A DNA stretch of 41,477 bases. It comes from Conexibacter sp. (lineage in GTDB: Bacteria; Actinomycetota; Thermoleophilia; Solirubrobacterales; Solirubrobacteraceae). A model generated the notes under the pieces. The model was not told the DNA's origin. It saw nothing but the letters and a program-made list of their open reading frames with translations, and ran no database searches. A program made the position numbers and the translations under genes. Below, piece by piece: positions 1-41,477 of the stretch. Where the stretch lies: NCBI GenBank assembly GCA_025964325.1, contig JAOPZA010000212.1, forward strand, positions 1-41,477, given 5' to 3'. Positions within the stretch are counted from its first letter, which is position 1. Every line of letters begins with the position of its first letter.

Positions 1-1654
1 GGGCGACCGCCGCCGCGGCGGCCGGCGCGGGCGGCGGCGGCAGCGCCGGCAGCGCGACGCCGAGCGCGGCGAAGACGTCCTCGTAGAACCCGTCCTCGCC
101 TTGCAGCAGCTGTTCGATGCGCTGGAGGAAGCGACCCGACTCGGCCCCCTGGATGATGCGGTGGTCGTAGGTAGAGGTCATCGACATGACTCTCTCCGCG
201 CCGATCATCTCGCCGACCGCGCCGAGGCCGACGGGGTAGGCGATCGAGCCGGTCGCGACGATCGTGCCCTGGCCGACCATCAGGCGCGGGACGGAGGCGA
301 TCGTGCCGATGCCGCCCGGGTTCGTCAGCGTGACGTTGCCGCCGGTCAGGTCGTCGGCGGTCAGCGTGTTCGTGCGCGCCTTCTCGACGAGCGCGTTGTA
401 GGCGTCGAGGAAGCCCTTGAAGTCGAGCGTGTCGGCGCCGCGGATGACCGGGACCATCAGCGTGCGGGAGCCGTCCTTCTTCTCGACGTCGACTGCGAGC
501 CCGAGGTTGACGGCGCCGTCGTCGATGCGGTGCGGCTTGCCGTCGAGCTCGGCGAAGTGGTGGGCCATCACGGGCAGGTCCCGGGTGGCCTGCGCGATCG
601 CGTAGGCGATCAGGTGGGTGAAGGAGGCGCGCACGCCGCCGGCTCTGAGCTGCTTGCGGCGCGCGTCGAGCGTCGTGACGGTGAGCGTGCGGAAGGAGGT
701 CGCGGTCGGGATCGCGCGGCTCTCGTCCATGTATCTGGCGAGCATCGCCGCGCCGCCTCTGATGACCGTCGCGCCCGCCGGCTTCTCCGCGGCGGTCACC
801 GCTCTGTTCGCAGGCGAGCCGCCGCCGCCGTTGGCGGCCGCGAGCACGTCGGCCTTCGTGATGCGGCCGCCGCGGGCGCTGCCGCTGACGCGGTCGAGCG
901 CGACGCCGTGGACGGCGGCCGCGCGGCGCGCGATCGGCGTGGAATCGGCTGGCGCCGTGGAATCGGCTGGCGCCGATTCCATTGGAGGTTCGGCTGGCGC
1001 CGTGGAATCGGCTGGCGCCGAACCTCCGGGCCCCCGGGGCGCGGCGGACGCGCCGCCGGTGGTGGTGCTCATGCGCGCGAGGACCTGGCCGACGGTGACG
1101 GTGTCGCCGGCGGCTGCCAGCAGCTCGGTGACGGTGCCGCTCGCGGGCGCCGGCACCTCGGCGTCGACCTTGTCGGTCGAGATCTCGACGATCGTCTCGT
1201 CGACCTCGATCGTCTGACCCGGCTCGCGGGTCCACTCGAGCACGACGCCCTCGGTGACCGATTCGCCCATCTGCGGCATGACGATCTCGATCGTCGTGGA
1301 ATCGGCTGGCGCCGATTCCATTGCGGGTTCGGCTGGCGCCGAACCCGCGGCGGCCGTCGCGGAGGCGCTCGAGCCGTTCCCGTTGCCGTTCCCGGCCGCG
1401 CCGCCGGTCGGCGCGATCTCGCAGAGGACGCTGCCGACGGAGACCGTGTCGCCCTCGGTGGCGACGATCTTCACGACGGTGCCGGAGGCGGGGGAGGGGA
1501 CCTCGGCGTCGACCTTGTCGGTCGAGATCTCGACGATCGTCTCGTCGACTTCGACGGAGTCGCCCTCAGCTTTGTGCCATTCGAGCACCGTTCCTTCGGC
1601 AACCGAATCGCCCATCTGGGGCATCACGACCTGGACCGTGGTATCGACCGACAT
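1..1654 (-). CDS. kgd: Multifunctional 2-oxoglutarate dehydrogenase (lipoyl-lipoyl-E2 part), partial at left edge
   Basis: The first 551 codons show two lipoyl domains (about residues 6-82 and 121-196; lipoyl lysines K47 and K162, both in EISTDKVDAEVP), Ala/Pro/Ser linkers, an E3-binding domain (about 238-275, PIARRAAAVHGV) and an E2 acyltransferase core. The core ends in TSTYDHRIIQGAESG (His near residue 498), followed by QGEDGFYEDVFAALGV. That ending is typical of actinobacterial KGD/OdhA proteins, where the E2 domain is fused to a thiamine-dependent E1o domain; in ordinary E2 enzymes the Q of HRIIQG is an Asp. The frame is open at the window edge, so an E1 domain probably follows (inference). 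Expected role: conversion of 2-oxoglutarate to succinyl-CoA in the TCA cycle. Mycobacterial KGD and corynebacterial OdhA lack lipoyl domains, so two here is notable. Both linkers are partly encoded by palindromic repeats. ATG start; a possible -10 (TATTGT) lies 11 nt upstream. Confidence 0.88.
   Translation of the reverse strand, partial: MSVDTTVQVVMPQMGDSVAEGTVLEWHKAEGDSVEVDETIVEISTDKVDAEVPSPASGTVVKIVATEGDTVSVGSVLCEIAPTGGAAGNGNGNGSSASATAAAGSAPAEPAMESAPADSTTIEIVMPQMGESVTEGVVLEWTREPGQTIEVDETIVEISTDKVDAEVPAPASGTVTELLAAAGDTVTVGQVLARMSTTTGGASAAPRGPGGSAPADSTAPAEPPMESAPADSTAPADSTPIARRAAAVHGVALDRVSGSARGGRITKADVLAAANGGGGSPANRAVTAAEKPAGATVIRGGAAMLARYMDESRAIPTATSFRTLTVTTLDARRKQLRAGGVRASFTHLIAYAIAQATRDLPVMAHHFAELDGKPHRIDDGAVNLGLAVDVEKKDGSRTLMVPVIRGADTLDFKGFLDAYNALVEKARTNTLTADDLTGGNVTLTNPGGIGTIASVPRLMVGQGTIVATGSIAYPVGLGAVGEMIGAERVMSMTSTYDHRIIQGAESGRFLQRIEQLLQGEDGFYEDVFAALGVALPALPPPPAPAAAAAVA
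939..1027. repeat. Nested palindromic repeat inside the lipoyl-E2 linker (copy 1)
   Basis: Tandem and nested copies of TGGAATCGGCTGGCGCCG, closed by GATTCCA and AACCTCC arms. The sequence folds into long imperfect hairpins. It lies in frame and encodes the linker between the second lipoyl domain and the E3-binding domain (repeated SAPADST / APAEP). Same sequence family as the copies at 1297-1348 and 6970-7070. Confidence 0.85.
1297..1348. repeat. Double palindrome inside the lipoyl-E2 linker (copy 2)
   Basis: Two adjacent perfect hairpins. The first has 10-bp arms TGGAATCGGC / GCCGATTCCA (1297-1320) and the second 11-bp arms GCGGGTTCGGC / GCCGAACCCGC (1323-1348); both have a TGGC loop. In the gene (minus strand) it encodes the linker between the two lipoyl domains. 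A near-identical double hairpin lies at 6970-7020. Confidence 0.9.
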
Positions 1655-1707
1655 CCTGTCGCCTGACAATAGCGATTCGTGGCGCCGGACCATTGCTCCG
1701 CGATCGG

Positions 1708-2028
1708 TCACCGGCGCGCGCGGTTCACGCCGGCGGCCGGATGGGCGCGTCGGCGCTGCTCGACGACGAACCCGATCGTTCCCGCGAACGGTCCCACGCC
1801 GCCGATCACGGCGACGACCACGGCGAGCCAGAAGGGGATCGTCCCGCGCCGCGCTGCGGCGATGCAGGCGAACGACATGAAGATCCAGAGGATCCCGTGC
1901 GCCCAGCCGCAGATCGTCGTCTCGACCGCGAGGCCGGGCACCAGCCAGAACACGAGCAGCGCGAGGTAGACCGCCGAGTGCACGAACGAGACCGTGCGCA
2001 GGAACGCGAACGAGGGAAAGCTCCTCAT
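1708..2028 (-). CDS. DUF3817 family membrane protein
   Basis: A 106-residue protein with three predicted membrane segments: about residues 12-35 (VSFVHSAVYLALLVFWLVPG), 41-62 (GWAHGILWIFMSFACIAAA) and 66-90 (FWLAVVVAVIGGVGPFAG), ending in a basic Arg-rich tail. The early FLRTVSFVHS and the central GWAHGILWIF are characteristic of DUF3817, a small integral membrane family common in actinobacteria and of unknown function. The ATG overlaps the stop of the upstream Nudix gene (ATGA), implying translational coupling, but nothing shows a functional link. Confidence 0.85.
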   Translation of the reverse strand: MRSFPSFAFLRTVSFVHSAVYLALLVFWLVPGLAVETTICGWAHGILWIFMSFACIAAARRGTIPFWLAVVVAVIGGVGPFAGTIGFVVEQRRRAHPAAGVNRARR

Positions 2029-2672
2029 CTCAGCAGCGAGGCCATCCGCCGGACGACGTCGTCCGCCTCGGACGGCCAGCGCGCGACGTCGGCCGGCCAC
2101 CACGCGTGGGCGTCGTGCTCGTCGTCGCGGACCGCCTCGGCGCCCTCCGCGAGCCACGCCATGCCGACGAGGTGGACGAGTCCGTTGGGGGTGCCGGCGA
2201 GCGCCTCGATCGTGAGCGCGGCCGGCGTCAACGACCACTCCTCCTGCAGCTCGCGCATCATCGCCTCGACCGGCTGCTCGTCGACCTCGACGGCGCCGGC
2301 GGCGCCGAGCGTCCAGCGGCCGGTCCAGGAGGCGAGCCACGGCGCGCGGCGGCCGGCGAGCCAGCGGCCCTCGGCATCGCGCACGACGCACAGCACCGAG
2401 ACGCTGCGCGCGGCCGTGCTGCCGACCAGCCGCAGCGACCAGCGGGCCGGCTGCAGCTCGAGGTGGAGTCCGCCGTCGCGCTGCTCGAAGTCGACCAGGC
2501 GGGCGGCGAGCCCGTCGTGGCTCGGCGAGCCACGCTGGCGCAGCTGCGCGAGCGCGGCGTCCGCCGCGGCGGTCTCGGCCGGGTCGGGCTCGAAAGGCTC
2601 CGAGCGCCACGCGGAGGTGACCTGGTCGGGCGACCACGGCCCGCGCGCGAGCAGTGGCGGCAGGGAAGACAT
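2025..2672 (-). CDS. Nudix hydrolase domain protein
   Basis: 215 residues. A Nudix box fits GX5EX7REUXEEXGU as GAVEVDEQPVEAMMRELQEE, except that the usual EExG reads EEWS. An N-terminal region of about 85 residues precedes the domain, as in larger Nudix enzymes acting on nucleotide derivatives; the substrate cannot be told. The glutamates expected to bind Mg2+ (REXXEE) are intact, so it is probably active. A TAGCCT hexamer ends 6 nt before the ATG, suggesting a leaderless transcript. It is divergent from the agpS-like gene, 58 nt apart, and overlaps the downstream DUF3817 gene by 4 nt. Confidence 0.83.
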   Translation of the reverse strand: MSSLPPLLARGPWSPDQVTSAWRSEPFEPDPAETAAADAALAQLRQRGSPSHDGLAARLVDFEQRDGGLHLELQPARWSLRLVGSTAARSVSVLCVVRDAEGRWLAGRRAPWLASWTGRWTLGAAGAVEVDEQPVEAMMRELQEEWSLTPAALTIEALAGTPNGLVHLVGMAWLAEGAEAVRDDEHDAHAWWPADVARWPSEADDVVRRMASLLR

Positions 2673-2678
2673 GGCACA

Positions 2679-2684
2679 AGGCTA
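2679..2684 (-). promoter_or_regulatory. -10 box, probable leaderless promoter of the Nudix gene
   Basis: TAGCCT (TANNNT type) with a 6-nt spacer to the ATG. There is no room for a ribosome-binding site, so transcription probably starts at the start codon. Confidence 0.55.
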
Positions 2685-2730
2685 ATGCAGCCGGCGCGCC
2701 CCGCCGCCACGGCTTGCAAGACTCGCGTCC

Positions 2731-4389
2731 GTGAGCGCGCGCGTCCGCAACCACTGGGGCTGGGGCTGGGAGGACGAGCAACCCTCGCTCGCCGAGCTGC
2801 GGGCCGCCGCCGGGCCGCTCGTCGAGCACCTCGGCTTCGGCGAGCGCGAGCCGGAGCCGGCGGTCGCGCTGGCGGCGATCGAGCTGCCGCCGCCGCGCCT
2901 GGCTGCACCCGCGGACCTCGCGTCGATCTGCGCGAGCGACCGCGACACGCGCGTCCGGTACGCCTACGGGCGCGCCTACCGTGACGTGGTGCGCGCGTTC
3001 CGCGGGCGGATCGACCACCCGCCCGACGTCGTCGCGCGCCCGCGCGAGGAGGCCGAGGTCGAGCGCGTGCTCGCCTGGGCCGCGGACGCCGGCGCCGCAG
3101 TGATCCCGTTCGGCGGCGGAACGAGCGTCGTCGGCGGCGTCGAGCCCCGCGTCGGCGACCGCTTCGAGGGCGCCGTCACGCTCGACGTGACCGCGCTCGA
3201 TCGCGTGCTCGAGGTCGATCAGGCCTCCGCCGCGGCGCGCGTGCAGGCCGGCGTGCTCGGCCCCGCGCTCGAGGCGCAGCTGAAGGCGGACGGGCTGACG
3301 CTGCGCCACTTCCCGCAGTCGTTCGAGCTTTCGACGCTGGGCGGCTGGATCGCGACCCGCGCCGGCGGCCACTTCGCGACGCTCGCGACGCACGTCGACG
3401 ACCTCGTCGCGGCGGTCCGTGCGATCACGCCGACCGGCGTGTGGGCGTCACGCCGGCTGCCCGGATCGGGCGCCGGGCCGAGCCCCGACCGCCTGCTGCT
3501 CGGCTCCGAGGGCACCCTCGGCGTGATCACGGAGGCGTGGGTGCGGCTCCGCCCTCCGCCGCGCCACCGCGCCAGCCGGGCGGTCCGCTTCGCCGGCTTC
3601 GGCGCCGGCGCGCGCGCCGTGCGCGCGCTCGCGCAGTCGGGTCTGCACCCGGAGAACTGCCGGCTGCTGGACGCGCGCGAGGCGGCGCTGACGCTCGCCG
3701 GCGACGGCAGCGCGGCGCTGCTGATGCTCGGCTTCGAGTCGGCCTTCGAGCCCGTCGAGGCGCGGCTGACGGCCGCGCTGCGGGTGTGCGCCGAGCACGG
3801 TGGACGGTGGGAGGCGTCCGCGGCCGGCGCGGACGGCGCCCGTGCCGGCGCGGTCGGCGGCTGGCGGGCCGCCTTTCTGCGCGCGCCCTACCTGCGCGAC
3901 GTGCTCGTCTCGATCGGGGTGCTGTCGGAGACGTTCGAGACCGCGGTCCCGTGGGATCGCTTCGAGCCCTTCGTCGCCGACGTGCGCGCGGCGGCGCGAG
4001 CGGCCGCCGTCGAGCTGTGCGGCACGGCGATCGTCACCTGCCGCATCACGCACGCCTACTCCGATGGCGCGGCGCCGTACTTCACCGTCCTCGCGCCGGT
4101 GCGACGCGGCGCCGAGCTGGAGACGTGGGACGAGATCAAGCGAACCGTCTCGGACGCGATCCTGGCCGGCGGCGGCACGATCACCCACCACCACGCCGTG
4201 GGGCGCGACCATCGCCCGTGGTACGACCAGCAGCGGCCGGAGCCGTTCGCGGCCGCGCTGCGAGCCGCCAAGACAGCACTCGACCCCGCCGGGGTGCTCA
4301 ACCCCGGCGTCCTCCTCGACCCGCCGAACGGGCCGCCAAGCCCTCGAGCGGGTCGATTCGCCCCGTTGCGCGGGGAATCGATCATCTAG
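2731..4389 (+). CDS. agpS: FAD-binding oxidase, alkyldihydroxyacetonephosphate synthase family
   Basis: 552 residues. Order: N-terminal segment (VRNHWGWGWEDEQ), PCMH/VAO-type FAD-binding domain (about 95-280; VIPFGGGTSVVGGV binds the FAD pyrophosphate, then LGSEGTLGVITEAWVRL), then a C-terminal oxidase cap ending in THHHAVGRDHRPW. The His cluster HHHAVGxDH and RITHAYSDGAAPYFTV match alkyl-DHAP synthase and mycobacterial AgpS-like proteins. Alkyl-DHAP synthase exchanges the acyl chain of acyl-DHAP for an ether-linked alcohol; whether this homologue makes ether lipids or oxidises another hydroxyacid is unresolved. GTG start. The last residues (about 541-552) are encoded by an imperfect palindrome, and the TAG stop forms part of the panE -10 box. 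Confidence 0.85.
   Translation: MSARVRNHWGWGWEDEQPSLAELRAAAGPLVEHLGFGEREPEPAVALAAIELPPPRLAAPADLASICASDRDTRVRYAYGRAYRDVVRAFRGRIDHPPDVVARPREEAEVERVLAWAADAGAAVIPFGGGTSVVGGVEPRVGDRFEGAVTLDVTALDRVLEVDQASAAARVQAGVLGPALEAQLKADGLTLRHFPQSFELSTLGGWIATRAGGHFATLATHVDDLVAAVRAITPTGVWASRRLPGSGAGPSPDRLLLGSEGTLGVITEAWVRLRPPPRHRASRAVRFAGFGAGARAVRALAQSGLHPENCRLLDAREAALTLAGDGSAALLMLGFESAFEPVEARLTAALRVCAEHGGRWEASAAGADGARAGAVGGWRAAFLRAPYLRDVLVSIGVLSETFETAVPWDRFEPFVADVRAAARAAAVELCGTAIVTCRITHAYSDGAAPYFTVLAPVRRGAELETWDEIKRTVSDAILAGGGTITHHHAVGRDHRPWYDQQRPEPFAAALRAAKTALDPAGVLNPGVLLDPPNGPPSPRAGRFAPLRGESII
4353..4381. repeat. Imperfect palindrome encoding the C-terminal tail of the AgpS-like protein
   Basis: Arms TCGATTC and GAATCGA enclose CCCCG / CGGGG with a one-base bulge and a TTGCG-type loop. 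It ends 5 nt before the stop codon, so the tail residues ...GRFAPLRGES are repeat-encoded. The GATTC/GAATC arms recall the repeats at 1297 and 6970. Confidence 0.6.
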
Positions 4390-4392
4390 GGT
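4387..4392 (+). promoter_or_regulatory. -10 box of panE overlapping the upstream stop codon
   Basis: TAGGGT with a 6-nt spacer to the panE ATG. Its first three bases are the TAG stop of the preceding gene. Confidence 0.5.
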
Positions 4393-4398
4393 CGGGGG

Positions 4399-5307
4399 AT
4401 GCCCACCAGCTTCGGCATCCTCGGCCCCGGCGGCGTCGGCGGCTTCCTCGCCGCCGCGCTCGATCGCTCCGGCGAGGCGGTGACGGTCGTCGCCCGCGAG
4501 GAGACGGCCGCGCTGATCGCGCGCGACGGCATCGAGCTCGAGAGCAGGCGACTCGGCGACTTCACCGCTCGCCCGGCCGCCACCGCGCGGCTGACGGAGC
4601 CCGTCGACGTGCTGTTCGTCGCCACCAAGGCCGCCGCGCTCGAGCAGGCGCTCACGCGCATCGAGGCCGACCCCGGCGTGGTCGTGCCGCTGCTGAACGG
4701 CCTCGACCACGTCGCCGTCCTGCGCGAGCGCTTCGGCGTCTCCGCGGTGGCGGGCACGATCCGGATCGAGGCCGACCGGACGGCGCCCCGGCACGTCGAG
4801 CAGACGAGCCCGTTCCTGCGCATCGACGTCGCCTCCGACGACCCGGCGCCGCGCGAGCGGCTGGCCGCGCTCGTCGGCACGCTCAACAAGGCGGATGTCC
4901 CTGCGCGGCTCGTCGACGGCGAGGCGAACGTGCTCTGGAGCAAGCTGCTGCGGCTGAACGCGCTCGCCCTCACCACGAGCGCCTACGACCTGCCGCTCGG
5001 CGCCATCCGCGACGACCCGAGCCGGCGCGCCGAGCTGGAGGCGTGCGTGGACGAGTCAGCGGCGATCGCGCGCGCCGAGGGCGCCGCCGCCGATCCCGAG
5101 GCGACGCTCACGGAGCTCGACGAGGCCCATGCCGAGCTGGGCAGCTCGATGCGGCGCGACATCGCCGCCGGGCGCACGCCGGAGCTCGACGCGATCGCGG
5201 GCGCGGTGTTGCGCGCGGGGGCGCGCCACGGGCTCTCGTCCCCGACGATCGAGGCGCTCGCCGCCCGCGTCGCCCGGCGGGCGGGCATCCCGGCCCCCCG
5301 GCTTTAG
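4399..5307 (+). CDS. panE: 2-dehydropantoate 2-reductase (ketopantoate reductase)
   Basis: 302 residues. An N-terminal Rossmann motif (GILGPGGVGGFLAAAL) binds NADPH; VLFVATKAAAL and VVPLLNGLDHV are family motifs. The catalytic lysine lies in NVLWSKLLRLNAL, and the C-terminal ApbA domain has MRRDIAAGRTPELDAI. The enzyme reduces ketopantoate to pantoate in pantothenate/CoA synthesis in the cytoplasm. PanE-like proteins also include reductases of other 2-ketoacids, so the pathway role is inferred from the family. Nine nt separate it from the upstream gene, but it appears to have its own leaderless promoter. Confidence 0.88.
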   Translation: MPTSFGILGPGGVGGFLAAALDRSGEAVTVVAREETAALIARDGIELESRRLGDFTARPAATARLTEPVDVLFVATKAAALEQALTRIEADPGVVVPLLNGLDHVAVLRERFGVSAVAGTIRIEADRTAPRHVEQTSPFLRIDVASDDPAPRERLAALVGTLNKADVPARLVDGEANVLWSKLLRLNALALTTSAYDLPLGAIRDDPSRRAELEACVDESAAIARAEGAAADPEATLTELDEAHAELGSSMRRDIAAGRTPELDAIAGAVLRAGARHGLSSPTIEALAARVARRAGIPAPRL

Positions 5308-5441
5308 ACTAGATAACTGTTATTAGCCGCACACCTATTCAGAACTGAACAATCGGGCATGGGGTTGTCGGCAGCCCCGACGCGCCAGAGGATGCGAGTC
5401 GCGATGACCCTCTCGCCGTACACCTGTCCGTCCCCGACCCG
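5308..5441. promoter_or_regulatory. AT-rich intergenic stretch with a short palindrome
   Basis: About 50 bases after the panE stop are much richer in A/T than the rest of the window. They hold the perfect 11-nt palindrome ATAACTGTTAT (5313-5323). No conserved ORF was seen here. It may be an operator or promoter for the small genes that follow, but no -35/-10 pair is clear. Confidence 0.3.
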
Positions 5442-5690
5442 GTGCTCGCCCTTCCCCCGGCGACCGCCGCGTGCCTCCGGGCGTGCTCCCAGGATCGTGC
5501 GCGGACGTGCCGAGAAGGCATCGTTCCCTGCGCCGGCCGAGCGCTGCTAGTCCCGGGCAGGAACGTACGTGCGAGTTGGACGGCGGCCCTGGTGTGGGGC
5601 ATCCACACCGGGGCCGCCGTCGTCGCGCTGCGGGCGGTGGACCCGGCCCGGCGGCGAGGCGGCCAGGAGACGGCCCGGGGTCTGCTGTGA
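5442..5690 (+). CDS. Small hypothetical ORF, doubtful
   Basis: 82 codons from GTG. The second half (VRASWTAALVWGIHTGAAVV, then ALRAVDPARRRGG) has coding-like third-position G/C bias. The first half is Cys/Arg-rich and unconvincing. It ends 4 nt before the GTG of the next ORF, as operon genes often do. A 39-nt near-perfect hairpin runs through its middle, which suits an untranslated regulatory leader better than a protein. No family recognised. Confidence 0.3.
   Translation: MLALPPATAACLRACSQDRARTCREGIVPCAGRALLVPGRNVRASWTAALVWGIHTGAAVVALRAVDPARRRGGQETARGLL
5581..5619. terminator. Long near-perfect hairpin (terminator or attenuator candidate)
   Basis: Arms CGGCGGCCC (5581-5589) and GGGCCGCCG (5611-5619), one T:G position, inner arms GGTGTGG / CCACACC, and loop GGCAT. 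That is 16 Watson-Crick pairs plus one G-U pair. No T-tract follows, so intrinsic termination is uncertain; it precedes the 5695 ORF and the HTH gene. Confidence 0.45.
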
Positions 5691-5694
5691 CTTC

Positions 5695-6006
5695 GTGCAC
5701 GGGCCGCGCGGCGACGAGGACCGCAGCTGGCCGTGGCAGGAGCGGCTCCTGCTCGAGCGCGCGCTCGATTGGTGGGCGGCCGTCGACGGCGCCGTCCATC
5801 GCGGCGGCGGGCGCCCGCAGGTCCGCGCCGGGACCGACTCAGGAGCTTTGCGCGGCGCGTTGATCGCGCTCGCGAAGCAGGTCCATGCCGGTCGCGCGGC
5901 CGGCATGCCGGTGGAGCGGATCGTCGCCGTCACCCGGCTCGAACCCGACCTCGTGGACGAGATCCTGCAACGCGCACCCGGCGAGTTGCCGGACACCTCG
6001 CGCTGA
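5695..6006 (+). CDS. Hypothetical protein upstream of the winged-helix regulator
   Basis: 103 residues from GTG, the only in-frame start that keeps coding-like codons. Third positions are almost all G or C. An aromatic/charged segment (WPWQERLLLERALDWWAAVD) is followed by a helical segment (LRGALIALAKQVHAGRAAGM) and a possible helix-turn-helix-like end (PVERIVAVTRLEPDLVDEIL). No family recognised. It lies 20 nt before the regulator gene on the same strand, so the two are probably co-transcribed; the C-terminal piece could act in DNA or protein binding (inference). Confidence 0.55.
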   Translation: MHGPRGDEDRSWPWQERLLLERALDWWAAVDGAVHRGGGRPQVRAGTDSGALRGALIALAKQVHAGRAAGMPVERIVAVTRLEPDLVDEILQRAPGELPDTSR

Positions 6007-6026
6007 ACGACGGAGAGGCCCGCGCC

Positions 6027-6596
6027 ATGCCGACCGGCATCCGGACGATCGACGCGCGCGTGGTGAAGGCCCTCGGGCACCCGACGCGCGTGCGGATCCT
6101 CGCCGTCCTGCGAGACCGCGAGCTCGCCAGCCCGGTCGAGCTGGCGGACGAGTTGAAGGTCCCGCTCGGGACGATCAGCTACCACGTCCGGCGGCTCGAG
6201 ACGCTCGGCCTGATCGAGCTGGCGACGCGCACGCAGCGGCGCGGCGCGGTCGAGCACCACTACCGCGCGCGGGAGGCCCTCGGCGCGGCGTCGCGCCGTC
6301 CGAGGGAGGACGGCCATGTGCGCGAGACCGCCGCCGCCGCGTCGCGGGCGCTCGCCGACGCGCTACGGATGCTCCCGGCCGGCGGCTTCGATACGTCCGC
6401 CGCGCGCGTCGAGGAGCGCACGATCGCGCTGGACGAGGAGGGCCGCGCCGAGCTCGACGCCGAGCAGCTCCGCTGGCTCGGCGAGATCGCGCGGATCGAA
6501 CGCGACAGCGCGCGGCGTCTCGCGGTCGCGGGCGCGGATTCGGGCCGCGTCTGGACGGTCGTCGCGATCGTCTTCGACGTCGACGGCGCTAGTTGA
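6027..6596 (+). CDS. Winged helix-turn-helix transcriptional regulator (ArsR-like)
   Basis: 189 residues. The N-terminal 80 form an ArsR-type winged helix: VVKALGHPTRVRILAVLRDR, then ELADELKVPLGTISYHVRRL as the recognition helix region, then LGLIELATRTQRRGAVEHHY as the wing. The C-terminal half is helical and acidic (EEGRAELDAEQLRWLGEIAR) and may be a dimerisation or ligand domain. No metal-binding Cys motif is visible, so it is not a classical metal sensor. A GGAGAGG ribosome-binding site lies 9 nt before the ATG. Its end overlaps the convergent 6589 gene by 8 nt. Targets unknown. Confidence 0.8.
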   Translation: MPTGIRTIDARVVKALGHPTRVRILAVLRDRELASPVELADELKVPLGTISYHVRRLETLGLIELATRTQRRGAVEHHYRAREALGAASRRPREDGHVRETAAAASRALADALRMLPAGGFDTSAARVEERTIALDEEGRAELDAEQLRWLGEIARIERDSARRLAVAGADSGRVWTVVAIVFDVDGAS

Positions 6597-6912
6597 ACGA
6601 GCGGCGCTCGACGGGATCGCCGCCGACCGACGTCGTGGCGACCGCTTCGACGACCTCGTCCTCGGCGACTTCCCGCTTGTCCTCGTCGTGCTGACCGTCG
6701 CAGAGCACGCGGAAGTTCCCGGTCCCGCCGCTGTCGGCGTGGATCGTGATGCCAGGCAGGATCTCCTCGCCTTCGTCGAGCCCGAGCCGCTCGAGGTCGA
6801 AGTGCGCGAGACCGATGCCGTACGCCGTGTGGGTCGGGTTCTCGCGGTCGTGCGCGGCGATCGCCTGGGCGAAGCGCTGCAGGTTCTTCGCGATCTTGCT
6901 CGTGTCCGCCAT
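6589..6912 (-). CDS. Hypothetical protein of 107 residues
   Basis: Not recognised. The sequence starts MADTSKIAKNLQRFAQAIAA and continues HTAYGIGLAHFDLERLGLDE, then GITIHADSGGTGNFRVLCDG and an acidic C-terminus. It is hydrophilic, with no signal peptide or membrane segment. A GAGGGAG ribosome-binding site precedes the ATG and a TACGCT -10-like hexamer lies 11 nt upstream. Codon bias is coding-like. It is convergent with the HTH gene (8-nt overlap); 57 nt upstream begins the palindromic array shared with the glyoxalase gene. Confidence 0.65.
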   Translation of the reverse strand: MADTSKIAKNLQRFAQAIAAHDRENPTHTAYGIGLAHFDLERLGLDEGEEILPGITIHADSGGTGNFRVLCDGQHDEDKREVAEDEVVEAVATTSVGGDPVERRSFN

Positions 6913-6969
6913 CGCTCCCTCGCAGCGTAGCGCGAGCCCGGCCAATCGGTCCAGCCGCGGGCACCACCC

Positions 6970-7070
6970 GCGGGTTCGGCGTAGCCGAACCCGCATTGGA
7001 ATCGGCGCCAGCCGATTCCACCGCCAGCCGATTCCAACGCTAGGCCGATTCCACCGCTAGGCCGATTCCA
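6970..7070. repeat. Double palindrome plus tandem half-units at the end of the glyoxalase gene (copy 3)
   Basis: Hairpin GCGGGTTCGGC-GTA-GCCGAACCCGC (6970-6994), then TGGAATCGGC-GCCA-GCCGATTCCA (6997-7020). Three tandem half-units follow, each ending GCCGATTCCA (7021-7036, 7037-7053, 7054-7070), the last two with CGCTAG in place of CGCCA. The two hairpins match the element at 1297-1348 almost base for base on the opposite strand. The last half-unit contains the glyoxalase stop codon. Confidence 0.9.
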
Positions 7071-7437
7071 CGATCTCGACGCGGTAGCCGTCCGGATCCC
7101 GCACGAAGCAGAGCCGCGAGCCGCCCTCGCGGATCCGGTAGGGCGGCTTCTCCGGCGCGATCCCCTGCTCCGCCAGCTGCGCGAGCGTTCCGTCGAGGTC
7201 CGGCGTGGTGATCGCGATGTGGCCGTAGCCGCTGCCGAGCTCGTAGGGCTCCTCGCGGCCGACGTTGTAGGTCAGCTCGAGTCGCGGGGCGTCGCCGTCG
7301 CCGGGCATGTTCATGAAGACGTTGATCGCCTCGTCGCGGATCGGCATGCGCCGGACCTCCGCGAATCCGAGCGCTTCGTAGAAGGCGACCGACCGCTCGA
7401 TCTCGAGGATCCGGTAGCAGGTGTGGATGAGGGGCAT
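7057..7437 (-). CDS. gloA: Glyoxalase I-like VOC protein
   Basis: 126 residues, two beta-alpha-beta-beta-beta modules. Residues H5, E54 (RLELTYN), H73 (GYGHIAI) and E121 (GYRVEIVE) fall where the four metal ligands of GloA occur, and the spacing fits the E. coli-type enzyme. GloA isomerises the methylglyoxal-thiol hemithioacetal; an actinobacterium might use mycothiol or another thiol instead of glutathione (inference). The last three residues (E-S-A) and the TAG stop come from a palindromic repeat unit, only two residues after the last metal ligand. It is divergent from an MBL-fold gene over a 33-nt shared region, an arrangement that recalls glyoxalase I/II pairs. Confidence 0.82.
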   Translation of the reverse strand: MPLIHTCYRILEIERSVAFYEALGFAEVRRMPIRDEAINVFMNMPGDGDAPRLELTYNVGREEPYELGSGYGHIAITTPDLDGTLAQLAEQGIAPEKPPYRIREGGSRLCFVRDPDGYRVEIVESA

Positions 7438-7443
7438 GGGATG

Positions 7444-7463
7444 AGCGTACCCGTGGGTAGGAT
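7444..7463. promoter_or_regulatory. Back-to-back -10 boxes of the gloA-like and MBL genes
   Basis: Minus-strand TACGCT (7449-7444), 6 nt before the gloA ATG, and plus-strand TAGGAT (7458-7463), 7 nt before the MBL ATG. Only 8 nt separate them, so the two promoters cannot easily be occupied together. Both transcripts would be leaderless. Confidence 0.55.
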
Positions 7464-7470
7464 CCCGCGA

Positions 7471-8214
7471 ATGATCCTCGAACGCGCGATGTCCGACGGC
7501 TTCCTCACGAACACGTATCTCCTGGGCGACGAGCCGGGCGGCTCCGCCGTGCTGATCGACGCCGGCGGCCCGATGGAGCCGCTGTTCGAGGCGATCGCAC
7601 GCGAGCGGCTGACGCTCACGCACGTGCTGCTCACGCATCACCACTACGACCACGTGCTGGCGCTGGACGAGGTGCTCGAGCGCTTCCCGGGCGTGCCGGT
7701 GCTGATCCACGCGAACGAGCGCGGGCTCGTGCCGCATGCGACCGGCGAGATGGCGCCCGGCGAGCCGATCGTCTCGGGCGGCCTGCGGATCGAGCCGATC
7801 CACACGCCCGGGCACACGAGCGGGATGCTGAGCCTGCTCGTCGACGGCCATGTGTTCACGGGCGACACGCTCTTCAAGGGCTCGGTCGGCGGCGTGCGCG
7901 CGCCCGACAGCACGAGCTACGCCGACCTCAGATCCTCGGTGCTCGACGCGCTGCTGACGCTGCCGCCCGCGACCGAGGTCCATCCCGGCCACAGCGACCC
8001 GACCACGGTCGCGGACGAGCTCGAGTCGAACGGCTTCGTGCGGATCTGGCGCGGGCTCGACCCGGAGGGGTCGGCCGCGTGCACGGCGCTCGGCGAGCCG
8101 GCGACGCTGATCCTGCTCGGCGACGACTACGACGGCGGCCACAAGGCGTGGGTCCGCTGGCCCGACGGGCGCGACGACATCGTTCCTGGCTCCAGAGTGG
8201 AGAGCTCGGCCTAG
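7471..8214 (+). CDS. MBL-fold metallohydrolase (glyoxalase II-like)
   Basis: 247 residues. The dinuclear metal motif is LLTHHHYDHV (HxHxDH), with further ligands in HTPGHTSGML, FTGDTLFKG and VHPGHSDPT, the pattern of glyoxalase II-type hydrolases. The N-terminus begins directly with the beta strand, so it is cytoplasmic. After residue 200 the protein adds a short C-terminal extension (DDYDGGHKAWVRWPDGRDD), absent from typical GloB. Substrate unproven; hydrolysis of a thioester made by the divergent gloA-like gene is a reasonable inference. It ends in VESSA-stop, similar to the repeat-derived VESA-stop of its neighbour. Confidence 0.82.
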   Translation: MILERAMSDGFLTNTYLLGDEPGGSAVLIDAGGPMEPLFEAIARERLTLTHVLLTHHHYDHVLALDEVLERFPGVPVLIHANERGLVPHATGEMAPGEPIVSGGLRIEPIHTPGHTSGMLSLLVDGHVFTGDTLFKGSVGGVRAPDSTSYADLRSSVLDALLTLPPATEVHPGHSDPTTVADELESNGFVRIWRGLDPEGSAACTALGEPATLILLGDDYDGGHKAWVRWPDGRDDIVPGSRVESSA

Positions 8215-8282
8215 CCGCAGCGAAGGGCGCTCCCCCGGCGCCCGCTTCATCGGCAGTCAGCATGGCAGCGACGGCGCCCGCC

Positions 8283-8288
8283 TAGGAT
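8283..8288 (+). promoter_or_regulatory. -10 box, probable leaderless promoter of the ABC1 kinase gene
   Basis: TAGGAT with a 6-nt spacer to the ATG. The 80-nt gap upstream holds no other feature I can name. Confidence 0.5.
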
Positions 8289-8294
8289 GGACCC

Positions 8295-9677
8295 ATGGCG
8301 CGCGACAAGATGCCGACTTCACGCGTCGCTCGCACCGCGAGAATCGGCGGGCTGGCCGCGGGACAGGCGGTCAGACAGGCGGGGACGCGCGCCGCCAACG
8401 TCGGGCGCTCGAAGGAGTCGGGCGACGCGGCGCTCGAGCGGCGCCACCTCGAGGCCGCCGAGCAGATCGTCACCGCGCTCGGCTCGATGAAGGGTGCGGC
8501 GATGAAGCTCGGGCAGGTGATGTCGTTCCTCGACGTCGGGCTCGTGCCCGAGGAGCACCGCGAGGAGTTCCAGGCGAGACTCGCCGCCCTGCGCGACGCC
8601 GCCCCGACCGTCGCGTTCAAGGACATGCGCAAGGTGATCGAGCAGGAGCTCGACGACTCGATCGACGAGGTCTTCGCGACCTTCGACGACGAGCCGATCG
8701 CCGCGGCCTCGATCGGCCAGGTCTATCGCGCCACGCTGCACGACGGCCGCGACGTCGTCGTCAAGGTGCAGTACCCGGGCGTCGCCGCCGCCGTCCGCTC
8801 CGACATGCAGAACCTCGGCCTGATGATGCGGCTCGTGAAGCGGCTCGCGCCGGGGATGGACGCGAAGGCGATCGCCGACGAGATCCGCTCGCGGATCGAC
8901 GAGGAGCTCGACTACGAGCTGGAGGCGCAGAACCAGCGCTCGCTCGCGCGGATCTTCCGCGGTCACCCGTTCATCGTCGTCCCCGACGTCGTCACGCGCC
9001 TCTCGCGCGAGCGCGTGATCGTCAGCGAGTTCGTCGAGGGGATGGGCTTCGAGGAGCTGAAGGAGCTCCCGCAGGAGGAGCGCGATCGCATCGGCGAGAT
9101 CGTCTTCCGCTTCTTCTTCGGCTGCCTCTACCGCCACCACCAGTTCTCCGGCGACCCGCATCCGGGCAACTTCCTCGTCCAGCCGGACGGGCGCATCGCC
9201 TTCCTCGACTTCGGGCTCTTCAAGCGGATGCCTCCGGAGGCGGTCGAGATGGAGCTCGCCTGCCAGCGCGCGGTGACCGAGGACGACGCCGACACGCTGA
9301 AGGACCTGCTGGGCGCCTCCGGCTTCCTGCCGCACCCCGAGAAGGTCGACGCCGCGGCGATCATGTCCTACGTGCGGGACTCGATCTGGTGGTACACGAT
9401 CGACGAGCACGTCCAGCTGACGCCGGAGATCGCAACGCGCGTCGTGATCGAGTCCTCCGACATGCGCTCGAGCCACTTCCGCGACATGCGCCACCAGGAC
9501 ATCCATCCCGACCACCTCTTCGGGAGGCGGATGGAGATGCTGACGCTGGCGGTGCTCTCGCAGCTGCGGGCGGGCGGCAACTGGCACCGGATCGCGCGCG
9601 AGTGGATGTACGGCGACGAACCCGTCACCGAGCTGGGCCGCCAGGAGGCGGACTTCTACGCCGGTGCCGCCGCCTGA
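8295..9677 (+). CDS. ABC1/UbiB/AarF family atypical kinase
   Basis: 460 residues. Diagnostic motifs: the KxGQ motif in GAAMKLGQVMSF, the Ala-rich loop AAASIGQVYRA replacing the usual Gly-rich loop, lysine VVVKVQYPG, the catalytic loop GDPHPGNFLV and the metal-binding LDFGLFK. The family (COQ8/UbiB) supports isoprenoid-quinone biosynthesis and lipid homeostasis, with ATPase rather than classical protein-kinase activity. No clear transmembrane helix is seen in the C-terminus, unlike UbiB. The stop overlaps the start of the VTT-domain gene by 14 nt, so the two are probably co-transcribed; both may act at the membrane. Confidence 0.9.
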   Translation: MARDKMPTSRVARTARIGGLAAGQAVRQAGTRAANVGRSKESGDAALERRHLEAAEQIVTALGSMKGAAMKLGQVMSFLDVGLVPEEHREEFQARLAALRDAAPTVAFKDMRKVIEQELDDSIDEVFATFDDEPIAAASIGQVYRATLHDGRDVVVKVQYPGVAAAVRSDMQNLGLMMRLVKRLAPGMDAKAIADEIRSRIDEELDYELEAQNQRSLARIFRGHPFIVVPDVVTRLSRERVIVSEFVEGMGFEELKELPQEERDRIGEIVFRFFFGCLYRHHQFSGDPHPGNFLVQPDGRIAFLDFGLFKRMPPEAVEMELACQRAVTEDDADTLKDLLGASGFLPHPEKVDAAAIMSYVRDSIWWYTIDEHVQLTPEIATRVVIESSDMRSSHFRDMRHQDIHPDHLFGRRMEMLTLAVLSQLRAGGNWHRIAREWMYGDEPVTELGRQEADFYAGAAA

Positions 9678-10374
9678 GTCAGCGCCCGCCGGATCGCCGC
9701 TGCGCTCGCCCGCGGCGCTGCGGGCCCTCGCGCGACTGATCCTGCTGGCGCTGCTGATCGGCGCGCTGTTCGCCGCCGTCGCGCTCAGCGGCGGCCTCTC
9801 GGCCGCCCGCCTGCGCGACTGGGTCAACGGCACGGGCGCGCTCGCGCCGCTGCTGTTCATCACGCTCTCGGCGGTGCTGACGGTCGCCTTCGTGCCGGGG
9901 CCGCTGCTGGCCGGCGCGGCCGGCCTGCTGTTCGGCACCGCCCTCGGCACGCCGTGCGCGATCGCCGCCGCGACGCTCGGCGCCTGCCTCGCCTTCGGCA
10001 TCGCGCGGCGCTTCGGCGCCGGCTCGGTCGACGAGCTGTCCGGTCACCGCGTCGCGCGGCTGCAGGACTGGATCGCCGCGCGCGGCTTCCTCGCCGTCCT
10101 GTACGCACGGATCCTGCCCGTGATGCCGTACAACCTCGTCAACTACGCGGCCGGACTGACGCGCGTGCCGCTGGCGGCCTTCGCGGCCGCGACCGCGATC
10201 GGCTGCGCGCCGCGCGCGTTCGCCTACGTCGCGCTCGGCGGCAGCCTCGACAACCTCGCCTCACCGGCGGCGATCGTCGCCGTCGCCGTGCTGGTGGCGA
10301 TGGCCGTCGTCGGGATCGGCTTCGCGCTGCGGGACTACCGGGCCGGTCGCGGCAGCCCTAGCGGCCCCGCCTGA
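9664..10374 (+). CDS. VTT-domain (TVP38/TMEM64, DedA-like) membrane protein
   Basis: 236 residues, with a Pro/Ser-rich start and then about six hydrophobic segments (LARLILLALLIGALFAAVAL, LLFITLSAVLTVAFVPGPLL and others). The segments FVPGPLLAGAAGLLFGTALG and YARILPVMPYNLVNYAAGLT are typical VTT/SNARE-associated motifs. The family is linked to lipid scrambling or envelope homeostasis; specific activity unknown. GTG start inside the end of the ABC1 kinase gene. Its 3' end overlaps the convergent nrfD-like gene by 17 nt. Confidence 0.85.
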   Translation: MPPPESAPAGSPLRSPAALRALARLILLALLIGALFAAVALSGGLSAARLRDWVNGTGALAPLLFITLSAVLTVAFVPGPLLAGAAGLLFGTALGTPCAIAAATLGACLAFGIARRFGAGSVDELSGHRVARLQDWIAARGFLAVLYARILPVMPYNLVNYAAGLTRVPLAAFAAATAIGCAPRAFAYVALGGSLDNLASPAAIVAVAVLVAMAVVGIGFALRDYRAGRGSPSGPA

Positions 10375-11749
10375 CCGCGCGTTCGACGAGCAGGCTCGTC
10401 CGGCGCATCGCCTCCGCCCACGCGCCGCGCAGCGTCCTCATGCCGGGGGCGAGCGGTCGGCGCGCGCTGGAGGGCGTCCGCCCGCCGCCGATCGGCGCCC
10501 CGAGCTGGTCCTCGACCGTGAGCGTCCCGCGCGCCATCCGCGCGACGTCCATGTCGTCGCGCGCCGAGGCCTTGCCGGCCTCCACCCAGGCGTAGCGGAA
10601 CGCGAGCCCGCCCGCGAGGTAGAGCCCGCTCCCGACGTGGTGGGCGGCGGGGCCGAGAGGCCGGCGCATGAGCCGCAGCGCGAGGCCGGTCGTGACCGCC
10701 GTTCTGCCGATCGTGAAGAGCTGCCCGGGGCGGCCCTCGGTCATCGCGTCTCCGGCGTGGTGCAGCCGTCGCTCGTTGAGCATCGAGAGGCCCAGCTCGA
10801 CCAGCATCGCGCCGGTCTCGAGCTGCCCGAGTGCACGTCGCGTGGGGTGTCTGTGCGGCAAGCCGACCGCGACGAGTGTGAGGCGGGTCGCGGCGGCGCC
10901 GGTCGCGGTCGCGGTGGCGACGAAGATCGGGCCCAGCAGCAGGCGGCTGCGCGCCCACAGCGGCACCGCCGTCGCGGCCAGCAGCACGCCGGTGTAGGAG
11001 CCGAGATAGCCCCCGATCAGCGCCGTCGCGCCGCCCAGGGCCCGCGCGCTGCGGCGCTGGCCGAGCAGGTCGGCGCCGACGGCCCCGGCGTTGGCAGTCG
11101 AGAACGCCACGAGCGCCCAGGCGCCGAGGTTCATCGGCGAGCGCGGCTTGAAGATCCGCAGCATGTTGAGGAAGCGGGCGGGGCGCCCGAGGTCGGCGAT
11201 CAGCAGCAGCGGCGCGGGGGCGACGGTGCCGAGCGCGACGCGGCGGGCGATCCGCGCCGAGCGCTCGTCGCCGGCGACGTCGCAGGCGAGCGCGACGAAC
11301 GACGAGCCGGACGCGATCCCGCCGAGCCAGAAGTAGAGCGGGATCTCCCAGGTCCAGACCGGCGGCTTGATGAACGGACCCTGGACCGTCGGGGGAAGGG
11401 CTGCGGCGCGGCCGCGCCGGTTCGCGGCGGCGACCTCGCCGTCGCGCGGCTCGACGTCGGCGTAGCCGGTGTCGTCGCGCCGGTAGAGGAACGACCAGCG
11501 CGCGTCGCCCCACCCGCGCCGCGCGAGCGCGACGTGCGCACCCTCGACCGCGCGCCGCCACGACGCCGGGGCGCCCGGCGTCCCGACCGCCGGGGTCGTG
11601 TCGCGCGTCGTGGAGTCGTGGTCCGCCACCCAGGCGGTCTCGCGACCCGCACTCGTGCGCGGCGGCTCCTCCTCGGGCGCGACGCCGGCGGGCGGCGGCG
11701 TGCCGCGCTCCAGCGGTCCCTGGGACAGCTCGGCGTCGCGGTCGTCCAT
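10358..11749 (-). CDS. NrfD/PsrC-type membrane subunit of formate dehydrogenase
   Basis: 463 residues. An N-terminal region of about 135 residues is hydrophilic and Pro/Asp/Arg-rich. The membrane part follows: VWTWEIPLYFWLGGIASGSS is the hallmark first helix of NrfD proteins, then LIADLGRPARFLNMLRIFKP, and about eight hydrophobic segments in all. NrfD subunits anchor molybdo/FeS oxidoreductases and exchange electrons with the quinone pool without haem; here it replaces the cytochrome b subunit (FdnI) of the E. coli enzyme. It starts 2 nt after the stop of fdhB, so the operon is tight. The long polar N-terminus is unusual and unexplained. Confidence 0.85.
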   Translation of the reverse strand: MDDRDAELSQGPLERGTPPPAGVAPEEEPPRTSAGRETAWVADHDSTTRDTTPAVGTPGAPASWRRAVEGAHVALARRGWGDARWSFLYRRDDTGYADVEPRDGEVAAANRRGRAAALPPTVQGPFIKPPVWTWEIPLYFWLGGIASGSSFVALACDVAGDERSARIARRVALGTVAPAPLLLIADLGRPARFLNMLRIFKPRSPMNLGAWALVAFSTANAGAVGADLLGQRRSARALGGATALIGGYLGSYTGVLLAATAVPLWARSRLLLGPIFVATATATGAAATRLTLVAVGLPHRHPTRRALGQLETGAMLVELGLSMLNERRLHHAGDAMTEGRPGQLFTIGRTAVTTGLALRLMRRPLGPAAHHVGSGLYLAGGLAFRYAWVEAGKASARDDMDVARMARGTLTVEDQLGAPIGGGRTPSSARRPLAPGMRTLRGAWAEAMRRTSLLVERAVRRGR

Positions 11750-11751
11750 CC

Positions 11752-12870
11752 TCACCACCGGCCCCGTCGCGATGCGCGGCCGAGCCGCGAGGGCGGCTCG
11801 CCCACCGTGCGCGCGGCGCGCACGAACGCGAAGGCGGCGCCCGCGGAGGCAAGCAGGCCCGCGACGACGGCGGCGGCGGTCGCCGGCACCACGTTCTCCT
11901 GGATCGGCGAGTCCGCCTGCGCCGGCAGGCCGTAGCGCTCGGGCGGCTCGGTCAGCAGGAAGAACGCGCCGAGGCCGCCGGCCAGCTGGTCCGCGCCCTC
12001 GTCGCCGGCGCCATAGAGGTAGGCGCCGTCGAGTCCGCGGCGGTGCAGGGTGGCGACCCGGCGCGAGGCGATGTCCACGAGCTCGTCGTAGCGCCCGAAC
12101 TGGATCGAGTCGGTCGGGCACGCCTTCGCGCAGGCCGGCTCGAGTCCGTCCTCGAGCCGGTCGTAGCAGAGCGTGCACTTGCCGGCGCGCCCGTCGTCCG
12201 CGTCGCGGTCGACGACGCCGAAGGGGCAGGCCGGGACGCAGTAGCCGCAGCCATTGCAGACGTCGGCCTGCAGGACCACGGTCTGGAACTCGGTTCGCAC
12301 GAGCGCGCCGGTCGGGCAGGCGTCGAGGCAGCCGGCGTTCGTGCAGTGCTTGCAGACGTCGGACATGAAGACCCAGTCGCCCATTCTCGCGACCGCCTCC
12401 GCGACGTCGACGCCGCCATCGCCGTCCTGCTCCTGCGCCATCGCGACGAGGTCCGGCACCTCCTGCGCCGTCACGCCCGAGCCCGCGCTCGCGAGCTCCT
12501 CGACGGACGGCTCGCCGCTGGGGCCGCTGGGCTCGCCCACCCGCCCGCCTCCCGCGGCGGGGATGTCCGGCACCTGCCCGCCACCTCCCGCGCGCAGCGC
12601 GGCCGCCGCCTCGTCGCGCAGCTGCGGCGTCGGCTCGAGCAGCTCGACGAAGCGGACGTGGCGCCAGGTCGAGGCGGACAGCTCCCCGGTGTGGTCGTAG
12701 GAGCCGCCCTTGACGAAGCGCGAGCCGTCGGCCGGCAGGTCGTTCCACTGCTTGCAGGCAACCTCGCACGCCTTGCAGCCGATGCAGACGGTCGTGTCGG
12801 TGAAGAAGCCCATCCGCTCCGCGCCCTCGCGGTGGACGGCGATCTCGGTCGGCGGGGCGATCGTGCTCAC
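11752..12870 (-). CDS. fdhB: Formate dehydrogenase iron-sulfur subunit
   Basis: 372 residues. Four ferredoxin-type cysteine groups that should hold four [4Fe-4S] clusters: CIGCKACEVACKQW, CKHCTNAGCLDACP, CNGCGYCVPACPFGV and CTLCYDRLEDGLEPACAKAC. It carries electrons from the FdhA active site to the membrane subunit. About 100 residues of low-complexity Gly/Pro/Glu sequence are inserted between the first and second groups. A C-terminal hydrophobic helix (VVPATAAAVVAGLLASAGAA) probably anchors it in the membrane, as in FdnH. GTG start overlapping the fdhA stop (GTGA), so translation is coupled. Confidence 0.9.
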   Translation of the reverse strand: MSTIAPPTEIAVHREGAERMGFFTDTTVCIGCKACEVACKQWNDLPADGSRFVKGGSYDHTGELSASTWRHVRFVELLEPTPQLRDEAAAALRAGGGGQVPDIPAAGGGRVGEPSGPSGEPSVEELASAGSGVTAQEVPDLVAMAQEQDGDGGVDVAEAVARMGDWVFMSDVCKHCTNAGCLDACPTGALVRTEFQTVVLQADVCNGCGYCVPACPFGVVDRDADDGRAGKCTLCYDRLEDGLEPACAKACPTDSIQFGRYDELVDIASRRVATLHRRGLDGAYLYGAGDEGADQLAGGLGAFFLLTEPPERYGLPAQADSPIQENVVPATAAAVVAGLLASAGAAFAFVRAARTVGEPPSRLGRASRRGRW

Positions 12871-15800
12871 CGGGCTGCCTCCTTCGGGTTCTCCGCCGGC
12901 GGGTCGTCCTCGTTCGCTCTGATGCGCGGCCGCGCCGGCGCCGCGCCGGCCAGCCGGATCGTCGTGGGTCGCGTTCGCCGGCCTGCGCGGACGTTGCAGG
13001 AGAACGCCTTCGACTCCTGGATCGAGACGTTCGGATCGCCCGAGATCAGGCCGAGGTCGTTCGCCGAGTCGCCCTTGACCGGGCCGCCGTAGCCCCAGTG
13101 CCACGGCAGCGCGACCTGGTGCAGCGGGCGGCCGTCGATCATCAGCGGTCTCATGCGATCGGTCACGCGCGCCCGCGCCTCGATCTCGGCGCGCTCGGTC
13201 GAGATCACCATCCAGCCGCCGTCCTCGATCCCGCGTCTGGCGGCCAGCAGCGGGTCGATCTCCGCGAACATCTCGGGCTGCAGCTCCGAGAGCCACGGCA
13301 GCCACCGGCTCATGCCCCCGGCGGTGTGGTGCTCGGTCAGGCGGAAGGTCGTCGCGACGAGCGGGAAGCGCGGGTCGTCCGTCGGATTGATCGGGTTCTC
13401 CGGTCGCTCCCACCTGATCCCGGCCGGGTTGGTGCCCTCTCTCAAGCGCGGATAGAGCAGGTTGCGGACGGGCGACTCGATCGGCTCGTAGTGCGTCGGC
13501 ATCGGTCCGTCGTTGAGACCGCCGGGCGCGTAGAGCCAGGCGCGGCCGTCGGACATCATCATGAACGGCTCGTCCCCGGAGATCGCGTCCATCCCGAGCG
13601 ATCTGGGGTCGGCGCGATAGTCGGGGGGCTTGTCGATCGGGAAGTCGGGCACGTCGTATCCCGTCCATCTGCCCTGCTCGGCGTCCCACCAGACGTACTT
13701 CTTGCGCTCCGACCACGGTCTGCCCGCGGGGTCGGCGGAAGCGCGGTTGTAGAGGACGCGGCGGTTCGCGGGCCACGCGAAGGCCCACTCCGGCGAGACC
13801 CAGCCGCCCTGCGGATCGTGGACGTCGCCGGGGTTCCGGCGGCGCGCCTGGTTGACGTCGTCTCTGAAGATCCCGGAGTAGATCCAGCAGCCGCAGGCGG
13901 TCGAGCCGTCGCCTCTGAGGTCGTTGAAGCCGGGAACCGCCTTGCCTGTCGCGACCTCGTAGCCGTTGATCTCCTTGAGCACCGCCTCGACGTCGGGCTC
14001 ACGCGTCTCGCCGTGCTCCGGGTAGTCGCTCGTGACGTTGAGGATCGGCCAGTCCTGCGGGCGCTCGGAGCCGGCGTAGTGGGCCTTCACGCGCTTCATC
14101 AGATGGTGCATGAACCACAGCTCCGAGCGCGCGTCGCCGGGCGGCTCGAGCGCCTTGTCGCGGAACTGGACCAGCCGCTGGGTGTTCGTAAAGCAGCCCT
14201 CCTTCTCGACGTGCGAGGCAGCCGGCATCAGGAAGACCTCGGTCTCGATCTCCTCGGTTCTCAGCTCGCCCGACTGGATCTCGGGCCCGTCGCGCCAGAA
14301 GGTGGCCGTTTCGATCTCCGTCAGGTCGCGCACGACGAGCCATCTGAGCTTCGCCATCGCGCGCCGGTGCAGGCCGGCATGCTGAGAGCCGACGGCCGGG
14401 TTCTGGCCCATCGCGAAGAAGCCCTCGACGCCGCCGTCGAGCATCCGCATCGCTGTCGCGTAGTGGGAATGGTTGCCGCTGATCTTCGGCAGGCGCCCGA
14501 AGCCCCAGTCGTTGCCCTCCGTCGCCGCGTCGCCGAACCACGCCTTCATCAGCGAGACCGCGTACTTGTCGAAGTTCGTCCACCAGCCGCGGTGCGCGCC
14601 GTTGCTCTCGACGTACTGTCTCATCGTCAGCTCGCCCTCGAGGGCGCGCGGCATCGGCAGGTAGCCGGGCAGCAGGTCGTAGAGCGTCGGGATGTCGGTC
14701 GAGCCCTGGATCGAGGCGTGCCCGCGCATCGCCATGATGCCGCCGCCCGGGCGGCCGACGTTGCCGAGCAGCAGTTGCAGCACCGATGCGGCGCGGATCA
14801 TCTGGACGCCGGAGGTGTGCTGCGTCCAGCCGACGGCGTAGACGAAGGCGGTCGTGCGCTCGCGACCCGAGTTCTCGACCAGCGCGTCGGCGACGAGGCG
14901 GAAGTCCTCGGGGGAGATGCCGCAGATCTGCTGCACCATCTCCGGGGTGTAGCGGCTGTAGTGGCGCTTGAGCAGCTGGAAGACGCAGCGCGGATGCTGC
15001 AGCGTGTCGTCGCGCACGTACTCGCCGCTGTGCATGCCGGCGCCGGTCTTGCCCTCGAACGCCTGCGTCGAGTGCTCCCGCACGCCGGCGGCGGCGGCGA
15101 CCTCCCCGCCTTCGTACGTCCAAGAGCTGCGGTCGTAGAGGCCGGTCTCCGGATCGAAGCCGGAGAAGACGCCGTCCAGGTCCTCGGTGTCGCGGAAGCT
15201 CTCGTTGACCAGCGTCGAGGCGTTCGTGTAATGGAGCACGTACTCCTTGAAGTACGACTCCGTCTCGATCACGTGGCGGATCAGTCCGCCGAGGAACGCG
15301 ATGTCGGTGCCGGCGCGAATCGGCACGTGGTGGTCGGCCATCTGGCTCGTCCGGCCGTAGCGGGGGTCGACGTGGAAGACCTTCGCGCCGCGTTCTCTCG
15401 CCTTCATGACCCAGCGGAAGCCGACCGGGTGCGCCTCGGCCATGTTGCCGCCCTCGATCACGATGCAGTCGGCCTTCTGGAGGGCCTGCTGGAAGTCGGT
15501 GGCGCCGCCGCGCCCGAACGAGGTCCCCAGACCGGGGACCGTGGAGCTATGTCATATGCGGGCCTGGTTCTCGATCTGCACCGCGCCCATCGCGGAGAAG
15601 AACTTCTTGATCAGGTAGTTCTCCTCGTTGTCGAGCGTGGCCCCGCCGAGGTGCGCGAAGCCGAGCGTGCGGTCGACGCGGTTGCCGCGCCGGTCGTGGT
15701 CCTGCCAGCCGTTCTCGCGCGCGGCGATCACGCGCTCGGCGACCATGTCCATCGCCTGCTCGAGCTCGATCTCCTCGAACTCGGTCCCGCCGGGACGGCG

Positions 15801-16130
15801 ATATCTGACCTTCGTGAGGCGACCCGGCGACTGCACCAGCTGCCGTGAGGCGGCGCCCTTCGGGCAGAGCGTGCCCTGGTTGATCGGGGAGCGCGGGTTG
15901 CCCTCGATGTCGACGAGCTCGCCGCCGCGCGTGTAGACGAGCTGCCCGCAGCCGACGGCGCAGTAGGGGCAGACCGACTCTGTCACCTTCATGCCCGCGA
16001 TGCGGGCGCCCGCTCTGCGCGTCTCCGGGGAAGCGGCGGCGTCGCCCATGCCCCAGTCGAGCGCCCGGCCGACCAGCGGCAGGCGCCGGACGAACTCGAA
16101 CGACGAGGGGCGGTCGGCGTACTTCGCCAT
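12867..16130 (-). CDS. fdhA: Selenocysteine-containing formate dehydrogenase catalytic subunit
   Basis: 1087 residues, read through an in-frame TGA (15554-15552) as selenocysteine 193 within ENQARI-U-HSSTVPGLG, the same place as the active-site Sec of FdnG/FdhF. An N-terminal [4Fe-4S] motif CPYCAVGC (C54, C57, C61) with LCPKG (C89) and long molybdopterin-binding domains follow the FdnG pattern. Reaction: formate to CO2 with electrons passed to FdhB. No Tat signal peptide is seen: RRLPLVG near residue 15 is not followed by a hydrophobic core, so the enzyme probably faces the cytoplasm. The ATG at 16130 is chosen because a TAGCGT -10 box sits 7 nt upstream; the alternative GTG at 16139 lies within it. 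It is divergent from the formate channel gene. Sec machinery must be encoded elsewhere. Confidence 0.93.
15522..15554 (-). promoter_or_regulatory. Bacterial SECIS element directing UGA to selenocysteine
   Basis: After the TGA and an 11-nt link, the mRNA reads GGTCCCC-GGTCT-GGGGACC: a perfect 7-bp stem with a GGUCU loop. The loop begins 18 nt after the UGA. A GGUCU apical loop at this distance is the feature recognised by SelB in the E. coli fdhF mRNA. Confidence 0.9.
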
Positions 16131-16137
16131 CGGCGCC

Positions 16138-16143
16138 ACGCTA
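16138..16143 (-). promoter_or_regulatory. -10 box of fdhA; shared region with the formate channel gene
   Basis: TAGCGT with a 7-nt spacer to the fdhA ATG. The rest of the 145-nt divergent region contains two CAAGC direct repeats (around 16205 and 16227) that might bind a regulator; no recognised operator was found. Confidence 0.45.
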
Positions 16144-16260
16144 CCCGGCCCACGGAATTCCAGACACCGGCGTGGTCAGCCGACGCACGGGTCGGCCCGG
16201 CGCGGGCAAGCGTGTGCGTCGAGTGCAAGCTGCGGGGGTACGGGAGCACATCCGACACAG

Positions 16261-16269
16261 AGGAGGTTG
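16261..16269 (+). promoter_or_regulatory. Strong ribosome-binding site of the formate channel gene
   Basis: AGGAGGTTG, close to the perfect anti-16S complement, 6 nt before the ATG. It stands out in a window where many genes appear leaderless. Confidence 0.7.
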
Positions 16270-16275
16270 ACCCGC

Positions 16276-17085
16276 ATGGCGTACAGAAGCCCACCAGAGA
16301 TCGCGCGCGCCGGCGTCGCTGCCGGCGCCACCAGAGCCTCGCTGCCGTGGGACAAGGCACTCGTCGCCGGCTTCCTCGCCGGCGCCTACATCGCCTTCGC
16401 CGGCCTCCTCGCGGTCGTCACCTCCGCCGGCCTCGACCCGCGGATCTGGGGCGGCGTCCAGACGCTGATCACGGGCGTCGTCTTCACGCTCGGCCTCGTG
16501 CTCGTCGTCGTCGCCGGCTCGGAGCTGCTGACCGGCAACATGGCGCTCGTTCCGCTCGGCGTGCTCGACCGCCGCGTCAGCGTCGGGCGGCTGGTCTTCA
16601 ACCTCTTCTGGGTGCTGGTCGGCAACGTCGCCGGCTCGATCTTCGTCGCCTACTTCCTGGCGGTCAAGACGGGCGTCGTGACCGCGCCGATCGACCTCGC
16701 CCGGCTCGGGAGAATCTCGACCGGCAAGGCGATCACGGAAACCGACTGGCAGATCTTCCTGCGCGCGGTCGGCTGCAACTGGCTCGTCTGCCTCGCGGTC
16801 TGGATGGCGCTCGCGGCTGAGGACGTCGGCGGCAGAATCCTCGCGATCTTCTTCCCGATCATGGCGTTCGTCGCGCTGGGCTTCGACCACGTCGTCGCGA
16901 ACATGTTCTTCCTGCCGGCGGCGATCTTCGCCAACGTGCCGGGGATCGGCTGGGGCGACGTGTTGAAGAACTGGGCCTTCGCGTTCCTGGGGAACTTCGT
17001 CGGCGCGTTCCTGTTCGTCTCGCTGTCGTACTGGTACCTGTACGTCCGCGGAACGAGGGAGCCGGCGACGCCGACCGGCGCCTAG
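16276..17085 (+). CDS. focA: Formate/nitrite transporter (FNT) family channel
   Basis: 269 residues with six membrane segments. FNT signatures are present: AGSELLTGNM in the second/third helix region, NWLVCLAVWMA, and GFDHVVANMFFLPAA carrying the conserved pore histidine. FNT proteins form pentameric channels for formate, nitrite or related monoacids. Formate is the best guess because the gene is divergent from the formate dehydrogenase operon, sharing a 145-nt control region. It has a strong Shine-Dalgarno site. The 3' end overlaps the convergent pyk gene by 4 nt. Direction of transport is inferred to be import, since the dehydrogenase lacks an export signal. Confidence 0.9.
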   Translation: MAYRSPPEIARAGVAAGATRASLPWDKALVAGFLAGAYIAFAGLLAVVTSAGLDPRIWGGVQTLITGVVFTLGLVLVVVAGSELLTGNMALVPLGVLDRRVSVGRLVFNLFWVLVGNVAGSIFVAYFLAVKTGVVTAPIDLARLGRISTGKAITETDWQIFLRAVGCNWLVCLAVWMALAAEDVGGRILAIFFPIMAFVALGFDHVVANMFFLPAAIFANVPGIGWGDVLKNWAFAFLGNFVGAFLFVSLSYWYLYVRGTREPATPTGA

Positions 17086-18491
17086 ACTTCTTGGACCTGG
17101 ACCAGGCTCGTCGTGCCCGGTCGGCCGCTCGGCAGGCCGGCGGTGATGCCGACGCGCTCGCCGGGCTTGACCCAGCCGAGCTCGACGACGCGGCGGCAGG
17201 CGTCGGCGATCAGCTCCTCGGTCACCTCGTGGCGCCGCATCGAGGCCGCCTCGACGCCCCACATCAGTCCGCAGCGGCGAACGGTCTCTCTGCCGGGCGA
17301 GAGCGCGAAGATCGGCACGTTCGGGCGGTTCGCCGAGATCAGGCGCGCCGAGCGCCCGGAGAGCGTCGGCACGACGAGCGCGGCGAGGTCGAGCTCGTGG
17401 GCCGCCTGACAGGCCGAGTGGGCGATCGTGTAGGCGGGATCGCGGGTGTCGCGCCGCACGCGGGTGTTGTTCCACTCCTCGTAGGGCAGCTCGCGCTCGG
17501 TCCGCAGCGCGATCGTCGCCATCGTCTCGACCGCCAGCACGGGGTGGGCGCCGACGGCCGTCTCCTGCGAGAGCATCACGGCGTCGGTGCCGTCGAGGAT
17601 CGCGTTCGCGACGTCGGTCACCTCGGCCCGCGTGGGACGCGAGGAGGTGATCATCGAGTCGAGCATCTGGGTCGCCGTGATCGAGGGGCGCGCGAGCCGG
17701 CCGGCGACCTTCAGCAGCCGCTTCTGCACGACCGGCACGTCCTCCAGCGGCAGCTCGATGCCGAGGTCGCCGCGGGCGACCATCACGCAGTCGGCGGCGC
17801 GGATGATCTCGACCATGTTCTCGACCGCCTGCGGCTTCTCGATCTTCGCGATCAGCGGCGTGCGCGTGTGCTTGCGGACGTTCAGCACGTCCTCCGGCTC
17901 GCGCACGAAGGAGAGCGCGACGAGGTCGACGCCGATCGACTCGCCGAACTGCAGCAGCTCGAGGTCATGTCTCGGCACGGCCGGCAGGCCGCGCGTCGAG
18001 CCGGGGATGTTGAGGCCCTGACGGGAGGCGACCGGGCCGCCGATCTCGACCTTCGTGTCGACCTCGCCCTCGCCCTCGCGGACGGCGGTCACGCAGAGCC
18101 GGATGCGGCCGTCGGCGAGGTAGACGACGTCGCCGGCGTCGACCGCTCCCGGCAGGCCGTCCCAGGTGATCGACATGCGCTCGATGTCGCCGGGCTGCTC
18201 GCTGCCGCAGTCGAGCGTCAGCGTGTCGCCGACGCGTAGGTCGACGATGTCGTCCTTGAGCGGCCCGATGCGCAGCTTCGGGCCCGGCAGGTCCTGCAGG
18301 ATCGCGACCTGACGACCCGCGCGGCTCGCGGCCTGCCGCACGAGCCCGACGTTCTCGGCATGCTCGTCACGCGAACCATGCGAGAAGTTCAGTCGCGCGA
18401 CGTCGAGGCCCGCCTCGACCATGCGGACGAGCACCTCGGGGTCCCGCGAGGCAGGCCCGATGGTGGCGACGATCTTGGTCCGGCGACTCAT
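17082..18491 (-). CDS. pyk: Pyruvate kinase
   Basis: 469 residues, normal length. Motifs in order: RRTKIVATIGPAS, VARLNFSHGSRDEH, LQDLPGPKLRIG, PLIAKIEKPQAVEN with the catalytic lysine, VARGDLGIELP binding Mg2+, ITATQMLDSMITSSRPTRAE, and DAVMLSQETAVG, where the usual MLSGETA has Q for G. It converts phosphoenolpyruvate and ADP to pyruvate and ATP at the end of glycolysis. A TAACGT -10 box 8 nt before the ATG suggests a leaderless transcript separate from xthA upstream. C-terminal allosteric domain present (ALVVPTLSGRSARLISANRP). Confidence 0.95.
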   Translation of the reverse strand: MSRRTKIVATIGPASRDPEVLVRMVEAGLDVARLNFSHGSRDEHAENVGLVRQAASRAGRQVAILQDLPGPKLRIGPLKDDIVDLRVGDTLTLDCGSEQPGDIERMSITWDGLPGAVDAGDVVYLADGRIRLCVTAVREGEGEVDTKVEIGGPVASRQGLNIPGSTRGLPAVPRHDLELLQFGESIGVDLVALSFVREPEDVLNVRKHTRTPLIAKIEKPQAVENMVEIIRAADCVMVARGDLGIELPLEDVPVVQKRLLKVAGRLARPSITATQMLDSMITSSRPTRAEVTDVANAILDGTDAVMLSQETAVGAHPVLAVETMATIALRTERELPYEEWNNTRVRRDTRDPAYTIAHSACQAAHELDLAALVVPTLSGRSARLISANRPNVPIFALSPGRETVRRCGLMWGVEAASMRRHEVTEELIADACRRVVELGWVKPGERVGITAGLPSGRPGTTSLVQVQEV

Positions 18492-18499
18492 CGCCGGTC

Positions 18500-18505
18500 A
18501 CGTTA
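18500..18505 (-). promoter_or_regulatory. -10 box of pyk
   Basis: TAACGT with an 8-nt spacer to the ATG. It lies just downstream of the hairpin cluster that separates pyk from xthA. Confidence 0.45.
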
Positions 18506-18511
18506 GCCTGC

Positions 18512-18590
18512 CGCGCCCTGCGGGCGCGTTCACGTCCTGTGACTGGGGAAGCCTGACGGCTTCCCTCGAGAGAAGCCTGACGGCTTCTCT
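18512..18590. repeat. Hairpin cluster between xthA and pyk (terminator-like)
   Basis: Three stems: CGCGCCC-TGC-GGGCGCG (18512-18528), GGGAAGCC-TGAC-GGCTTCCC (18546-18565) and AGAGAAGCC-TGAC-GGCTTCTCT (18569-18590). The last two share the core AAGCCTGACGGCTT but have different, still self-complementary, outer arms. It probably ends the repair operon transcript; no T-tract is present. Confidence 0.6.
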
Positions 18591-18613
18591 GGGGGCCGGC
18601 CTCCGCTCGACGG

Positions 18614-19408
18614 TCAGGCGCTCCGCTGGGGTCGGTCAGCCCACTCGACGACGAGCGGGGCGTGGTCGGAGGGCTTCGTGCCTCTGCGGTACGGGCGCTC
18701 GATGCCCGCGCGGGTGAGCCGGTCGGCGAGCTCGGTGGAGAGCAGCGCGAGGTCGATCCGCAGCCCGAGGCCTCTGTGGAAGTGTCCGGCGCGGTAGTCC
18801 CACCAGGTGTAGCCGACCTCGTCGGGATGGAGGCGGCGGAAGGCGTCGACGAGGCCCGTCTCCTCGAGCGCGGCGAGCGCCCCGCGCTCGGCCGGCGTCA
18901 CGTGCGTCGAGCCGACGAAGGCGGCCGGGTCGTAGACGTCGAGGTCGGCGGGCGCGACGTTCATGTCGCCGGCCAGGACGAGTGGCGCACCCGTCTCCCG
19001 CAGCGCCAGCACGCGTCGTCGGGCGGCGGCGAGGAAGTCGAGCTTCTGGGCGTACCAGGGGCTGTCGACCTCGCGGCCGTTGGGGACGTACGTGCTGACC
19101 AGGCGCACGCCGTCGACCGTCGCCTCGACCCAGCGCGCCTCCTCCGGCGTCGGCTCGTCGGGCAGGCCGAGCTGAGGCGCCTCGAGCTCCAGGCCGTCGC
19201 GGGCGAGCAACGCGACGCCCGCCCAGCGGCCGCCGCTGTGGTCGACCGCGCGGTACCCGGCCGCGGCCAGCTCGGCATGGGGGAACGCGTCGGCCTCCGT
19301 CTTCGTCTCCTGCAGGGCGAGCACGTCGGGCGCGTGCTCGTCGAGGAACTCGAGCAGACGCGGCAGGCGCACCTTCAGCGAGTTGACGTTCCAGGTGACG
19401 AGGCGCAC
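18614..19408 (-). CDS. xthA: Exodeoxyribonuclease III (AP endonuclease)
   Basis: 264 residues, full length. Motifs: VTWNVNSLKVRLP, VLALQETKTE with the metal-binding Glu, STYVPNGREVDSPWY, LAGDMNVAPADLDVYDP, GYTWWDYRAGHFHRGLGLRI and PSDHAPLVVEW with the catalytic Asp-His. The enzyme cuts 5' of abasic sites in base excision repair and has 3'-5' exonuclease activity. GTG start, with TAGCGT 7 nt upstream. It lies 10 nt after the GNAT gene in a run headed by alkA, a glycosylase that creates abasic sites, so the two repair steps sit in one operon-like cluster. Confidence 0.95.
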   Translation of the reverse strand: MRLVTWNVNSLKVRLPRLLEFLDEHAPDVLALQETKTEADAFPHAELAAAGYRAVDHSGGRWAGVALLARDGLELEAPQLGLPDEPTPEEARWVEATVDGVRLVSTYVPNGREVDSPWYAQKLDFLAAARRRVLALRETGAPLVLAGDMNVAPADLDVYDPAAFVGSTHVTPAERGALAALEETGLVDAFRRLHPDEVGYTWWDYRAGHFHRGLGLRIDLALLSTELADRLTRAGIERPYRRGTKPSDHAPLVVEWADRPQRSA

Positions 19409-19415
19409 GGGACGG

Positions 19416-19421
19416 ACGCTA
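19416..19421 (-). promoter_or_regulatory. -10 box of xthA overlapping the upstream stop codon
   Basis: TAGCGT with a 7-nt spacer to the GTG start. Its TAG is the stop codon of the GNAT gene. Confidence 0.5.
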
Positions 19422-20009
19422 CCCGGCTGGCTCGGGCGAACGCGCCGCCGCCGGCCGCTCCAGCCACTGCGCGTGGTCGAGCGCGAGGATCAGCAGCGGC
19501 AGTCCGCGCCGGCAGCATCGCGTCGCGACCGGCGTCAGGCCGAGCTGCTCGGCGACCCGGATCGAAGGCCGGTTGGCGGGGCGGCAGAAGGCGACGAGGC
19601 GGGCGAAGCCGAGCACTCCGAAGGCGTGGTCGCGCACGGCGGTGGCGCCCTCGGTCGCGAGCCCGCGACCCCAGTGCGAGCGCATCAGCCGCCAGCCGAT
19701 CTCGACGTCGCCCGGTCCGACGCCCGGCTCGCCCGCGCGCTGAACGCCGAGCATGCCGATCAGCGCGCCGCCGTCGCGCTCGACCGCGGCCAGCAGGCCG
19801 AAGCCGTGGCGCTGCCAGTGGGCGCGGAAGCCGTCGAGGCTGATGCTGCTCTGGGCGCGCGTGTAGGGCACGCCCGCGCCGACGTGGCGCATCACCTCGG
19901 GATCGCCGCAGAGCGCGTGATAGGCGTCGAGGTCGTCCGCGCGCCAGCGGCGCAGCAGCAGGCGCGGGGTCGAGAGCGTCTCGCCGTCGGTGACGTCGAT
20001 GACCGACAC
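19419..20009 (-). CDS. GNAT acetyltransferase, RimJ/RimL-like
   Basis: 196 residues. It begins TPRLLLRRWRADDLDAYHAL, typical of the RimJ/RimL branch (Acetyltransf_3). The acetyl-CoA segment is EIGWRLMRSHWGRGLATEGA, then FCRPANRPSIRVAEQLGL, where the Asn-Ser pair is conserved. Such enzymes acetylate protein N-termini or small amines; the substrate here is unknown. GTG start 6 nt after the stop of the queuosine-salvage gene, so it is in the same operon. Confidence 0.85.
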   Translation of the reverse strand: MSVIDVTDGETLSTPRLLLRRWRADDLDAYHALCGDPEVMRHVGAGVPYTRAQSSISLDGFRAHWQRHGFGLLAAVERDGGALIGMLGVQRAGEPGVGPGDVEIGWRLMRSHWGRGLATEGATAVRDHAFGVLGFARLVAFCRPANRPSIRVAEQLGLTPVATRCCRRGLPLLILALDHAQWLERPAAARSPEPAG

Positions 20010-20015
20010 GGGTCC

Positions 20016-20936
20016 TCAGTATGCCGTCGACCGGGAGCGCGGTCGCGGCACGGCCTTGTAGCGCGCGCCGCCGCCCTTCGTCCACAGCGTCCCGTCGACC
20101 AGCTGCGGCGTCAGGTCGGGCCGCGCCCGGCAGATCAGCTCGGCGACGTGGATCGCCCCGGCGCGCATCTCGACCTCCTCCGGCGCGTCGTGCTCGATCA
20201 GCTCGCCCGCCTCGATCCGCGCGACGAGCGCGGGGTCGAAGCGCAGCACGCCGTCGAGGCGCAGGACGTGGGGGATCAGGTTGTCGGCGAAGAGCGTCAG
20301 GCGGTCGAGCCGATCGAGGCGGGCGGCGCCGGCGAGCGCGAGGTCGGAGGTTGCGACCTGCGCGCGCTTGAAGAGCGGGATCTCGCGACTGCCGTAGGAC
20401 GAGCGGTCGTCGAAGCAGTCCCAAGCGGCGAGCAGCTCGACGAGCGCCGGGGCCGAGCCGCGCGCTGCCTCGACGACGCCGAGGAAGCGTCCGCCGTGCT
20501 CGTCGGCGACGTGCGCGCCGAGGTCGTTCAGCGCGCGGGCGAAGAGTGCGACGAGCTCGTGCTCGGGGTCCTGCCCGAGCGTCGTGGCGACGGTCGCGGC
20601 ATCGATCGTGCGCAGCTGCTCGGCGCTCCACGCCCCGTCGCCGCGGAAGCGGTCGCGCAGCCCGAGCGCGATCGTGAAGTAGCCCGAGCGGCCGTCGCGC
20701 TTGCGGATCGTCGGGAACCAGCCGGAGCCGAAGTTGATCGCGTCGAGCGTCAGAAAGAAGGCGGCGCGCAGCTCCGCCGGCCCGTCGACGACGTGCGCCT
20801 CGGCATCGAGTCCGGGGAGCTGCGCGGGCGGCGGGAAGGCGGCCGCGTAGGCGGCGACGCGGTCGGTCTCGACGACGACGTGCCTCGCCTGCCGCGCGAC
20901 CCAGGCGGCGCCGCTGCGGATCTCGTCGACCAGCAT
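20016..20936 (-). CDS. Queuosine salvage protein (DUF2419, queuosine-5'-phosphate N-glycosylase family)
   Basis: 306 residues. Segments typical of the family: LDAINFGSGWFPTIRK, GYFTIALGLRDRF, FDDRSSYGSREIPLFKRAQV, LTLFADNLIPHVLRLDGVL and an end rich in invariant residues (PQLVDGTLWTKGGGARYK). Characterised members release queuine from queuosine 5'-monophosphate, so the host can rebuild Q-tRNA from scavenged material. That the cell uses Q-modified tRNA is inference; no tgt gene is in the window. ATG chosen 26 nt after the alkA stop. The neighbouring glycosylase and AP endonuclease genes raise the question of a DNA-base role. Confidence 0.82.
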   Translation of the reverse strand: MLVDEIRSGAAWVARQARHVVVETDRVAAYAAAFPPPAQLPGLDAEAHVVDGPAELRAAFFLTLDAINFGSGWFPTIRKRDGRSGYFTIALGLRDRFRGDGAWSAEQLRTIDAATVATTLGQDPEHELVALFARALNDLGAHVADEHGGRFLGVVEAARGSAPALVELLAAWDCFDDRSSYGSREIPLFKRAQVATSDLALAGAARLDRLDRLTLFADNLIPHVLRLDGVLRFDPALVARIEAGELIEHDAPEEVEMRAGAIHVAELICRARPDLTPQLVDGTLWTKGGGARYKAVPRPRSRSTAY

Positions 20937-20962
20937 CGGCGGATCATTAGCACGCGCGGAGC

Positions 20963-21850
20963 TCACGGCGGCGCGGCGTGCGCGCTGCTCCAGAGGTGTT
21001 GGGCGGCGTAGGCGCGCCACGGTCGCCAGCGCTCGGCGGTCGCCGCGATCGCACGGGCGTCGTCGGCGTGGCCGAGCCGCACGAGCGCCTTGCGCAGGAC
21101 GAGGTCGGTGCCGGGGAAGGCGTCGGGGTCGCCGAGCGCGCGCATCGCGACGTACTCGACGGTCCACGGGCCGATCCCCGGCAGCGCCAGCAGCGCCGCG
21201 CGGGCGGCGGCGCGGTCGGCCGGGTCGGCGGTCGGATCGAGCACGACGTCGCCGCCGGCGAGCGCGCGGGCGAGGCCGGTCAGGGCGCGGGCGCGGGCGC
21301 GCGGCATCGGCAGCTGCTCGGGATCGGCGCCTGCGAGCGCGGCCGCCGTCGGGAACGCGCGCACAAGGCCGTCGAACGGCTCCGGCAGCGGCACGCCGAG
21401 GCTCGCGGCGAGGCGCCCGCCGACCGTCCGCGCGCCGGCGACCGAGACCTGCTGGCCGATCACCGCCCGGACCGCGAGCTCGGCGCCGTCGACGGCGCCG
21501 GGAACACGCCGGCCGGGCGCGGCGCGGACGAGCGCGCCGATCAGCGGGTCGTCGCCGAGCGCCGCCACGACGGCGGCCGGATCGGCGTCGAGGCCGAGCA
21601 GCCGGCGGCAGCGCACGACGGCGGCGTCGGCGTCGCGCGGGTCGCTGAGCCGCAGGCGGCAGGCGATCTCGTCGCGCTCGGGGCGCAGCGCGACGACGCC
21701 GGGGCCGTGCGGGAGGTCGAGCACGCGGCGGTAGGTCGCGGTCGCGTGGTCGAGCGCCTCGACGCCCGGGATCGCGCGCGCCTCGAGGTAGGCGAGCAGG
21801 CCGGCGGCGTCGAACGGCAGGCGATGGTGCAGGCACAGCTCGACCGTCAT
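20963..21850 (-). CDS. alkA: DNA-3-methyladenine glycosylase II (AlkA-type)
   Basis: 295 residues. An AlkA N-terminal domain (about 1-110; PFDAAGLLAYLEARAIPGVE) precedes the HhH-GPD domain: AVRAVIGQQVSVAGARTV, then the hairpin LPGIGPWTVEYVAMRALGDP, then DAFPGTDLVLRKAL, in which the Asp of GTDL is the catalytic residue. It removes alkylated bases, leaving abasic sites. No Ada methyltransferase domain is fused, unlike many actinobacterial AlkA proteins. It heads a minus-strand run with the queuosine-salvage, GNAT and xthA genes and is divergent from an O-methyltransferase gene. Confidence 0.9.
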   Translation of the reverse strand: MTVELCLHHRLPFDAAGLLAYLEARAIPGVEALDHATATYRRVLDLPHGPGVVALRPERDEIACRLRLSDPRDADAAVVRCRRLLGLDADPAAVVAALGDDPLIGALVRAAPGRRVPGAVDGAELAVRAVIGQQVSVAGARTVGGRLAASLGVPLPEPFDGLVRAFPTAAALAGADPEQLPMPRARARALTGLARALAGGDVVLDPTADPADRAAARAALLALPGIGPWTVEYVAMRALGDPDAFPGTDLVLRKALVRLGHADDARAIAATAERWRPWRAYAAQHLWSSAHAAPP

Positions 21851-21897
21851 CGCCGATGATGATGCCGATCGCCCACGCCGACCCTCCCGGAAGCTCG

Positions 21898-22566
21898 ATG
21901 ATCGACGACCGCTGGACCGCCGTCGACCGCTACGTGACGGACCTGCTGATCGGGCCCGACCCCCTGCTCGACGCGGCGCTCGCCGCCGCCGACGCAGCGG
22001 GGCTGCCGCAGATCGCCGTCACGCCGCCGCAGGGCAAGCTGCTGTACCTGCTGGCCCGGATCCACGGCGCGCGCACGATCCTCGAGCTCGGGACGCTGGC
22101 CGGCTACAGCACCATCTGGCTCGCACGTGCGCTGCCGGCCGGCGGTCGCCTCGTGACGCTCGAGGCGAACCCCGCGTACGCCGAGGTCGCACGTGGGAAC
22201 GTCGCAGCGGCCGGGCTGGCCGACCGCGTCGAGGTGCGCGTCGGCGCCGCGCTCGACACGCTCCCGCAGCTCGATGCCGAGGGCGCCGGACCGTTCGACC
22301 TGATCTTCATCGATGCGGACAAGGACCGCTACCCCGACTACCTCTCGTGGGCGATCCGGCTCGCGCGCCCCGGGAGCCTGATCGTCGGCGACAACGTGGT
22401 GCGCGGCGGCGCCCTCGCCGACGACGCCGAGGACGAGCCGCGGGCGCTCGGCGCCCGGCGCTTCCACGAGCTGCTGGCGGCCGAGCCGCGGGTCGAGGCG
22501 ACGACGATCCAGACAGTGGGGGAGAAGGGCTACGACGGCTTCACCCTGGCGCGGGTGCGGGACTGA
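21898..22566 (+). CDS. SAM-dependent O-methyltransferase (COMT-like, Methyltransf_3)
   Basis: 222 residues from the chosen ATG, a usual length. Motifs: PPQGKLLYLLARIHGARTIL, LELGTLAGYSTIWLARAL binding SAM, LVTLEANPAYAEVARGN, FDLIFIDADKDRYPDYLSWA with the metal-binding Asp residues, and IVGDNVVRGG. Family members methylate catechols, caffeoyl-CoA or similar phenolics using a divalent cation; the substrate here is unknown. Earlier in-frame ATGs at 21856-21862 would place the start 6 nt from the divergent alkA start and have no ribosome-binding site, whereas GGAAG precedes 21898. Convergent with the M29 gene. Confidence 0.85.
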   Translation: MIDDRWTAVDRYVTDLLIGPDPLLDAALAAADAAGLPQIAVTPPQGKLLYLLARIHGARTILELGTLAGYSTIWLARALPAGGRLVTLEANPAYAEVARGNVAAAGLADRVEVRVGAALDTLPQLDAEGAGPFDLIFIDADKDRYPDYLSWAIRLARPGSLIVGDNVVRGGALADDAEDEPRALGARRFHELLAAEPRVEATTIQTVGEKGYDGFTLARVRD

Positions 22567-22601
22567 GGGTGGAGAGTGGGTTACGGTGCTCGCCGGACGT
22601 G

Positions 22602-23696
22602 CTAGCGGAGCTCCCCGTCCTGCTGCACCACCGTGCCGTCGACCGTCAGGCGTCCGCCGGCGCGCAGGTCGCAGATCAGGTCCCAGTGGACGGCGCTCTC
22701 GTTCAGGCCGCCGGTCTCGGGATAGGAGCGGCCGAGCGCGAGGTGGACCGTGCCGCCGATCTTCTCGTCGAAGAGGATCGCGCCGATCGGCTGGGTGATG
22801 CCGCGGTTCGTCCCGATGCCGAGCTCGCCGAGGCGGCGGGCGCCGTCGTCGGTCGCGAGGGTGCGGTCGAGGTAGTCCTGGCCGCGCGCCGCGTGGGCAT
22901 CGACGACCTCGCCGCCGCGGAAGGAGAGCGTGACGTCCTCGACCAGCACGCCGCGCGGACTCGACGGCACGGTGAAGCGGATCACGCCGTTCGCCGAGGT
23001 CTCGACCGGGCTCGTGAAGACCTCGCCGCTCGGCATGTTGCGTCTGCCATCGGAGTTCGCCCACGTGCGTCCGGCGACCGACAGCGTCAGGTCGGTCCCC
23101 TCCGCCTCGATCCGCACTTCGCGCGCGTCCGCCAGCGGGCCGGCGATCAGCTCCGCCTGGAACGCGCCGAGCGCGCGCCACGCGGCCGCCGGATCGTCGC
23201 GGTCGAGCAGCAGCGCCCCGCGCACGAACGCGGCGAACCGCTCGCTGCCCATCCCCGCCTGCTGCGCGCCGGCCGGCGTCGGCCACAGCGTCCCGCACCA
23301 CCGTCTCGCCAGCCGCAGCTCGCTCAGCGGCGCCCGCGCCCGCGTGACGCGGGCGAGCCTCGCCGGGTCGACGTCCGCCAGTCCGCGCGTGTTCTCGGGT
23401 GCCTGGATCGTGAGGAAGGCGTCGGCCTGCTCGGCCTCGGCGCGGGCGATCGAGGGGAAGCCGTCGAGCTGCGCGTCGCGCGCGAGCGCGAAGAAGGCCT
23501 CGTCCTCGCCCGGCAGGTCCACGCGCAGCAGCGGCCACGCCTCGCGCGCGAGGATCGTGCGCTGCAGCGGACTCAGCAGCGGCGCGGCCAGCGTCGTCGA
23601 GCGTACGAGCACCTGCTGGCCCGGCTGCACGTCGAGGCAGTAGCCCGTCAGCAGCTCGGCGAAGGCGTCGGTGTCGCGGTTCGTCCAAGCGGTCAT
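22602..23696 (-). CDS. M29 family aminopeptidase (thermophilic aminopeptidase type)
   Basis: 364 residues. N-terminal domain FAELLTGYCLDVQPGQQVLV. The metal-site region shows NMPSGEVFTSPVETSANGVI with the ligand Glu, then DYLDRTLATDDGARRLGELG, GTNRGI, GGTVHLALGRSYPETGG and HWDLICDLRAGG, all characteristic of M29 (AmpS/PepS, aminopeptidase T). These dimeric metallopeptidases remove N-terminal residues from peptides in the cytoplasm. The ATG overlaps the stop of the preceding small gene (ATGA), so translation is coupled. Confidence 0.9.
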   Translation of the reverse strand: MTAWTNRDTDAFAELLTGYCLDVQPGQQVLVRSTTLAAPLLSPLQRTILAREAWPLLRVDLPGEDEAFFALARDAQLDGFPSIARAEAEQADAFLTIQAPENTRGLADVDPARLARVTRARAPLSELRLARRWCGTLWPTPAGAQQAGMGSERFAAFVRGALLLDRDDPAAAWRALGAFQAELIAGPLADAREVRIEAEGTDLTLSVAGRTWANSDGRRNMPSGEVFTSPVETSANGVIRFTVPSSPRGVLVEDVTLSFRGGEVVDAHAARGQDYLDRTLATDDGARRLGELGIGTNRGITQPIGAILFDEKIGGTVHLALGRSYPETGGLNESAVHWDLICDLRAGGRLTVDGTVVQQDGELR

Positions 23697-24043
23697 GGAG
23701 CGGCGACGTCGGGGAAGTGCTCGGCCAGGTGCTCGCGCAGGACGCGGCGGATCCACGCGCGCTCGTCCTGCGAGGCGAAGCGCAGCCGCGCCAGCAGCTC
23801 CTTCTGGCGCTCGAGCGGGACGGCGGCGATCACCCAGCGCACCGCCAGCCGCTCGAACAGGAACTCGACCGCTCGCTGCCATGCGTCCTCGCGTGAGAGC
23901 CGGTTGCCGCCGAGCACCGCCGCGTACTCGCGCCGGGTCGCCGGGGTCATCGATCCGCGCAGCGTCAGCACGTTGCCGTCGGGATCCGTGTAGTCCGAGG
24001 TCGGTGCGGCGAGCTTCTCGCGCTGGCGGTTGCGGCGACCCAT
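23693..24043 (-). CDS. Hypothetical protein, co-translated with the M29 aminopeptidase
   Basis: 116 residues, not recognised. It starts MGRRNRQREKLAAPTSDYTD and continues PDGNVLTLRGSMTPATRREY, then a helical, basic/aromatic C-terminal half (WQRAVEFLFERLAVRWVIAA). No signal peptide or metal motif. Coding-like codon bias, a TAGCCT -10 box 9 nt before the ATG, and a 4-nt overlap with the aminopeptidase support it as a real gene. A small structural or adaptor protein is possible but unsupported. Confidence 0.7.
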   Translation of the reverse strand: MGRRNRQREKLAAPTSDYTDPDGNVLTLRGSMTPATRREYAAVLGGNRLSREDAWQRAVEFLFERLAVRWVIAAVPLERQKELLARLRFASQDERAWIRRVLREHLAEHFPDVAAP

Positions 24044-24052
24044 CGCCGCAGA

Positions 24053-24058
24053 AGGCTA
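24053..24058 (-). promoter_or_regulatory. -10 box overlapping the stop of the SnoaL-MBL gene
   Basis: TAGCCT with a 9-nt spacer to the ATG of the 116-residue protein. Its TAG is the stop codon of the upstream gene. Confidence 0.45.
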
Positions 24059-25282
24059 CGCCCCCGCGGGCCCGGCGTCGGCGGCCGCGCGCAGCTGGGC
24101 GGCGACGTCGCCGGTGAGCGGGTCGGCGTGGCCCGCCCAGGCCGTCGCCGGCGCGAGCGCCGCCAGCTTGCGCATGCTGTCGGCCGCCTGCGCGCTGTCG
24201 TGGTTGAAGGCGGCGTGCGGCACGCGCGCGCCGCCCTTGAGCCCCGTCTGCGGGTCCAGCGTGTAGAAGCAGTCGCTCGCGAGCGCGAGCCGGTCGGACT
24301 CCCGCCAGAGCCCGATCAGCCCCGGCGCGTGGCCGGGCAGGTCGACGACGCGGAAGCCGGCGATCTCGTCGCCCTCCTCGACCGTCCCCGCGATCTCGAC
24401 CGGGCCGCCGTCCCAGTGGCGCAGCAGCCGCGGCAGCAGCGCGCGGCCGTGCGCGTCGAGCTTGCCGAGGTCGAATGCGTGCGCGCCGGCGTCGCCCTCC
24501 GCGTCGACCCGCGCCTCGGGATGGCAGTAGATCGGCGCGTCGAGCCCGGGAGCGGCGCCGCGGTGGTCGGCGTGCGCGTGGCCGAGCACGATGCGCGTGA
24601 TCCCGCCCATCCGCGCGCCGATCGCGCGCAGGCCGCTGGTCATCGACGCGATCCCGGCGTCGAACAGCAGGACGCCGTCGCCGTCGGCCACGAGGTAGAC
24701 GTTCATGGTCCGCATCGGGAGCCCGCCGCGGACGACCCAGACACCGTCCGCGATCGGCTCGGGCTGGCCGGTCGCGAGCCGCCGCACGAGTCGCGTGCGG
24801 CCGTTCATCAGCGCGGTCATGCCCTTGTCGGGGCCGGAGTCTCTCGGTGGCACGAGGCCGAGCTGGCGCGCGACCTCCATCCCGTCGAGGTACGCGTCGT
24901 TGCCGACGACGAGGCCGTCGGCGACCTGCAGGACGTCGACTGCCTCGAACGACACGCGTGCGCCGTTCGGCTCGAAGCCCTGGAAGGTGCCGGGTCCGGC
25001 GAAGGTGGCCGTGAAGCGCCAGCGGACCGCGCAGCGCTCGGCTTCCGCGGTCGTCGAGAGGATCTCGACGGCGGCGTCGGGGAAGGCGCCGAAGAGCTGC
25101 GTGAAGTAGCTGCGCACGTCGTCGGGCGCGACCAGGTCGGCCTGCCCGTGGAGGCGGTCGATCCCGCCCGGCCGCCAGCAGGCGGCCATCGCCTCCGGAT
25201 CGCGCGCGGCGACCGCGGCGAAGTAGGTGCGCGCGACCCGCGCGGCGGTTGCCGCTGCGGCGGTCTTCGTGGCTGGCGACAT
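24056..25282 (-). CDS. SnoaL-like domain fused to an MBL-fold hydrolase
   Basis: 408 residues in two parts. Residues about 12-150 form an NTF2/SnoaL-type ester-cyclase domain (YFAAVAARDPEAMAACWRPG; DVRSYFTQLFGAFPDAAVEI; VRWRFTATFAGPGTFQGFEP). Residues about 175-400 form a metallo-beta-lactamase domain: LGHAHADHRGAAP (HxHxDH), LPGHAPGLIGLW, LASDCFYTL and WAGHADPLTG supply the ligands. SnoaL proteins act on polyketide-like or lipophilic substrates; the MBL part hydrolyses esters, thioesters or lactones. The joint substrate is unknown. GGAGGAG precedes the ATG and TAGGCT lies upstream, so this gene is leadered. It is divergent from a second MBL gene. Confidence 0.82.
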   Translation of the reverse strand: MSPATKTAAAATAARVARTYFAAVAARDPEAMAACWRPGGIDRLHGQADLVAPDDVRSYFTQLFGAFPDAAVEILSTTAEAERCAVRWRFTATFAGPGTFQGFEPNGARVSFEAVDVLQVADGLVVGNDAYLDGMEVARQLGLVPPRDSGPDKGMTALMNGRTRLVRRLATGQPEPIADGVWVVRGGLPMRTMNVYLVADGDGVLLFDAGIASMTSGLRAIGARMGGITRIVLGHAHADHRGAAPGLDAPIYCHPEARVDAEGDAGAHAFDLGKLDAHGRALLPRLLRHWDGGPVEIAGTVEEGDEIAGFRVVDLPGHAPGLIGLWRESDRLALASDCFYTLDPQTGLKGGARVPHAAFNHDSAQAADSMRKLAALAPATAWAGHADPLTGDVAAQLRAAADAGPAGA

Positions 25283-25387
25283 CGGCGCTTCTCCTCCCGG
25301 GGGAACGGTGCGGCCAGCCTAACCGGATGCGGGGAGGGCCCGGGCGGGGTGCCGGCGGCCGCTCGCACGCGGAGGCGCGCGGCCGAC

Positions 25388-25393
25388 TAATGT
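25388..25393 (+). promoter_or_regulatory. -10 box of the second MBL gene
   Basis: TAATGT ends 8 nt before the ATG at 25402. It overlaps an earlier ATG at 25390, so the later start is preferred. Confidence 0.4.
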
Positions 25394-25401
25394 CCCCATC
25401 G

Positions 25402-26400
25402 ATGTCGCAACCGGTGCGCAAGCGGGAGCTGGGCCGGGGCGAGCGCGTCCTCGGGGGCCTGTGGCGCCTGCGCCTGCCGCTTCCGTGGCCCGGCGTCCCG
25501 CACTGCAACGCCTGGGCGATACGCGCGGGCGACGGGATCGTGCTGGTCGACACCGGATTGCACGAGAGCGACTCGTTCGCGCAGCTCGAGCGCGCGCTGG
25601 CGCAGGTCAACCTGTCGGTCGACGACATCCGCCTCGTCGTCTGCACGCACGCGCACTCCGACCACTACGGCCAGGCGGCGACGATCGTCGACCGCACCGG
25701 GGCCGAGCTGTGGATGCACCCCAACCACCAGCATGCGACCGGCAGCGCGGAGGACCCCGCCCACGCGCTGGCGCGGCGGCTCGAGGTCGGCCGCCAGAGC
25801 GGCGTGCCCGAGCTCGCGCTGCGGCGCTACGCCGAGATGGCGAAGGAGCAGCCGCCCGGCATAGCGCGCGTGATCGATCCCGACCTCGCGCTGCTGCCGG
25901 GGATCGAGGTCGCGACCGACCTCGGCGACTGGAGCGTGATCGAGACGCCCGGGCACGCGCCGTCGCACGTCTGCCTGTATCAGCCCGAGCGCCGCATCCT
26001 GCTCTCCGGCGACCACCTGCTGGGGCGCATCTCGCTCTACTTCGACTACGGCTGGACGCCCGATCCCGTCGGCGAGTTCCTGCGCTCGCTCGACGCGATC
26101 GAGGCGCTCGACCCGCAGCCGCGGCTCTGCCTCGCCGGCCACGCGCGCCCCTTCACCGACGTGCAGGCGCACATCGACGCGAACCGCGAGCTGGTCGCCC
26201 ACCGGGTCGCCGCCGCGGCGGTCGCGATCGAAGGGAGGCCGCTGACGGCCTACGAGGTCGTGCCCTACGTCCACGGGCCGGAGCAGATCCACGCCGCCGC
26301 CTGGCTGCTGACGGAGACGCTCTGCTATCTGCGTCACCTCGAGGTGATCGGCGCCGCGCGGCGCGAGCCCGGCGACCCGGAGCGCTGGGTGGCAGTGTGA
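25402..26400 (+). CDS. MBL-fold metallohydrolase
   Basis: 332 residues from the preferred ATG (four more if 25390 is used). The N-terminal LRLPLPWPGVPHCNAWAIRA is followed by VVCTHAHSDHYGQA (HxHxDH), ETPGHAPSHVCLY, LLSGDHLLGRIS and CLAGHARPFTD, giving a complete dinuclear site. After it comes a helical domain of about 90 residues ending in a winged segment (EQIHAAAWLLTETLCYLRHL), as in LACTB2-like MBL hydrolases, which act on thioesters or RNA. Substrate unknown. The downstream GNAT gene overlaps the stop (GTGA), so the pair is co-translated. Confidence 0.85.
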   Translation: MSQPVRKRELGRGERVLGGLWRLRLPLPWPGVPHCNAWAIRAGDGIVLVDTGLHESDSFAQLERALAQVNLSVDDIRLVVCTHAHSDHYGQAATIVDRTGAELWMHPNHQHATGSAEDPAHALARRLEVGRQSGVPELALRRYAEMAKEQPPGIARVIDPDLALLPGIEVATDLGDWSVIETPGHAPSHVCLYQPERRILLSGDHLLGRISLYFDYGWTPDPVGEFLRSLDAIEALDPQPRLCLAGHARPFTDVQAHIDANRELVAHRVAAAAVAIEGRPLTAYEVVPYVHGPEQIHAAAWLLTETLCYLRHLEVIGAARREPGDPERWVAV

Positions 26401-27185
26401 GCGCCGGGGCTGATTGCGCGGAGGCCGTCGCCACCTTGATGGCGACGATGCGGGAGTTCTACCGCTGCGAGGCGCCGATCTCGCCCGGCGGCCGCGTGAT
26501 CGAGCTCGACGGCGCGACCGCGTTCCTGACGCCGACCGCGCCGACGCAGTCGATCGTCAACGGCGTGATCTGCGACTCGGCCCACGCGCTCGCCGCGCAC
26601 CTCGACGACGTGACCGCCTTCTACCGCGCTGCCGGCGTCTCGCACTGGATGGTGTGGACGGCGCCGGGCGACGCGGCCTCGGCCGCGCGGCTGCGCGCCG
26701 CCGGGCACCTCTGCGAGTACGAGCCGCAGGCGATGTGGCTCGCGCTGGACGAGCTGCGGGAGCCCCCCGCCGATCCCGACGCACCGCCGTTCGAGCTCGT
26801 GCGCGAGCCGCACGCGCTCGAGATCGCGATCCTCAACGAGCACGCGAACGGCCTGCCCGCCGGGGCCTTCGGTGCCGCCTTCGCGGGCCTGCGCGACCGC
26901 CGCTTCCACCGCTACCTGGCACGCGTCGCGGGTGCGCCGGCGGCCTGCCTCGTGACGTTCGACCACGGCGGCGACTGCATCGTCAACTGGGTCGCGACCG
27001 CGCCGGCCGCACAGCGCCGGCGGCTCGCCGGGCGGCTGCTCCACGCGGCGCTGCGCGATGCGCGCGAGCGCGGCGCGCGCAGCTCGACGCTGCAGTCGAG
27101 CTACGAGGGCGAGCGGCTGTACGAGGGGCTCGGCTACGTCGCCAAGGGCCGCCTCGGGATGTGGCTCAGCGGCTCGCCCGCCTGA
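26397..27185 (+). CDS. GNAT family N-acetyltransferase
   Basis: 262 residues. The first 130 form a degenerate N-terminal domain (VATLMATMREFYRCEAPISP; VSHWMVWTAPGDAASAARLR). The C-terminal half is a GNAT fold: NWVATAPAAQRRRLAGRLLH carries the acetyl-CoA loop (QRRRLAGRL in place of Q/RxxGxG/A), then ARSSTLQSSYEGERLYEGLG. Such two-domain GNATs acetylate small molecules or proteins; the substrate is unknown. GTG start overlapping the MBL stop by 4 nt. Confidence 0.8.
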   Translation: MSAGADCAEAVATLMATMREFYRCEAPISPGGRVIELDGATAFLTPTAPTQSIVNGVICDSAHALAAHLDDVTAFYRAAGVSHWMVWTAPGDAASAARLRAAGHLCEYEPQAMWLALDELREPPADPDAPPFELVREPHALEIAILNEHANGLPAGAFGAAFAGLRDRRFHRYLARVAGAPAACLVTFDHGGDCIVNWVATAPAAQRRRLAGRLLHAALRDARERGARSSTLQSSYEGERLYEGLGYVAKGRLGMWLSGSPA

Positions 27186-27191
27186 CGCCGG

Positions 27192-27197
27192 TACGAT
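27192..27197 (+). promoter_or_regulatory. -10 box of metF
   Basis: TACGAT with a 6-nt spacer to the ATG; leaderless transcript likely. Confidence 0.5.
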
Positions 27198-27203
27198 CTC
27201 CCG

Positions 27204-28127
27204 ATGCGGATCGACGACATCATCGCCGCGGGCGGAGATCCGGTCTTCTCCTTCGAGTTCTTCCCGCCGAAGACGGAGGAGGGCGAGCGCAACCTGTTCG
27301 ACGCGCTCGAGGCGCTGCGGCCGCTCGACCCGGCGTTCGTCTCGGTCACCTGGGGCGCGGGCGGCTCGACGCGCGAGAGAACGCTCGGGATCGTCTCCCG
27401 CGTCCGCGAGAACCACGGCCTCGAGGCGATGGCGCACTTCACCTGCGTCGGCGCGACCCGCGAGGACCTGCACGCGGACCTGCGCAAGATGCGCGACGCG
27501 GGGCTCTCGAACGTGCTGACGCTGCGCGGCGACCCGCCGAAGGGCGAGGATCGGTTCGTCGCGACGGAGGGCGGCCTCTCCTACGCCAGCGAGCTGACCG
27601 AGCTGGCGGCCGGCGCCTACGACTTCTGCCTCGTCGGCGCCTGCTACCCGGAGGTCCATCCGGAGGCGCCCGATCTCGCGACCGATCTCGCGCACCTGCG
27701 CGCGAAGGTCGACGCCGGCGTGCGCGTGCTCGTGACGCAGCTGTTCTTCGACAACGACGTCTACTACCGCTTCGTCGAGGCGGCGCGCGAGGCCGGCATC
27801 GACGTGCCGATCGTGCCGGGGATCATGCCGATCACGAACACGGCCTCGATCAAGCGCTTCACCTCGATGTGCGGGGCGAGCATCCCGCCGGCGCTGCTGG
27901 CCGCACTCGACCAGCGCGGCGACGACGCCGAGGCGGTCGCCGAGCTGGGCGTCTCCTACGCGACGCTCCAGTGCGCCGAGCTGCTCGCCAGCGGCGCGCC
28001 CGGGATCCACTTCTACACGCTCAACCGCTCTCCGGCGACGCGCGCGATCCTGTCCGCGCTGCGGCTCCAGCGGCCGTGGGACCGGGGCGCCGGCGCCGAG
28101 CCCGCGCTGCGGGTCGCGACGGGGTAG
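27204..28127 (+). CDS. metF: 5,10-methylenetetrahydrofolate reductase
   Basis: 307 residues, close to E. coli MetF. Motifs: FSFEFFPPKTEEGERNL with the catalytic Glu, VSVTWGAGGSTRERT, HFTCVGATREDL, NVLTLRGDPPKGED, VLVTQLFFDNDVYYRFVEAA, and the FAD/folate region VPGIMPITNTASIKRFTSMC. It reduces methylene-THF to methyl-THF for methionine synthesis, using FAD. It connects with the formate genes through one-carbon metabolism only in a general way; no operon links them. Convergent with the S15 hydrolase gene, 13 nt apart. Confidence 0.95.
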   Translation: MRIDDIIAAGGDPVFSFEFFPPKTEEGERNLFDALEALRPLDPAFVSVTWGAGGSTRERTLGIVSRVRENHGLEAMAHFTCVGATREDLHADLRKMRDAGLSNVLTLRGDPPKGEDRFVATEGGLSYASELTELAAGAYDFCLVGACYPEVHPEAPDLATDLAHLRAKVDAGVRVLVTQLFFDNDVYYRFVEAAREAGIDVPIVPGIMPITNTASIKRFTSMCGASIPPALLAALDQRGDDAEAVAELGVSYATLQCAELLASGAPGIHFYTLNRSPATRAILSALRLQRPWDRGAGAEPALRVATG

Positions 28128-28140
28128 GGACCGGCGCGCC

Positions 28141-29907
28141 TCAGCCGATCGCCGGGTCCTCGCTCGCGAGCACGGGCAGCAGCAGGCGCGAGGACGAGCG
28201 CACGGCGTTGCGCGCGGCGTCGCCGAGCGGAGCGTGCCGGAAGCCCATGATCGCCGGCAGCGACTCGTCCGCATCGCTGCTCGCGAGCACGAGCCGGATG
28301 CGGTGGCCGGCCCCGAAGCGGCGCGCGTTCGGCACCAGCGGGATGCGGTAGCGCACGACCTCGCCGATCGGCACCGGCAGCGCCGTGCGGCAGGGGAGGA
28401 CGGGTGCGCCCGAGCGGCTCGCCTCCTCGTCGAGGGCCCGCAGGCTCGCGCGCAGCCAGCCGGCCGTCACGTCGGTGACGGCGTCGTCGGGCGCGACGTC
28501 CTGGAGCGTCGCGATCCACGCGACGTCGAGCGCCGAGGTCGACGCGTCGAGCGCCAGCTCGAGCTCGCCGACGACCTCGACGGCGCCGGCGAGCGGCGCG
28601 CTCTCCCACGTCAGCGACGGCGGCAGCGCCGGCTCCGGCGCGCCCTTCGGCCGCCGGATCGTCGGAGGCACGTACGCGTAGACGCGCTCGCCCGCGGCGC
28701 CCTCCTCGACGGCCAGCGCTCCGTCGCAGCGCAGCGCGAGCGCGACGTGGCGGCTCGCCGCCGGCGGCCAGTCGGCGTCCTCGCGGAACTCCTCCGCTCC
28801 CGGCAGCCAGTAGCGCACGGGCGGGCCGTCCATGATCCCGGTGTCGGCATCCTTGAGCCAGTGGTCGAACCACGCGAGCGCCTCGACGTGGAGGCTCTCC
28901 CACGGCCATGTCAGGCCGCCCCTGCCGAGCATCCCCATGCGCACCGGCGCGCGGCCCGCGAGCGCCTTCCAGAGCGCGAAGGTGCTCGGCAGGTGCAGCG
29001 GCACGTTCTCCCAGTCGCAGCCGAGGTAGACCGGGATCTCGAGCTCGCCCAGGTGCGCCAGCAGGTCGCGCTCGTCCCAGTACGCGTCGTGCGTCGGATG
29101 CTCGGTCGTCACGGCCGACCACAGCTCGTCCCAGGAGGCGCCGTAGTGCATCCGCATCACGCCGCCGAGGACCGACAGCGCGGCCTCGCCGTTGAGGTGC
29201 TCGAAGCGCGCGTGCACGTGCTCGTTGCGCAGCACGCGCTCGGCGAGTCCGACGAGGCGGTTGCGGAAGAGCCGGTCGCCCTTGCCCGCGAGCCCGGCGA
29301 CGCCGGCGATCCAGCCGTTGACGAACGTCTCGCTCAGCAGCCCGTGATGCCAGACCGCCTCGTACACGTCGGCGGTGCCGGCGACCGGGAAGATCGCGCG
29401 CAGGTGCGCGGGCCGCTCCGCCGCGGCGGCCAGCTGGGTCATCGCGAAGTAGCTGATCCCGATCATGCCGACCCGCCCGTCGCACCACGGCTGCGCGGCC
29501 GTCCACTCGACGAGGTCGTGGAGATCGCGCCGCTCGGTCGCGTCGAGCCACGGGTAGGTGCCACCCGAGCCGCCGGTGCCGCGCACGTTGGCGATCACGT
29601 GCGCGTAGCCGCGCGGCACCCAGAAGTCACTCGCGCCCGCCTCGACGAAGCCGAGCGGCGCGCCGCTGTTCTGGATCTGGCGGGGGTAGCAGGACGCCGC
29701 GAGCAGCGCCGGGAAGCGGCCCGGCGCGTCCGGTCGGTGCACGTCGGCCATCAGCGGCGTGCCGTCGCGGACCGCCACGGCGACGTCGTCCTCGCTGCGG
29801 ATCGCATGGCGCGCCTCGGACAGGTTGCGGTAGTCGCGGCCGGTCGTCTGCGGGCCGTTGAGCCGTCGCTGGCCGGCCTCCGTGCCGGCCGCCGTCGCTG
29901 CGTGCAT
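28141..29907 (-). CDS. CocE/NonD family hydrolase (X-Pro dipeptidyl-peptidase S15 type)
   Basis: 588 residues. The N-terminal alpha/beta hydrolase domain has RDGTPLMADVHRPDAPGRFP, oxyanion-region ASCYPRQIQN, VIANVRGTGGSGGTYPWLDA and the nucleophile elbow VGMIGISYFAMTQLA, with Ser as nucleophile. The C-terminal X-Pro dipeptidyl-peptidase/galactose-binding domain runs from about residue 340 (LPVPIGEVVRYRIPLVPNAR; HRIRLVLASSD). Known members cleave esters (cocaine esterase), acyl peptides or beta-lactam side chains; this substrate is unknown. No signal peptide, so probably cytoplasmic. AAGGAG lies before the ATG and TATCCT upstream, so it is leadered. Confidence 0.85.
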   Translation of the reverse strand: MHAATAAGTEAGQRRLNGPQTTGRDYRNLSEARHAIRSEDDVAVAVRDGTPLMADVHRPDAPGRFPALLAASCYPRQIQNSGAPLGFVEAGASDFWVPRGYAHVIANVRGTGGSGGTYPWLDATERRDLHDLVEWTAAQPWCDGRVGMIGISYFAMTQLAAAAERPAHLRAIFPVAGTADVYEAVWHHGLLSETFVNGWIAGVAGLAGKGDRLFRNRLVGLAERVLRNEHVHARFEHLNGEAALSVLGGVMRMHYGASWDELWSAVTTEHPTHDAYWDERDLLAHLGELEIPVYLGCDWENVPLHLPSTFALWKALAGRAPVRMGMLGRGGLTWPWESLHVEALAWFDHWLKDADTGIMDGPPVRYWLPGAEEFREDADWPPAASRHVALALRCDGALAVEEGAAGERVYAYVPPTIRRPKGAPEPALPPSLTWESAPLAGAVEVVGELELALDASTSALDVAWIATLQDVAPDDAVTDVTAGWLRASLRALDEEASRSGAPVLPCRTALPVPIGEVVRYRIPLVPNARRFGAGHRIRLVLASSDADESLPAIMGFRHAPLGDAARNAVRSSSRLLLPVLASEDPAIG

Positions 29908-29947
29908 GTCGTGGCGCTCCTTGGTTCCCCCGGCGGACGAGTCCGGC

Positions 29948-29953
29948 AGGATA
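29948..29953 (-). promoter_or_regulatory. -10 box of the S15 hydrolase gene
   Basis: TATCCT about 40 nt before the ATG, followed by an AAGGAG ribosome-binding site. This is a conventional leadered arrangement. Confidence 0.4.
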
Positions 29954-29966
29954 GACCTCGTCTGCC

Positions 29967-30278
29967 CTACGGCGTGTCGGACGCCGGCGCGGCGGGCGCG
30001 TCCGGCCGCTCGACCGTCAGCCCGTGCGCCACCTGCGGGTGTCCGTCGAGCGTGTAGCGCACGTCGATCACGTCGTCGCGGCCGTAGCTGCCGATCCCCC
30101 ACGCGCCGAGGAACCAGCGCCAGGCGCCGAGCTTGCCCTCCTGCACCAGCTCGCGCGCGAACAGCAGCGCGCCGTCGCGCAGCTCGTAGTCGCTGCCCTC
30201 CTGCTGGGGCACGCCGTTGACGAACACCTCGAACGGCGCCCGCACGCTGCGCGGGAGCGGGACACGGCAGACCTCCAT
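29967..30278 (-). CDS. Hypothetical protein of 103 residues
   Basis: Not recognised. It starts MEVCRVPLPRSVRAPFEVFV and continues VNGVPQQEGSDYELRDGALL, FARELVQEGKLGAWRWFLGA and YGRDDVIDVRYTLDGHPQVA. The pattern of short beta strands (FEVFVNGVPQQEGSDYEL resembles a domain repeated in surface or viral proteins) suggests a small beta sandwich, but this is only a structural guess. A GATAAT -10 box sits 7 nt before the ATG and overlaps the -10 box of the divergent decarboxylase gene. It lies 59 nt upstream of the S15 gene on the same strand. Confidence 0.65.
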   Translation of the reverse strand: MEVCRVPLPRSVRAPFEVFVNGVPQQEGSDYELRDGALLFARELVQEGKLGAWRWFLGAWGIGSYGRDDVIDVRYTLDGHPQVAHGLTVERPDAPAAPASDTP

Positions 30279-30285
30279 GGGCGCG

Positions 30286-30293
30286 ATTATCCT
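30286..30293. promoter_or_regulatory. Overlapping divergent -10 boxes
   Basis: Minus-strand GATAAT (30291-30286) and plus-strand TATCCT (30288-30293) share four bases. Each ends 7 nt before its own start codon, so only one transcript can start at a time. Confidence 0.5.
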
Positions 30294-30300
30294 CGATCCG

Positions 30301-31782
30301 ATGGCCACCTCCAAGCCGCGTACCGCGCCGACCCCCTCGCCGATCGTCAACGTCCTCAACTCGGAGGTCGGCCGCTATCACCGCTGGTGCACGCCGTCGA
30401 TCCTCGAATCGCAGGAGCGGATCGACGACTTCTACTCGTCCGACGTCTCGATCTCGGCCGGCTTCTTCGGCTCGCTCGTCGACCACACGGGCGTCTTCGG
30501 CGAGGCCGAGCGCTTCGCAGCCAACGCCCAGGGCGCCGACCGGACGATGTTCTCCGTCCACGGCTCGTCGGGCTCGAACTTCGTCGTCCTGCGGATGCTG
30601 GCGCTGGAGCGCTCCGACGCGCTCGTGCTCGTCGCGCGCAACATCCACCACTCGGTCATCAACGCCCTGAAGGCGTTCGGGCTCGACTTCCGCTTCCTGC
30701 CGACGCCCTACGACGCGCAGTTCGAGGCGTTGCTGCCGCCGAGCGCGGACGAGGTGCGCGCCGGGCTCGCGCGCTATCCGGAGGCGCTCGCCGTGGTGTA
30801 CACGAGCCCGATCTACGAGGGGCTCGCGGCCCACACGGAGGAGATCGCGGCGACCGTGCACGCCGCCTCGCCGCACGCGCTCGTGATCGTCGACGAGGCG
30901 TGGGGCGGCCACCTCCACTTCCACCCGGACCTGCCGACCTCGGCGATGGCCGCGGGCGCCGACGTCTGCGTGCAGTCGACGCACAAGCTCGCCGGCGGCC
31001 TGCAGCAGACGGGGCTGATCCACTGGAAGGAGACGCGCGTCGACTCCGAGCTGATGGAGGAGGCCTACCGCGAGTACGTCACCACGAGCCCCAGCTACCA
31101 CCTGCTCGGCTCGGCCGACGCCGCCGTCCGCGCGCTCGCCGCGCATGGCCGCGACGCGCTCGGCGAGGCGATCGAGCGCACCGCCCGCTTCAAGGCGCGG
31201 GTGCGCGAGCGGCTGCCGCTGCTCGAGCACCTCGACGAGCCGGCCTGGCTCGACGGCGTCGCCGGCAACGTCAACGGCGAGGACCTGATCAAGGCGACGT
31301 TCGGGCTCGCACGCTACGAGCCGGCGGGCTTCGCCGTCGCCGCCGAGCTGGTCGAGCACGGGATCGTGATCGAGAAGGCCGGCATCGGGACGCTCACCTT
31401 CATCACCACCTTCCAGCTGCGCGAGGAGGCGATCGAGGACACGGTCGCCGCGCTCGAGCAGGTCCTCGCCGGGCGCGAGCGGCCGGACGGCGGCCGCCGC
31501 GCGATGCTCTCGAACCCCTTCTCGGCGATCGACGACCGCCCGGTGATGCACCCCTACCACGCGCGCCGCTACGCCAAGTCGATCGGGCACGAGCTGTCGC
31601 TGCGCGAGGCGATCGGCAGAGTCTCGGCCGAGCACGTCGAGGTCTATCCGCCCGGCGTCCCGGTGATCCTCGAGGGCTTCCGCGTCTCGGAGGCGGCCGT
31701 CGCCTACCTGCTCGAGACGCGCGAGCACGGCGGCACGATCGTCGCGCGCGACACGAGCCTCGAGACGTTGCGGGTCCTGTAG
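30301..31782 (+). CDS. PLP-dependent Orn/Lys/Arg decarboxylase family protein
   Basis: 493 residues, the short form lacking the wing domain of the E. coli enzymes and like the Bacillus SpeA-type. The major domain shows SVHGSSGSNFVVLRML, HHSVINALKAFGLDF, IVDEAWGGHLHFHPDLP binding PLP, and the Schiff-base lysine in VQSTHKLAGGLQQTG. The C-terminal domain has VEVYPPGVPVILEGFRVS. Arginine, lysine or ornithine decarboxylation for polyamine formation is expected; the substrate cannot be decided. The start at 30301 is preferred because TATCCT lies 7 nt upstream; an earlier in-frame ATG at 30277 overlaps the divergent gene. Confidence 0.88.
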   Translation: MATSKPRTAPTPSPIVNVLNSEVGRYHRWCTPSILESQERIDDFYSSDVSISAGFFGSLVDHTGVFGEAERFAANAQGADRTMFSVHGSSGSNFVVLRMLALERSDALVLVARNIHHSVINALKAFGLDFRFLPTPYDAQFEALLPPSADEVRAGLARYPEALAVVYTSPIYEGLAAHTEEIAATVHAASPHALVIVDEAWGGHLHFHPDLPTSAMAAGADVCVQSTHKLAGGLQQTGLIHWKETRVDSELMEEAYREYVTTSPSYHLLGSADAAVRALAAHGRDALGEAIERTARFKARVRERLPLLEHLDEPAWLDGVAGNVNGEDLIKATFGLARYEPAGFAVAAELVEHGIVIEKAGIGTLTFITTFQLREEAIEDTVAALEQVLAGRERPDGGRRAMLSNPFSAIDDRPVMHPYHARRYAKSIGHELSLREAIGRVSAEHVEVYPPGVPVILEGFRVSEAAVAYLLETREHGGTIVARDTSLETLRVL

Positions 31783-31807
31783 GCGACGATCTCGCCGCGT
31801 CGCCGCG

Positions 31808-31813
31808 TACCCT
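31808..31813 (+). promoter_or_regulatory. -10 box of the YgjP-like gene
   Basis: TACCCT with a 7-nt spacer to the GTG start. Confidence 0.5.
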
Positions 31814-31820
31814 GATCGCC

Positions 31821-32486
31821 GTGCTGGTCGACGGAACCGACATCCCGTATCGCGTCCGCCGCTCCGATCGCGCGCGCCGCGTGCGCGTCCGCGTCGACGG
31901 CGTGCGCGGGGTCGAGGTCGTGCTGCCGCGCCGGGCGCCCGAGCGCGAGGCGGCGGCGGCCGTGCGCGAGCTGCGGCCGTGGATCGAGCGGCGCGTCGCC
32001 GAGCTGCACCGCACGCGCTCCCTCGTGACCGCGCGCGGCGCGGCGGTGCCCTTCCTCGACGAGACGCTGGCGCTCGTGCCGGAGGCGGGGCGCATGCGCG
32101 TCCACCGTCGCGGCGCGACGCTGTTCGTGCCCGACGGCGACCACCGCCCGGCGCTCGAGCGCTGGTACCGGCGGCAGGCGCGCGACGAGGTCGCGCCGCG
32201 GCTCGACCGCGCCACGACGATCGCCGGCACGCGCTACGCGAAGCTGACGATCCGCGGTCAGACGACACGCTGGGCGAGCTGCTCCTCGAGCGGTGCGATG
32301 AGCTTCAACTGGCGCCTGCTGCTGGCCCCGGCGGCGGTGCTCGACTACGTCGTCTGGCACGAGGTCTGTCACCTCGAGGTGATGGACCACTCGCCCCGCT
32401 TCTGGGCGCTGCTGGCGAGTCGCTCGCCAGACTGCCGCCAGCACTCGGCGTGGCTGCGGCGCAACGGCGCGTCGCTGGTTCTGTGA
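31821..32486 (+). CDS. YgjP-like metallopeptidase domain protein (DUF45, M48-related)
   Basis: 221 residues. The zinc motif HEVCHLEVMDHSPRFWALL fits HExxH plus the third ligand typical of the YgjP/WLM group. Upstream are YRVRRSDRARRVRVRVDGVR (the usual N-terminal strand region) and TIRGQTTRWASCSSSGAMSF. Function of the family is poorly known; some members sit beside restriction systems, but none is seen here. GTG start with a 7-nt leaderless spacing. A palindromic repeat begins one nt after the stop and contains the start of the next gene. Confidence 0.88.
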   Translation: MLVDGTDIPYRVRRSDRARRVRVRVDGVRGVEVVLPRRAPEREAAAAVRELRPWIERRVAELHRTRSLVTARGAAVPFLDETLALVPEAGRMRVHRRGATLFVPDGDHRPALERWYRRQARDEVAPRLDRATTIAGTRYAKLTIRGQTTRWASCSSSGAMSFNWRLLLAPAAVLDYVVWHEVCHLEVMDHSPRFWALLASRSPDCRQHSAWLRRNGASLVL

Positions 32487-32487
32487 G

Positions 32488-32534
32488 GGCATCGCCTTCG
32501 GCGATGCCTTGGGCGTCCGCTTCGCGGACGTCCC
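32488..32534. repeat. Double palindrome containing the start codon of the PfkB-like gene
   Basis: Hairpin GGCATCGCC-TTC-GGCGATGCC (32488-32508) and, 2 nt later, GGGCGTCCGC-TTC-GCGGACGTCCC (32511-32534, one G-T position). The ATG at 32504-32506 lies in the right arm of the first hairpin. The two-hairpin layout matches the elements at 1297-1348 and 6970-7020, with different sequence. Confidence 0.8.
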
Positions 32535-33394
32535 GGGTTGCGTCGACCTCGGGCGCGCCGGCGCCGCGCGTAGGGGTTGTAGGTCACACGGAGTGGCTCG
32601 ACTTCGCCGTCGTCGACCACCTGCCGACGGCGGGCGAGATCGTGACCGCGCTCGAGCACTTCGAGCTGCCGGCCGGCGGCGGCGCGGTCGCGGCCGTGCA
32701 GCTGCGCAAGCTGGCCGGCGCCGCGTCGTTCTTCTGCGCGCTCGGCAGCGACCGGCTCGCGCAGCGCGCCCTCGACGAGCTGCGCTCCGAGCACGGGCTC
32801 GAGCTGCACGCGGCGCGGCGCGAGCGACCGCAGCGGCGGGCCTTCACGCACCTCGACCTGAGGGCGGAGCGGACGATCACCGTCCTCGGCGAGCGGCTCG
32901 TGCCCCACGGCGAGGATCCGCTGCCGTGGGCGTCGCTGGCGCAGTACGACGGGGTCTACGTCACCGGCGGCGACGCGGCCGCGGTGCGCGCGGCGCGGGC
33001 CGCGCGGGTCGTCGTCGCGACCGCGCGGGCCGCCGACGCGCTGGCATCGTCCGGGGTCACGGTCGACGTCCTGGTCGGCAGCGCGAGCGACCCGAAGGAG
33101 GGCGCCGGCGTTGCGGCGCTGGCTGCCCAGGCGCGCTGGACGGTCCTGACGCGCGGCGCGCAGGGCGGCAGCTGGGAGGGCGCCGACGGGAGCAGCGGCT
33201 CGTGGCCCGTCCACGAGCCGCCCGGTCCGCCGGTCGACGCGTACGGCTGCGGCGACTCGTTCGCCGCCGGCCTCACGTACGGCCTCGCCGCCGGCCGCTC
33301 GCTCGACGACGCCCTCGCGCTCGCCGCGCGCTGCGGCGCCTACTGCCTCACCGGACGAGGCCCATACGAGGCGCAGCTGACGCTGGCCGGCTGA
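32504..33394 (+). CDS. PfkB/ribokinase family carbohydrate kinase
   Basis: 296 residues from the only usable in-frame start, an ATG inside a palindrome. No ATG, GTG or TTG occurs between it and the conserved region RVGVVGHTEWLDFAVVDHLP. The first 22 residues (MPWASASRTSRVASTSGAP...) are largely repeat-derived. Family motifs: the sugar/substrate region FELPAGGGAVAAVQLRKLAG and the ATP/catalytic motif DAYGCGDSFAAGLTYGLAAG, with Asp as base; GCGDSF replaces the usual GAGDSF. PfkB kinases phosphorylate sugars or nucleosides; substrate unknown. It lies 17 nt after the YgjP-like gene and is convergent with a small gene. Confidence 0.8.
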   Translation: MPWASASRTSRVASTSGAPAPRVGVVGHTEWLDFAVVDHLPTAGEIVTALEHFELPAGGGAVAAVQLRKLAGAASFFCALGSDRLAQRALDELRSEHGLELHAARRERPQRRAFTHLDLRAERTITVLGERLVPHGEDPLPWASLAQYDGVYVTGGDAAAVRAARAARVVVATARAADALASSGVTVDVLVGSASDPKEGAGVAALAAQARWTVLTRGAQGGSWEGADGSSGSWPVHEPPGPPVDAYGCGDSFAAGLTYGLAAGRSLDDALALAARCGAYCLTGRGPYEAQLTLAG

Positions 33395-33407
33395 CCGGGG
33401 CGCAGGT

Positions 33408-33764
33408 CTAGCCGTCCATCAACGTCCGTCGCAGCGCCGCGAGCGGCGTCTCGCCGTCCGCGGGCTCGACGACGCGGCGGGTCGCGCCGCCGATCCAGGC
33501 CTCCGAGGAGCCGTCGCCGCGCACGTCGATCCCGGCGCGGATGCGCGGCGTCCAGCGCTCGGGGCCGCGCAGCTCGGCGCGTGCCGCGACCTGCGCGACC
33601 GGGGCGAACTCGCGCGCGACGGCCGCGATCGTCGCGCGCTCGGGCCGCGCCGTGAGCTCGGCGACGTGGGCCGCGAGCGCGTCGAGCGCCGGCGGCAGCG
33701 ACGCGAAGCGCTGACGCGAGACGCGCGGACCGTCGCGGACCGTCAGCCGGTAGTGCTCGGCCAT
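33408..33764 (-). CDS. Hypothetical protein of 118 residues
   Basis: Not recognised. The sequence MAEHYRLTVRDGPRVSRQRF is followed by FASLPPALDALAAHVAELTA, FAPVAQVAARAELRGPERWT and IRAGIDVRGDGSSEAWIGGA. It looks like a small alpha/beta protein, hydrophilic, with no signal or metal motif. It has coding-like codon bias and a TAGGAT -10 box 6 nt before the ATG. Convergent with the PfkB gene, 13 nt apart. Confidence 0.7.
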   Translation of the reverse strand: MAEHYRLTVRDGPRVSRQRFASLPPALDALAAHVAELTARPERATIAAVAREFAPVAQVAARAELRGPERWTPRIRAGIDVRGDGSSEAWIGGATRRVVEPADGETPLAALRRTLMDG

Positions 33765-33770
33765 CGGCCG

Positions 33771-33776
33771 ATCCTA
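33771..33776 (-). promoter_or_regulatory. -10 box of the 118-residue protein gene
   Basis: TAGGAT with a 6-nt spacer to the ATG. Confidence 0.5.
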
Positions 33777-33840
33777 ACCGGGACGGAGGACTGCGCCGGC
33801 GGACACGAGTGTGCCCGCCGTCACATCCGGGGAGCGCGGG

Positions 33841-33922
33841 TTCTCCCGGCGGCGATCGCAAGCGCGCGCGGGGAGCGTCGTTTCGCCCGGCCACGGTCGC
33901 AAGCGCCCGCGGGCGGGCGACG
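33841..33922. repeat. Two tandem imperfect 40-bp repeats after gltA
   Basis: The units 33841-33880 and 33881-33922 share the core TCGCAAGCGC and CCCGGC. Their flanking arms differ but each stays self-complementary (CTCCC/GGGAG against CGCCCG/CGGGCG). They abut the gltA stop codon and may terminate its transcript or protect its 3' end. Confidence 0.55.
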
Positions 33923-35254
<1,332 letters not shown>

Positions 35255-35425
35255 GACTCTCCCTGGTGCGCAGTTCTTTTTCGCACTCGTTTTACCGGAT
35301 CGGCGCTCACGGCTCCCCTGCGCCCGCTCCGGCGACAGGCGGAGTCGTCGGCGTCGCGACGCGGTGGCGCTCCAGTGTCTCCCCGATTGGGCCGTGTTTC
35401 AGTCCGGCCGGCGCGCGGGTGAGCG

Positions 35426-35638
35426 TCAGTCGCTCAGGACCGTGGTGGCGATCGCGGCGACCGTCAGCAGCACGCTGAGGAGCATCACGACACGGCCGCC
35501 GCCCGTGCCCTGCGGGAAGGCGGGGCGGGTGACGCCGACGAAGCCGAGCGCGACCGCCCAGACGGCCAGCAGCCCGCCGCCGATGTAGAAGGCGGTCTTG
35601 TCGGCGTGCTCCGCCGTGGCGAGTGTCAGCGCCAGCAT
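35426..35638 (-). CDS. Small two-helix membrane protein
   Basis: 70 residues. Two hydrophobic segments, AFYIGGGLLAVWAVALGFVG and RVVMLLSVLLTVAAIATTVL, are joined by a short TRPAFPQGTGG loop. No family recognised. A TAGGCT -10 box 7 nt before the ATG and good codon bias support it. It lies between gltA and dcd on the same strand; no functional link is apparent. Confidence 0.65.
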   Translation of the reverse strand: MLALTLATAEHADKTAFYIGGGLLAVWAVALGFVGVTRPAFPQGTGGGRVVMLLSVLLTVAAIATTVLSD

Positions 35639-35645
35639 CGGCGCG

Positions 35646-35651
35646 AGCCTA
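35646..35651 (-). promoter_or_regulatory. -10 box of the small membrane protein gene
   Basis: TAGGCT with a 7-nt spacer to the ATG. Confidence 0.5.
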
Positions 35652-35671
35652 ACCGGCGGAGGTGGTGCGAA

Positions 35672-36271
35672 TCAACCGCCGGGCCGCGACGGCGCCGTGC
35701 CGGCACGGTTCCCGTAGCGGCTCTCGGTCGCCTCGCGCTGGCCCTGGTAGTGGCTGCCGAGCTGCTCGCTGCCGTACGGACGCAGCGCCGGGGCGTCGAG
35801 CGTCATGAAGGAGAGCTGGGCGATCAGCAGGCCGGGGTAGAGCTTGATCGGGACGCGCGTGAGGTTGTTCAGCTCGAGCGTCAGCGTCCCCTTCCAGCCG
35901 GGGTCGCAGAAGCCGGCCGTCGCGTGGACGATCAGCCCGAGGCGCCCGAGCGAGGACTTGCCCTCGATCCGCGCGACGATGTCGTCGGGCAGCTCGACCC
36001 ATTCGAGCGTACGGCCGAGGCAGAACTCGCCCGGGTGGATCACGAACGAGGTGTCACCCTCGATCCGCACCTCCTCGGTCAGGTGCTCCGGCATCTCGTG
36101 CAGGTCGATCGACGTGACGCGATGGTTGTTGAACACGCGGAAGGTGTCGCCGAGCCGCAGGTCGACGCTGGCCGGCTGGACCAGCGCGGGATCCCATGGG
36201 TCGATGCGGATGCGTCCCTCCTCGACGAGGCGGGCGATCGTGCCGTCGGAGAGGACCGAGGTCGGCGTCAT
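35672..36271 (-). CDS. dcd: dCTP deaminase, probably bifunctional with dUTP diphosphatase activity
   Basis: 199 residues. Motifs: LVQPASVDLRLGDTFRVFNN, FVIHPGEFCLGRTLEWVELP, RIEGKSSLGRLGLIVHATAG with the catalytic Glu-Ser region, and YGSEQLGSHYQGQREATESR. The sequence closely follows the mycobacterial enzyme, which turns dCTP directly into dUMP. The segment HATAGF matches the bifunctional class rather than HVTAHR of the E. coli monofunctional enzyme. It supplies dUMP for thymidylate synthesis. The C-terminal tail is about 10 residues longer and Gly/Pro-rich. Confidence 0.94.
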   Translation of the reverse strand: MTPTSVLSDGTIARLVEEGRIRIDPWDPALVQPASVDLRLGDTFRVFNNHRVTSIDLHEMPEHLTEEVRIEGDTSFVIHPGEFCLGRTLEWVELPDDIVARIEGKSSLGRLGLIVHATAGFCDPGWKGTLTLELNNLTRVPIKLYPGLLIAQLSFMTLDAPALRPYGSEQLGSHYQGQREATESRYGNRAGTAPSRPGG

Positions 36272-36325
36272 GCGCGCGAAGTCTGCCAGTCGCGGCGGAT
36301 CGCCGCGACGCGCCGGCGTCTCCTG

Positions 36326-36589
36326 TCAGCGCTCGCGCACGCCGGAGCGGGCGACGACGGTGCGCACGCGCGGCGGCGACGCCGGCAGTGGCTCGCCGTG
36401 CGGCCCGCGGTAGCGGGGCCGGCGCGGGAAGCGGGGATGCCGTGGGCGCACGCGAGCTCCGCCGTCGCCACCGGGCGCCGGCTCGTCCTCGACCTCGGGC
36501 TGCTGCTTGATCGCCCACCAGACGAGCCAGATCAGCATCCCGAGCGGGATCTTCAGCGCCAGCATCATGAAGAGGAACGTCCAGTCCAT
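36326..36589 (-). CDS. Small membrane protein with a basic Pro/Arg-rich tail
   Basis: 87 residues. One membrane helix near the N-terminus (WTFLFMMLALKIPLGMLIWL) is followed by an acidic stretch and then a long Arg/Pro-rich tail (RPRHPRFPRRPRYRGPHGEP). The topology suggests a cytoplasmic basic tail that could touch nucleic acid or phospholipid heads (inference). No family recognised. A TAGCCT hexamer lies 10 nt before the ATG. Confidence 0.6.
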   Translation of the reverse strand: MDWTFLFMMLALKIPLGMLIWLVWWAIKQQPEVEDEPAPGGDGGARVRPRHPRFPRRPRYRGPHGEPLPASPPRVRTVVARSGVRER

Positions 36590-36715
36590 CCCGCGAAGAA
36601 GGCTACCCGTCGTCCGCCCCGCTGTCACCCCACGATTTGGTCGAATGTCGTCCAGTGATGTTGTACGCGCGCGGACCACGAACGCCCCGTCAAGGCGACG
36701 GTGCGACAGCGTGCA

Positions 36716-36745
36716 TTGACACCTTCCCGCGCGAGTGTTTATTGT
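36716..36745 (+). promoter_or_regulatory. Sigma-70-type promoter of the M24/E1 operon
   Basis: A consensus -35 TTGACA (36716-36721) and, after 18 nt, TATTGT (36740-36745) in an A/T-rich patch. GGAGGAG (36779-36785) follows about 13 nt before the ATG. This is the best conventional promoter in the window. Confidence 0.6.
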
Positions 36746-36797
36746 TGCTTCACGCTGGTACAGGCGGGTCAGTTCGGACGGAGGAGACGGCAGGGCC

Positions 36798-38081
36798 ATG
36801 AACATCGCTTCACGAGGCGCCTCGATGGCGGTCGACTGGGAGCAGCGCGTCGACTTCGGACGCTTGCGCACGGATCGCCTGGCACGGGTACGCGCCGTGC
36901 TCGAGCGCTCGGAGCTCGGTGCGCTCCTGCTGTTCGACCAGAACAACATCCGCTACGTCACCAGCTCGCACATCGGCGAGTGGGCGCGCGACAAGAGCGC
37001 GCGCTGCGTGATCGTCCCGCGCACGGGCGACCCGGTGCTGTGGGACTTCGGCTCGGCCGCCAAGCACCACCAGCTGTTCGCCCCCTGGCTGCCCGAGTCG
37101 AGCTGGCGCGCCGGCGTCACGAGCATGCGCGGCGCGATGCCGCGCCAGACCGGCGTGCCCGACCTCCTCGCGGGCCACATCTACGACGTGCTCGACGACC
37201 ACGGCCTGACCGACCGGCCGCTCGGCGTCGACCTGACCGACATGGAGACGCTGGCCTCGCTCGGCCGGCGCGGGATCGCGACCGGCGACGCGCAGCCGGT
37301 GATGCTCGAGGCGCGCAAGATCAAGACCGCCGACGAGATCGCGCTGCTCGACCAGGCGGCTGGGATCGTCGACGCCGTCTACGAGCAGATCTACCGTACG
37401 CTGCGACCCGGCATCAAGGAGAGCACGATCGTCGCCGACGCCCAGCGCCTGCTGTTCGAGCTCGGCTCCGAGCAGGTCGAGGCGATCAACGCGGTCTCGG
37501 GCGACCGCTGCAACCCGCATCCCCACGTCTTCTCGGATCGCCTGCTGCGGCCCGGCGACCAGGCCTTCTTCGACATCATCCACTCGTTCATGGGCTACCG
37601 CACCTGCTACTACCGCACGTTCTCCGTCGGCGGCACGAACCAGGGGCAGATCGACGCCTACAAGCAGTGCCGCGAGTGGCTCGACGACGCGATCAGCCTC
37701 GTCCGGCCGGGCATGACGACGGACAGAATCGCGGCCGTCTGGCCGACCGCCGAGGAGCTCGGCTTCCCGAACGAGGAGGCCTGCTTCGGACTCCAGTTCG
37801 GCCACGGGCTCGGGGTAGGGCTCTACGAGTCGCCGATGATCTCGCGCCTACACTCCTTCGACGATCCGATCGTGATCGAGGAGGGGATGGTCTTCGCGCT
37901 CGAGACCTACTGCGCGACGAAGGACGGCCGCGGGGCCGCCCGCATCGAGGAGGAGGTGGTCGTGACGGCCGACGGCCCCGAGCTGCTCACCCGCTTCCCG
38001 GGCGAGGAGCTGCTCGTCTGCGGGAAGACCTACGTGCGCGGCGCCGACCTCGTCGCCGCGACCGAGCACGCGGAGGTCTGA
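36798..38081 (+). CDS. M24 family (creatinase/aminopeptidase P fold) protein with an altered metal site
   Basis: 427 residues. A creatinase-type N-terminal domain (LLLFDQNNIRYVTSSHIGEW) precedes the pita-bread domain (from about 190; EARKIKTADEIALLDQAAGI). Metal ligands by alignment to family spacing: D259, then position 270 where the second Asp is expected but Cys is present (YRTCYYRTF), then H336 (FGHGLGVG), E369 (ALETYC) and E384 (RIEEEV). Loss of one Asp suggests a changed metal site or a lyase/hydrolase other than Xaa-Pro peptidase; creatinase, ectoine hydrolase and DMSP lyase DddP share this fold. It lies 2 nt before E1 alpha in one operon. Confidence 0.8.
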   Translation: MNIASRGASMAVDWEQRVDFGRLRTDRLARVRAVLERSELGALLLFDQNNIRYVTSSHIGEWARDKSARCVIVPRTGDPVLWDFGSAAKHHQLFAPWLPESSWRAGVTSMRGAMPRQTGVPDLLAGHIYDVLDDHGLTDRPLGVDLTDMETLASLGRRGIATGDAQPVMLEARKIKTADEIALLDQAAGIVDAVYEQIYRTLRPGIKESTIVADAQRLLFELGSEQVEAINAVSGDRCNPHPHVFSDRLLRPGDQAFFDIIHSFMGYRTCYYRTFSVGGTNQGQIDAYKQCREWLDDAISLVRPGMTTDRIAAVWPTAEELGFPNEEACFGLQFGHGLGVGLYESPMISRLHSFDDPIVIEEGMVFALETYCATKDGRGAARIEEEVVVTADGPELLTRFPGEELLVCGKTYVRGADLVAATEHAEV

Positions 38082-38083
38082 GA

Positions 38084-39103
38084 ATGGCGCGAGCGACGAC
38101 GAACGCGGCAGCCGCGCCCGCACCCGCGCAGGAGCTGTCGGGGCCGGCGCAGCACGGGCTCGAGCTCTACCGCCGGATGCTCGTGATCCGGCGCTTCGAG
38201 GAGACCGTGCAGTCGCTCTTCCAGAAGGGCGAGGTCCACGGCACCACGCACCTCTACATCGGCGAGGAGGCGGGGGCCGTCGGCGTCGGCGACGTGCTGA
38301 AGGCGCAGGATCGCGCCGCCGGCACCTACCGCGGCCACGGGCACGCGCTCGGGCTCGGCGTCGACCCGCAGGCGCTGCTCGACGAGATGCTCGGCCGCGC
38401 CAGCGGGGTCTGCGGCGGCCGCGCCGGCTCGATGAACGTGATCGACCTCGCGCACCGGCTGATCGGCTGCTTCGGGATCATCGGCGGCTCGATCTCGGCA
38501 GCGACCGGCGCCGCCCTGGCGCTGCGGCGCGAGGACGGCGTCGCGGTCGCGTTCTTCGGCGAGGGGACGACGAATCACGGCTACTTCCACGAGTGCCTGA
38601 ACTTCGCCGCCGTCCGCAAGCTGCCGGTCCTCTACATGTGCGAGAACAACCTCTACGGCGAGTTCACGCCGTGGGAGGACGTGACCGCCGGCGAGATCGA
38701 GGCGCGGCCCCGCACGCTCGGGATCCACACCGAGACGATCGACGGCAACGACGTCTGGGCCGTGCGCGAGGCCGCCGGAGCCGCGGTCGAGCGGGCGCGC
38801 GCCGGCGAGGGTCCGCAGTTCATCCAGTCGATGACCTATCGCTTCGTCGGGCACTCGCGCTCGGATCCCGGCGCGTACCGCAAGCCGGGCGAGCTCGACC
38901 GCTGGAAGCAGCGCGACCCGCTGTTGGTGGCGCGGACGAAGCTGACCGGCGAGCTGGGCGTGCCGCCGAGCGGCGTCGACGAGGTCGACGCGGCCGTCGA
39001 GGCGCAGATCGACGCGATGATCGAGGCCGCGCTCGCCGCGCCGTACCCGGACCCGTCGCTGCCCGTCCGCGAGTTCGCCCCGCAGGCGGAGCACGCCCCG
39101 TGA
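38084..39103 (+). CDS. 2-oxoacid dehydrogenase E1 component, alpha subunit
   Basis: 339 residues. Motifs: LELYRRMLVIRRFEETVQSL, HLYIGEEAGAVGVG, YRGHGHALGLGVDP, GRAGSMNVIDLAHRLIGCFG and the thiamine-diphosphate motif FFGEGTTNHGYFHECLNFAA...CENNLYGEFTP (GDG-N-N type, with GEG here). The closest pattern is acetoin or pyruvate dehydrogenase E1 alpha; the substrate cannot be fixed. It pairs with the E1 beta gene downstream. E2 and E3 genes are not adjacent. Confidence 0.9.
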   Translation: MARATTNAAAAPAPAQELSGPAQHGLELYRRMLVIRRFEETVQSLFQKGEVHGTTHLYIGEEAGAVGVGDVLKAQDRAAGTYRGHGHALGLGVDPQALLDEMLGRASGVCGGRAGSMNVIDLAHRLIGCFGIIGGSISAATGAALALRREDGVAVAFFGEGTTNHGYFHECLNFAAVRKLPVLYMCENNLYGEFTPWEDVTAGEIEARPRTLGIHTETIDGNDVWAVREAAGAAVERARAGEGPQFIQSMTYRFVGHSRSDPGAYRKPGELDRWKQRDPLLVARTKLTGELGVPPSGVDEVDAAVEAQIDAMIEAALAAPYPDPSLPVREFAPQAEHAP

Positions 39104-39174
39104 CCGCCGCGCAGCCCGAGCTGCGGCTCCTGTGACGACGACGACGACCTTCCCGACCACGAAAGGCGACCACC

Positions 39175-40155
39175 GTGGCTGACCTCGAATTCCGCCGCGC
39201 GATCCGCGACGCGCTCGACGAGGAGCTGGCGCGCGACGAGCGCGTCGTCTTCTTCGGCGAGGACGTCGCCAAGCCCGGCGGCGTCTTCGCCGTCACGCCG
39301 GGGCTGTTCGACGCGCACGGCGAGGAGCGCGTCTTCGACACGCCGATCTCGGAGCTGGCGATCACGGGCGCCGCCTTCGGCGCCGCCGTCAGCGGCCTGC
39401 GCCCGGTGATCGAGATCATGTTCGGCGACTTCCTGCCGCTCGCGATGGACGGCCTCGTCAACCAGGCGGCGAAGTACTGGTACCTCTCGAACGAGCAGGC
39501 ATCGGTGCCGCTCGTCGTGCGCTCCGCGGTCGGCGCGGGCGGCCGCTTCGGCGCGATCCACTCGCAGTCGCCGGTGCCGTGGTTCCAAGCCGTCCCGGGG
39601 CTGAGAATCGTCGCGCCGAGCACGCCGGTCGACGCGAAGGCGCTGCTGAAGGGCGCGATCCGCGACGACAACCCCGTCCTCTTCTTCGAGCACAAGCGGC
39701 TCTACTCGATCAAGGAGCCGCTGCCCGACGACCCGATCGAGGCCGCGACGCTGGGCGAGGCGCGCGTCGTGCGCGAGGGCGGCGACCTGACGGTCGTGAC
39801 GGCGATGAGAGGCGTCCACGACGCGCTCGCCGCCGCCGAGCAGCTGTCCGCCGACGGCATCGAGCTCGAGGTGATCGACCTGCGGACGCTGCGTCCCCTC
39901 GACCTCCCGACGGTGCTCGCGTCCGTGCGCAAGACGAACCGCCTCCTCGCGCTCGAGGAGGGACCGCTGACGGGCGGCTGGGCCGGCGAGCTGGTCGCGC
40001 GCGTGAGCGAGGAGGCCCTCGGCGAGCTGGACGACGTCTGGCGGTTGACGACGAAGGACCTGCCGATCCCCTACAGCCCTCCGCTCGAGGACGCCTTCCT
40101 GCCCGGCACCGACGCGATCGTCGCGAACGTGCGGGGCCGCCTCGTGGCCGCGTGA
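39175..40155 (+). CDS. 2-oxoacid dehydrogenase E1 component, beta subunit
   Basis: 326 residues, GTG start after GAAAGG. Motifs: VVFFGEDVAKPGGVFAVTPG, VFDTPISELAITGAAFGAAV, RPVIEIMFGDFLPLAMDGLV, IHSQSPVPWFQAVPGLRIVA and EVIDLRTLRPLDLPTVLASV. It forms the alpha2-beta2 E1 tetramer with the preceding gene, decarboxylating a 2-oxoacid such as pyruvate, acetoin or a branched-chain keto acid. A 71-nt gap separates it from E1 alpha and appears empty. The next gene starts within 3 nt of its stop. Confidence 0.92.
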   Translation: MADLEFRRAIRDALDEELARDERVVFFGEDVAKPGGVFAVTPGLFDAHGEERVFDTPISELAITGAAFGAAVSGLRPVIEIMFGDFLPLAMDGLVNQAAKYWYLSNEQASVPLVVRSAVGAGGRFGAIHSQSPVPWFQAVPGLRIVAPSTPVDAKALLKGAIRDDNPVLFFEHKRLYSIKEPLPDDPIEAATLGEARVVREGGDLTVVTAMRGVHDALAAAEQLSADGIELEVIDLRTLRPLDLPTVLASVRKTNRLLALEEGPLTGGWAGELVARVSEEALGELDDVWRLTTKDLPIPYSPPLEDAFLPGTDAIVANVRGRLVAA

Positions 40156-40157
40156 CG

Positions 40158-41018
40158 ATGCGCTGCGCGTTCCTCGGCCTCGGTCGCATGGGCGCGCCGA
40201 TGGCGACGCGCCTGGCCGCCGCCGTCCCGACCACGGTGTGGAACCGCACTTCACACCGCGCGGCGGAGATCGCAGGCGCGCAGGTCGCGGCGACGCCCGC
40301 GCAGGCCGTCGCCGAGGCCGACGTCGTCGTCACGATGGTCGCCGACGGCGCCGCGCTGAGCGCCGTCCTCGACGGTCCCGACGGCGTGCTCGCCGGGATC
40401 CGGCCGGGCACCGTCGTCGTCGACATGAGCACGATCGGGCCGGACGCCGCACGGGCGACCGCCGCGCGCTGCGCGGCCGCCGGCTGCGCCTTCCTCGACG
40501 CGCCCGTCTCGGGCAGCGTCGCGCTCGCGAGCGAGGGCACGCTCGTGGCGATGGTCGGGGGCCCGGCCCGGGCGCTCGAGCGCGCGCGGCCGGCGCTGGC
40601 GGCGATGACCCGCGCGCAGCTGCACCTCGGCGCGCAGGGCGCGGGCGCGGCGATGAAGCTTGCGCTCAACCTCGCGCTCGCCGTCACGAACCAGGCGATC
40701 GCCGAGACGCTGGCGATCGCCGAGGGCTCCGGGATCGCGCGCGAGCAGGCCTACGAGGTGCTCGCCGCAGGCGCGCTCGGCTCGCCCTACGTGCAGTACA
40801 AGCGGTCGGCGTTCGCCGACCCGGACCAGGCGCCGGTGGCGTTCTCGGTCGACCTGATGCGCAAGGACGTGGCGCTCGCGTTGGGCGTCGCTGAGGAGCT
40901 CGGGGTCGAGCTCGCGGTCGGCGACGCAGCCGCCGACGCGCTCGAGCGCGTCGCCCGTGCGGGCTACGGCGCACGCGATCTCAGCAGCGCGCTGACGGCG
41001 CTGCTCGCGCGCGCTTGA
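40158..41018 (+). CDS. NAD-dependent beta-hydroxyacid dehydrogenase (3-hydroxyisobutyrate dehydrogenase family)
   Basis: 286 residues. A Rossmann motif (FLGLGRMGAPMATRLAA) is followed by VVVDMSTIGPDAARA, the substrate loop DAPVSGSVALASEGTLVAMV and the catalytic lysine in GAAMKLALNLALAV. The family oxidises 3-hydroxyisobutyrate, tartronate semialdehyde or similar acids. Its place behind E1 alpha/beta would suit valine or branched-acid breakdown (inference). ATG chosen; a GTG at 40152 would overlap the E1 beta stop as GTGA and add two residues. Confidence 0.88.
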   Translation: MRCAFLGLGRMGAPMATRLAAAVPTTVWNRTSHRAAEIAGAQVAATPAQAVAEADVVVTMVADGAALSAVLDGPDGVLAGIRPGTVVVDMSTIGPDAARATAARCAAAGCAFLDAPVSGSVALASEGTLVAMVGGPARALERARPALAAMTRAQLHLGAQGAGAAMKLALNLALAVTNQAIAETLAIAEGSGIAREQAYEVLAAGALGSPYVQYKRSAFADPDQAPVAFSVDLMRKDVALALGVAEELGVELAVGDAAADALERVARAGYGARDLSSALTALLARA

Positions 41019-41048
41019 GCCGCGGCCGCGGCGCGGCGTCGGCTCTCG

Positions 41049-41477
41049 CTACTGCAGCTCCCGCGAGCGCGGGTCGCCGCGGCGCCCGACGACGACCCAG
41101 ATCGCGACGGCGGTCCGGTCGCCTACGTTGAACAGGCGGTGGGGCGTCGAGGAGTCGAACGAGACCGAGTCGCCGGGCTCCAGCTCGAAGGTCTCGAAGC
41201 CGACCGTGAGGTGGAGCCGTCCCTCGAGGACGGAGCCGTACTCGTGGCCGCTGTGGCGCATCAGCGCGTCGGCCGGCGCGGACTCGCTGCCGGGCTCGTA
41301 GATCGTGCGCAGGAAGTCGACGTCGGAGTGCGGCTCGGAGGTCAGCAGCTCCCAGCGAACGCCGGAGCCGAGCGCCAGCGACTGGCGCGAGTCGTGGCGC
41401 TGCACGGGGCTGGCGCGGCGCGCGATCGTCGCGCTCGCGCCGGCGCCGCTCGCACCGCCGGTGCGAGCGCCCCCGCG
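41049..41477 (-). CDS. XRE-family regulator with cupin sensor domain, partial at right edge
   Basis: The last 142 codons are present and the frame is open to the window edge. A linker (IARRASPVQRHDSRQSLALG) is followed by a cupin_2 domain: RHSGHEYGSVLEGRLHLTVG supplies a His-containing metal/ligand motif, FELEPGDSVSFDSSTPHRLF the second half. This layout is standard for regulators with an N-terminal XRE helix-turn-helix, which would lie outside the window. It is convergent with the E1 operon 30 nt away and could control it (inference). An internal GTG at 41405 gives a false shorter start. Confidence 0.82.
   Translation of the reverse strand, partial: RGGARTGGASGAGASATIARRASPVQRHDSRQSLALGSGVRWELLTSEPHSDVDFLRTIYEPGSESAPADALMRHSGHEYGSVLEGRLHLTVGFETFELEPGDSVSFDSSTPHRLFNVGDRTAVAIWVVVGRRGDPRSRELQ

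What the first reader, a model, noticed from the sequence alone, without database searches (positions are those of the whole stretch)
15522..15560. Formate dehydrogenase is a selenoprotein with a near-ideal SECIS hairpin
The apparent frame break in fdhA is a TGA at the exact active-site position (ENQARI-U-HSSTV), followed by a perfect 7-bp stem and GGUCU loop 18 nt after the UGA. The organism should therefore own selA, selB, selC and selD. Gene callers will split this gene into two ORFs.
Basis: partly seen in the sequence, partly recalled or inferred. Interest (0 to 1): 0.7.

Follow-up and report, generated by a model that had tools for sequence, protein, structure and literature searches.

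The report
Selenocysteine formate dehydrogenase with SECIS hairpin
This actinobacterium almost certainly reads a stop codon in its formate dehydrogenase gene as the rare amino acid selenocysteine, guided by a standard RNA hairpin just downstream; its genome carries the full machinery to do so, and the system is of a well-known kind.

Summary
The finding is right. On the minus strand the formate dehydrogenase alpha gene (about 16139..12867) has one in-frame TGA (15554..15552) at the catalytic Sec position. It is followed by an 11-nt spacer and a perfect 7-bp stem with a GGUCU loop (15540..15522). All 30 near relatives from other genomes that cover the site have TGA there. Across 52 distinct Sec sequences the loop U is invariant, although the matching Gly codon GGT is rare (4%) in the window. 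Two stem pairs joining silent codon positions covary. A Cys orthologue has lost the hairpin, and its genome lacks clear selB and selC matches. The window's own genome has tRNA-Sec, selA, selB, selD and fdhD, plus a second Sec formate dehydrogenase. NCBI already holds a family model for this enzyme (NF041513). Selenium-dependent formate oxidation has been shown in another actinobacterium, Actinomycetospora. The gene is therefore an ordinary new member of a known kind. Selenium in this particular protein has not been measured.

The parts
12867..16139 (-). fdhA: formate dehydrogenase alpha subunit, 1090 aa read through TGA as Sec196 (start GTG 16139 or ATG 16130)
   Evidence: NF041513 1697 bits over 29-1059 and TIGR01553 967 bits, both over cut-off; Molybdop_Fe4S4, Molybdopterin and Molydop_binding domains; aligned along its length to solved 1H0H with the modified residue in the same column
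15552..15554 (-). UGA codon read as selenocysteine (residue 196)
   Evidence: TGA in all 30 near homologues that cover the site
15541..15551 (-). 11-nt spacer between UGA and SECIS stem
   Evidence: same length as in E. coli fdhF
15522..15540 (-). SECIS hairpin: 7-bp stem, GGUCU loop
   Evidence: Rfam SECIS_3 E 0.0016, below gathering score
11752..12870 (-). fdhB: 4Fe-4S beta subunit (start not fixed; Fe-S matches about 12091-12378)
   Evidence: Fer4_11 E 3e-23; best NCBIfam match FDH-beta TIGR01582, 167 bits, below its cut-off
10358..11800 (-). fdhC: NrfD-type membrane subunit (start not fixed; NrfD match about 10574-11359)
   Evidence: PF03916 E 3e-20 in ORF 10358..12769
16276..17085 (+). 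formate/nitrite transporter (FocA/NirC family), divergent from fdhA
   Evidence: PF01226 E 3.5e-75; TIGR00790 212 bits, just under its cut-off of 232

Best explanation
The gene encodes the catalytic subunit of a molybdo- or tungsto-enzyme formate dehydrogenase of the FDH-N type, with selenocysteine at residue 196. During translation the SECIS hairpin just downstream of the UGA binds the winged-helix end of SelB. [quoted passage not shown] SelA makes Sec-tRNA from selenophosphate supplied by SelD. FdhA then oxidises formate and passes electrons through FdhB (Fe-S) to the NrfD-type membrane subunit, probably to quinone; the divergent transporter probably carries formate. Shown here by sequence: codon, hairpin, conservation, machinery and gene order. 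Inferred: the actual Sec insertion, metal, direction and electron acceptor.
For: Full-length family match through the TGA and alignment of the residue with the modified (Sec) position of solved 1H0H. TGA in 30 of 30 near homologues from Solirubrobacterales, Acidimicrobiales, Dermabacter-type and Verrucomicrobia records. Loop third base U in 52 of 52 distinct Sec sequences, while Gly GGT is 4% in the window's genes; silent-silent stem pairs 17-29 (C-G 30, G-C 13, U-A 6) and 20-26 (C-G 47, G-C 5) covary. Cys homologues L065, L106 and L109 lack the GGU loop, and L065's genome lacks selC and a selB match over the cut-off. selA, selB, selC, selD and fdhD in the own genome. SelB has the wing domain PF09107. 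E. coli fdhF has the same 11-nt spacing and GGUCU. In Actinomycetospora chiangmaiensis, removal of formic acid depends on selenium and is ascribed to such Sec-FDHs (PMC7176365).
Against: No protein or selenium measurement for this organism. The genome is a fragmented assembly (251 contigs); selA is split across two contig ends. Folding energy is not exceptional. The covariation test does not correct for relatedness. Four relatives with TGA fdhA lack a selB match (G346, G348, G360, G373), three of them also lack tRNA-Sec, and G379 has selB but no tRNA-Sec match, perhaps through incomplete assembly.
Confidence: 0.97

Rival explanations
1. The gene is a pseudogene broken by a nonsense mutation at TGA.
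For: A plain reading gives two ORFs.
Against: The same TGA occurs in all near homologues, including isolates such as Conexibacter arvalis and Solirubrobacter; both halves are otherwise intact and the protein scores far above the family cut-off; the hairpin is conserved.
Confidence: 0.01
2. A sequencing error turned a Cys codon (TGC) into TGA.
For: Cys homologues with TGC or TGT exist.
Against: TGA is found independently in dozens of assemblies, and the genome also has a second TGA copy on contig C120.
Confidence: 0.005
3. The TGA is read as Cys or Trp by suppression or another code, not as Sec.
For: None found.
Against: TGA serves as the stop of this and other genes in the window; the full Sec machinery and SECIS are present; a Cys-encoding orthologue lacks SECIS and its genome lacks clear selB and selC matches.
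Confidence: 0.01

Closest known systems
NCBIfam NF041513 formate dehydrogenase of Actinobacteria (Sec-FDH such as FdhA1 of Actinomycetospora chiangmaiensis, PMC7176365)
   Same: Full-length match 1697 bits against cut-off 1400; TGA and hairpin in nearly all members sampled; in A. chiangmaiensis the beta and gamma subunits are encoded alongside.
   Different: Here selA/selB, selC and selD lie on other contigs, whereas in A. chiangmaiensis selA and selB are listed with the FDH1 cluster. That FdhA1 itself falls in NF041513 was not tested.
E. coli FDH-N (FdnG, 1KQF) and Desulfovibrio W-FDH (1H0H)
   Same: FDH-N alpha family (TIGR01553 967 bits), Sec at the same aligned position (shown for 1H0H).
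   Different: Membrane subunit is NrfD-like instead of the cytochrome b subunit FdnI of E. coli (from memory); no clear twin-arginine signal seen at the N-terminus (by eye).
E. coli fdhF SECIS
   Same: 11-nt spacer and GGUCU in the apical loop.
   Different: Continuous G+C-rich 7-bp stem with no bulged U in the stem; from memory, this resembles the Moorella thermoacetica fdhA SECIS, whose U is extruded from the loop.

Membership tests
Selenocysteine formate dehydrogenase alpha subunit | Full-length FDH alpha protein with Fe4S4 and molybdopterin domains | tested here: met
   NF041513 and TIGR01553 above cut-off; Pfam domains
Selenocysteine formate dehydrogenase alpha subunit | In-frame UGA at the catalytic Sec/Cys position | tested here: met
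   alignment to 1H0H
Selenocysteine formate dehydrogenase alpha subunit | Selenium in the protein and selenium-dependent activity | not testable with these tools
   Selenium dependence shown only in another actinobacterium (PMC7176365)
Bacterial SECIS element | Stem-loop just downstream of UGA in the coding sequence, with unpaired adjacent G and U in the loop | tested here: met
   features as in PMC8704476
[quoted passage not shown]
   No bulge within the stem; the last U of the GGUCU loop could take that role, but 3D structure was not tested
Bacterial SECIS element | Rfam model match over gathering score (a convenience of classification, not a functional feature) | tested here: not met
   SECIS_3 24.4 bits against 63; the model also spans coding sequence outside the hairpin
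Sec-decoding trait | selA, selB, selC and selD in the genome | tested here: met
   selA split over contigs C208 and C178

The most novel reading that the evidence does not exclude
The short SelB of this family of bacteria (510 aa, with only about 150 residues after the core domains) reads SECIS hairpins that have a continuous stem and no stem bulge, a reduced form of the SelB-SECIS contact.
Probability: 0.15. Interest if true: 0.3.

Novelty: new member of a known kind. Interest (0 to 1): 0.12.

Why it matters
It correctly marks a gene that simple ORF callers break in two, and adds a genome to those that use selenocysteine. The set of homologues gives clean textbook evidence for a SECIS: silent-silent covariation, an invariant rare codon, and a Cys orthologue that lost the hairpin. 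It does not change what is known about selenocysteine.

Tried and rejected
Hairpin stability as evidence: not unusual against shuffles, and the Cys orthologue folds more stably into another shape, so it was not used. Rfam at gathering threshold found nothing in the window. Extra in-frame stops reported in some relatives lie, in those read, at the C-terminal end of the gene (L099-L103), with one exception (L093), so they were not taken as further Sec codons. selB/fdhA co-occurrence as a statistic is weak: selB is in 70 of 119 genomes of the class but this fdhA in only 15, 11 of them shared. No paper in the library holds the terms for Sec-FDH together with Solirubrobacter or Conexibacter.

Full report
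Observation. The minus-strand frame 16139..12867 reads as one 1090-aa protein if a single TGA at 15554..15552 is taken as an amino acid. That TGA lies in ENQARI-U-HSSTV. After it come 11 nt (CAUAGCUCCAC), then GGUCCCC, loop GGUCU, GGGGACC, a perfect 7-bp hairpin at 15540..15522. Among 607 TGAs on both strands this is the only one with a perfect 7+5+7 hairpin at 8-15 nt. With a GGUC/GUC loop about 0.02 are expected per simulated window, from only 60 simulations. Folding energy alone is ordinary.

Identity. The read-through protein matches NF041513 (formate dehydrogenase of Actinobacteria, 1697 bits, cut-off 1400) and TIGR01553 (FDH-N alpha, 967 bits, cut-off 814), with Fe4S4, molybdopterin and dinucleotide-binding domains. 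Its best solved relative is 1H0H, where the modified residue (printed X; Sec from established knowledge) falls in the same alignment column. Downstream on the same strand are an Fe-S beta subunit and an NrfD-type membrane subunit. Divergently placed is a formate/nitrite family transporter. This is a formate oxidation locus.

Conservation. A genome scan gave 30 near homologues (L018-L047) that cover the site; all have TGA. They come from Solirubrobacterales, including isolates of Conexibacter and Solirubrobacter, and from Acidimicrobiales, Dermabacter-type bacteria and Verrucomicrobia. In a set of 69 Sec loci (52 distinct sequences, picked by having TGA), the loop is GGUCU in 42, AGUCU in 6 and AGUUU in 4, so the middle U is invariant. 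It is the third base of a Gly or Ser codon; in this window's genes GGT is 4% of Gly codons. Two stem pairs join silent third positions: pair 17-29 is paired in 50 of 52, with C-G 30, G-C 13, U-A 6 (shuffle mean 28.0); pair 20-26 in 52 of 52 (shuffle mean 43.0). Positions count from the U of UGA as 0. The outermost pair is often broken (38 of 52 paired) and shows no covariation. The shuffles do not correct for relatedness, but several pair types occur across phyla.

Natural control. L065, a close orthologue (2001 bits to NF041513) from genome G038, has TGC at the site; its following sequence keeps neither the GGU loop nor the stem. G038 is listed at 100% completeness in 3 contigs. It has no tRNA-Sec match at E 1e-9 and only a sub-cut-off selB match (207 bits against 242). 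Two more distant Cys homologues, L106 (TGT) and L109 (TGC), also lack GGU at the loop.

Machinery. The genome in which the window lies (4.34 Mb, 251 contigs, 96.65% complete) has tRNA-Sec at C94 (69.5 bits; ARAGORN calls anticodon TCA), selB at C178 (over cut-off) preceded by the end of selA, the rest of selA on C208, selD on C117 (385 bits) and fdhD on C234. SelB carries PF09107, the third SelB winged-helix family. A second FDH alpha gene, 59% identical and also with one TGA, a GGUCU loop and a similar stem with one mismatch (GGUUCCC/GGGCACC), lies on C120.

Comparison with known systems. E. coli fdhF has the same 11-nt spacing and GGUCU. Reviewed bacterial SECIS features are an in-frame hairpin just after the UGA, unpaired G and U in the loop, and a bulged U (PMC8704476). 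The first two are met. The third is open, because the stem has no bulge and the extra U sits in the loop; from memory this is the Moorella thermoacetica arrangement, and the paper on it was not held. Sec-FDHs in Actinobacteria are established: in Actinomycetospora chiangmaiensis three such systems were deduced, formic acid removal depended on selenite, and the SECIS elements were identified (PMC7176365). FdhA was the largest selenoprotein family in a 2006 survey, with Sec-to-Cys replacement events noted (PMC1794560).

Limits. Nothing here shows selenium in the protein. Four relatives with a TGA fdhA lack a selB match (G346, G348, G360, G373), and all but G348 also lack tRNA-Sec, while G379 has selB without a tRNA-Sec match. 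All are in more than 100 contigs, so missing sequence is the simplest reason, but decay of the trait was not excluded.

Verdict. Confirmed and ordinary: a new member of a known kind, with one small correction to the spacing.

Noticed in passing
L091 / L096 (G000:C120:4047-7211, -): A second formate dehydrogenase alpha gene in the same genome, 59% identical, also with one TGA and a SECIS-like hairpin (GGTTCCC GGTCT GGGCACC, one mismatch in the stem).
   Followed up: partly
L010:553-2085 (G000:C178, +): SelB is short (510 aa): only about 150 residues follow the core domains, with one winged-helix Pfam match. Relatives L115-L117 align over nearly this whole length, so it may be a family trait.
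   Followed up: partly
L138 (genome G346): TGA fdhA with a SECIS hairpin in a genome listed as 97% complete where neither selB nor tRNA-Sec was found; missing contigs or loss of the trait.
   Followed up: partly
L035, L037-L046: Verrucomicrobia soil MAGs carry a 54-56% identical Sec-FDH with the same GGUCU hairpin, which hints at horizontal transfer between phyla or mis-binned contigs.
   Followed up: no
L093: Relative with an additional in-frame TAG 59 codons after the Sec TGA; probably an assembly error or a broken gene.
   Followed up: no
window 12867-16139 (-), N-terminus: No clear twin-arginine signal on FdhA, unlike E. coli FdnG, so the catalytic subunit may face the cytoplasm; judged by eye only.
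   Followed up: no
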